From Gemmatimonadetes bacterium SCN 70-22 (GTDB lineage Bacteria > Gemmatimonadota > Gemmatimonadetes > Gemmatimonadales > Gemmatimonadaceae): a stretch of DNA of 33,581 nt. Shown here in pieces: positions 1 to 33,581 of this stretch (positions within the stretch are counted from its first letter, which is position 1; each line of letters opens with the position of its first letter). The translations under genes and the position numbers were made by a program. The stretch is from positions 1 through 33,581 of the forward strand of contig MEDZ01000038.1 of the NCBI GenBank assembly GCA_001724275.1. Direction: 5' to 3'. The notes under the pieces were generated by a model, which was not told the origin of the DNA, made no database searches, and worked only from the letters and a program-made list of their open reading frames with translations.

Positions 1-60
1 CGCGCCGAAACCCGCGCCGAAACCCGCGCCGAAACCCGCGCCGAAACCCGCGCCGAAACC
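1..60 (+). repeat. 12-bp tandem repeat, five perfect copies
   Basis: The unit CGCGCCGAAACC is repeated five times without a mismatch and decays at 61-75. It may extend left of the window. Because 12 is a multiple of three, copy-number changes would keep the frame and only alter the number of APKP units in the protein tail. Confidence 0.95.
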
Positions 61-169
61 CGCGGGGGAACCCGCGGCCACACGCAGCACGCCGTCCGGC
101 GCGGCGCCGGACTCCGGGCGGGGGGCGAAGCGGAAACGCGCCCCGCGTCGCCCACCCGGCGATCGTTAG
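1..169 (+). CDS. C-terminal end of an unknown protein with an Ala-Pro-Lys-Pro repeat tail
   Basis: Reading from base 2, the frame is open for 55 codons and stops at TAG 167-169; the start lies outside the window. The visible part is five copies of Ala-Pro-Lys-Pro, a short Gly/Ser/Thr/Ala stretch, and a strongly basic end containing AKRKRAPRRPP. Such Pro/Lys repeat tails with an Arg/Lys-rich end occur on nucleic-acid-binding proteins such as DEAD-box helicases, but no domain is visible, so the function is unknown. Support for a real coding end: the stop sits inside the word CGTTAGG, which also forms the stop of the oxidoreductase at 2432 and of the protease at 6705, and a strong hairpin follows at 187-216. 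Confidence 0.6.
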   Translation, partial: APKPAPKPAPKPAPKPAPKPAGEPAATRSTPSGAAPDSGRGAKRKRAPRRPPGDR

Positions 170-186
170 GCGCGCCACGCCGGCGC

Positions 187-216
187 GCCCGGCGCGGCCG
201 CTCCGCCGCGCCGGGC
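187..216. terminator. Perfect 12-bp hairpin between convergent genes
   Basis: GCCCGGCGCGGC at 187-198 is exactly complementary to GCCGCGCCGGGC at 205-216, with loop CGCTCC. It lies between the + strand stop at 169 and the - strand stop at 227, where a bidirectional terminator is expected. There is no T-run on either strand, so intrinsic termination is inferred from position and stem stability only. Confidence 0.6.
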
Positions 217-226
217 ACCCCCCGCA

Positions 227-1174
227 TCACGGCGCCAGGTCGCGCCGTCCCGTCAGCTGCGCCACCAGCTGGCGCATCGCCACCTGCCAGGCCAGCGGCG
301 AGCCGGCCAGGTCCTCGCGACGCTCCGACCGCACCGCGCGCACGTCGTCGTCCCTGAGGAGCTCCTGCGCCCCGGCAGCGCTGGCCAGCAGCCGCGTGCG
401 CCTGGCGTGGAACCCTTCGGCGCCGATGCGGATCGCCTTCCCGTCGCGCCCGACGAGCGCTCCCGTCAGCTGCAGCACCGACACCGGCGTGTCGAGCGAG
501 GTGAGCCAGGGGAGCGCGCGCGTATGCCCCGTCCCCAGCTCCACCTCCTTGGCCCCGCGCCAGCCGCGCTGGCGCGGGAGGTACTGCCCCACCTCGAGCG
601 TCAGGACGAGGGCGCGCGCGACCCCCTGGTCGCGCATCACGTCGCCGGCCCACTGGACCCACTCGGCCGACGGGCGCCCCACGGCCAGCCGCATCTGCTG
701 CCGCCCGCGCCCCAGGGCGCTGTCGCCCCGCTCGGCGCAGTCGCTGCCCGGGAGCGCCGGTTCCGTCACGCAGCCGAACTGCACGTCCGGCGGCGACGTC
801 GTGGCCCGGTGCGCGACCGCCGATACGCGCCCCCCTTCCACCAGGCGGATGGAGAGCCCCGACGCCGTGCCTAACGAATCGAGGTAGGCGTTCATCTCGG
901 CCAGCAGCCCCTCGAGGGGCGTCGCCGCGCCCGACGCCGGGTCGAAGATGGCCGGCTGCGACGCCCCGGCCTGGAACACGACCGGGAAGTGCCCCACCCG
1001 CGCGCTGTCGCCGTGGGCCATCACCGTCGCGCCAGCCACCCATGGAGGGTGCTCCAGCATGCGGTCTCCCACCCCGCTCCCCCATGTGGCGCCGGCCGTC
1101 GCACACCCGGCCACGGCCAGGAGGGCGAGCACGCCCATGGTATTCCGTAGTTGCTGCATCGTTATGCGCTGCAT
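227..1174 (-). CDS. Predicted lipoprotein of unknown function
   Basis: About 315 residues. I chose the ATG at 1174 because the protein then starts with a short N-region followed by a hydrophobic core and the lipobox LAVAGC. ATG codons at 1159 and 1138 are alternatives, and none has a convincing ribosome-binding site. Acylation of the lipobox cysteine would anchor it to a membrane. The mature part has no motif I recognise; it contains two Cys (in FGCV and SDCAE) that could form a disulfide, and a mixed alpha/beta-looking C-terminal half. It is transcribed away from the oxidoreductase at 1368. A TTA leucine codon falls inside one copy of the recurrent CCTAACG word (870-876). Function unknown. 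Confidence 0.75.
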   Translation of the reverse strand: MQRITMQQLRNTMGVLALLAVAGCATAGATWGSGVGDRMLEHPPWVAGATVMAHGDSARVGHFPVVFQAGASQPAIFDPASGAATPLEGLLAEMNAYLDSLGTASGLSIRLVEGGRVSAVAHRATTSPPDVQFGCVTEPALPGSDCAERGDSALGRGRQQMRLAVGRPSAEWVQWAGDVMRDQGVARALVLTLEVGQYLPRQRGWRGAKEVELGTGHTRALPWLTSLDTPVSVLQLTGALVGRDGKAIRIGAEGFHARRTRLLASAAGAQELLRDDDVRAVRSERREDLAGSPLAWQVAMRQLVAQLTGRRDLAP

Positions 1175-1304
1175 CGTGACACTCGATCTTTGTTCGTGGT
1201 TTCGCCGCCATGGCGCCTTCGCGCGGTACGGCGCCGCGGCCGGTTTCCCTACGGACACCCGACCTCCCGGTTTCCCCCGAGCGTCGACGCCCCGGCCGGA
1301 TGGC

Positions 1305-1310
1305 TATCTT
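1305..1310 (+). promoter_or_regulatory. Possible -10 element TATCTT upstream of the OYE gene
   Basis: TATCTT matches the TANNNT pattern and lies in the divergent gap between the lipoprotein and the flavin oxidoreductase. It would give an untranslated leader of about 50 bases. The same hexamer sits at the leaderless position before the gene at 4960. No -35 element is recognisable. Confidence 0.3.
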
Positions 1311-1367
1311 TCGCGCGCGGCCCCTCGCCGGGCTGTCCGGCGCGCCGCCCCCCGCCCACTCCACGAC

Positions 1368-2432
1368 ATGCTGTTCTCGCCCATCCAGCTCCGATCGGTC
1401 ACGCTGCGCAACCGCGTCGTTGTCTCCCCCATGTGCCAGTACTCGAGCGAGGAGGGCTTCGCCAACGACTGGCACCTGGTGCACCTGGGGGGGCTGGCGG
1501 TCGGCGGCGCGGCGCTCGTCTTCACCGAGGCGACCGCCGTGTCCCCCGCCGGGCGCATCAGCCCCCACGACCTGGGAATCTGGGACGACGCGCACATCCC
1601 CATGCTGCGCCGCATCGCCGACTTCATCCGCGCACAGGGGGCGGTGCCGGGGATGCAGCTCTCGCACGCCGGGCGGAAGGCCAGCGTGCGCCGCCCGTGG
1701 GACGGCGGCGGGCGGGCCCCGCTCTCCGAAGGGGGGTGGGAGGACGTCGTGGGGCCGAGCGACGTCCGCTTCGCGGACAACTATCCGCAGCCACACGCCC
1801 TCACGCACGAGGGGATCGCCGGCGTCGTCGACGCCTTTCGCGCCGCGGCGCGGCGCGCCCTCGCGGCCGGGTTCCGCGTCGTGGAGTTCCACGCGGCGCA
1901 CGGCTACCTCCTCCACCAGTTCCTCTCCCCGCTCGCCAACTTCCGCACCGACGCGTACGGCGGGCCCTTCGACAACCGCGTGCGCCTGGTGCGCGAGGTG
2001 ACCCGGGCCGTACGCGAGGTGTGGCCGGCGGAGCTCCCGCTCTTCGCCCGCGTGTCGGGGACCGACTGGGTAGCCGGCGGATGGGACATCGACCAGACGG
2101 TGCAGCTGGCGAGACTCCTTGCCGCTGACGGCGTCGACCTGGTCGATTGCTCGTCCGGGGGGCTGTCGGCGGCGCAGCAGGTCCCCGTCGCCCCCGGCTA
2201 CCAGGTCCCCCTTGCCCGCCGCGTCCGGCACGAGGCCGGCGTCGCCACCGGCGCCGTGGGACTCATCACCACCGCCACGCAGGCGCAGCAGGTCGTCGAG
2301 CGCGGCGACGCCGACGTGGTGCTGATGGGGCGAGAGCTCCTGCGCCACCCGCGCTGGCCGCTCGCCGCCGCGCGCGAACTGGGGCAGGAGATCGCCTGGC
2401 CGCCGCAGTACCTGCGCGCCAGGCCGCGTTAG
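1368..2432 (+). CDS. Old Yellow Enzyme, YqjM/XenA class NADPH:flavin oxidoreductase
   Basis: 354 residues, the usual length for this class of FMN-dependent TIM-barrel ene-reductases, which reduce activated C=C bonds using NAD(P)H. The start ATG at 1368 gives the family-typical N-terminus MLFSPIQLRSVTLRNR; the frame is open far upstream but that part is not OYE-like. Class-specific features are visible: SPMCQYS with Cys23 and Tyr25 (equivalents of the redox-tuning Cys26 and Tyr28 of YqjM), NDWHLVHLGG, the substrate-binding His pair in HAAHGY, and LSPLANFRTDAYGG. A late GRELLRHPRW segment is also typical. It is monocistronic between a divergent lipoprotein and a convergent ZIP operon. The stop codon is part of CGTTAGG. 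The physiological substrate cannot be read from sequence. Confidence 0.95.
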   Translation: MLFSPIQLRSVTLRNRVVVSPMCQYSSEEGFANDWHLVHLGGLAVGGAALVFTEATAVSPAGRISPHDLGIWDDAHIPMLRRIADFIRAQGAVPGMQLSHAGRKASVRRPWDGGGRAPLSEGGWEDVVGPSDVRFADNYPQPHALTHEGIAGVVDAFRAAARRALAAGFRVVEFHAAHGYLLHQFLSPLANFRTDAYGGPFDNRVRLVREVTRAVREVWPAELPLFARVSGTDWVAGGWDIDQTVQLARLLAADGVDLVDCSSGGLSAAQQVPVAPGYQVPLARRVRHEAGVATGAVGLITTATQAQQVVERGDADVVLMGRELLRHPRWPLAAARELGQEIAWPPQYLRARPR

Positions 2433-2456
2433 GCAGCGGCGCCGCCCGGGCGCTGC
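2433..2456. terminator. Hairpin filling the convergent gap
   Basis: GCAGCG at 2433-2438 pairs with CGCTGC at 2451-2456, loop of 12 GC-rich bases. The hairpin occupies exactly the 24 bases between the OYE stop and the ZIP stop, suggesting a shared bidirectional terminator. No T-run is present. Confidence 0.45.
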
Positions 2457-3215
2457 TCACAAGTACCGCTGCACCGACACCATCCCCATCATCGCCAGCG
2501 TCGCCACCGCGGCAATCCCCCGCGACGACTCCTGCTCGTACGCCTCGGGCAGGAGCTCCACGAGCACCATGAAGATCATCGCCCCCGCCGCGAAGCCGAG
2601 TCCGTAGGGCAGCGTCGCCGCCCACCGCTCGACGAACAGGTAGGCCGGGACGGCGGCCAGCGGCTGCGGAATCGACGAGAAGAACGACCACCACGCGCAC
2701 CGGGCGATCGAGGCCCCCTGCGGACGCATCACCGCGCTGATCGCGAGCCCTTCGGGGACGTTGTGCACGGCCACCGCCAGGGTGATGGCCGTCGCCAGCG
2801 ACTCCCCTCCGCCGAACGAGACGCCGACCGCCGCCCCCTCGGCGAACGAGTGCACCGTCATCACCGCGATGATGAGGAGCATCTTCTTCGCCCCGGCCCC
2901 GCGGGCACCGAGGAACTCCATCTCGTCCTCGCGCTCCCCCAGCAGGCGCTGCACCACGAGCATGAAGACCACGCCCAACAGGACCCCCGTCAGCGTCGCC
3001 CCGCCGCGCGTGCGCGCCCCCTCGACGATGAGCCCGAACGAGGCGCCCAGCATCAGCCCGGCCGCCAGCGCGTTGGAATAGCCGACGACGCGCGGCGACA
3101 CCGACCGGATGAACGCGAAGGGAAGGGCGCCGAGCGCGGTCGCGATCGCCGTGATCAGGGCATAGATGAAGACGAGGATTGAGGGGTGATCGGACGTCCA
3201 CGCCAGCACGTTCAC
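2457..3215 (-). CDS. ZIP-family metal transporter (second of a coupled pair)
   Basis: 252 residues, polytopic. ZIP proteins carry Zn2+, Fe2+ or Mn2+ into the cytoplasm through a binuclear site formed by two helices. Both motifs are present: His122-Ser-Phe-Ala-Glu-Gly in helix 4 and His151-Asn-Val-Pro-Glu-Gly in helix 5. A hydrophilic loop (residues about 92-108, GEREDEMEFLG) separates the N-terminal helices from the core. The start is GTG at 3215, overlapping the TGA of the upstream ZIP gene in a GTGA junction, which points to translational coupling. The frame is open further upstream, but that stretch is antisense-like and hydrophilic, so I rejected it. Metal specificity cannot be deduced. 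Confidence 0.9.
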   Translation of the reverse strand: MNVLAWTSDHPSILVFIYALITAIATALGALPFAFIRSVSPRVVGYSNALAAGLMLGASFGLIVEGARTRGGATLTGVLLGVVFMLVVQRLLGEREDEMEFLGARGAGAKKMLLIIAVMTVHSFAEGAAVGVSFGGGESLATAITLAVAVHNVPEGLAISAVMRPQGASIARCAWWSFFSSIPQPLAAVPAYLFVERWAATLPYGLGFAAGAMIFMVLVELLPEAYEQESSRGIAAVATLAMMGMVSVQRYL

Positions 3216-3922
3216 GAGGCCCGCTCCATCAGGACGTTCCCGGCGAACGCCACCATGCTGGTGGCGGCGATGATGACCACCGCGATCGCGGTGCGCCCGG
3301 CGGCCCGATAGCCACTGGGAAGGAGGTCGGCGAGCGACAGGTAGATCAACGATCCCGCCGAGGCGCCGAGCAGGAGCGGGCGGAGCGAGGGGAAGGCCGT
3401 GGCGAGGAGGAAGCCGGCCAGCGCCAGCACGACCTCGGGGAGGTTCGAGGCCGCGGCGGCCGCGGCACGCCGCGCCACCGACCTCCCCCCCGCCAGGTGC
3501 GATGACAGGGAGATCCCCTCCCCGACGTTGTGCAACGCCAGGGTGCCGGCCACCACCGCGCCGAACCTCGCGTCCATCGCCAGCGCCACGCCGAGCGCCA
3601 GCCCCTCGGGCGCGGAGTGCAACGCGGCGCCCAGCTGGGCCCTGGCGGGCGGGACCGCGTCCCCCGCGTCGAGGTCGAACCAGGCATGCACGGCGAAGAG
3701 GGTGACGACCGCTCCCCACGCGCCGATGGTGGCGCCGATCGTCCCGGCGTCGAGCGCATCGCGCGTGAGCGGATACGCCAGCCCCAGCATCATCCCCGCG
3801 GCGAGCGCGTTCGCGAGGCCGACGAACGGGTCGTCGGGCCCCGAGACGCGGGCGAGGATGGGGCCCACCCCCGCGGCGGCGGCGGCCGTGATGGAGTACA
3901 GGGCGACGAGCTCGATCGACAT
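3212..3922 (-). CDS. ZIP-family metal transporter (first of a coupled pair)
   Basis: 236 residues with about seven or eight hydrophobic segments. Helix 4 carries His102-Ser-Ala-Pro-Glu-Gly and helix 5 carries His131-Asn-Val-Gly-Glu-Gly, the metal-binding signatures of the ZIP/ZupT family. In helix 5 the usual proline is glycine. ATG 3922 begins directly before the first hydrophobic helix. It overlaps the second ZIP gene by four bases, so the two are almost certainly one operon and may form a heterodimer. The pair is clearly paralogous but diverged. No metal-responsive operator is recognisable upstream. Confidence 0.9.
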   Translation of the reverse strand: MSIELVALYSITAAAAAGVGPILARVSGPDDPFVGLANALAAGMMLGLAYPLTRDALDAGTIGATIGAWGAVVTLFAVHAWFDLDAGDAVPPARAQLGAALHSAPEGLALGVALAMDARFGAVVAGTLALHNVGEGISLSSHLAGGRSVARRAAAAAASNLPEVVLALAGFLLATAFPSLRPLLLGASAGSLIYLSLADLLPSGYRAAGRTAIAVVIIAATSMVAFAGNVLMERAS

Positions 3923-3963
3923 GGGGAATGGGTGCGGGGAGTCGGCGCGCCGCGCTAGGCCTG

Positions 3964-3979
3964 CGGCCGGCGTCGGCCG
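3964..3979 (-). terminator. Short GC hairpin after the phosphoesterase gene
   Basis: CGGCCG, loop GCGT, CGGCCG, 20 bases beyond the phosphoesterase stop and before the ZIP start at 3922. A weak terminator candidate without a T-run. Confidence 0.3.
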
Positions 3980-3998
3980 GCAGCTGCAGCCCCGCGCC

Positions 3999-4823
3999 TC
4001 ACCGTACGCGGTCCCCCAGTGTCGCGCGGTTGCTCCGGTACGGCGCGTACCCCTCTCCCCAGTCCACGCTCCGCACCTCCAGCGACATGCGCTCACCGTC
4101 GACGTTCACGATCACGTAGTGGTACGGATTGTCGCCCCGCTCCATTCCGGGGCGCACCAGGTGTTGCACCCGCACGGCGACGGGGACCCCGGCCTTGAGG
4201 TACTCCCGCAGGTCGGGCTCGCCACGATACGCGTACAGCGGTGCGCCACCGCCGCCGGTCACCAGCTGGTCCAGGCGATGGTCGCCCCCGGTGGCGTCGC
4301 GGTACCGCTCGACGAAGTGCTCGAAGAAGTGCTCGTGCCCGGTGACCAGGAGTCGCACGCGGTGGCGCCTGAAGAGCGGCATCCACCGCGCGCGCAGCGC
4401 CGCCGTGGGCCGCTCGACGATCGCGGCGCCGTGCGGCCCGGACGAGAAGACGGGATGGTGAAAGAACGCCACGACGTTGGGATATCGCCGCCGGTCGAGT
4501 CCCGCCAGCTGCGACGTGGCCCACGCGAATTGCACCGAGTCCTCGGCGATGTTCGAGTCGATGGCGAGGACGAAGGTGTTCCCGTAGCCGAAGGCGTAGG
4601 CCGGGTACCCCGCCAGCCGGCGTGTGGCGCCATCGGGCGGGATCAGCTGCGCCATGGCCCGCAGGTAGTTGCCGAGCCCCTCGCGCCGCGCGGGGTTGTC
4701 GAGCGCCGCGGTGCGGGGGGCGGCGGCCACCTGCGCCCCGCCCCCCGTGGCGACGGAGACGGCGAGCCAGGCGGCGCCGGCCAGCGGCCGTGCCGTCAGA
4801 TGCAATCGGACGTTCCACGTCAT
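3999..4823 (-). CDS. Exported calcineurin-like phosphoesterase fragment lacking the N-terminal metal motifs
   Basis: 274 residues. ATG 4823 is preceded by GAAAGGT at a good ribosome-binding distance and gives a signal-peptide-like N-terminus of about 35 residues. The C-terminal half looks like a metallophosphoesterase: FFHHPVFSSGPHG (His122, His123) and VTGHEHFFEHF (His163, His165) are the family's late metal-ligand motifs. The early motifs GDxH, GDxxD and GNH(D/E), which supply the other ligands, should lie before residue 50 but are missing. The sequence passes from the signal peptide almost directly to GLGNYLR, which in full-length relatives follows the GNHE motif. It is therefore either an internally deleted, probably inactive enzyme or a specialised binding protein. 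I see no frameshift that would restore the missing part within the 136-base upstream gap. Confidence 0.75.
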   Translation of the reverse strand: MTWNVRLHLTARPLAGAAWLAVSVATGGGAQVAAAPRTAALDNPARREGLGNYLRAMAQLIPPDGATRRLAGYPAYAFGYGNTFVLAIDSNIAEDSVQFAWATSQLAGLDRRRYPNVVAFFHHPVFSSGPHGAAIVERPTAALRARWMPLFRRHRVRLLVTGHEHFFEHFVERYRDATGGDHRLDQLVTGGGGAPLYAYRGEPDLREYLKAGVPVAVRVQHLVRPGMERGDNPYHYVIVNVDGERMSLEVRSVDWGEGYAPYRSNRATLGDRVR

Positions 4824-4947
4824 CGGAACCTTTCGGAAACGGGGCATGTCATGCGTGCGGCTCGCGGGAAGGTCACCCGCTCCCCCCGCATCGGCTAGGG
4901 CCGCGCTCCCGGTGCCCCCGCTCGCCTCCACCGATCCCGTCCGGCGC

Positions 4948-4953
4948 TATCTT
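4948..4953 (+). promoter_or_regulatory. -10 box TATCTT placed for a leaderless mRNA
   Basis: TATCTT ends six bases before the ATG at 4960, so transcription would be expected to begin at or beside the start codon. The gene has no Shine-Dalgarno sequence, consistent with leaderless translation. No -35 element is obvious. Confidence 0.5.
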
Positions 4954-4959
4954 CCCGAC

Positions 4960-5886
4960 ATGTCCGGCCATGTGACCGCCCGCGAGCGCTTCATCGCCTA
5001 CCGGCGCTCGCTCCCCCACCCACCGCGCCTCCACCGCCAGCGGGTCGCCGCGCGCGGCCTCGAGTTCGCGGTCTTCACGACCCCCGAAGTCGCTGGCGCC
5101 CTCCCGCTCGTCTGCGTCAACGGCGGGCTCCTCTTCTCGCACAAGCTCCTCTGGCCGGCCCTCGCGCCGCTCGCGCAGCGCCGCCAGCTCATCTTCTACG
5201 ATCAGCGCGGGCGCGGTGAGAGCGGTGCCCCGCCCGGGGCACAGGCCGCCCGCATCGAGCACGACGCCGGCGACCTGGCCGCGTTGCGAGTGGCACTCGG
5301 CTACCGCCGGTGGGACGTCCTCGGGCATTCGTGGGGAGGTGGGATCGCGCTGCTGGGGACGGAGCAGGACCAGGCGGGAGTCCGCCGCCTCGTCCTCGTC
5401 GACGCGGTCGGGCCGCGCAGCGAGAGCTGGCTCCCACACCTGCACGACGCCGCCCTGTCGCGACTCGCCGCGCCGCAGCGCGCGGTGTTGCAGCACATCG
5501 ACCCGGCGACCCTCCTCACGGGCGACCCGGCAACACATTCCGCCTACTCGCGCGCCATCTACCCGGCATGGTTCGCCGACCCGGAGCTGGCGCAACTCTT
5601 TGTCCCGCCTCGTAGTGAGAGCCGCACCGGCGCCGCCGTCGCCTCCCGCCTCCGTCGCGAGGGGTACGACTGGACACCGTTGGTACGAGCCGTGCAAACG
5701 GAGACGATCGTCATACACGGGGCCGAGGACCTCCTCCCTTCGGCGGTGGCGCGCGAACTCGTCGCGCTCCTCCCGAAGGGGCGGTTGTCCCTCATCCCGG
5801 GGGCGGGACACATGCCCTTCTGGGAAGCCCCGGAGCTCTTCTTCCGCCAGGTCGACTCGTTCCTCTCCGACAGCGATCGCGTGTAG
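4960..5886 (+). CDS. Alpha/beta hydrolase, proline-iminopeptidase-like
   Basis: 308 residues. Features of the alpha/beta-hydrolase fold in order: oxyanion loop NGG at residues 54-56 (in place of the common HGG), YDQRGRGESG at 80-89, nucleophile elbow GHSWGG with Ser124, acid in HGAEDLLPS, and catalytic His in GAGHMPF. The DQRGRGxS and GHSWGG signatures resemble proline iminopeptidases and related epoxide-hydrolase-like enzymes, but the substrate is not determined by sequence. No signal peptide, so cytoplasmic. It is 15 bases upstream of the metalloprotease gene and probably co-transcribed with it. Confidence 0.88.
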   Translation: MSGHVTARERFIAYRRSLPHPPRLHRQRVAARGLEFAVFTTPEVAGALPLVCVNGGLLFSHKLLWPALAPLAQRRQLIFYDQRGRGESGAPPGAQAARIEHDAGDLAALRVALGYRRWDVLGHSWGGGIALLGTEQDQAGVRRLVLVDAVGPRSESWLPHLHDAALSRLAAPQRAVLQHIDPATLLTGDPATHSAYSRAIYPAWFADPELAQLFVPPRSESRTGAAVASRLRREGYDWTPLVRAVQTETIVIHGAEDLLPSAVARELVALLPKGRLSLIPGAGHMPFWEAPELFFRQVDSFLSDSDRV

Positions 5887-5901
5887 CGTCCGACCCCGTT
5901 C

Positions 5902-6705
5902 ATGAAGCGCCTCGATCTCGTCTTCGCCCTCATCCTCATCGCCCTCGCCGGTTTCGTGGGCGGGGAGGTGTATGCCATGCGGGCGAGCGGAGGGGGGCGG
6001 CACGTGGTGCGCTCGGCAGGGACGAACGCGACGACGACGGCGGCGGAAGACGACAGCGCCGGCTTCCGCTGGCACCTGGGTCGCTCACGCGGCAGCGACG
6101 GCGAGCGCGAGCGCTCGCTATCCGACGCCAGGAATCGCCTGGCGCTCGGGGCGGCGGGGACCTACATCGGCGAAGTGCTCGCCGCGCACGACTCGGCGCT
6201 GGCGCGCTGGCCCGACCGCCAGGGGGCGCCGCTGCGCATCTGGGTGCAGCCGTCGGCGGAGATCCCCGACTGGTCGCCGGCGAGCGTCGACATCGTGCGC
6301 GACGCCTTCGTCGAGTGGGGGGAGAGCGGGATCCCGCTCAACTTCAGCTTCGTGCGCGACTCGGCCTCGGCCGACGTGCGGGTGACGTGGATCGACCGCT
6401 TCAACGAGGCCATTTCGGGGAAGACGCTCTGGTCGCACGACGACCGGTGGACGATCCTCGAGGCGAGCATCGTCCTCGCCGTGCACCATCGCACGGGGGA
6501 GACGCTCGACGCCTCGGCCACGCGCGCCATCGCGCTGCACGAGGTCGGACACCTGATCGGGCTCGACCACACCGCCGACACGACGTCGATCATGACGCCG
6601 AAGGTGCGGGTCAAGACGCTGTCCAGCGCCGACCGGGCGACCGCGCAGCTGCTGTACCTCCTCCCCGCCGGCCCGATCGGCGGCGCGAACGCCGCGACGC
6701 GTTAG
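5902..6705 (+). CDS. Matrixin-like zinc metalloprotease with N-terminal membrane anchor
   Basis: 267 residues. Residues about 5-25 form a single hydrophobic segment (uncleaved anchor or signal peptide), then a polar linker rich in Ser, Arg and Glu to about residue 90, then the catalytic domain. The metzincin zinc site is complete: His213-Glu214-x-x-His217-x-x-Gly-x-x-His223 (HEVGHLIGLDH), followed by the Met-turn at Met231 (SIMTPK). These are the hallmarks of matrixin/peptidase M10 proteins, active outside the cytoplasm. No cysteine-switch propeptide is visible. It follows the alpha/beta hydrolase closely and converges on the PDZ operon with a 15-base gap. The stop is within CGTTAGG. Confidence 0.9.
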   Translation: MKRLDLVFALILIALAGFVGGEVYAMRASGGGRHVVRSAGTNATTTAAEDDSAGFRWHLGRSRGSDGERERSLSDARNRLALGAAGTYIGEVLAAHDSALARWPDRQGAPLRIWVQPSAEIPDWSPASVDIVRDAFVEWGESGIPLNFSFVRDSASADVRVTWIDRFNEAISGKTLWSHDDRWTILEASIVLAVHHRTGETLDASATRAIALHEVGHLIGLDHTADTTSIMTPKVRVKTLSSADRATAQLLYLLPAGPIGGANAATR

Positions 6706-6720
6706 GCACCCTGCGGGCGA

Positions 6721-8046
6721 TTACCAGCGCAGCGTGATGGCGGCCGGCTTGCCGCGCCGCATGAGGCGCAGCCGCAGCTCGCGTCCCTCCGACTGCTCCA
6801 CCGCCTGGAGGAAGACGAGCGGCGACGCGATGGAGCGCCCCTCGACCGCGATCACGACGTCGCCCGGGCGCAGCCCCGACTGCTCGGCGGGAGAGCCGCG
6901 CCCCGCTCCCACCACCAGGAGGCCGCGCTCCACGCCCAACGCCTCGGCCAGCTCGCGTCCCACGGCGACGAACTGCGCGCCGCCGAAGACGACCGTCGAG
7001 GCGCTCCCCTGCGGCGCGACCGGGGGGAGCGGGGGGACCGGGGCCGTCGCGGAGACCGCGCCCGGTGGAGCCGGAGGCGACGGGCGCTTGACGAAGACGC
7101 GCGAGGGCCGCGGCGCCAGGCGCGGCGCCGCCTTGGACTCGGGGCTCGGCGCCCCCGCGTCCTCGTCATCGTTGGCGGTGACGGTCACCGTCAGCCGCAT
7201 CGGGGCCAGCGCCGCCGAGATCCGCTCGTCGACCCAGGGACAGGGAGTGGCGAAGTCGTCCGGGCGCGGCTCGACCGTGACCGTCAGGAGCTTCGACTCC
7301 ACGCCGCGGCGCACCTTGAAGGGGATGCGCGTCCCCGGCTTGAGGAGCGGGGTGAAATCGATCTCTGCATCGCGCAGGTCCTTCCCCGACATCGCGAGGA
7401 TGCGATCGCCGCCGCGGATCCCCGCCTTGTCGGCCGGCGACCCGGGCTCGACCGACTCGATGCTGGGATAGTCGACGAAGCGCATGATGAGCCGCCCATC
7501 GTCCTCGCGGGTCGCCGTCGCCGAGCCTGAGTACGCGATCCCCACCCACCCCTCGGGGCGCTCGTTGGGGGCGCACATGACGCGGAGGCGTTGCTGGATT
7601 CCCGCCATGTCGGACTCGAGCGAGGCCAGGTGCTCGCGCACAAGCCGCATCGACGTCTGTACGGGGGTGCGCTGCTCCTCGCCGACCGAGCCGTTACGCA
7701 GGGCCACCTGCATGGCGCGCAGGTTGGAGGCGAGGGCGAGGGTGGCGCGACGCTTCTGCAGCAGTTCCTGCACGAGGCGGTCGACCTGCACCTCGAAGGC
7801 CGACTCGCCCTCCTGCACCACGACGGTGCGGGCCTGCGCCGTGGCCGAGGCCGGGAGCACCGCCAGCAGCAATACCGCGGCGGCGACGCCGCGCAGCGAG
7901 GCGCGTCCCGCGCGCCCCGCATGTCCCGCATGCCGCGCATGCCGCGCATGCCGCGCATGCCCCGCATGCCGCGCATGTCCCGCACTCCCGTCCCGCGCCT
8001 CGCGTCGCGAATCGCGCGCGACGGGTGGCATCACGAGCGCTCGCAT
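6721..8046 (-). CDS. Membrane-targeted protein with two PDZ domains and a His-Ala repeat
   Basis: 441 residues. The N-terminus is unusual: a polar, His/Ala/Arg/Gly-rich region encoded by 9-bp repeats (about residues 20-45), then a hydrophobic segment ending in SATAQA that looks like a signal peptide or anchor. A helical region (about 65-155) follows, then PDZ domain 1 (about 163-262; SVEPGSPADKAGIRGGDRIL), a Pro/Ala/Lys-rich linker (about 290-345), and PDZ domain 2 (about 348-441; GRGSPAEQSGLRPGDVV). No protease domain is present. Its ATG overlaps the anti-sigma stop by one base (TGATG), so it is the third gene of the sigma operon. By analogy with periplasmic PDZ proteins in sigma-E-type circuits it could bind exposed C-termini of misfolded proteins and modulate the anti-sigma factor; that role is inference. 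No start codon exists between the repeat and the hydrophobic segment, so the repeat is most likely translated. Confidence 0.85.
   Translation of the reverse strand: MRALVMPPVARDSRREARDGSAGHARHAGHARHARHARHAGHAGRAGRASLRGVAAAVLLLAVLPASATAQARTVVVQEGESAFEVQVDRLVQELLQKRRATLALASNLRAMQVALRNGSVGEEQRTPVQTSMRLVREHLASLESDMAGIQQRLRVMCAPNERPEGWVGIAYSGSATATREDDGRLIMRFVDYPSIESVEPGSPADKAGIRGGDRILAMSGKDLRDAEIDFTPLLKPGTRIPFKVRRGVESKLLTVTVEPRPDDFATPCPWVDERISAALAPMRLTVTVTANDDEDAGAPSPESKAAPRLAPRPSRVFVKRPSPPAPPGAVSATAPVPPLPPVAPQGSASTVVFGGAQFVAVGRELAEALGVERGLLVVGAGRGSPAEQSGLRPGDVVIAVEGRSIASPLVFLQAVEQSEGRELRLRLMRRGKPAAITLRW
7921..7983 (-). repeat. 9-bp tandem repeat, seven units, coding for His-Ala-Arg/Gly
   Basis: Seven consecutive 9-mers of the form ATGCCGCGC (variants ATGTCCCGC, ATGCCCCGC), read on the - strand as His-Ala-Arg or His-Ala-Gly triplets. 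Many unit junctions create the palindrome GCATGC. It is in frame, so expansion or loss would change the length of the His-rich segment without disrupting the gene. Confidence 0.92.
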
Positions 8047-8783
8047 CAGAAGCGCCCCAGCTTGCTGCCCACGGGGAGGGCGGTCCCCAGGCGGCGCAGC
8101 GTCTGCTCGCGGGCGCTGAGCGTCGCGAGGTAGTACTGGTTGATGTACGGATCGGACGGCGCATCGCGCATGGCCTGCTGCATCGTCTCGGCGGTGCGGT
8201 CGAGCGCCGCGAGGCGCGTCCGGTACTGCTCGGGCGCCATGGCCCCGGAACTGGTGTCGTTGGAGGCGAGCCAGTTGGCGGCCAGCGCATACTGCCGCTG
8301 GGCTTCCTCGATGGCGGCGAGCGCGTCCTGCGTCGAGGCAAAGCCCGCCCCGTTGTTGGCGGCCAATACCCCACCTGCCGGCGCCTCGAAGCCGGCGCCC
8401 GGCGCCGCCGAGGGCGCCCGGAAGGCGACCGCGTCGGCCACCGTCATCCCGGCGCTCATGCGTCCCAGCACTGCTCCCCCGCCCACGAAGACCGCCACCG
8501 CCGCCGCGCGACGCAGGAAGTCCACGGCCAGGTGGTGCGGGGCGCGGCGGCGCCTGGCCACCGGGGCCATGAGCCCCTCGGCGCGCAGGCGGTCACCTAA
8601 CGATTCCCAGCTGGTGAGCGGCGGGGCGATGCGCCGGCGCTCGTCGGCGGCCAGGGCCGCCAGCCGGCGGCAGGCCTCCAACTCTCGCGTGCAGGCCGCG
8701 CACCCCGACAGGTGCTCGCGCTCGGCGGAGGTGGCGCCACCCTCCACCAGCTCGGCCAGGCGTTCAATAGGCAGGTGCAGCAT
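8046..8783 (-). CDS. Zinc-finger anti-sigma factor, membrane-spanning
   Basis: 245 residues. The cytoplasmic N-terminal domain has the ZAS-type motif His-x3-Cys-x2-Cys (EHLSGCAACTRE, residues about 23-34). One transmembrane helix lies near residues 88-110 (AAAVAVFVGGGAVLG), followed by an extracytoplasmic region with a helical C-terminal part (about 150-245). Family members hold their cognate ECF sigma factor at the membrane and release it on a signal. The start overlaps the end of the sigma gene by 20 bases, and the stop overlaps the PDZ gene start, so the three genes form one translationally linked unit. The sensed signal is unknown. Confidence 0.9.
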   Translation of the reverse strand: MLHLPIERLAELVEGGATSAEREHLSGCAACTRELEACRRLAALAADERRRIAPPLTSWESLGDRLRAEGLMAPVARRRRAPHHLAVDFLRRAAAVAVFVGGGAVLGRMSAGMTVADAVAFRAPSAAPGAGFEAPAGGVLAANNGAGFASTQDALAAIEEAQRQYALAANWLASNDTSSGAMAPEQYRTRLAALDRTAETMQQAMRDAPSDPYINQYYLATLSAREQTLRRLGTALPVGSKLGRF

Positions 8784-9339
8784 GTTCCCGGTCCGTCCCT
8801 GAGCTGAATCCTTCGATGACGGGCGCCAGCAGCTTCCGCAGCCGCGCCCGCGCCTTGAACAGTTGGGATTTCGAGCCGCCGGGGGTGATCCCCAACTCGG
8901 CGGCGATCTCCTCGTGCGTGTATCCCTCCACGTCGTGCATCACGAAGACCGTGCGCGCCCCCGGCGAGAGGCGGGCCGTCGCTTCCTCGATCGAGGCCGC
9001 GAGCAACGCACGCTCGCTCCCATGTTCCACCGACGCCGTCTCCTCCTCGATGTCGGTCTCGAGCTTCGCCAGGCGGCGCGTGCGCCGCAACGCGTTCAAC
9101 GTGCGGTTCACCGCGATCCGGTGCGCCCACGTCCCGAACTGCGAGTCACCCCGGTACGTGGGGAGCGCGCGGAAGATCTGGATCCACACTTCCTGTGCGA
9201 TGTCCACCGCGTCGTCCGCGTTCCCCACCAGGCGACGGACGACTGCGTCGATGTGCGGGGCGTGCTGCGACCACAACTGTCGCATCGCCCGCTCATCTCC
9301 GTCGATCGCGCGCTGGATGAGGGAGGTATCGGTTGCCAT
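8764..9339 (-). CDS. ECF-type RNA polymerase sigma factor
   Basis: 191 residues, typical of group 4 sigma factors, which have only regions 2 and 4. Region 2 includes DIAQEVWIQIFRALPTYRG and FGTWAHRIAVNRTLN (about residues 45-85). Region 4 includes LSPGARTVFVMHDVEGYTHEEIA and the helix-turn-helix LGITPGGSKSQLFKARARL (about 120-170). It would direct polymerase to a dedicated set of promoters when freed from the neighbouring anti-sigma factor. The ATG at 9339 is well placed but has no strong ribosome-binding site. Autoregulation is common for such operons, but I cannot identify a matching promoter with confidence. Confidence 0.95.
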   Translation of the reverse strand: MATDTSLIQRAIDGDERAMRQLWSQHAPHIDAVVRRLVGNADDAVDIAQEVWIQIFRALPTYRGDSQFGTWAHRIAVNRTLNALRRTRRLAKLETDIEEETASVEHGSERALLAASIEEATARLSPGARTVFVMHDVEGYTHEEIAAELGITPGGSKSQLFKARARLRKLLAPVIEGFSSGTDREHAAPAY

Positions 9340-9642
9340 GGCGTTCTGGGGGGTTGGTCACCCCCGAGCGCGCGCGGGTTTACCGCCCGCCCCGGGAAGC
9401 TCGCGTCCTCAGCGGTGTGCGCGTTCCATGCGTTTGCGTCCAGTACCCCGGACAGCCGGGTCCGGCCAAGCTAAGAGAACGCACATCAGGTAGAGTATCC
9501 GATCTCTTGGCCTTGCAACAATCTACGTTCATTTGTATCCTCGTGCGGCACCCCCGGGGTCCGGTGGTGTAGCCCTTGCAGTCCGATACGCTGGCGTCGG
9601 TACGTTCGTCGCTAGGTCAGAACCCACTTCTGGAGCAGTTTC
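9340..9642. other. Divergent intergenic region (303 bp) between the sigma operon and the serine hydrolase
   Basis: It holds no open frame that looks coding. The part near 9465-9540 is visibly more AT-rich than its surroundings. It contains a good + strand promoter (9514-9542) and a 6-bp inverted repeat CCGGAC/GTCCGG at 9448-9465 with loop AGCCGG. On the - strand, TTGCAA overlapping 9514-9519 with TACTCT 15 bases further could serve the sigma operon, but the spacing is short. Confidence 0.6.
9514..9542 (+). promoter_or_regulatory. Housekeeping-type promoter TTGCAA-17-TATCCT
   Basis: -35 TTGCAA at 9514-9519, 17-base spacer, -10 TATCCT at 9537-9542. The spacing is optimal and both hexamers stand out in GC-rich DNA. 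Transcription would start near 9549 and give a leader of about 95 bases before the GTG at 9643. A similar -35 (TTGCAG) occurs at 25008. Confidence 0.6.
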
Positions 9643-11151
9643 GTGGTCGCTCACCTGGCCCTCGCGCTCGCTGCACTGACCGCCACAGCGGACAAGCTCC
9701 CGCTGCGGGCACCCAGTGCGGTCGGCATGTCCGCGGAACGCCTCGCGACCATCGATCGCGTCGTTCGCCGTGGCATCACGGCCGGGGGCTACCCGGGAGC
9801 GGCCGTCGTGATCGGGCGGCGCGGCGCGGCCGTCTACGAGAAGGGGTTCGGCAAGCTGGGGTGGACGACCGCCTCGTCGGAAGTCTCGGCTGACCGGACC
9901 ATCTACGACCTCGCCTCGCTCACCAAGGTGGTGGGGACGACGACGGCCGCCATGATCCTCTACGACGAGGGGCGCCTCGACCTGGACGCCCCCGTCTCCT
10001 TCTACCTCCCGGAGTTCGGCGGGGGGACCCGCGACCTCGTCACCGTCCGCCACCTCCTCACGCACCGCTCGGGCCTCCCGGCGGGACGCGAGCTGTGGCG
10101 CATGACGTCGTCCACGGCCGAGGCGCGGCGCATCGTCCTCACCACCCCGCTCGCCTGCCAGCCAGGGGCCTGCTACATCTACAGTGACCTCGGGGCCGAC
10201 GTCCTCGGATGGGTCGTGGAGTCGGTCGCCGGGCTCCGCCTCGACACCTTCCTCAACGAGCGCGTCTTCAAGCCGCTCGGGATGCACGACACCTTCTTCA
10301 ATCCGCCCGACTCGGTGCGCTACCGTGTCGCCCCCACCGAGGTCACGCCGCCACGCGGCTACCCGCTGCGGGGCGAGGTCCACGACGAGAACGCCTATGC
10401 GCTCGGCGGAGTGGCCGGGCACGCCGGGCTGTTCTCCACCGCCGCCGACCTGGCCATCTTCGCGCAGATGATGCTGAACGGCGGCGTGTACGACGACGTG
10501 CGCATCTTCTCCGACAGCACGGTCGCCCTCTTCACCCGCCGGACGGCCGGGACACGCGCCCTGGGGTGGGACACGGCCGATGGGCAGGGAGGCTCCGGCG
10601 AATACCTGTCGGAGCTGGCCTACGGCCACACCGGGTTCACCGGGACGTCGATGTGGCTCGACCCCGAGCGGGAGATGTTCGTCGTCCTCCTGACGAACCG
10701 GGTCCACGCCGCCCGCGCCCGCCGCCCGGCAAAGGTCATCGCCGACGTACGCGCCGACCTGGCCGACGCGGCCGCGCTCTCGGTCGAGGACACCGACCGG
10801 ATCCTCGCGATGCCGAGCTCGTTCCGCGCCGACCGCGCCGACGGCTGGAACCGGGCCGCCCACCGGCCGCGCCGCAGCACGCGCAGCTCGCGCGCCAAGG
10901 CGGCGAGCAGCAAGACCAGCAAGAGCGCCAAGCCCAGCAGCGCCGCGGCCGCCAAGGGGCGGAGCGCACGGCCGAGCAAGAGCGCGTCCAGCAAGGCGAA
11001 GGCGACCACCTCCAGGACGTCGGCGGCCAAGTCCAAGGCGCGCCCCTCATCGACCGCCAAGAGGACCGCCACGACCAAGGCCAAGGCGAGCTCGACTGTC
11101 GCGAAGAAGAAGGGCGTCACGCCCAAGGCGAGCACCAGGAAGCCGAACTGA
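9643..11151 (+). CDS. Beta-lactamase-fold serine hydrolase with a histone-H1-like basic tail
   Basis: 502 residues. The start is GTG 9643, preceded by CTGGAG at a good distance; an in-frame TAG 30 bases upstream leaves no earlier start. A short hydrophobic N-terminus (residues 2-16) looks like a signal peptide. The catalytic domain (about 25-385) has all class C/DD-peptidase motifs: Ser92-Leu-Thr-Lys95, Tyr180-Ser-Asp182 and His329-Thr-Gly331. The segment EVHDENAYALGGVAGHAGLFS is typical of YfeW/AmpH-like carboxypeptidases and of beta-lactamase domains fused to NagZ. The likely substrate is peptidoglycan peptide or an ester. Residues about 401-502 are a low-complexity tail of Lys, Ser, Ala, Thr and Arg, like histone H1 or bacterial Hc1 proteins. 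Such a tail could bind polyanions such as teichoic-like polymers, LPS or DNA; that is inference. A strong terminator follows directly. Confidence 0.9.
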   Translation: MVAHLALALAALTATADKLPLRAPSAVGMSAERLATIDRVVRRGITAGGYPGAAVVIGRRGAAVYEKGFGKLGWTTASSEVSADRTIYDLASLTKVVGTTTAAMILYDEGRLDLDAPVSFYLPEFGGGTRDLVTVRHLLTHRSGLPAGRELWRMTSSTAEARRIVLTTPLACQPGACYIYSDLGADVLGWVVESVAGLRLDTFLNERVFKPLGMHDTFFNPPDSVRYRVAPTEVTPPRGYPLRGEVHDENAYALGGVAGHAGLFSTAADLAIFAQMMLNGGVYDDVRIFSDSTVALFTRRTAGTRALGWDTADGQGGSGEYLSELAYGHTGFTGTSMWLDPEREMFVVLLTNRVHAARARRPAKVIADVRADLADAAALSVEDTDRILAMPSSFRADRADGWNRAAHRPRRSTRSSRAKAASSKTSKSAKPSSAAAAKGRSARPSKSASSKAKATTSRTSAAKSKARPSSTAKRTATTKAKASSTVAKKKGVTPKASTRKPN

Positions 11152-11173
11152 CCAGGCGGGTCGCGTTCCCCCA

Positions 11174-11204
11174 GGCCGCCCCACTTCGGGCGGCCCATTT
11201 TTTT
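11174..11204 (+). terminator. Rho-independent terminator
   Basis: Perfect 8-bp stem GGCCGCCC (11174-11181) and GGGCGGCC (11188-11195), loop CACTTC, followed by CA and seven T residues (11198-11204). It lies 22 bases after the serine hydrolase stop and is the clearest intrinsic terminator in the window. Confidence 0.93.
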
Positions 11205-11279
11205 GCCCATTTTTCCCGAATGCCTTGATCGGAATAAGGTCGAACGCCGATCTTGAAGAAGCGCATCCGAGGACTTCCG

Positions 11280-11711
11280 ATGTACCATACTGGCGACCAG
11301 ACCCACAGCCACGACACCGACCAGCTGGACCCGACCTCCCCCGCCACGCCTGACGGCGACGGAGCGTCCACTGCCACGCACGCGCTTCCCCCCACGGGGG
11401 GGAGCGAGACGAGCACGGTCAGTACCGACCAGGTCAAGCTCGCCCTCCGTCGCGTGAAGGACCCGGAGCTCAACCTCAACATCCTCGATCTCGGACTCGT
11501 CTACGACATCTCGGTGTCGGGAAACGATGTCGCCATCGACATGAGCCTCACCTCGCCGGGGTGCCCCTCCGGGCCGGAGATCATGGGCGACGCCGAGCGT
11601 CAGCTGAAGGCGATTCCCGGCATCGGGGATGTCGCCGTGAACCTCGTCTGGTCGCCCCCCTGGACTCCCGAGCGAATAGAGCCACGGGTGCGGGCGTATC
11701 TCGGATTTTAG
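11280..11711 (+). CDS. SufT/MIP18-family (DUF59) iron-sulfur cluster assembly protein
   Basis: 143 residues. ATG 11280 is preceded by CGAGGA at good spacing; an upstream in-frame TTG is less likely. Residues 1-50 are a disordered, acidic, His/Thr/Ser/Pro-rich extension. The MIP18 domain (about 52-143) is clear: LRRVKDPELNLNILDLGLVYD, then the conserved Cys in SLTSPGCPSGPEI, and a C-terminal VNLVWSPPW. Family members (SufT, PaaD, MIP18) act in maturation of Fe-S proteins, which would fit the nearby ferredoxin and Fe-S hydroxylase genes, though that link is only contextual. The N-terminal extension is longer than in typical SufT-like proteins. Confidence 0.88.
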   Translation: MYHTGDQTHSHDTDQLDPTSPATPDGDGASTATHALPPTGGSETSTVSTDQVKLALRRVKDPELNLNILDLGLVYDISVSGNDVAIDMSLTSPGCPSGPEIMGDAERQLKAIPGIGDVAVNLVWSPPWTPERIEPRVRAYLGF

Positions 11712-11735
11712 GAGAAGACGAGAAGACGAGAAGAC
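11712..11735 (+). repeat. GAGAAGAC direct repeat, three copies
   Basis: Three perfect copies of GAGAAGAC directly after the stop codon at 11711, followed by GAGAGG. A related purine-rich sequence (GACGAGAAGGCGGAAGGACGAG region, 15948-15969) forms the 3' end of the hydrolase gene at 15150. Confidence 0.85.
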
Positions 11736-11739
11736 GAGA

Positions 11740-11765
11740 GGGGGCGCGGCTTGCTGCGCCCCTTT
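11740..11765 (+). terminator. Hairpin with short T-run after the SufT gene
   Basis: GGGGCGC (11741-11747) pairs with GCGCCCC (11756-11762), loop GGCTTGCT, followed by TTT. A 7-bp GC stem with a brief T-run 30 bases after the stop. Confidence 0.6.
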
Positions 11766-11856
11766 GTCGTGGTGGTGTGCGCAGGGGTCACCCGGTGAGT
11801 CCCTGCGCCTGATCCGGCGTGCCGACCGCCACCTAACGACGTCCCACTCCTTCCCG

Positions 11857-11873
11857 GGCGCGCTTCGCGCGCC
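11857..11873. repeat. Small hairpin between convergent genes
   Basis: GGCGCGC, loop TTC, GCGCGCC. It sits 12 bases beyond the stop of the GHL10 gene, which reads leftward, so it may end that transcript. It has no T-run. Confidence 0.35.
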
Positions 11874-11884
11874 GTGACCGCTCC

Positions 11885-13639
11885 CTACCGCACGACGGCG
11901 GCGGGGGACTCCTGGCCGGCGTGATCGATGGCGGTCACGTACACGACGGACGGCGGGACATCGTTGGCGTCGAGGGGGAGCAGGATCGACCGCTGCGAGG
12001 CGGGGACGACGCGGGCGTACCAGGCGTCGCCGTAGCGGGCGCGGACCACCCACCAGTGCGGCTCGCGGACGGAGCGCACCGTCGACGTCACGGGAGCGGC
12101 GGTCCGGTCGGCGGGCGCACGCGAGGTGGTGGCTTCGGCGCCGCGTGCCCCCGGCGCGGCGGCGACGAGTGAAGCTCCCACGCGCGTGACGTCCAGCTCC
12201 ACCGTGCGCGGATTCGGGATGCGCACGACGACGGGCGCATCGGGGAGCCCAGCGGCGAGCCATGGCGACGGCGGCACCAGCGCAGGCTCGGCGTAGGGGC
12301 CGGCGACCAGCTTCTCGTTCATCGAGTCGCTGTTCACCATGAAGGCGTCCATGCTGAAGTGGACGTTTCCGCTGTTGGGGGAGAGCTGGGCGCGCGTCTC
12401 CTGGATCTGGTCCAGGAGTTCGCTCACCGGCCATGGTGGGCGGCGCTTGGCGGATACCCGCCCGGTGTAGTTGCCGGGCCAGAGGTTGCGCCCCTGGTGG
12501 TTCTGCTCGCGCCACCACAGCAACAGGTCCGAGTAGCGCTGGTTGGGGGCCGTCGAACGCCAGTAGAGCTGGGGCGTCCAGTAGTCGAGCCACCCCTCGT
12601 TGAGCCACTTCCGCGAGTCGGCGTAGAGCTTCTGGTACGCATCGAAGCCGCGCACCGTGGACGGGTAGCCGGGACGCCAGATACCAAACGGCGAAATGCC
12701 GAACTTCACCCACGGCTTGGTGCGCTTGATCGCCGAGTAGAGCTGCTCGACGAGCTGGTCGACGTTCTGTCGCCGCCAGTCGTCCCGCGACAGCGTCCCT
12801 TCCGCCCGCTTGTAGGCTCGCCACGAGCGCTCGTCGGGGAACGGGATCTCGCGCCCGCGCCGCGTCTCGGGGTAGGGGTAGAAGTAGTCGTCGATGTGGA
12901 CGCCGTCCACGTCGTAGCGACGCACCACGTCGAGGACGACGTCGATGGTGTGCCGCCGCACGCGCGCCTCGCCGGGGTCCATCCACTCGAACGCGCCGTA
13001 CTTGTGGACGAGCGCCGGGAAGGTCCGCGAGACGTGAAGCGGCGACGCCGTGCGCGTGGTGTCGGCGGGATGGCGGGAGCGATACGGGTTGAACCAGGCG
13101 TGCAGCTCCATCCCGCGCTTGTGCGCCTCGGCGATGGCGAAGGCGAGCGGGTCCCACATGGGGCGCGGCGGGCGCCCCTGGGCCCCGGTCAGGAAGTACG
13201 ACCAGGGCTCGAGCCGTGACGGATACAGCGCGTCGGCGGCGGGGCGCACCTGGAAGATCACCGCGTTCAGGCGAACCGCCGCCGCCCGATCGAGGATGGC
13301 GAGCAGCTCCGTCTTCTGCGAGTCGACGGGGAGCCCGGGGCGCGACGGCCAATCGATGTTGGAGACGGTGGCGATCCACACCGCCCGGAACTCCCGCGGG
13401 AGCGGCGGGGCGAGCGTGTCGGACCTGGGAGTGCCGGCTGACGGGGCGTAGGGGAGCCCGCGCTCGGGGGCGTTCGCGGCGGTGCGGGCACCGCCGTTCT
13501 GGGCCATCACGGCCGGCGCCAGCGCCGACGACATGGCCAGCGCCAACGCCAGCGGCCGCGCCACCTTCCCGCCGCGGCGCGCCCACCGGCCGAAGCGAGG
13601 GAAGCCTCCCCCCCGCCCTTCCGCTCCCCACTCAGCCAT
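11885..13639 (-). CDS. GHL10/DUF187-type glycoside hydrolase-like protein, exported
   Basis: 584 residues. ATG 13639 lies within the end of the RNase D gene (8-base overlap) and gives a basic N-region plus hydrophobic segment ending in AVMAQ, a signal peptide near residues 1-46. The GHL10 (YngK-like) TIM-barrel domain starts at about residue 85: EFRAVWIATVSNIDWPS, LNAVIFQVRPAADALYPS, LHAWFNPYRS, VDGVHIDDYFYPYPE (likely acid residues) and VKFGISPFGIWRP. After about residue 470 a Pro/Ala-rich linker leads to a C-terminal beta-sandwich-like segment ending YVTAIDHAGQESPA, reminiscent of fibronectin type III. Family members act on cell-wall or other polysaccharides outside the cytoplasm; the substrate is not predictable. 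Confidence 0.9.
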   Translation of the reverse strand: MAEWGAEGRGGGFPRFGRWARRGGKVARPLALALAMSSALAPAVMAQNGGARTAANAPERGLPYAPSAGTPRSDTLAPPLPREFRAVWIATVSNIDWPSRPGLPVDSQKTELLAILDRAAAVRLNAVIFQVRPAADALYPSRLEPWSYFLTGAQGRPPRPMWDPLAFAIAEAHKRGMELHAWFNPYRSRHPADTTRTASPLHVSRTFPALVHKYGAFEWMDPGEARVRRHTIDVVLDVVRRYDVDGVHIDDYFYPYPETRRGREIPFPDERSWRAYKRAEGTLSRDDWRRQNVDQLVEQLYSAIKRTKPWVKFGISPFGIWRPGYPSTVRGFDAYQKLYADSRKWLNEGWLDYWTPQLYWRSTAPNQRYSDLLLWWREQNHQGRNLWPGNYTGRVSAKRRPPWPVSELLDQIQETRAQLSPNSGNVHFSMDAFMVNSDSMNEKLVAGPYAEPALVPPSPWLAAGLPDAPVVVRIPNPRTVELDVTRVGASLVAAAPGARGAEATTSRAPADRTAAPVTSTVRSVREPHWWVVRARYGDAWYARVVPASQRSILLPLDANDVPPSVVYVTAIDHAGQESPAAVVR

Positions 13640-14987
13640 CACGGTACGGCGAATCCTCGTCGGCCGACGCCGCACCCTTGGGGGCCGCACCCTTGTGGGC
13701 CGCACCCTTCGGTGCCGCACCCTTCGACGACGCGCCCCGCGACGCCGAGTCCTGCGCCTCGGCCCCGGTGGAGCTCCCGTTAGGCAGGTCGCGCAGGGCC
13801 TTCACGAAGCCGCTCCCGAGCACCTCCACCTGCCACCCCCGCAGCTCGGGAATCGCCTCCACCTCCTCGAGGGCGTGGGGCTTGGCACGGGCCACGGCTT
13901 CCATGCGATCGCGCGAACACAGCACCCCGGGGTCGAGCCCGAGGTCGGCCGCGACCTCGTCACGCACGCGCTTGAGCCGTGCGACGCGATCGTCGAAATG
14001 CGGGTCGCGGTCCCACCGCGGCGCCTTGGGAAAGCGCGGCAGCTCCGCATCGGGGACGGCGCGTCCCCGGGCCATGGCCTCGAGGATCTCGTCCCCGCGC
14101 TTTTCCAGGATGCCGCGCCCGATCCCCTTCACGCCGCGCAATTCGTCCATCGCGTGCGGCGAGCGGCGCGACAGCTCCAGCAGGACATCGTTGCTCACCA
14201 CCCGGAAGGTGCTGCGATCCAGCTCTCGCGCCACTCCGTCGCGCCAGGCGACGAGTTCGCGCAGCAGGGCGAGCTCGCGACGCGACAGGTCGCGCGCACC
14301 CTTGATGCGGAGGAACGACGCCGAGGGGTCCTCGGCGTCCCAGTGCGTCCCCTCGAGACGGGTGAACTCCTCGCGCGCCCAATGCCAGCGCCCCTTCTTC
14401 TCCAGCGCCTCGCGAAGCCGCGAGCGAAGCGCCAGGAGGTGCATCGTGTCCTGGGCGGCGTAGTCGAGCATGTCATGGGTCAGCGGTCGCATGGACCAGT
14501 CGGCGCGCTGGTGCTTCTTGTCGAGCTTGACGCCGAAGTTCTCGTCCAGGAGGGCGGCCAGCCCGAACGCCTTCACCCCGAGCAGCTGGGCGGCGATGCG
14601 CGTGTCGAAGATGTTGGTGACCCGCCAGCCGTAATCCTGGTGCAGCAGGCGCAGGTCGTAGTCGGCGTCGTGGAAGACGACCTCGACCTCGCGCGATTCC
14701 AGCAGCGCCCCCAGGCGCGCCGGCGAGTCGACCCGGAGGGGGTCGATGATGGCGTGCCGGGCCTCCGTCGAGAGCTGGAGGAGGTAGATCCGGTCGACGT
14801 AGCGATGGAACGATGCCCCCTCGGTGTCGAGGGCGACGACCTGCGTCTTCTCGATCGACGTCAGGAATGCGTCAGCCGCCTCGGGGGTGTCGAGGAAAAG
14901 CGGGCGCTGGGGATCGGGTTTCCTGGATGGGGTCACTGTATGTACGGCAAGGGCGGCTCCGGCAGCAGGGCCGGCAGGGGCGCTCAT
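13632..14987 (-). CDS. rnd: Ribonuclease D (DEDDy 3'-5' exonuclease with HRDC domain)
   Basis: 451 residues. The exonuclease domain (about 25-215) has the DEDDy residues: Asp54 and Glu56 in VALDTEGASF, Asp111 in HDADYDLRLL, and Tyr176 with Asp180 in DYAAQD. An HRDC domain follows (about 235-330; ELVAWRDGVARELDRSTFRVVSND, GVKGIGRGILEKRGDEIL), then a region common to longer RNase D proteins. Known homologues trim the 3' ends of tRNA and other stable RNAs. The C-terminus (about 415-451) is a low-complexity tail with repeated Lys-Gly-Ala-Ala. The start ATG 14987 has a -10-like TAGATT seven bases upstream and no Shine-Dalgarno sequence, suggesting a leaderless message. The stop overlaps the GHL10 start by 8 bases. 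Confidence 0.93.
   Translation of the reverse strand: MSAPAGPAAGAALAVHTVTPSRKPDPQRPLFLDTPEAADAFLTSIEKTQVVALDTEGASFHRYVDRIYLLQLSTEARHAIIDPLRVDSPARLGALLESREVEVVFHDADYDLRLLHQDYGWRVTNIFDTRIAAQLLGVKAFGLAALLDENFGVKLDKKHQRADWSMRPLTHDMLDYAAQDTMHLLALRSRLREALEKKGRWHWAREEFTRLEGTHWDAEDPSASFLRIKGARDLSRRELALLRELVAWRDGVARELDRSTFRVVSNDVLLELSRRSPHAMDELRGVKGIGRGILEKRGDEILEAMARGRAVPDAELPRFPKAPRWDRDPHFDDRVARLKRVRDEVAADLGLDPGVLCSRDRMEAVARAKPHALEEVEAIPELRGWQVEVLGSGFVKALRDLPNGSSTGAEAQDSASRGASSKGAAPKGAAHKGAAPKGAASADEDSPYRDG
13669..13728 (-). repeat. 15-bp tandem repeat in the RNase D tail, four units
   Basis: Four units of the form GCCGCACCCTTSGKK on the + strand, the first three closely matched and the fourth diverging. 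On the coding strand they give Lys-Gly-Ala-Ala-Pro/His units. In frame. Confidence 0.88.
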
Positions 14988-14994
14988 GCATGGT

Positions 14995-15000
14995 AATCTA
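14995..15000 (-). promoter_or_regulatory. -10 box TAGATT placed for a leaderless rnd mRNA
   Basis: On the - strand TAGATT ends seven bases before the RNase D ATG at 14987. There is no ribosome-binding site. No convincing -35 is visible 17 or 18 bases upstream. Confidence 0.4.
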
Positions 15001-15149
15001 GCACCCCCCTCCACCCCTTTGACCCGTCGGGGTGGCGGTCGCCATGTTATCCGCCCCTCCGCCGGCTTCCGGACGCGCTTGCCACGCCGCCCGCGCCGCG
15101 GCCACCCCGCTCCCCTCCGCGTCGCCACAGGGCGTCAGGAATCGCCGCC

Positions 15150-15971
15150 ATGCTCTCGTCATACGGCCAGACCGAGATCTGCTACGACGACGTGGGCCAG
15201 GGAGAGCCGATCGTCTTCCTGCATGGCTTCCCGCACAACCGGACGCTCTGGAACGCCCAGCTCGCCGCCCTGCAGGGAGAGGCGCGTTGCATCGCCCCCG
15301 ACCTGCGGGGGTTCGGCGGGAGCCGCGGCGCCCCGCCGTACTCCATGGACCAGTACGCCGACGACGTCGCCGCCCTCCTCGCTGCGCTCGGGATCGGCCC
15401 GGCGGTGATCTGCGGCCTGTCGATGGGCGGCTACGTGGCGATGGCGTTCTGGCGCCGCCACCGCGCGCGGGTACAGGGGCTGGTCCTGATGGACACGCGC
15501 GCGGGGAGCGACCCCCCCGAGGGGCGTGCGCGGCGCGACGAGATGATCGCCCTGGCCCGCGAGCGCGGGAGCGCGGCGGTGGCCGATGCGATGATCACGG
15601 GGATGGTGGGGAAGCGGACGCGCGAGAAGTGCCCCGAGGTGGTGGACGAGGTGCACCGCATGCTGGCCAGCGCTCCCGTGGAGGGGGTGATCGGGGCGCT
15701 GCAGGCGCTGCGCGACCGCCCCGACTCCACCGCCACGTTAGGCACCATCGACGTCCCGGCGTTGATCGTCGTGGGGAGCGACGACGTCCTCACCCCGCCC
15801 AGCGAGGCGGCGCTGATGCACGCCGCCATCAGGGGGAGCACGCTGGAGATCATCGCCGACGCCGGGCACGTGGCCAACGTGGAACGCCCCGCGGCCGTCA
15901 ATCACGTGCTGGCGGAGTTCCTGGGGAAGGTGCGGAGGTCGAGAGGACGAGAAGGCGGAAGGACGAGGTGA
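15150..15971 (+). CDS. Alpha/beta hydrolase
   Basis: 273 residues. Clear alpha/beta-hydrolase landmarks: oxyanion loop LHGFPHN (24-30), APDLRGFGGS (49-58), nucleophile elbow GLSMGG with Ser91, acid in VGSDDVLTPP, and His in ADAGHVANVERP. The GFPHN and GLSMGG forms resemble 3-oxoadipate enol-lactonase and related esterase-like hydrolases, but the substrate is uncertain. No signal peptide. ATG 15150 is preceded by AGGA about ten bases away. The last dozen residues (RRSRGREGGRTR) are encoded by a purine-rich, repeat-like sequence related to that at 11712, so the native C-terminus may have been extended by repeat insertion. Confidence 0.88.
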   Translation: MLSSYGQTEICYDDVGQGEPIVFLHGFPHNRTLWNAQLAALQGEARCIAPDLRGFGGSRGAPPYSMDQYADDVAALLAALGIGPAVICGLSMGGYVAMAFWRRHRARVQGLVLMDTRAGSDPPEGRARRDEMIALARERGSAAVADAMITGMVGKRTREKCPEVVDEVHRMLASAPVEGVIGALQALRDRPDSTATLGTIDVPALIVVGSDDVLTPPSEAALMHAAIRGSTLEIIADAGHVANVERPAAVNHVLAEFLGKVRRSRGREGGRTR

Positions 15972-16019
15972 GGCCGCTCGCGGGGCCACGACTCGGGCGC
16001 GATCGCCGCTTGTCGTCTC

Positions 16020-16736
16020 TTATCTCGTGAGATACTCCGCCAGCGCCGTCAGGCTCGTCGCCACGTGCTCGGCGGCCGAGGGGCCGCTCGTCCTCACCGC
16101 ATCGAGACGGACCGCGCGCATCCCGACCCCGAGGGCCCCCGCCACGTCGGTGCGCTCGATGTCGCCCACGTGCAGCGCCTCGTGCGGCGGAACGCCCAGC
16201 GCATCGAGCGCGGCGCGGAAGGGCTCCGGGCGGGGCTTGGCGTGGCCGACGTCCATCGAGTAGACCGTGGCGCGGAAGTGGTGCCGCACCCCGTCCTGCT
16301 CCAGGAGGCGGTCCTGCGCGCGCCCGCTGGCGAAGCCGGTGTCGGAGACGATGGCCAGGGCGAATCGCTCGGCCAGCCGCTCGATCGCGTCTCGCGCCCC
16401 AGGGAGGAGCTGCGGCGGGTGTTCGGTGAGGGAGGCATCGACCGCCGCCGAGGCTTCGGCGATGTGCTCGCACCCCTCGGGTCGCTCGATCCCCAGCTGG
16501 GCCAGGAGCCAGCGGATGCGGTCGGCCGTGGTGTAGCCCCGGTGCTCCTCGCGCCACCATCGCTGGGCCTCGATGGCGGAGGCGCGGTAGAGCTTCTCGA
16601 ACTCGTCAGGGGGGAGCGGGCGCCCCAGCCGCCTCAGCATGTGCGACAGCGCCTCCTGCCGGCGCTCGATGCGCACGGGCACGGAGGCGCCGAGGTAGAT
16701 GGTGTCCCAGTAGTCGAGCGTGATCGCGCGCAGCAT
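16020..16736 (-). CDS. HAD-superfamily hydrolase
   Basis: 238 residues. The four HAD motifs are visible: motif I TLDYWDTIYLG with nucleophile Asp8, motif II in VSDTG (Ser/Thr), motif III Lys in GHAKPRPEPF, and motif IV HVGDIERTD. A helical cap of about 90 residues (about 20-110) is inserted after motif I, as in subfamily I. At position +2 from the nucleophile, where phosphatases have the acid/base Asp, this protein has Trp10; haloacid dehalogenases also have a non-Asp aromatic there. A phosphatase annotation is therefore not safe. The stop TAA converges on the hydrolase at 15971, and the ferredoxin gene lies 84 bases upstream on the same strand. Confidence 0.85.
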   Translation of the reverse strand: MLRAITLDYWDTIYLGASVPVRIERRQEALSHMLRRLGRPLPPDEFEKLYRASAIEAQRWWREEHRGYTTADRIRWLLAQLGIERPEGCEHIAEASAAVDASLTEHPPQLLPGARDAIERLAERFALAIVSDTGFASGRAQDRLLEQDGVRHHFRATVYSMDVGHAKPRPEPFRAALDALGVPPHEALHVGDIERTDVAGALGVGMRAVRLDAVRTSGPSAAEHVATSLTALAEYLTR

Positions 16737-16774
16737 CTCGGCGGTGGTCAGGAGCGAACGCGAGGCGCGTCCGC

Positions 16775-16812
16775 GCCCGGAGGGAGCAAGCGCCCCCCCA
16801 TCCGCTCCGGGC
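16775..16812 (-). repeat. 8-bp inverted repeat between ferredoxin and HAD genes
   Basis: GCCCGGAG (16775-16782) and CTCCGGGC (16805-16812) are perfectly complementary with a 22-base loop. It lies just past the ferredoxin stop and could attenuate read-through into the HAD gene, but it has no T-run and a long loop. Confidence 0.35.
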
Positions 16813-16820
16813 CAGGGGCG

Positions 16821-17084
<264 letters not shown>

Positions 17085-17252
17085 GATCGGAGTAGGTTTG
17101 GCCGGGTATGGGTGCGGAGATTCAAGATATCCTGTCGCGGCACTCGGCAATAGCCGTTACCGCCGGGCGGCGCCCCGTTGGAACTCCCCAACCACACTCC
17201 CCGAACGCGCCGGTGCTGGACAGCGGGCACGATCTCCCCTAGATGGACAGCC

Positions 17253-17759
17253 ATGCGTTTCACCGTGAATGAGCAGGTGCGTGACGTGGCCCCCGAGCCG
17301 CACGAGTCGCTGCTGACCACGCTGCGCGACCGCCTCTTCCTCACCGGGGCCAAGCCCGGGTGCGAACGCGGAGAGTGCGGGGCTTGCACGGTGCTCGTGA
17401 ACGGAGAGCCGGTGCTGTCGTGCCTCACGCTCACGCAGGGGTGCGAGGGGGATGCGATCACGACCATCGAGGGGGTGGCCCGGGGCGACGCGTTGCACCC
17501 GTTGCAGGAGGCGTTCATCGCCCACGACGCGGTGCAGTGCGGCTTCTGCACCCCGGGGCAGGTCCTCGCGGCCTTCGCCCTCCTGGCGCGCGACCCGTCG
17601 CCCAGCGATGCGGCGATCGCCCGCGCGATGAGCGCCAACCTCTGCCGGTGCGGGACGTATCCCAAGATCGTGCGGGCGATCCATGCCGCCGCGGCAGCGA
17701 TGGCCGATGCGACGATGGCCGATGCGGCGCGAGTGACCGGCGCGGACGGCCGGCCGTGA
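17253..17759 (+). CDS. 2Fe-2S subunit of a PaoABC-type molybdenum hydroxylase
   Basis: 168 residues. N-terminal plant-ferredoxin-like cluster: Cys37, Cys42, Cys45 (GCERGECGACTV) and Cys57. C-terminal helical domain with the second cluster: Cys96, Cys99 (QCGFCTPGQ) and Cys131, Cys133 (LCRCGTY). This is the standard small subunit of the xanthine dehydrogenase/aldehyde oxidoreductase family, passing electrons from the Mo centre toward FAD. There is no Tat signal, unlike E. coli PaoA, so it appears cytoplasmic. ATG 17253 gives the normal family N-terminus. A tandem 15-bp duplication near the end encodes a repeated MADA motif. It overlaps the large-subunit gene by four bases (GTGA). Confidence 0.95.
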   Translation: MRFTVNEQVRDVAPEPHESLLTTLRDRLFLTGAKPGCERGECGACTVLVNGEPVLSCLTLTQGCEGDAITTIEGVARGDALHPLQEAFIAHDAVQCGFCTPGQVLAAFALLARDPSPSDAAIARAMSANLCRCGTYPKIVRAIHAAAAAMADATMADAARVTGADGRP

Positions 17760-20224
17760 GCGTGCCTAACGATTCGCCGCGCAAGCGGTTCGTCACCACC
17801 ACCGTCGAGGTCGAGGGGCGGACGGAGGCGAAGGTGCTGGAGGTGCCGGCCACCGAGCCGGCCCCCTGGGGAGCGGACGCCGAGCTGTCCATCGTCGGGG
17901 CGCGCATTCCGCGCGTCGACGCCCGCGACAAGGTGACGGGGCGGGCCCGGTACACCGCCGACCTCCAGCGTCCGGGGATGCTGCATGCGGCGTTCGTCCG
18001 CGCCGAGGTGGCGCGCGGGACGGTGACCGCCATCGACGCGGCGGCCGCCTTGCAGCTGCCGGGGGTCGTCGGCGTCCTCACCGCCGCCGACCTCCCCCGC
18101 CCCATGAAGGCCGGCGGAATCCCCCTGTTCGGGGCGGCGGTGCTGTATCCGTTCCAGCCCGTGGCCGCGGTCTGCGCCGAGTCGCGCGAGGCGGCGCTGG
18201 CCGCGGCGGCGGCGGTGCGGGTGACGGTCGACGCGGCGCCGTTCGCCATCACCTTCGAGGACGCCACTGCCCCCGGCGCCCCCCTGGTGCGCGGGAGCTC
18301 CAACCTCCTGCGCGGTTCGCCGCAGGTGACCGAGCGCGGCGACGTGGCGCGCGCCCTGGCCGGGGCGGAGGTGACGGTGACGCGCGAGTACCGGACGCCG
18401 TCGGCGCTGCACACCCCGCTCGAGCCGCACGCCGCGGTGGCGGAGTGGGACGGCGACCGGGTGACCATCTGGGAGTCGACGCAGGGGGTGTACCGGGTGC
18501 GCGACGAGGTGGCCACGGCGCTGGGGCTCCCCCGGTCGCACGTGCGGGTCATCAAGGAACACATGGGAGGGGGCTTCGGGGCCAAGAACAACGCCGGGGC
18601 CCATACCCTGGTGGCGGCGCTCCTGGCGCGGCGCACGGGGCGGGCGGTCCGGTGCGTCCCCACGCGTCACGAGGAGCAGGGCGACGGCGGGCACCGCCCC
18701 CCTTCGCGCCAGGTGGTGACGCTGGGGGCGCGGCGCGACGGGACGCTGGTGGCGATCGATGTGACGTGCGAGGTCCCGTTGGGCGCGGCGGGGTGGGAGG
18801 GGAGTCCGGCGGCGATCTACCGCGAGCTGTACCACTGCCCCAACGTGCGGACGCACGAGACGTTCGCCTGGGTCAACACGCAGCCGATGATGGCCTTCCG
18901 CGCGCCGGGGCACGTGGAGGGGGCGTTCGCCCTGGAGCGGACGATGGACGTGCTGGCGCGCGCGCTGGGGATGGACCCGCTGGCGTTGCGGCTGCGGAAC
19001 TTCGCCGAGCGCGACGAGGCCAGGGACCGGGCGTACTCGTCGAACCGGCTGCGGGAGTGCTACGAGGCGGGGGCGAGGCGTTTCGGGTGGAAGGGGTGGG
19101 GGGAGGATGCGAGGGGGAAGGAAGTGGTACGGGGGGAGGGCGGGAGCGGGGATACGTTGTTGTCGGGGGGGGGCCCCGTCGCGCGCGCCGACGCCCGGGC
19201 CGCCGACGCCCCAGCCGCCGACGCCCCGCCCGCCGACGCCGGGGCCGCCGACGATCGATCCCGGCCCTCCTCCGCCAGCCGCAACCTCCGTCGCGGCACC
19301 GGCATGGCCGCCTGCGTCTGGGGAGCCGGTGGCGGTCCCCCCGCCTACGCCACCGTCCGCCTCAACTCCGACGCCACCGTCGACGTCCTCACCGGCACGC
19401 AGGACCTCGGCACCGGCGCCCGCACCATCCTGGCCCAGCTGGCCGCCGAATCGTTAGGCGCGCGCTTCGCCGACGTGCGCGTCATCCTCGGCGACACCGA
19501 GCGCACCCCCTACGCCGGCAACTCGTGGGGGTCGATGACCACCGCCTCGGTCGGCCCCGCCGTCCGCGCCGCCGCCGACGAGGCGCGCCACACCCTCCTC
19601 GACGCGGCCAGCGAGCTCCTCGAGTGCCACCCCGACGACCTCGTCGCCCGCGACTCGATCGTCGCCACCCGCGACGGCGCGCGCCGCCTGGCCTTCGGCG
19701 AGATCACCCGCAAGCTCGGCAACGTCATGATCATGGGGCACGGGAGCCGCGGCCCCAATCCCGACAACGTGGGGCTCATGTCGTTCGGCGCCCAGTTCGC
19801 CGAGGTGGAAGTCGACGCCGACACCGGCGTCGTCCGCGTGCTGCGCATCGTGGCCGCCCACGACGCGGGGCGCATCATCAACCCGCTCCTCGCCGAGAGC
19901 CAGCTGGAAGGGGGGATCCTCCAGGGGCTCGGCTTCGCCCTGTTCGAGGAGCGACGCCTGGACCCGGCCACCGGCCGCCCGCTCAACGCCTCGATGCACG
20001 AGTACCGGATCCCGACCCTGGCCGACGTCCCGGTCATCGACGCCGTCTGCGTGGCGGGGAGCGACACCGTGGCCAACCACGTGGGGGCGCGGGGGCTCGC
20101 CGAGCCTCCCATCATCCCCACCGCCCCGGCCATCGCCAACGCCGTGGCCGACGCGTTAGGCGTCGAGCCCGCCGAGCTCCCGCTCACCCCGTGGCGCGTG
20201 CTGGAGGCGCTGCGTCGCGCGTGA
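17756..20224 (+). CDS. Molybdopterin-binding catalytic subunit of a PaoABC-type aldehyde/xanthine oxidoreductase
   Basis: 822 residues from GTG 17756. Landmarks: IPRVDARDKVTGRARYTAD (51-69), cofactor-contacting GGGFGAKNN (271-279), PMMAFRAPGHVEGAFALE (the conserved Arg loop), and the catalytic Glu in GARGLAEPP (Glu783) near the C-terminus. Relatives oxidise aldehydes or N-heterocycles with water as oxygen donor. Residues about 445-502 are an insert of Gly, Ala, Asp and Pro containing five 15-bp repeats, placed between the two halves of the Mo domain. Upstream of it codons end mostly in G (GGG, GTG, ACG, GCG); downstream they end mostly in C. The reading frame is continuous and both halves keep conserved residues, so the enzyme may be functional, but the composition break suggests a recombinant gene. 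The FAD partner is probably encoded at 24054. Confidence 0.93.
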   Translation: MSVPNDSPRKRFVTTTVEVEGRTEAKVLEVPATEPAPWGADAELSIVGARIPRVDARDKVTGRARYTADLQRPGMLHAAFVRAEVARGTVTAIDAAAALQLPGVVGVLTAADLPRPMKAGGIPLFGAAVLYPFQPVAAVCAESREAALAAAAAVRVTVDAAPFAITFEDATAPGAPLVRGSSNLLRGSPQVTERGDVARALAGAEVTVTREYRTPSALHTPLEPHAAVAEWDGDRVTIWESTQGVYRVRDEVATALGLPRSHVRVIKEHMGGGFGAKNNAGAHTLVAALLARRTGRAVRCVPTRHEEQGDGGHRPPSRQVVTLGARRDGTLVAIDVTCEVPLGAAGWEGSPAAIYRELYHCPNVRTHETFAWVNTQPMMAFRAPGHVEGAFALERTMDVLARALGMDPLALRLRNFAERDEARDRAYSSNRLRECYEAGARRFGWKGWGEDARGKEVVRGEGGSGDTLLSGGGPVARADARAADAPAADAPPADAGAADDRSRPSSASRNLRRGTGMAACVWGAGGGPPAYATVRLNSDATVDVLTGTQDLGTGARTILAQLAAESLGARFADVRVILGDTERTPYAGNSWGSMTTASVGPAVRAAADEARHTLLDAASELLECHPDDLVARDSIVATRDGARRLAFGEITRKLGNVMIMGHGSRGPNPDNVGLMSFGAQFAEVEVDADTGVVRVLRIVAAHDAGRIINPLLAESQLEGGILQGLGFALFEERRLDPATGRPLNASMHEYRIPTLADVPVIDAVCVAGSDTVANHVGARGLAEPPIIPTAPAIANAVADALGVEPAELPLTPWRVLEALRRA
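19185..19259 (+). repeat. 15-bp tandem repeat inside the molybdopterin subunit, five units
   Basis: Five consecutive units of the form CCGCCGACGCCCCNG, the first and last diverged. They encode Ala-Asp-Ala-X-Ala repeats. The array is in frame and coincides with the point at which strand composition of the gene changes. Confidence 0.9.
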
Positions 20225-20252
20225 CCACGGCGCCCGCCGGCGAGGCGCGGGG

Positions 20253-21227
20253 GTGCGGGTGACGCGCGCGCTCCGCACGCGGCTGGCGGCCACCATTGCG
20301 GCTGGCGGCTACGGCGGCGTCCTCGCGTGGGCCCTCGCCGCCCGTCCGGGGTTCTTCGGCGACCACCTCGCCTGGTGGTTCGGCGCCCGCGTCCTCCTGG
20401 CCGGCGGGAACCCCTACGCCACCCTCCCCTCGGGCCCCCCGTACCACATCGCCGACCCGCTCTTCTACCCCCTCACCGCCCTCGTCGCCGCCGTCCCCTT
20501 CACGCCATTTCCGCTGGCCCTCTCGCACGCCCTCTTCGTGGCGCTGGGGAGCGCGCTGTTGGGGTGGGGGCTCGCCCCGCGCGGCTGGCTCCACCTGGCG
20601 CTGGTCCTCCTCTCCTTCCCCTTCCTGATGGCGGCCAACCTGGGGCAATGGTCGCCCTACATCGCCGCCGCCGCGCTGACCCCGGCGCTGGGGTGGCTCG
20701 TGGCCTGCAAGCCCAACCTCGGCCTCGCCGCCATGGCCTGGCGCCCCTCCTGGGCGATGATCGTCGGGGGGGCAGCCTTCGCCGCCCTCACCCTGCTGGT
20801 GATGCCATCCTGGCCGCTGGAGTGGCTCGCCTCCGTCCGCTCGGGGCACGCCCACCCCTCGCCCCTGCGCACCCTCCTCGGCCTCCCGGTGCTCCTGGCG
20901 CTCCTCCGCTGGCGCTCCGCCGACGCGCGACTCGTCATCGCCATGGCGGCGCTCCCGCAAACCGCGCTCTTCGCCGACCAACTCCTCCTCTTCCTGGTCC
21001 CGAAGTCACGCCGCGAGCTCATGTTCCTCGCCTTCACCAGCATCGTCGGCGGACTCCTCTTCACGTTGCACCTGCGGGGGAGCACCGACCCCGCCCGCCT
21101 CCTCGACCTGCGCTACGTGATGCTGGCGATGTACTGGCCCGCGGTGGCGATCATCCTCGCGCGACGTGATGCCGTGGCACGCGACGCCGAGCCGCCCGAT
21201 GCCCGTCCGCGCCCCCCGGCACCCTGA
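20253..21227 (+). CDS. Short GT-C-like (GT87-type) polytopic membrane protein, paralogue A
   Basis: 324 residues from GTG 20253, 28 bases after the molybdopterin subunit stop. About eight hydrophobic segments. Conserved pieces shared with the proteins at 26392, 31017 and 32024: a first-loop Asp (Asp37) followed by WWFGARVLLAGGNPY, then PLFYPLTALVAAVPF, CKPNLGLA, PSWPLEWLASVRSG and LLRWRSADARL. The G-x-NPY and KPN elements resemble polyprenol-phosphate-dependent mannosyltransferases of GT87 (DUF2029), in which a loop Asp is catalytic. This member lacks the DFDQ motif of the other three. It probably works at the membrane on lipid-linked sugars, but donor and acceptor are unknown. It is detached from the main glycan cluster by 5 kb. 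Confidence 0.75.
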   Translation: MRVTRALRTRLAATIAAGGYGGVLAWALAARPGFFGDHLAWWFGARVLLAGGNPYATLPSGPPYHIADPLFYPLTALVAAVPFTPFPLALSHALFVALGSALLGWGLAPRGWLHLALVLLSFPFLMAANLGQWSPYIAAAALTPALGWLVACKPNLGLAAMAWRPSWAMIVGGAAFAALTLLVMPSWPLEWLASVRSGHAHPSPLRTLLGLPVLLALLRWRSADARLVIAMAALPQTALFADQLLLFLVPKSRRELMFLAFTSIVGGLLFTLHLRGSTDPARLLDLRYVMLAMYWPAVAIILARRDAVARDAEPPDARPRPPAP

Positions 21228-21239
21228 CGGGCCCGCCCC

Positions 21240-21545
21240 CTACTTCCACGGTGGCAGCTTCCGCGGCTCCCGCCACAGCTCCGGATTGTGCCGGTACAGC
21301 GTCACCTTGCGCCCGATGGCCTGGATCACCTCCGCGCCTAACGACTCGGCCATCTCGCCGGCCAGCTCCTTCGGCGACGCCTCGATCGTGCGGGCGATCG
21401 CGACCTTCACCAGCTCGTGCGTGCGCAACGCGTCATCGAGCGCCCCCAGCGCGGTGTCGGTGAGCCCCTGGTGCCCGATGTGCACCATCGGGTCGAGGTG
21501 ATGCGCCTCGGCGCGCAACTCGGCACGTTCCTTTCCTTTCATCAT
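21240..21545 (-). CDS. yhbY: YhbY/CRS1-CRM domain RNA-binding protein
   Basis: 101 residues, one CRM domain, the normal size for bacterial YhbY, which binds 23S rRNA during assembly of the large ribosomal subunit. Recognisable segments are KGKERAELRAEAHHLDPMVHIG, the H(E)LVKVAIA strand, and the C-terminal AEVIQAIGRKVTLYRHNPE. Two adjacent ATG codons (21545 and 21542) could start it. It begins two bases after the stop of the M23 peptidase gene, so it is likely translated from the same transcript. The bases ATGATGAAAGGAAAGG contain no upstream ribosome-binding site, again suggesting coupling. Confidence 0.93.
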   Translation of the reverse strand: MMKGKERAELRAEAHHLDPMVHIGHQGLTDTALGALDDALRTHELVKVAIARTIEASPKELAGEMAESLGAEVIQAIGRKVTLYRHNPELWREPRKLPPWK

Positions 21546-21547
21546 GA

Positions 21548-22153
21548 TCAGCGGGCCCGCCCTTCCCTGGCGAGGTATGGTCGCGGGTTCAACGGGTCGC
21601 CATCCCACCAGCGTCCGTTCCCCTTGTACAACAGCACCTGGAAATGGAGATGCGGCGTGTTGGGCGGCGCATTCCCCGTCGTACCAACGTAGCCGATCAC
21701 GTCCCCGGGCTGCAGCGCCTGCCCCTCCGCCAATCCCTTGGCGTAGCGGTCGAGGTGCGCGTAGTAGTACACGAAACGCTCGTCGGCGTCGAGCACGTAC
21801 ACCGTGAGTCCGCCAAGGGTGTTCGACCGCACCTTCCACACCTTCCCCGCGCCGGCGCTCACCACCGGCGTCCCGCGCGGCGCCATGATGTCGAGCGCCG
21901 AGTGGATGCGCTGCCCGCGCCTGGCGGTGAAGGTGTCGGCGACGCGCTCGGGGGCGACCCCCGCCACCGGGACCATGAGGCGCTTGGACGCGAGCAGGCG
22001 CGCCACCTCGCCCGCGGGCACCCCCGCCGTCGCCGGGTTCGCCGGGATCGGGAGCTCCATCGGGTCGGGAGCCGGGTCGGCCGGCCCCGGGAGCGGCCTC
22101 AGCCCGGGCGAACAGGCGGCGAGCAGGAGCGCAGCCAGGGAGAGGGGGACCAT
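21548..22153 (-). CDS. M23-family (LytM) peptidase lipoprotein
   Basis: 201 residues from ATG 22153, preceded by a G-rich ribosome-binding-like tract. The hydrophobic N-terminus ends in the lipobox LLAAC, so it should be a lipoprotein. A Pro-rich linker follows (about 25-60), then the LytM domain: His and Asp of GQRIHSALDIMAP, TPVVSAGAGKV, YAHLDRYAKGLAEGQALQPGDVIGYVG, and the HxH motif in TPHLHFQV. All zinc ligands (HxxxD and HxH) are present, so it is probably an active endopeptidase that cuts peptidoglycan cross-links. The frame is open upstream, but that part has no conserved sequence. Confidence 0.92.
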   Translation of the reverse strand: MVPLSLAALLLAACSPGLRPLPGPADPAPDPMELPIPANPATAGVPAGEVARLLASKRLMVPVAGVAPERVADTFTARRGQRIHSALDIMAPRGTPVVSAGAGKVWKVRSNTLGGLTVYVLDADERFVYYYAHLDRYAKGLAEGQALQPGDVIGYVGTTGNAPPNTPHLHFQVLLYKGNGRWWDGDPLNPRPYLAREGRAR

Positions 22154-22394
22154 CGCCCCCCGACCCCTTCCGACGGCAGCGGCAGGCGAGTCGCCCGGCG
22201 TCCGGCGCGGCGTATGCTGTCCCAAACCACGGCCAGCGGACCGTCCCACCGCCGGGACAGGGGCCGCACCCGCCACCGTGTCCTCCACTGGGATGGGACG
22301 GGGAAAGGGGAACGGCACGGTTCGTTCGTAGGGTGGACGATGCACCTGCCGGATTCGCTCTCCACGGCATCGCCACGTCACTCGGAGGAGTTCC

Positions 22395-22901
22395 ATGCCC
22401 CTCGCTCGTTCGTCGCCCGTTCGTCGCTCGCTGGTACGCGTCTTCACTCCCCTGCTCCTCGTCACGTTGGCGCTCGCCTCATCGGCGTGCACCGTCATCA
22501 CCGGGATCGACGACGACTGGGGCCTGGAGCAACGCGACCTCGATCGCGCGCGGCGCACCTGGTCCGCCAACTTCATCGACGACTACGAGTACGTCGTGCG
22601 CCGCGACTGCTTCTGCACCCTGGGCGGCGTCGCCGTCCGCATCGTGGTCCAGAACCACCAGGTCATCTCCCGCGAGATCGACGGGTCGTTCACCCCCGTT
22701 CCCTCGTCGCTCGCCTACCTCTACCCGACCGTCGACGGGCTCTTCGCCATCATCCAGGATGCGCTCGACCGTCGCGCGGACCGCGTCGATGCCAGCTACG
22801 ACCGCGCCTACGGCTTCCCGACCGACTTCTACATCGACTACAACCGGCGGATCGCCGACGACGAGGAAGGATACACCCTCATCCGCTTTCGTGCGCTGTA
22901 G
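22395..22901 (+). CDS. DUF6174-like lipoprotein
   Basis: 168 residues. Strong ribosome-binding site CGGAGGAG six bases before ATG 22395. A basic N-region, hydrophobic core and lipobox-like ASSAC (residues about 20-32) mark it as a lipoprotein. The mature domain has the pattern W-x-x-N-x-x-DDYEYVVRRDCFC, then a V-x-V-x-x-x-x-VISREID strand pair and TVDGLFAIIQDAL, which resembles DUF6174, a small exported domain of unknown function with a conserved Cys-x-Cys. It ends with YDRAYGFPTDFYIDYN, also typical. It is divergent from the M23 gene across a 241-base gap in which I see no clear promoter. Confidence 0.85.
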   Translation: MPLARSSPVRRSLVRVFTPLLLVTLALASSACTVITGIDDDWGLEQRDLDRARRTWSANFIDDYEYVVRRDCFCTLGGVAVRIVVQNHQVISREIDGSFTPVPSSLAYLYPTVDGLFAIIQDALDRRADRVDASYDRAYGFPTDFYIDYNRRIADDEEGYTLIRFRAL

Positions 22902-22916
22902 CGCCCTCGCCGCCGC

Positions 22917-24005
22917 CTAACGTTCCCAGGAGAAGCCGGCCGCCAGCCGCTCGAAGCGTCCGGCGTCGGTGAGCCTCAGGATCACCGTGCCGCCCCCGCG
23001 CGGGGTCCAGGCGCGGGCGGCGAGGTCGTCGACGCCGTCGCCGTCCGCATCCAGGGCGTGCAGGGCCTCGTGGGCGCGGAAGCGCAGGTCGCGCACCGGG
23101 GCCCCCTGCACGGTGGAATCGCCCACCAGGAGGACGCGCTCGCGCACCCACTCGTAGTCGCCGGCGTACAAGGTGACGATCACCGCCCCGCGCCACCGGG
23201 CAAAGCACCCCGCCGCCACGCTGCGCCTGGCCCTGAGCGCCCCCTTGAGGCGGGGGTAGATGGGCTGGTCTGGCGACGAGCGCAGCGAGTCCTCGGCCAG
23301 CCTGGCCAGCTGCGCCATGCGGTCCAGGAGGGCGCGGTCCGGCGTGCGGTCGCACGCCGCCGGGGCGGTAGAGCCCGGGGCCGACACGCGCTGTGCGGAG
23401 ACGACCAGCGGATCGGTCGCGCGGGCGATGGAGTCCACCAGCGGCGACACCTCGAGCGTTGCCACGATGCGTCCGTTCCACGTGTCGAAGCCGCTCACCG
23501 TGGCATCGTCGCTCCCCCACGCCCCGCGCAGGCGGAAGCGGGTCCCGACGGGGACGGGCGACCTCGCCGCGGCGGCGGTGCGAAAGGCGGCCAGCCGCGT
23601 GGGATCCTTCTTGAGGTCGATGTCGAGACGCCCCAGGTCCACGAGCAGCCGCCTGGCGCGTCCCGCCGCCGCAAACCACTCTTGCCCCAGGGGGACGAAG
23701 ACGAGACGTTGTGCGATGGTGTCGGCGAGCGGCGCCAGCCGCGGCACCTCCCGTGCCTGGGGGGAGCCGGGCGACGCCGCAACCGCCGTGTCCTCCGCCA
23801 CCGCCGTCGAGTCGACGCCTGCCGGCGTCGGAGGTGCGATCGCGGAGACGGAATCGCCGACGCCCTGGCGTGCGGACGGGTCGGCATCCCCGGCCGGGGC
23901 GCAGGCGGCGAGCGTGAGGGCGAGCACTCCGGCCAGGCCGGTGCCTAACGCGTAGGGAAGGACTCTCACGACTGGGCGGCGCGACGGCTCCGGAGGGGGC
24001 ATCAC
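22917..24005 (-). CDS. Predicted lipoprotein of unknown function with an EF-hand-like loop
   Basis: 362 residues. The start is taken as GTG 24005, with ATG directly following as an alternative. TAAGTT lies six bases upstream, suggesting a leaderless transcript. N-terminal hydrophobic core with lipobox LAAC near residue 35, then a Ser/Ala/Thr/Pro-rich spacer to about residue 90. The remainder is a mixed-fold region with two Cys (ACDRTP and GCFARW). Near the C-terminus ALDADGDGVDDLA matches the DxDGDGxxD calcium-binding loop also found in FG-GAP/VCBS-type repeats. No enzyme signature is recognisable. The stop TAG lies within a CCTAACG word (22916-22922). Confidence 0.75.
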   Translation of the reverse strand: MMPPPEPSRRPVVRVLPYALGTGLAGVLALTLAACAPAGDADPSARQGVGDSVSAIAPPTPAGVDSTAVAEDTAVAASPGSPQAREVPRLAPLADTIAQRLVFVPLGQEWFAAAGRARRLLVDLGRLDIDLKKDPTRLAAFRTAAAARSPVPVGTRFRLRGAWGSDDATVSGFDTWNGRIVATLEVSPLVDSIARATDPLVVSAQRVSAPGSTAPAACDRTPDRALLDRMAQLARLAEDSLRSSPDQPIYPRLKGALRARRSVAAGCFARWRGAVIVTLYAGDYEWVRERVLLVGDSTVQGAPVRDLRFRAHEALHALDADGDGVDDLAARAWTPRGGGTVILRLTDAGRFERLAAGFSWER

Positions 24006-24011
24006 GCCGGG

Positions 24012-24040
24012 AACTTAGCGCCCTCCGCTCCCCACTGAAA
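24012..24040 (-). promoter_or_regulatory. Promoter TTTCAG-17-TAAGTT for a leaderless lipoprotein mRNA
   Basis: On the - strand, -10 TAAGTT occupies 24017 to 24012 and -35-like TTTCAG occupies 24040 to 24035, with a 17-base spacer. The -10 ends six bases before GTG 24005, so the transcript should start at the initiation codon. Confidence 0.5.
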
Positions 24041-24053
24041 CTCCACGCGCCGC

Positions 24054-25034
24054 ATGTCGCCGTTCCAGTATCGCCGCCCCGGCTCCCTCGCAGAAGCGAC
24101 CTCGCTCCTCCGCCTCCCCGGGGCGTACCCGCTCGGCGGGGGGACCGACCTCCTCCCGCTGCAACGGGATGCGCTCGCATCGCCGGCGCTCGTCGTCGAC
24201 GTGCGGCGGCTCCCCGGGGCCGCGCAGGTGCAATGGCTCGCCGACGGGGGAGTGCGGATCGGTGCGGCGGCGCGCCTGGCGCACCTGTCCCGCAACGCGG
24301 CGTTGCGCAGTGCCGTTCCGCTCCTGGCCGAGAGCTGCGCCGCCGTGGGCGGGGAGGCGCTGCGCCACATGGGGACGCTGGGCGGGAACCTGTGCCAGCG
24401 AGTGCGCTGCTGGTACTTCCGCAGCGGGCTCTCGTGCCACAAGAACGGGGGCGACCGCTGCCGGGCGGCGGTGGGGGAGAACCAGTACCACGCCATCTTC
24501 GGGAGCGGCCCCTGCGTGGCGGTACACCCATCGGACCCGGCGGTGGCGCTCACCGCCCTGGAGGCGGTCGTGCACGTGGCGGGAGGCGAGGGAGAGCGCG
24601 AGGTCGCCATCGCGGACTTCTACGCCCGGGCCCACCTCCCCGGGGACCGCGAGACGGTACTTGCACCTGGCGAGATGGTCACCGCAGTGACCATCCCGGC
24701 GGCCTCCTGCGGCGGGGTGCAGCACTTCGAGAAGGTGACGCAGCGCGCGGCCTTCGACTTCGCCCTGGTGTCGGTGGCGGCCCTCCGGCGCACCGACGGC
24801 GAGGTGCGCCTGGTGCTGGGAGGGGTGGCGTCGCACCCGTGGCGGGTGACCGACTCCATCGAGGAGGACGTCGGCTCCGGGGGGTTGAGCGACGACGACG
24901 TCGAGACGCTGGCGCAGCGGGCGTTGTACGATGCGGCGCCGCTGGCGCACAACGGATACAAGGTGGACATCGCGGCGGCGGTGCTGCAACGGGCGATGCG
25001 GGTCCTTTTGCAGGGAGACGGCGCGCCCGCTTAG
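24054..25034 (+). CDS. FAD/4Fe-4S subunit of a PaoABC-type molybdenum hydroxylase
   Basis: 326 residues. FAD-binding signatures of the CO-dehydrogenase flavoprotein family: LGGGTDLLP (27-35) and MGTLGGNL (106-113). Between them and the rest is a loop with four cysteines, Cys114-x4-Cys119-x8-Cys128-x7-Cys136, in the sequence RCWYFRSG/CHKNGGDRC, followed by GENQYHAIFG. This Cys loop is characteristic of PaoB/YagS-type and 4-hydroxybenzoyl-CoA-reductase-like subunits that carry an extra [4Fe-4S] cluster. It fits the 2Fe-2S and Mo subunits at 17253-20224, but is 3.8 kb away with five genes between, on its own transcript. No ribosome-binding site is evident before ATG 24054. Confidence 0.93.
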   Translation: MSPFQYRRPGSLAEATSLLRLPGAYPLGGGTDLLPLQRDALASPALVVDVRRLPGAAQVQWLADGGVRIGAAARLAHLSRNAALRSAVPLLAESCAAVGGEALRHMGTLGGNLCQRVRCWYFRSGLSCHKNGGDRCRAAVGENQYHAIFGSGPCVAVHPSDPAVALTALEAVVHVAGGEGEREVAIADFYARAHLPGDRETVLAPGEMVTAVTIPAASCGGVQHFEKVTQRAAFDFALVSVAALRRTDGEVRLVLGGVASHPWRVTDSIEEDVGSGGLSDDDVETLAQRALYDAAPLAHNGYKVDIAAAVLQRAMRVLLQGDGAPA

Positions 25035-25037
25035 CTT
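25008..25037 (+). promoter_or_regulatory. Promoter TTGCAG-18-TAGCTT for the ABC permease gene
   Basis: -35 TTGCAG (25008-25013), 18-base spacer, -10 TAGCTT (25032-25037), overlapping the stop codon of the FAD subunit. Transcription from about 25044 would give a leader of roughly 40 bases ending in GGGAG before ATG 25086. Confidence 0.5.
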
Positions 25038-25085
25038 GAGCCGGCATCCGCGGTTTGGACGGTGCACTCACACACACGGGAGTCC

Positions 25086-26372
25086 ATGCGAGTTCTCTGG
25101 GCGGTCGTCAAGCGGGAGTATCTCGAGCGCGTGCGGACGCGGTGGTTCCTGGTGGCCACGCTGTTCGGCCCGTTCCTCTTCGCGGCGCTGATGTTCCTCC
25201 CCGCCTACATGGGGCAGCGGACCAAGGCGTCGGACGACGTGAGCCGGATCCGCATCCTCGACGCCACGGGGACGAACCTCGGGGAGCTGGTCGCATTCGA
25301 CCTGGGTGGCGGCATCACCGGTGACCCGTCGGCCACCCGGGTGGTGCGGGTCACGGAGGCGGGGCTCGCCGCCGCCGAGTCGACCGCGACCGCCGACGTG
25401 GCCGCTCGTCGCCTCAAGGGGTACCTCGTCTTTCCGTCGCGCCTCCTGGTGGAGGGGGGCGCCCGCTATGCAGGGGTCAACGCGACGGCGCTGGCCGACA
25501 TGGACTTCCTGCGCGGGGTGGTGCAGCGCCGGGTGCTGGCCGCACAGCTGCAAGCCGAGGGGGTCAGCGAGGCGTCGGCCGAGCGCATCACGCGAACGCG
25601 CGTGCAGCTCAAGGCCGACCGGATCACGGCGAGCGGGCGGGCCGGGTCGGGTCGACTGTCGCTCGTGTTCGCCATCGGCGTGGCCATGCTCCTGTACATG
25701 ACGATCCTCCTGTACGGGCAGAACGTGCTGCGCAGCGTGATCGAGGAGAAGACGACGCGTGTCGCCGAGGTGATCGTGGCCAGCGTGCGCCCGGCGACGC
25801 TGTTGGCGGGGAAGGTGCTGGGGGTGGGGGCGGTGGGGCTCACGCAGATGGTCATCTGGCTCGCGGCATCGCTGCTGCTGGCGCGGTATCGCGGGGGCCT
25901 CCTGCGGGCGCTTGGGCTCGCGGCGTCGCCGATCCAGCTCCCCGAGATCGGGGTGGGGATGGCGGTCGTTCTCCTGCTGTACTTCCTGCTGGGGTACATC
26001 CTCTATTCATCGCTCTTTGCCGCAGTGGGTGCGATGACGACCAGCGAGGCCGAGGCACAGCAGGCGCAAATGCCCATCGTCCTGCTGCTGGTGGCCGGCG
26101 TCATGTTCCTGCAGCCAGTGCTTGGGGCTCCGGACGGGAGGTTGGCGCAGATGCTGGCGTGGATACCATTCACGGCGCCCATCATGATGCCGCTGCGGAT
26201 GAGTGCCGCCGAGGTGGCGCCGTGGGACATCGCGCTGTCCATCGTCACGCTCATGGCGGCGTGCTACATCGCCGTGTACCTGGCGGCGCGGATCTATCGC
26301 ACGGGGATCCTGATGTACGGCAAGCGGGCGACGCTGCGCGAGGTGGCGCAGTGGCTGAAGCGGGCGGGGTGA
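25086..26372 (+). CDS. ABC-2 family transporter permease, NatB-like
   Basis: 428 residues. ATG 25086 has GGGAG at a good distance. Architecture: cytoplasmic start REYLERVRTRWFL, transmembrane helix 1 (about 20-43), a large extracytoplasmic domain (about 44-195), then about five helices from residue 197 onward. The conserved segment VIEEKTTRVAEVIVASVRPATLLAGKVLG after helix 2 is diagnostic of NatB/YhaP-type permeases, which export Na+ or other substrates with an ATPase partner. No ATPase gene is next to it in this window, so it is either an orphan or its partner is elsewhere. The downstream gene follows after 19 bases but is unrelated. Confidence 0.9.
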   Translation: MRVLWAVVKREYLERVRTRWFLVATLFGPFLFAALMFLPAYMGQRTKASDDVSRIRILDATGTNLGELVAFDLGGGITGDPSATRVVRVTEAGLAAAESTATADVAARRLKGYLVFPSRLLVEGGARYAGVNATALADMDFLRGVVQRRVLAAQLQAEGVSEASAERITRTRVQLKADRITASGRAGSGRLSLVFAIGVAMLLYMTILLYGQNVLRSVIEEKTTRVAEVIVASVRPATLLAGKVLGVGAVGLTQMVIWLAASLLLARYRGGLLRALGLAASPIQLPEIGVGMAVVLLLYFLLGYILYSSLFAAVGAMTTSEAEAQQAQMPIVLLLVAGVMFLQPVLGAPDGRLAQMLAWIPFTAPIMMPLRMSAAEVAPWDIALSIVTLMAACYIAVYLAARIYRTGILMYGKRATLREVAQWLKRAG

Positions 26373-26391
26373 GGGCGACGAGGATACGGGC

Positions 26392-27432
26392 TTGAGCGTT
26401 CAACCGACGTCGAGAGCACCTGACACATCGATCAGGCTCCCACTGGCGATTCTCGTGGCGGCGCTCGCGGTGCTCTATGTCCATTTTGTGGCCAGCCGCC
26501 AACCCCACTTCCAGTCCGATTTCGACCAAATCTGGTATGGGGCACGAGCCCTTCGACTCGGCCAAGACCCATACTCCGTCATCGGGCCGGGGCGCGAGTG
26601 GGGCGACTGGCCATGGCCGCTGTACTATCCCCTCCCCGCCCTCCTCCCGGCGCTGCCCCTCTCGTACCTCGACGTCATCACGGCGCGCGCGATATTCGCC
26701 TCGGTGTCGGCCGGCTGCTTCACGTTTCTCGTATCGCGAAACGGCTACTCGCACCTGGCGGCGCTGCTGAGCGCCTCGCTACTCTTCGCGGTTTCGTTCG
26801 TCCAATTCGCTCCACTGCTCGCGTGTGCCGCAATGTCACCGGCGTTCGGTTGGGTGGTCAGTTGCAAGCCCAATATGGGACTAGCAGTGCTGTCGACGGC
26901 GCGCTCGAACAAGTGGCTGGCGGTTTCGGTTGCTCTCTCCGTCGCACTGGTATTGGGATCCTTCGCGCTCCAGCCGACGTGGCCCATGCGATGGTTGGAG
27001 GCAATCCGAGGGGGCGAACACTTCACGCCGTACGCGTTGCGACCCGGCGGCGCGCTCCTCCTCCTCGCCCTCATGCGCTGGCGTCGCCCCGAGGCCCGCT
27101 GGCTGGCAGCGCTATCGGTCATGCCAGGAACACCGGGCGTCCAGGAGGCGCTGATCCTCTTCACGGTGCCACAGTCACTTAGGAGCATTCTCCTGCTGGC
27201 GATCGGCACACACTTCGCCAACTTCTGGGTGCGTCCCCTCGATCAATTCTCGACCTGGATGGACTACGTGAACACCGGCGCGATGGCACTCCTGGCATTC
27301 GTCTATCTTCCGTCGTTGATCGCGATCCTGCGGAGACCGAACGAGGGAGAGGCGCCCGAATGGCTTGAGGTAGCCATGCTGCGCATCGGCGCGGGCCTGG
27401 CGCGCGCGCGCTCGAGGCTGGCGAGCAGCTGA
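26392..27432 (+). CDS. Short GT-C-like (GT87-type) polytopic membrane protein, paralogue B
   Basis: 346 residues, starting at TTG 26392 with GAGGA upstream; no other start precedes the first helix. After the first hydrophobic segment comes the family signature SDFDQIWYGARALRLGQDPY (42-61), then WPWPLYYPLPALL, CKPNMGLAV, PTWPMRWLEAIRGG, ALMRWRRPEARW and a C-terminal LRRPNEGE. Acidic residues in the first loop suggest a GT-C active site using a polyprenyl-phosphate sugar. It looks less GC-biased than its neighbours, with AT-rich codons throughout, a sign of separate origin. It converges on the UbiA gene with a 31-base gap without a recognisable terminator. Specificity unknown. Confidence 0.78.
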   Translation: MSVQPTSRAPDTSIRLPLAILVAALAVLYVHFVASRQPHFQSDFDQIWYGARALRLGQDPYSVIGPGREWGDWPWPLYYPLPALLPALPLSYLDVITARAIFASVSAGCFTFLVSRNGYSHLAALLSASLLFAVSFVQFAPLLACAAMSPAFGWVVSCKPNMGLAVLSTARSNKWLAVSVALSVALVLGSFALQPTWPMRWLEAIRGGEHFTPYALRPGGALLLLALMRWRRPEARWLAALSVMPGTPGVQEALILFTVPQSLRSILLLAIGTHFANFWVRPLDQFSTWMDYVNTGAMALLAFVYLPSLIAILRRPNEGEAPEWLEVAMLRIGAGLARARSRLASS

Positions 27433-27463
27433 CACGCTCATTGCCTGCATCTCGGGCTTCTGA

Positions 27464-28441
27464 CTAGGGGCGGCCTTCGAGCTGCGTCGGCGCCGTCGGC
27501 ATGAAGAATCGATGCATGGCCGGGAGGTCGACGTACAGCAGCGCGGCCATCAGCACCGTCGTCCCCACCACGGCCGCCATCAGCCCGCGCTCGCGATACA
27601 GGCGCTCCGGCTGCTGGGCGGCGCTGTGCGGGCGGAGCGCCACGCGCAGGTACATCGCCATGACCAGCGCCACCATGGGGAAGGCGAGGATCAACTCCAT
27701 CCGGTAGCGCATGCAGAAGGCCCCGAAGAAGAGCATCGACGCCGCCGCGTAGAACATCACGGAGACGATGAGCCGGTCGGCAGTGTACCAGGCGAACGAC
27801 TTCCGATAGGCGGCCGCGCGCGCCGGGTCGTCGATGTTGCGGAACTCGGCGAAGCGCTTGAGCGCCATGAAGTAGCACCCGATCATCCAGTAGCTCAGGA
27901 GGAGCGAGACCGGAGGGAGCGTCTCGCTGGTGACGATGAACCATCCCGCCATCATCCGCAGCGGGTTGTTCACCGCCTCCGAGACCACGTCGAGGACCGG
28001 CTTGTCCTTGGTACGGATGGGCGGAATGTTGTACAGGCAGGCCATCACCCAGAGCATGCCTAACGTCGCCATGAAGAAGGGCGACACCGTCCACGCGATC
28101 GCCATCCCCGCGAGGAACAGGACGAGCCACTGCGCGTAGCCGATGGCGACGTTCACCTCCCCCGCGGGCACCGGGCGGGTGTGCTTGGTGGGGTGGAGGC
28201 GGTCGTACGGGGCGTCGAGCAGCTCGTTGAGCGTGTAGTAGCTGGAGGCGATGGTACAAATGGCGAGTGCGCCCACCAGGGTGCGGATGACGAGGGCGCG
28301 CCCGTCGACGACGGGGATCGTTCCGATGGCGACGACGATCCCGGGGATGACGAAGACGTTCTTGAACCAGTGGTCGGGGCGCGCGATCTCGAGGTGGGCG
28401 CGCAGGCGCGTCCGGAGGAGCGCGCCCTCAGGCGACGACAT
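27464..28441 (-). CDS. UbiA-family prenyltransferase resembling decaprenyl-phosphate phosphoribosyltransferase
   Basis: 325 residues, about eight to nine helices. ATG 28441 lies inside the end of the GT2 gene (14-base overlap). The N-terminus IARPDHWFKNVFVIPG and the motif Asn72-x3-Asp76-x3-Asp80 followed by HPTKHTRPVPAG match the mycobacterial DPPR synthase branch (HPTK-x-x-RP) better than quinone-type UbiA enzymes. A second signature, KDKPVLDVVSEAVNNPLRMMAGW, and KRFAEFRN also agree with that branch. Known members transfer 5-phosphoribose from PRPP to decaprenyl phosphate, the first step toward lipid-linked ribose or arabinose. Coupling to a polyprenyl-phosphate GT2 supports a role in making a lipid-linked sugar. 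The exact substrate is inferred. Confidence 0.88.
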   Translation of the reverse strand: MSSPEGALLRTRLRAHLEIARPDHWFKNVFVIPGIVVAIGTIPVVDGRALVIRTLVGALAICTIASSYYTLNELLDAPYDRLHPTKHTRPVPAGEVNVAIGYAQWLVLFLAGMAIAWTVSPFFMATLGMLWVMACLYNIPPIRTKDKPVLDVVSEAVNNPLRMMAGWFIVTSETLPPVSLLLSYWMIGCYFMALKRFAEFRNIDDPARAAAYRKSFAWYTADRLIVSVMFYAAASMLFFGAFCMRYRMELILAFPMVALVMAMYLRVALRPHSAAQQPERLYRERGLMAAVVGTTVLMAALLYVDLPAMHRFFMPTAPTQLEGRP

Positions 28442-29246
28442 GCTGCCCGTCCGTGCGGGAGATGGCGGCGCCGGACGTTGCTCGGGCGCGGACCTCCTCG
28501 AATTCGCGCTGCCTGATCGCTTCGAGCCGGTCGCTCGCGTACACCCCCCGTAGCTGGTTGGCCTTGATGCGGAATACGTCGACGAAGCCGCGGGCCGCAT
28601 CGCGCCACAGGCGCACCGACGACGTCTCGTTGTTCCGCAGCTGCACCGGAATGCGGTGGACGTCGAGCTTGTGCTTGAGCGCCAGGTAGATCAGTTCGAC
28701 GTCGAAGGCGAACCGGTCCAGGCGCTGCAGCCGGAACAGCTCGTCGGCCACGTCGCCCCGCACCCCCTTGAGCCCACACTGCGTGTCGAAGAAGCCGCCG
28801 GTCACCATGGTCCCCACGAAGGTGGTGAAGATCGCCGACGCCGCCTTTCGGGCGGGAGTGAGCTCGGCGATGTAGCGGGACTCGGGGAGCGAGCGATCGC
28901 CGATGACGACGTGAAAGCCGCGCTCGCGTATGATGGCGGAGATGGTGGGGATGAGGTCGAGGTCGTAGGGGAGGTCGACGTCGGTGAAGATGCGGACATC
29001 TCCGGTGGCGGCGAGCATTCCCGCTCGGACGGCGGCCCCCTTGCCGTGGTTGTGCGGAAGCGTGAGCAGGCGAACGCCCGGCAGGTCGTCGAAGGGAGCA
29101 ACCGGAAAGTCCCCTCCGCCGTCGTCGACCACGATCAGTTCCCAGGAATGTGGAAACTCCGCGAAATACGCCGACAACTGCTCCGCCGACCGACGCGCCA
29201 ACGCCGCCGCACGGAAGCAAGGGAGAATGACTGAGAGTTCGGGCAT
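28428..29246 (-). CDS. GT2 polyprenyl-phosphate glycosyltransferase, DPM1/ALG5-like
   Basis: 272 residues, cytoplasmic, no C-terminal membrane helices. GT-A fold motifs: SVILPCFR (5-12), IVVDDGGGD (38-46), NHGKGAAVRAGMLAATGD (66-83), the metal-binding DVD at 89-91 within FTDVDLPYD, GDRSLPESRY, DTQCGLKG and FAFDVELIYLA. This pattern is typical of dolichyl/undecaprenyl-phosphate mannose or glucose synthases. It would load a sugar onto polyprenyl phosphate at the inner face of the membrane for use by the GT-C enzymes encoded nearby. It overlaps UbiA by 14 bases and is divergent from the GT39-like operon across 169 bases in which no clear promoter is visible. Confidence 0.93.
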   Translation of the reverse strand: MPELSVILPCFRAAALARRSAEQLSAYFAEFPHSWELIVVDDGGGDFPVAPFDDLPGVRLLTLPHNHGKGAAVRAGMLAATGDVRIFTDVDLPYDLDLIPTISAIIRERGFHVVIGDRSLPESRYIAELTPARKAASAIFTTFVGTMVTGGFFDTQCGLKGVRGDVADELFRLQRLDRFAFDVELIYLALKHKLDVHRIPVQLRNNETSSVRLWRDAARGFVDVFRIKANQLRGVYASDRLEAIRQREFEEVRARATSGAAISRTDGQHVVA

Positions 29247-29415
29247 CTCGGGGCTGTTCCTCTCCCCTTTCCAGGACGTGGATCAGCGTGGACGCGCCCC
29301 TCGTCGAGTGCAAGCCGGGTGCCGCTCCGGCCCACTCCCCGCCATGTCGGGACGACAGACAAGCTGGCCCCTCGGCGACTGATTTGTCGATCCCCGGGAT
29401 GGATCACAACCTGCG

Positions 29416-31020
29416 ATGTCCATCGGCAGGAAGCTTGCAGTAACCGCCGCCGTGACGCCCCCCTCTCATACACGCCGCCCCCCCGACCTCCTGCTGGCAG
29501 GAACGGGCCTGCTGGCGATCCAGCTAGCCACGCTCGCCCTGGCGGATGGGTGGGGGCTCTTCACCACACCGGCGTGGCAGGACGAATACGTCTCGCTCCA
29601 CGTGGCGGGGCGAGGCTCGGTCGCAGAGAGCCTGCGCGCCCTCGCGCAGGGGGCCGACACCAACGCACCCCTGCTGTATCTGGCGCAGCGCCTTGTTGGA
29701 TTCATATCCGGGGGGCTCGACCTCACGGGACAGGTGATGCTCCCGTTGCGGCTCCTGAGCTTCGCCTGCGTCTGGGGGACGCTTCTCGGAACCTACGCCC
29801 TGTTGCGGCCGAACTTCCCCCACCTGGTCGCCTTCGCCGCCGCCGCTGCCCTCTGGACGCACCCGCTCATCGTGCAGCACGCGTTCGAGGCGCGCTTCTA
29901 TGGCCCATGGCTGCTCTGCACGGTGCTGTTCGCGCTCGCGGTGTCGCGCGCGGGCGAGTGGCCACCTTCGACTCATCGGCTGGCGATCGCGCTGAGCGCG
30001 GCAGCCCTGTGCCTCGTGCACTACTTCGGCGTGATTACCTGGGGAATCATCGTCGTCGCGCAGGGCGTCAACGATGCGCGGGTGAAACCATTCGCGTGGC
30101 GGGCGACCGCACGGCGGTTCGCACCCGCGACTGCGGGGCCGTTGGCCCTGGCGATGTGCGTCCCCCTCTACCTGGGGCAGCGACTATCGCTGACCGTCTC
30201 CACGTGGATCCAGCCGGCGACCGTGACAAAGGCCGTGCTCTACATGCTCCTCGTGGTGTGGCCGATCGGACTCCTTGGCGGTTCGCTCCGACTCGCCTCG
30301 GTCGGGATGCGACCCACGGACGGATCCACTCCGGTATCGGCTTCGGTGCCCACGCGATCGCGGGGTGCGTGGACGCTGCTCGCGCTGGTGCTGCTCCCGG
30401 TCATGCTGATCGCCTTCTCGCTCCTCTTCCAGCCGGTGCTCATCGATCGCTACGTTACCGTCGGGGTGCTGGGCGGCGCTCCCGTGATTGCGTGGAGCCT
30501 TCGACGGTACCGCACCGGGGGGCATATACTGGCCCTCGCGGTGATGGCCGCCCTCTCGGTGATGGCGATCCGTCATCGCGCATCGCTCAATCGCAAGACG
30601 ACGGAGACGAACGCACGGATCGCCCGGGACATCTCGACCCATGTCGGGCGAGGCGAGCCGGTCGTGTTCACAGCGCGACGTACTATGTATCCCGTCGTCA
30701 GCCTCCTGCCGCACTCCATGGCATCGCAGTTGGCCTTCCCCGACTTCGCGGAATCCATGCGACGGGGCGCGAGCGACTTCGAGATCTTCGAACGCGACGC
30801 GGCGCGCGTGCATGCGCGCCTGTACGGCTTCCCGGCACTCCGTCGCATGGAAGACCTTCGCCGCCTCGAGCAATTCCTGCTGGTCACGCGCGAGGACACC
30901 TTGGCTTTCGCCGAGCGCTGGTTTGCGGGCTACCGCGCCGAGCGCCTCGCCCCCCATCTCTTCCGCCTTCGGATGGCTGCCCCCCCGGCGACCGAGAGCG
31001 GACGCGCCACGACGCCATGA
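29416..31020 (+). CDS. GT-C glycosyltransferase, GT39/ArnT-like membrane protein
   Basis: 534 residues, first gene of a four-gene overlapping operon. About ten hydrophobic segments, then a soluble C-terminal domain (about 400-534). The first extracytoplasmic loop has WQDEYVSLHVAGRGS with Asp56 and Glu57, the acidic pair expected for the catalytic site in GT39/GT83 enzymes, followed by TNAPLLYLAQRLV and later HAFEARFYGPWLL, both matching that family. Such proteins move a sugar from a polyprenyl-phosphate donor to lipid, protein or glycan outside the cytoplasmic membrane. ATG 29416 has no obvious ribosome-binding site; GTG 29452 is an alternative. Its stop overlaps the next start in ATGA. Confidence 0.85.
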   Translation: MSIGRKLAVTAAVTPPSHTRRPPDLLLAGTGLLAIQLATLALADGWGLFTTPAWQDEYVSLHVAGRGSVAESLRALAQGADTNAPLLYLAQRLVGFISGGLDLTGQVMLPLRLLSFACVWGTLLGTYALLRPNFPHLVAFAAAAALWTHPLIVQHAFEARFYGPWLLCTVLFALAVSRAGEWPPSTHRLAIALSAAALCLVHYFGVITWGIIVVAQGVNDARVKPFAWRATARRFAPATAGPLALAMCVPLYLGQRLSLTVSTWIQPATVTKAVLYMLLVVWPIGLLGGSLRLASVGMRPTDGSTPVSASVPTRSRGAWTLLALVLLPVMLIAFSLLFQPVLIDRYVTVGVLGGAPVIAWSLRRYRTGGHILALAVMAALSVMAIRHRASLNRKTTETNARIARDISTHVGRGEPVVFTARRTMYPVVSLLPHSMASQLAFPDFAESMRRGASDFEIFERDAARVHARLYGFPALRRMEDLRRLEQFLLVTREDTLAFAERWFAGYRAERLAPHLFRLRMAAPPATESGRATTP

Positions 31021-32027
31021 ACGGTCGGGCGTCCGCATCCTCGCTGCGCGATCGTCTCGTCCCCGCGCTGCTCATCGGGATCCTCGCCGCCGTCTGGTCG
31101 CGACAGCACGCCATCGCGAACCCGGCGTTCACGAGCGACTTCGACCAGGTCTGGGCGGCCGCTGGTGCGTTGTTGCGCGGCGACAATCCGTACGCCGAAG
31201 TGGGGCCGCACGCGCCGTTCACCTGGCGCTGGCCGTTGTACTATCCGATGCCGGCGCTCCTCATCGCCGCGCCGCTCGGAGCGCTCCCGGTTGTCGCGGC
31301 TCGAGCGATCTTCGCCGGCGTCGGCGCCGCGCTTTTCACGTTCGCGATCTCGCGCGACGGGTGGGGGCGGTGGCCCATCCTGCTGAGCGTCACCTTCTTC
31401 GTCAGCATCGACCTGGTGCAATGGTCGCCGTACCTGGCGGCCGCGTTCTACCTGCCCGCGGCCGCACTTCTCGTCCCCGGCAAGCCAAACTTCGCCCTCC
31501 CGGTGGTCGGCGGCGCGCGCGATCCCCGCACGTGGCACTTCCTGATACTCGGGGCTGTCCTTCTGGGCGTCGCGTCGTTCGCCGTCCGTCCGACGTGGCT
31601 TGCCGAGTGGATGGCGAACGTGCGCGAGGCGCCTCACTTCGTTCCTCCCGTCATGCGACGCGGTGGGGTGTTGCTGCTGCTGGCAGCGCTCCGCTGGCGA
31701 AGGGCGGAGGCGCGCTGGTTCCTCGCGCTCTCCGTCATGCCGATGGCGCCGTCGTTCTACGACCAGCTCCTCCTGGTCGCGGTGTGCACCACCTGGTGGG
31801 AATCGGCGATCCTGGCGGCGTCGACCTATGTGCTCTACTTCTACGTCGGCGCCAACCTGCCGCAGCCAGACTACGCGGCGTGGGGAGAGCTGGTGGGCGA
31901 CGCTACCGTCTGGTTCTGCTACCTGCCGATGCTGGCGATCCTGCTGCGAAGACCTAACGAGGGAGGCATCCCGCATCCGCGCGCACTCCTCGTCTCTTGG
32001 CGTTCCCCCCGGAAACCCGGCCCGTGA
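31017..32027 (+). CDS. Short GT-C-like (GT87-type) polytopic membrane protein, paralogue C
   Basis: 336 residues from ATG 31017, in an ATGA overlap with the upstream gene. Family signature: TSDFDQVWAAAGALLRGDNPY (about 39-59), WRWPLYYPMPALL, GKPNFALP, RPTWLAEWMANVREAPH, LAALRWRRAEARW and LRRPNEGG near the C-terminus. About eight hydrophobic segments. It is most similar by eye to paralogue B, with which it shares the RRPNEG end motif. Coupled translation with a GT39-like enzyme and paralogue D supports a joint role in one glycan pathway. Its frame is open far upstream, but that region is the out-of-frame GT39 gene. Confidence 0.8.
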   Translation: MNGRASASSLRDRLVPALLIGILAAVWSRQHAIANPAFTSDFDQVWAAAGALLRGDNPYAEVGPHAPFTWRWPLYYPMPALLIAAPLGALPVVAARAIFAGVGAALFTFAISRDGWGRWPILLSVTFFVSIDLVQWSPYLAAAFYLPAAALLVPGKPNFALPVVGGARDPRTWHFLILGAVLLGVASFAVRPTWLAEWMANVREAPHFVPPVMRRGGVLLLLAALRWRRAEARWFLALSVMPMAPSFYDQLLLVAVCTTWWESAILAASTYVLYFYVGANLPQPDYAAWGELVGDATVWFCYLPMLAILLRRPNEGGIPHPRALLVSWRSPRKPGP

Positions 32028-33097
32028 GCGCGCAGCTGGTACCCCGTCGTGACCGCGCCGTCGCGATGCTGGTCGTGGCGCTGTTCACCATGACGTACGC
32101 GGCCGCCCGTGCCATCCACGAGCCGGCGTGGTCCACCGACTTCGACCAGCTCTGGCACGCCGCGCGCGCGCTCGTGGCCGGCGGGAACCCCTACGACGTC
32201 GTCGGGCCGGGTAAGGCGTTCCAGTGGGATTGGCCGCTCTACTACCCTCTCCCCGCAGTCGTCCTCGCCGCGCCCTTCGCGTGGATGCCGGTGGCGCTGG
32301 CACGCGTCGCGTTCAGCACCATCTCGGGCGCCGTCCTGGGATACGCCCTGGGGCCGCGCCTGCGCACCCACTGGCCGCTCCTCCTCAGCGCCGCGTACCT
32401 GATCGCCACCTCGCGCACGCAATGGGCCCCACTCGTCCTCGCGACGTTGTGGCTCCCATGGGCGGGGGTGGCGATCGCCGCCAAGCCCAACGTCGGACTC
32501 GCCGTCCTGACGGCGCTCCGCGGTCGTCACCTCGTGAACGCCATCGCGGCGGCGGCGGCGATCACGCTTCTCGCGACGGGAATCCACCCGCAGTGGATAT
32601 CCGAATGGCGCGCCTCGATCGCCGACGCCCCACACATCGTGGCACCGCTGTTCATGCCGTGGGGCTTCCTCCTGGCGCTCGCGGCGCTACGATGGCGTCG
32701 CGCCGACGCCCGGCTCCTGCTGGGGCTCGCGCTCCTCCCTCACACGCCCTCCCTCTACGACCTGGTCCCCCTGTTCTTCCTCGCCCGCACGCTGCGCGAG
32801 TCGCTCGTACTCGCGGTGCTCACCCACGTCCTGTTCTTCGGCTTCATCGCGTTCAGCGGAGGGCCGACGTTCGATACGTATGCGGCGGCGCTGGGGCGCG
32901 CCTCGGTGCTCGTCGTCTACCTCCCCGCACTGGCTGCCGTTCTGTCGCGCCCGAACGTCGAAGTAGAATCACCTGCCGACGAGAACGTCAGCTGGCGCCA
33001 AGCGCTTCCCACGACACCTGTCTGCGCCTTGCTCAGTATCGCCCTGCTCATGGGCGCGACGTTTCTCATCTGGCTGCCGCTGGTCACCAGGCGATGA
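32024..33097 (+). CDS. Short GT-C-like (GT87-type) polytopic membrane protein, paralogue D
   Basis: 357 residues from GTG 32024, in a GTGA overlap with paralogue C; an earlier in-frame TTG at 31997 is less likely. Signature: STDFDQLWHAARALVAGGNPY (about 37-57), WDWPLYYPLPAVV, AKPNVGLAV, HPQWISEWRASIADAPH, LAALRWRRADARL and LSRPN. It carries one more hydrophobic segment at the C-terminus (about 335-354) than its paralogues. Its stop overlaps the start of the next, interrupted gene in ATGA. Predicted membrane glycosyltransferase or lipid-linked-sugar-binding protein; the family has no function that I know of. Confidence 0.8.
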   Translation: MSAQLVPRRDRAVAMLVVALFTMTYAAARAIHEPAWSTDFDQLWHAARALVAGGNPYDVVGPGKAFQWDWPLYYPLPAVVLAAPFAWMPVALARVAFSTISGAVLGYALGPRLRTHWPLLLSAAYLIATSRTQWAPLVLATLWLPWAGVAIAAKPNVGLAVLTALRGRHLVNAIAAAAAITLLATGIHPQWISEWRASIADAPHIVAPLFMPWGFLLALAALRWRRADARLLLGLALLPHTPSLYDLVPLFFLARTLRESLVLAVLTHVLFFGFIAFSGGPTFDTYAAALGRASVLVVYLPALAAVLSRPNVEVESPADENVSWRQALPTTPVCALLSIALLMGATFLIWLPLVTRR

Positions 33098-33492
33098 GAT
33101 CTGGCGGCGCGTCGGCGCGAATGGGCCAGTACGCAGGGGTCGCCTGCTTCGCCGCAATCTGGTTGCTCCTGGCGGTGTTCCTCTTCGCCCCATCGCTGGA
33201 TCGCCCCATCGACTTGATTGACTTTCACGACATCACCCCGCTCATTCGTGCCAGCGACAGTGCGTGGGACGCTCTCGTTTCTGTCAGTGCGTTGTACCAA
33301 AGACATGGACGGCTCAGCGTCGTGAGCTATGCGTACTTCGTCGCCAAGTGGTACGCATTCGGCGATTGGGGCCTCGGATGGCAAATCGTTCGCCTCGTCG
33401 AAGTTGCCGTGACAGCGGCGCTCTTCTACCTGCTTCTGCGGCGCCTTGGCGCGGGGCGCACCGGCGCCGCCCTCGCACAATTCTGGACCTGA
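33094..33492 (+). pseudogene. 5' part of a further polytopic membrane protein, cut off by an insertion sequence
   Basis: ATG 33094 overlaps the preceding stop by four bases. 132 codons are readable: one hydrophobic helix (about residues 12-32, ACFAAIWLLLAVFLFAP), a loop with DRPIDLIDFHDITPLI, and a second hydrophobic stretch (VEVAVTAALFYLLLRRLGAG). The layout resembles the start of a large GT39-type or similar polytopic membrane protein. The stop TGA at 33490-33492 seems to be the first three bases of the adjoining mobile element, so the protein ends abruptly after FWT. If the remainder exists, it should resume beyond the element, outside the window. Confidence 0.7.
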
Positions 33493-33581
33493 CCCGGTTT
33501 GATGGACACCTCACCAGCCCCAAATTGAGGGCGGAGGTGTTCAATGGCAGCACGACGGAAGCAGACCGCAGGGGACCAGCG
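33490..33581 (+). mobile_element. Left end of an insertion sequence, possibly IS3-like (continues beyond the window)
   Basis: Composition and style change at about 33490: TGACCCGGTTTGATGGACAC reads like an IS terminus beginning TGA, and is followed by an inverted pair ACACCTC (33506-33512) and GAGGTGT (33534-33540), then a good ribosome-binding site and a start codon. The boundary coincides with premature termination of the preceding gene. Family assignment is a guess from the TGA start and the layout; the other end and the target duplication are not visible. Confidence 0.55.
33544..33581 (+). CDS. Start of a probable transposase gene (partial)
   Basis: ATG 33544 is preceded by GCGGAGGTG at ideal ribosome-binding distance. 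The visible residues are MAARRKQTAGDQ, a basic start compatible with the first frame of an IS3-type transposase, but too short to identify. Confidence 0.5.
   Translation, partial: MAARRKQTAGDQ

Follow-up and report, generated by a model that had tools for sequence, protein, structure and literature searches.

The Tad pilus is a widespread attachment machine, and to our knowledge its glycosylation has barely been described. PimE, a GT87 enzyme [PF09594], uses a polyprenyl-phosphate sugar that is made by a GT2 enzyme, and Rv3806c represents the mycobacterial decaprenyl-phosphoribose (DPPR) synthases. Three-component pentofuranose systems are known from Citrobacter youngae (ORF12-15), with PPPRS, PRP HAD, a MATE flippase and GT136 [PMC11127046], and pilin arabinosylation of the Pseudomonas PA7 type, involving TfpW and PPPRS, is cited in the same paper. 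An earlier interpretation of this DNA from its letters (the sequence-only reading) had proposed that a comparable pentose-lipid pathway in this lineage, using a compact family of GT-C paralogues, would be new. The pathway class considered here is already known, and pentofuranose-lipid pathways have been described beyond the mycobacteria [PMC11127046]. The compact GT-C family of that reading does appear to be new, as do a sister subfamily of UbiA proteins and the link between the GT-C family and Tad pili.

Gene content of the locus

The window, which is the whole stretch of DNA analysed, consists of the 33,581 nt of contig MEDZ01000038.1 from Gemmatimonadetes bacterium SCN 70-22 [GenBank assembly GCA_001724275.1]. 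All genes named in the sequence-only reading (UbiA, GT2, GT39-like and short GT-C proteins) were found in the region given there. Its repeated short GT-C genes, here S1, S2 and S3, were confirmed, and two more were added, S0 in the window and a fifth paralogue, S4, on contig C83.

20253..21227, + strand: S0, compact GT87-like GT-C, the fourth of its family in the window, away from the cluster (S-family comparison)
26392..27432, + strand: S1, compact GT87/PimE-like GT-C (S-family comparison; alternative start 26455)
27464..28441, - strand: putative UbiA-superfamily membrane phosphoribosyltransferase, 325 aa (family models, ligands, tree, fold match 8j8j)
28428..29246, - strand: GT2 of the polyprenyl-phosphate sugar synthase type, 272 aa (PF00535; PDB relatives ArnC and DPM synthase)
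29416..31020, + strand: GT39/PMT_2-like GT-C, 534 aa (PMT_2 E 0.0007, below cut-off)
31017..32027, + strand: S2, compact GT87/PimE-like GT-C (AlphaFold model, pLDDT 94; PimE 9dm5, Z 18.0)
31997..33097, + strand: S3, compact GT87/PimE-like GT-C (S-family comparison; alternative start 32066)
33094..33492, + strand: X, N-terminal part of a GT-C-like membrane protein of ~505 aa when whole (alignment to the intact G139 homologue)
33490..33581, no strand: left end of an insertion sequence with terminal repeat TGACCCGGTTTGATGGACACC (further copies at the ends of contigs C6 and C32)

The UbiA and GT2 genes overlap and are co-directional, and the start of S2 overlaps the stop codon of the GT39/PMT_2-like gene (ATGA). 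The region had been taken to end at 33492. X is indeed present there, but it stops at this position only because the insertion sequence begins at 33490, and its remainder is located at the start of contig C83. In an alignment with the intact homologue in genome G139, the window part corresponds to residues 20-114 and the C83 part to residues 121-353. No exact target-site duplication was seen at the insertion sequence. C83 also carries S4 and the only Tad locus detected in the genome, including its sole detected CpaB/RcpC gene, and the best reading is that the window cluster is the left part of one locus, the right part of which lies with the Tad genes on C83. Conservation of the neighbourhood held in part. 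The full set is kept only in G139, which has a GT2 partner of 53% identity, but the UbiA gene is far more widely distributed, with HAD and GT-C neighbours.

The UbiA protein and its HAD partner

The UbiA protein belongs to the phosphoribosyl branch and to neither the quinone nor the heme branch. NCBIfam models of the DPPR type score it at 77-97 bits, against 28 for CyoE and 27 for MenA, though the DPPR equivalog cut-off (85.5 versus 207 bits) and all other equivalog cut-offs are not reached. Rv3806c is its best PDB sequence match, and the predicted model (pLDDT 94.5) is closest to donor-bound Rv3806c [PDB 8j8j] (Z 27.2, rmsd 2.7, 284 residues), with the next-best UbiA structure at Z 23.6. The HPTK..RP and KPVLD motifs reported earlier are present, and as their key residues are conserved across the 85-member subfamily, they are not due to chance. 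The genome encodes two further UbiA proteins, one CyoE-like and one MqnP-like, in which most of the K/R cluster is missing. A quinone or heme UbiA was ruled out by the NCBIfam scores, this ligand comparison and the tree; the original DPPR-synthase-like assignment is borne out, with no clustering among quinone or heme enzymes. In the tree, the clade of the window protein forms one side of a branch with support 99/96, sister to the DPPR-like group. Judged from its sequences, this clade is a separate sister subfamily of DPPR/PPPR synthases, occurring in about nine phyla.

Of the 13 Rv3806c ligands that PMC10994848 lists, ten are conserved in every one of the 85 clade members covering the position, six incomplete rows of the alignment being without the first two (R22 and K28). 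In the window protein these are R21, K27, Y69, N72, D76, K86, R89, Y137, K145 and K195, equivalent to R22, K28, Y70, N73, D77, K87, R90, Y138, K143 and K191 of Rv3806c, which bind PRPP, Mg or polyprenyl phosphate. Q135 is replaced by A or G in the clade and varies in the DPPR-like group too, and K208 is likewise a variable position. All members carry N for Y157 and E for D74 (NE for ND), and the clade has a 3-residue insertion after Y138. These changes occur together and touch the donor site, so that another donor would be possible. A different donor or acceptor, e.g. a sugar pyrophosphate other than PRPP or a lipid phosphate of a non-polyprenyl kind, would also fit the failure to reach any equivalog cut-off, but we consider it improbable, as the remaining tested ligands are kept, Y157 contributes only moderately and some mycobacteria have Phe there [PMC10994848], and a dedicated HAD phosphatase suits a phosphorylated sugar product. 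Use of PRPP and polyprenyl phosphate by the UbiA protein is highly likely.

A HAD relative was detected in 6 of 395 Gemmatimonadota genomes, each of which is also one of the 10 genomes with the UbiA clade (p 4e-11). They include the host genome, where the gene (42% identity) is on contig C19, unlinked to UbiA. A run of GT-C, HAD and UbiA genes occurs in G393 and G012, with identical order in G010; no HAD relative was found in G139 and G358, the nearest relatives of the locus. The HAD protein, a putative phosphatase, is predicted to be a specific partner of the UbiA protein in Gemmatimonadota. The absence of a DprE1-type partner, previously noted for the window, extends across the 99.98% complete genome, in which PF04030 had no match while the control search was positive in Corynebacterium; proteins of FAD_binding_4 (PF01565) are present, known here as family only, and the DprE1-type call rests on PF04030. 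Given the HAD partner and the absence of PF04030, the product is therefore likely to be polyprenyl-P-ribofuranose, as it is in the three-component systems, with ribose and not arabinose as the sugar.

The compact GT-C family and Tad pili

The GT2 protein matches PF00535 and has ArnC and DPM synthase as its nearest solved relatives in the PDB, in agreement with the polyprenyl-phosphate type assigned earlier. Neither PMT_2 nor GT87 reaches its Pfam cut-off in the window proteins. PF09594 gave weak matches in 11 of 65 S members (best E 0.0022, gathering score not reached) and none among the window S proteins, and a PDB search with the S sequence profile returned nothing relevant. Plain Foldseek gave no significant match, and the likeness of the S2 model to PimE comes from structural re-alignment, in which PimE [PDB 9dm5] is the top row over 297 residues. 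D41 is nearly invariant in the family. The short paralogues are, on the predicted model, remote GT87/PimE-like enzymes, and the S proteins are very probably GT-C transferases.

The fold also bears on the arabinose-type pathway of the sequence-only reading, in which, as in mycobacteria, epimerisation of the UbiA product would give polyprenyl-P-arabinofuranose as a donor for the GT-Cs. The position of UbiA in the DPPR branch agrees with it, as does the Pseudomonas case cited in PMC11127046, where a pilin is arabinosylated and the UbiA is related. However, S scores Z 18 with PimE, far above AftA (6.1), EmbA (5.5) and EmbC (4.7), and together with the missing PF04030 protein this makes an arabinose pathway very unlikely.

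The compact GT-Cs had further been thought to serve the UbiA pathway. Dependence on UbiA was rejected, as 22 of the 26 genomes with S genes are without the UbiA clade; several S loci lacking UbiA contain a GT2. A mild co-occurrence is nevertheless seen at genome level (p 0.002). The S family instead tracks Tad pili. Among the 395 genomes, Tad was present in 23 of 26 with S and in 54 of 369 without (p 4e-15), and in 18 of the 23 both lie within 20 kb on the same contig. CpaB was not found in 3 S-bearing genomes. The linkage is seen in at least 12 genera from three families, where the side and orientation vary, and in a matched control 0 of 20 DPPR-like UbiA loci were near Tad or S. Part of the linkage may stem from common ancestry. 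Overall, the UbiA clade shows no link to Tad (3 of 10 genomes, p 0.31), and finding it at the Tad locus could thus be a local accident.

Alternatively, the cluster could make or modify a surface polysaccharide of the O-antigen or capsule type, as in Citrobacter, with the Tad genes an inherited neighbourhood of no functional meaning. UbiA-clade genes of other phyla do adjoin PMT_2-type GT-C and HAD genes, and the polyprenyl-P-pentose systems in PMC11127046 decorate polysaccharides, pilin arabinosylation excepted. The taxonomic breadth and varied arrangement of the S-Tad linkage, the matched control and a window with no obvious polymerase or export genes on inspection argue against this explanation, which we regard as unlikely, if less so than the other two alternatives. 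We favour, with modest confidence, the view that the S family acts on the Tad pilus or on what lies around it. Flp pilins of the host genome and of G139, both missed by a first pattern, were found by a looser scan, and those of the host have Thr/Ser-rich C-terminal tails. From the linkage alone, Flp pilin is probably the target of glycosylation.

Proposed pathway and comparison with known systems

The findings suggest a previously undescribed decoration of the Tad pilus or nearby cell surface, in which membrane lipids are probably charged with ribose and a second sugar by the cluster and both are passed on to small membrane enzymes. The scheme builds on computed families, folds, ligand conservation and the co-occurrence and linkage of HAD and Tad genes; substrates, direction, flipping and acceptor are our interpretation. 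UbiA would transfer 5-phosphoribose from PRPP to polyprenyl (undecaprenyl) phosphate, and the unlinked HAD phosphatase would take off the 5'-phosphate to leave polyprenyl-P-ribofuranose. GT2 would provide another polyprenyl-P-sugar, with a hexose as the probable sugar. After presumed flipping of the lipid-linked sugars across the membrane, periplasm-facing GT-Cs (PMT_2-like, X and the PimE-like S family) would transfer the sugars to a Tad-linked acceptor, most likely Flp pilins.

A Tad-associated glycosylation cluster with a polyprenyl-P-hexose route (GT2 and GT87-like) and a polyprenyl-P-ribose route (UbiA and HAD) is an evenly balanced proposition. That the UbiA sugar reaches the same target as the S family in the host genome is slightly more doubtful. 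Still more tentative is a dedicated Tad/Flp glycosylation machinery of Gemmatimonadota, in which an amplified, compact set of PimE-like GT-Cs that belongs with Tad loci would draw on GT2 for its donor and, in a single lineage, also on polyprenyl-P-ribose from a PRPP-dependent UbiA subfamily that has its own HAD and spans many phyla. The findings extend lipid-linked pentose donors, as predicted, to a sister UbiA subfamily of about nine phyla, unnamed by NCBIfam at its own cut-offs, and give compact PimE-like GT-Cs a testable genetic link to Tad pili.

The host UbiA shares with Rv3806c the fold, the Mg ligands, the PRPP K/R cluster and the polyprenyl-phosphate ligands K28 and K191, but differs in its separate clade, NE for ND, N for Y157 and the PPxR loop. 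The Rv3806c system has the Rv3807c phosphatase, whereas the host has a HAD protein instead and no DprE1-type (PF04030) protein. The Citrobacter three-component systems likewise combine a PRPP-type UbiA, a HAD phosphatase and a GT-C, but in the host the HAD is separate and unlinked, the GT-Cs are PMT_2-like or PimE-like, and the locus is Tad-linked. In the Pseudomonas PA7-type system, as cited in PMC11127046, a GT-C glycosylates a member of the type IV pilin family and the UbiA is related; that system involves a type IVa pilin, arabinose and epimerases, in contrast to Tad/Flp pili and no PF04030 protein here. The S family differs from PimE/GT87 in falling below the Pfam cut-off, in its length of about 340 aa, its multiple copies and its genomic setting, and shares with it the predicted fold of S2.

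Gene content and the interrupted X gene

The SCN 70-22 genome (4.70 Mb, 84 contigs) belongs to Gemmatimonadota, and its closest relatives lie within Gemmatimonadaceae. The window comprises contig C38 of this genome in full. All genes named in the sequence-only reading are present in the window as it described them. S proteins are compact GT87/PimE-like GT-C paralogues, and X is a GT-C-like gene.

Genes of the UbiA and GT-C cluster in the window
26392-27432, + strand, S1
27464-28441, - strand, UbiA, overlaps GT2
28428-29246, - strand, GT2, overlaps UbiA
29416-31020, + strand, PMT_2-like GT-C protein, 534 aa
31017-32027, + strand, S2
31997-33097, + strand, S3
33094-33492, + strand, X

S0 (20253-21227) sits, with other genes, between the large and FAD subunits of a xanthine/aldehyde-oxidase-type set (17253-20224 and 24054-25034; 2Fe-2S, molybdenum and FAD subunits, assigned by inspection).

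X ends at 33492 solely because an insertion sequence (terminal repeat TGACCCGGTTTGATGGACACC) starts at 33490. The insertion sequence occupies 33490-33581 of the window (1-93 in regions L005/L168), and no clear target-site duplication was seen there. At the start of contig C83 of the same genome stands the other terminus of an element of this kind (terminal repeat, 2 mismatches), and the remainder of X follows it. The homologue in the Gemmatimonadota genome G139 is intact (505 aa), the window part aligning with residues 20-114 and the C83 part with residues 121-353. Contigs C6 and C32 also terminate in copies of this insertion sequence, which accounts for the break at the contig end.

UbiA family, partners and predicted product

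The sequence-only reading placed the UbiA protein, which matches Pfam PF01040, in the DPPR-synthase branch and proposed structural and HMM comparison; both put it on the DPPR/Rv3806c side. NCBIfam DPPR-type models score 77-97 bits, none reaching its cut-off, versus 28 for CyoE and 27 for MenA. Rv3806c is the top solved relative by sequence, and donor-bound Rv3806c (8j8j) is the top match to the AlphaFold model (pLDDT 94.5), with Z 27.2 and rmsd 2.7 over 284 residues (next UbiA, 23.6). The alignment covered the protein, 84 close relatives, 20 Gemmatimonadota relatives at a greater distance, Rv3806c, and the other two UbiA proteins encoded in this genome: a CyoE-like one and one (MqnP) adjoining UbiD/UbiX-like genes. 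The protein and its close relatives form a clade that makes up one side of a branch with support 99/96. The Rv3806c ligands R22, K28, Y70, N73, D77, K87, R90, Y138, K143 and K191 (PMC10994848) are conserved in all clade members covering the position, six incomplete rows being gapped at R22 and K28; the CyoE and MqnP proteins retain little of the K/R cluster. Clade hallmarks are ND to NE, Y157 to N and a three-residue PPxR insertion, and with its changed donor-site residues the clade could use a donor other than that of Rv3806c.

A 5-phosphoribosyl lipid derived from PRPP requires a phosphatase partner (PMC11127046). Immediately next to clade genes in other genomes, on the same strand, the commonest genes encode PMT_2 GT-C proteins, at 25/96, and HAD hydrolases, at up to about 15/96. 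The run GT-C, HAD, UbiA occurs in G393 and G012, with the same order in G010. A search of 395 Gemmatimonadota genomes (E 1e-20) found a HAD relative in six, all within the ten UbiA-clade genomes (p = 4e-11). In this phylum the HAD is thus a specific partner of the clade. The SCN 70-22 copy (42% identity) is on contig C19, unlinked to the UbiA cluster. G139 and G358 have no HAD relative in this search, a weak point of a mechanism combining UbiA and HAD. A search of the SCN 70-22 genome detected no PF04030 (DprE1-type) protein, the control search being positive in Corynebacterium. Given the UbiA-specific HAD phosphatase and this negative result, polyprenyl-P-ribofuranose is the likeliest product, rather than an arabinose lipid of the mycobacterial kind.

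HAD types beside UbiA differ by phylum, PF12710 and HAD_2 (L088, L099, L100, L106, L114 versus L170, L172, L173, L041), which suggests that the phosphatase was recruited independently. Many Granulicella-type Acidobacteriota genomes (L058, L060, L065, L070, L079, L094) encode, divergently near UbiA, a FAD amine-oxidase-like protein some 580 aa long, which may be an extra step or a chance neighbour. The clade spans Gemmatimonadota, Acidobacteriota, Myxococcota, Actinomycetota, Planctomycetota, Armatimonadota, Thermodesulfobacteriota, Pseudomonadota and Melainabacteria. UbiA genes in records titled Bifidobacterium breve (L075) and Euryarchaeota archaeon (L115) group with Acidimicrobiia and Gammaproteobacteria, and these contigs are probably mislabelled or misbinned.

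Compact GT-C proteins and Tad pilus loci

Aligned S family members, S0, S1, S3 and S4 among them, share 28-43% identity with S2. None of the window S proteins matches a Pfam family; across the S family the chief recurrent match is GT87, weak and in 11/65 members. Plain Foldseek with the S2 model (pLDDT 94.3) gave no significant match; structural re-alignment ranked PimE highest, at Z 18.0 over 297 residues, other GT-C enzymes being lower (AftA 6.1, EmbA 5.5, EmbC 4.7). The top solved relatives of GT2 are ArnC and DPM synthase. S genes accompany GT2 in several loci lacking UbiA (G158, G169, G393 C244), resembling PimE, which acts with polyprenyl-P-mannose made by a GT2.

S genes occur in at least 26 of the 395 genomes, a minimum because scoring took in the best five candidates of each genome. 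The gene for CpaB/RcpC, specific to the Tad/Flp attachment pilus, is present in 23 of these 26 versus 54 of the remaining 369 genomes (p = 4e-15), and 18 of the 23 have an S gene within 20 kb of it on one contig (nearest 1.8 kb). This proximity extends over at least 12 genera in three families, side and orientation varying; a matched control of 20 DPPR-like UbiA regions of Gemmatimonadota had none near Tad or S. The sole CpaB gene detected in SCN 70-22 is on C83, outside the window, in the order X, S4, other genes, TadC, TadB, TadA, CpaE, CpaC, CpaB, TadE, CpaA.

Conservation of the neighbourhood, on which the sequence-only reading had staked its proposal, holds in part. The SCN 70-22 order recurs in G139 (UbiA, S, GT2, X, S, S, S, Tad), UbiA adjoins the Tad operon in G358, and the three genomes form one UbiA subclade (support 96/95). 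Within Gemmatimonadota the UbiA clade is patchy, found in only 10/395 genomes (identity at least about 56%). Overall it is not Tad-linked (3/10 genomes, p = 0.31), another weak point of the proposed mechanism.

Two Flp pilin genes beside CpaA (about 8118-8553; L206, C83:5001-13553) encode Thr-rich C-termini, TGTITTV and TGQITTV. The tails are TNSITSV in G139 and TGQITTV in G358; none like these was seen among the other Flp pilins read, a small sample, and in these three genomes the Tad locus includes both UbiA and S.

Proposed pathway and known systems

For this cluster, family and fold assignments, ligand conservation, co-occurrence with partners and genomic linkage come from computation, and we infer the substrates and acceptor. 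UbiA and HAD would produce polyprenyl-P-ribose and GT2 a second polyprenyl-P-sugar; a putative flippase would carry both across the membrane, and GT-C enzymes would pass the sugars to an acceptor associated with Tad, Flp pilin being the likeliest. The openly searchable literature yielded no account of the UbiA subfamily, the compact GT87-like family or the Tad link of the latter. Lipid-linked pentose pathways as a class are known in mycobacteria. They are also known in Citrobacter (PMC11127046), and Pseudomonas pilin arabinosylation, cited in that paper, belongs to the same class. RcpC has been mentioned as taking part in the glycosylation of Flp pilin (PMC12307814).
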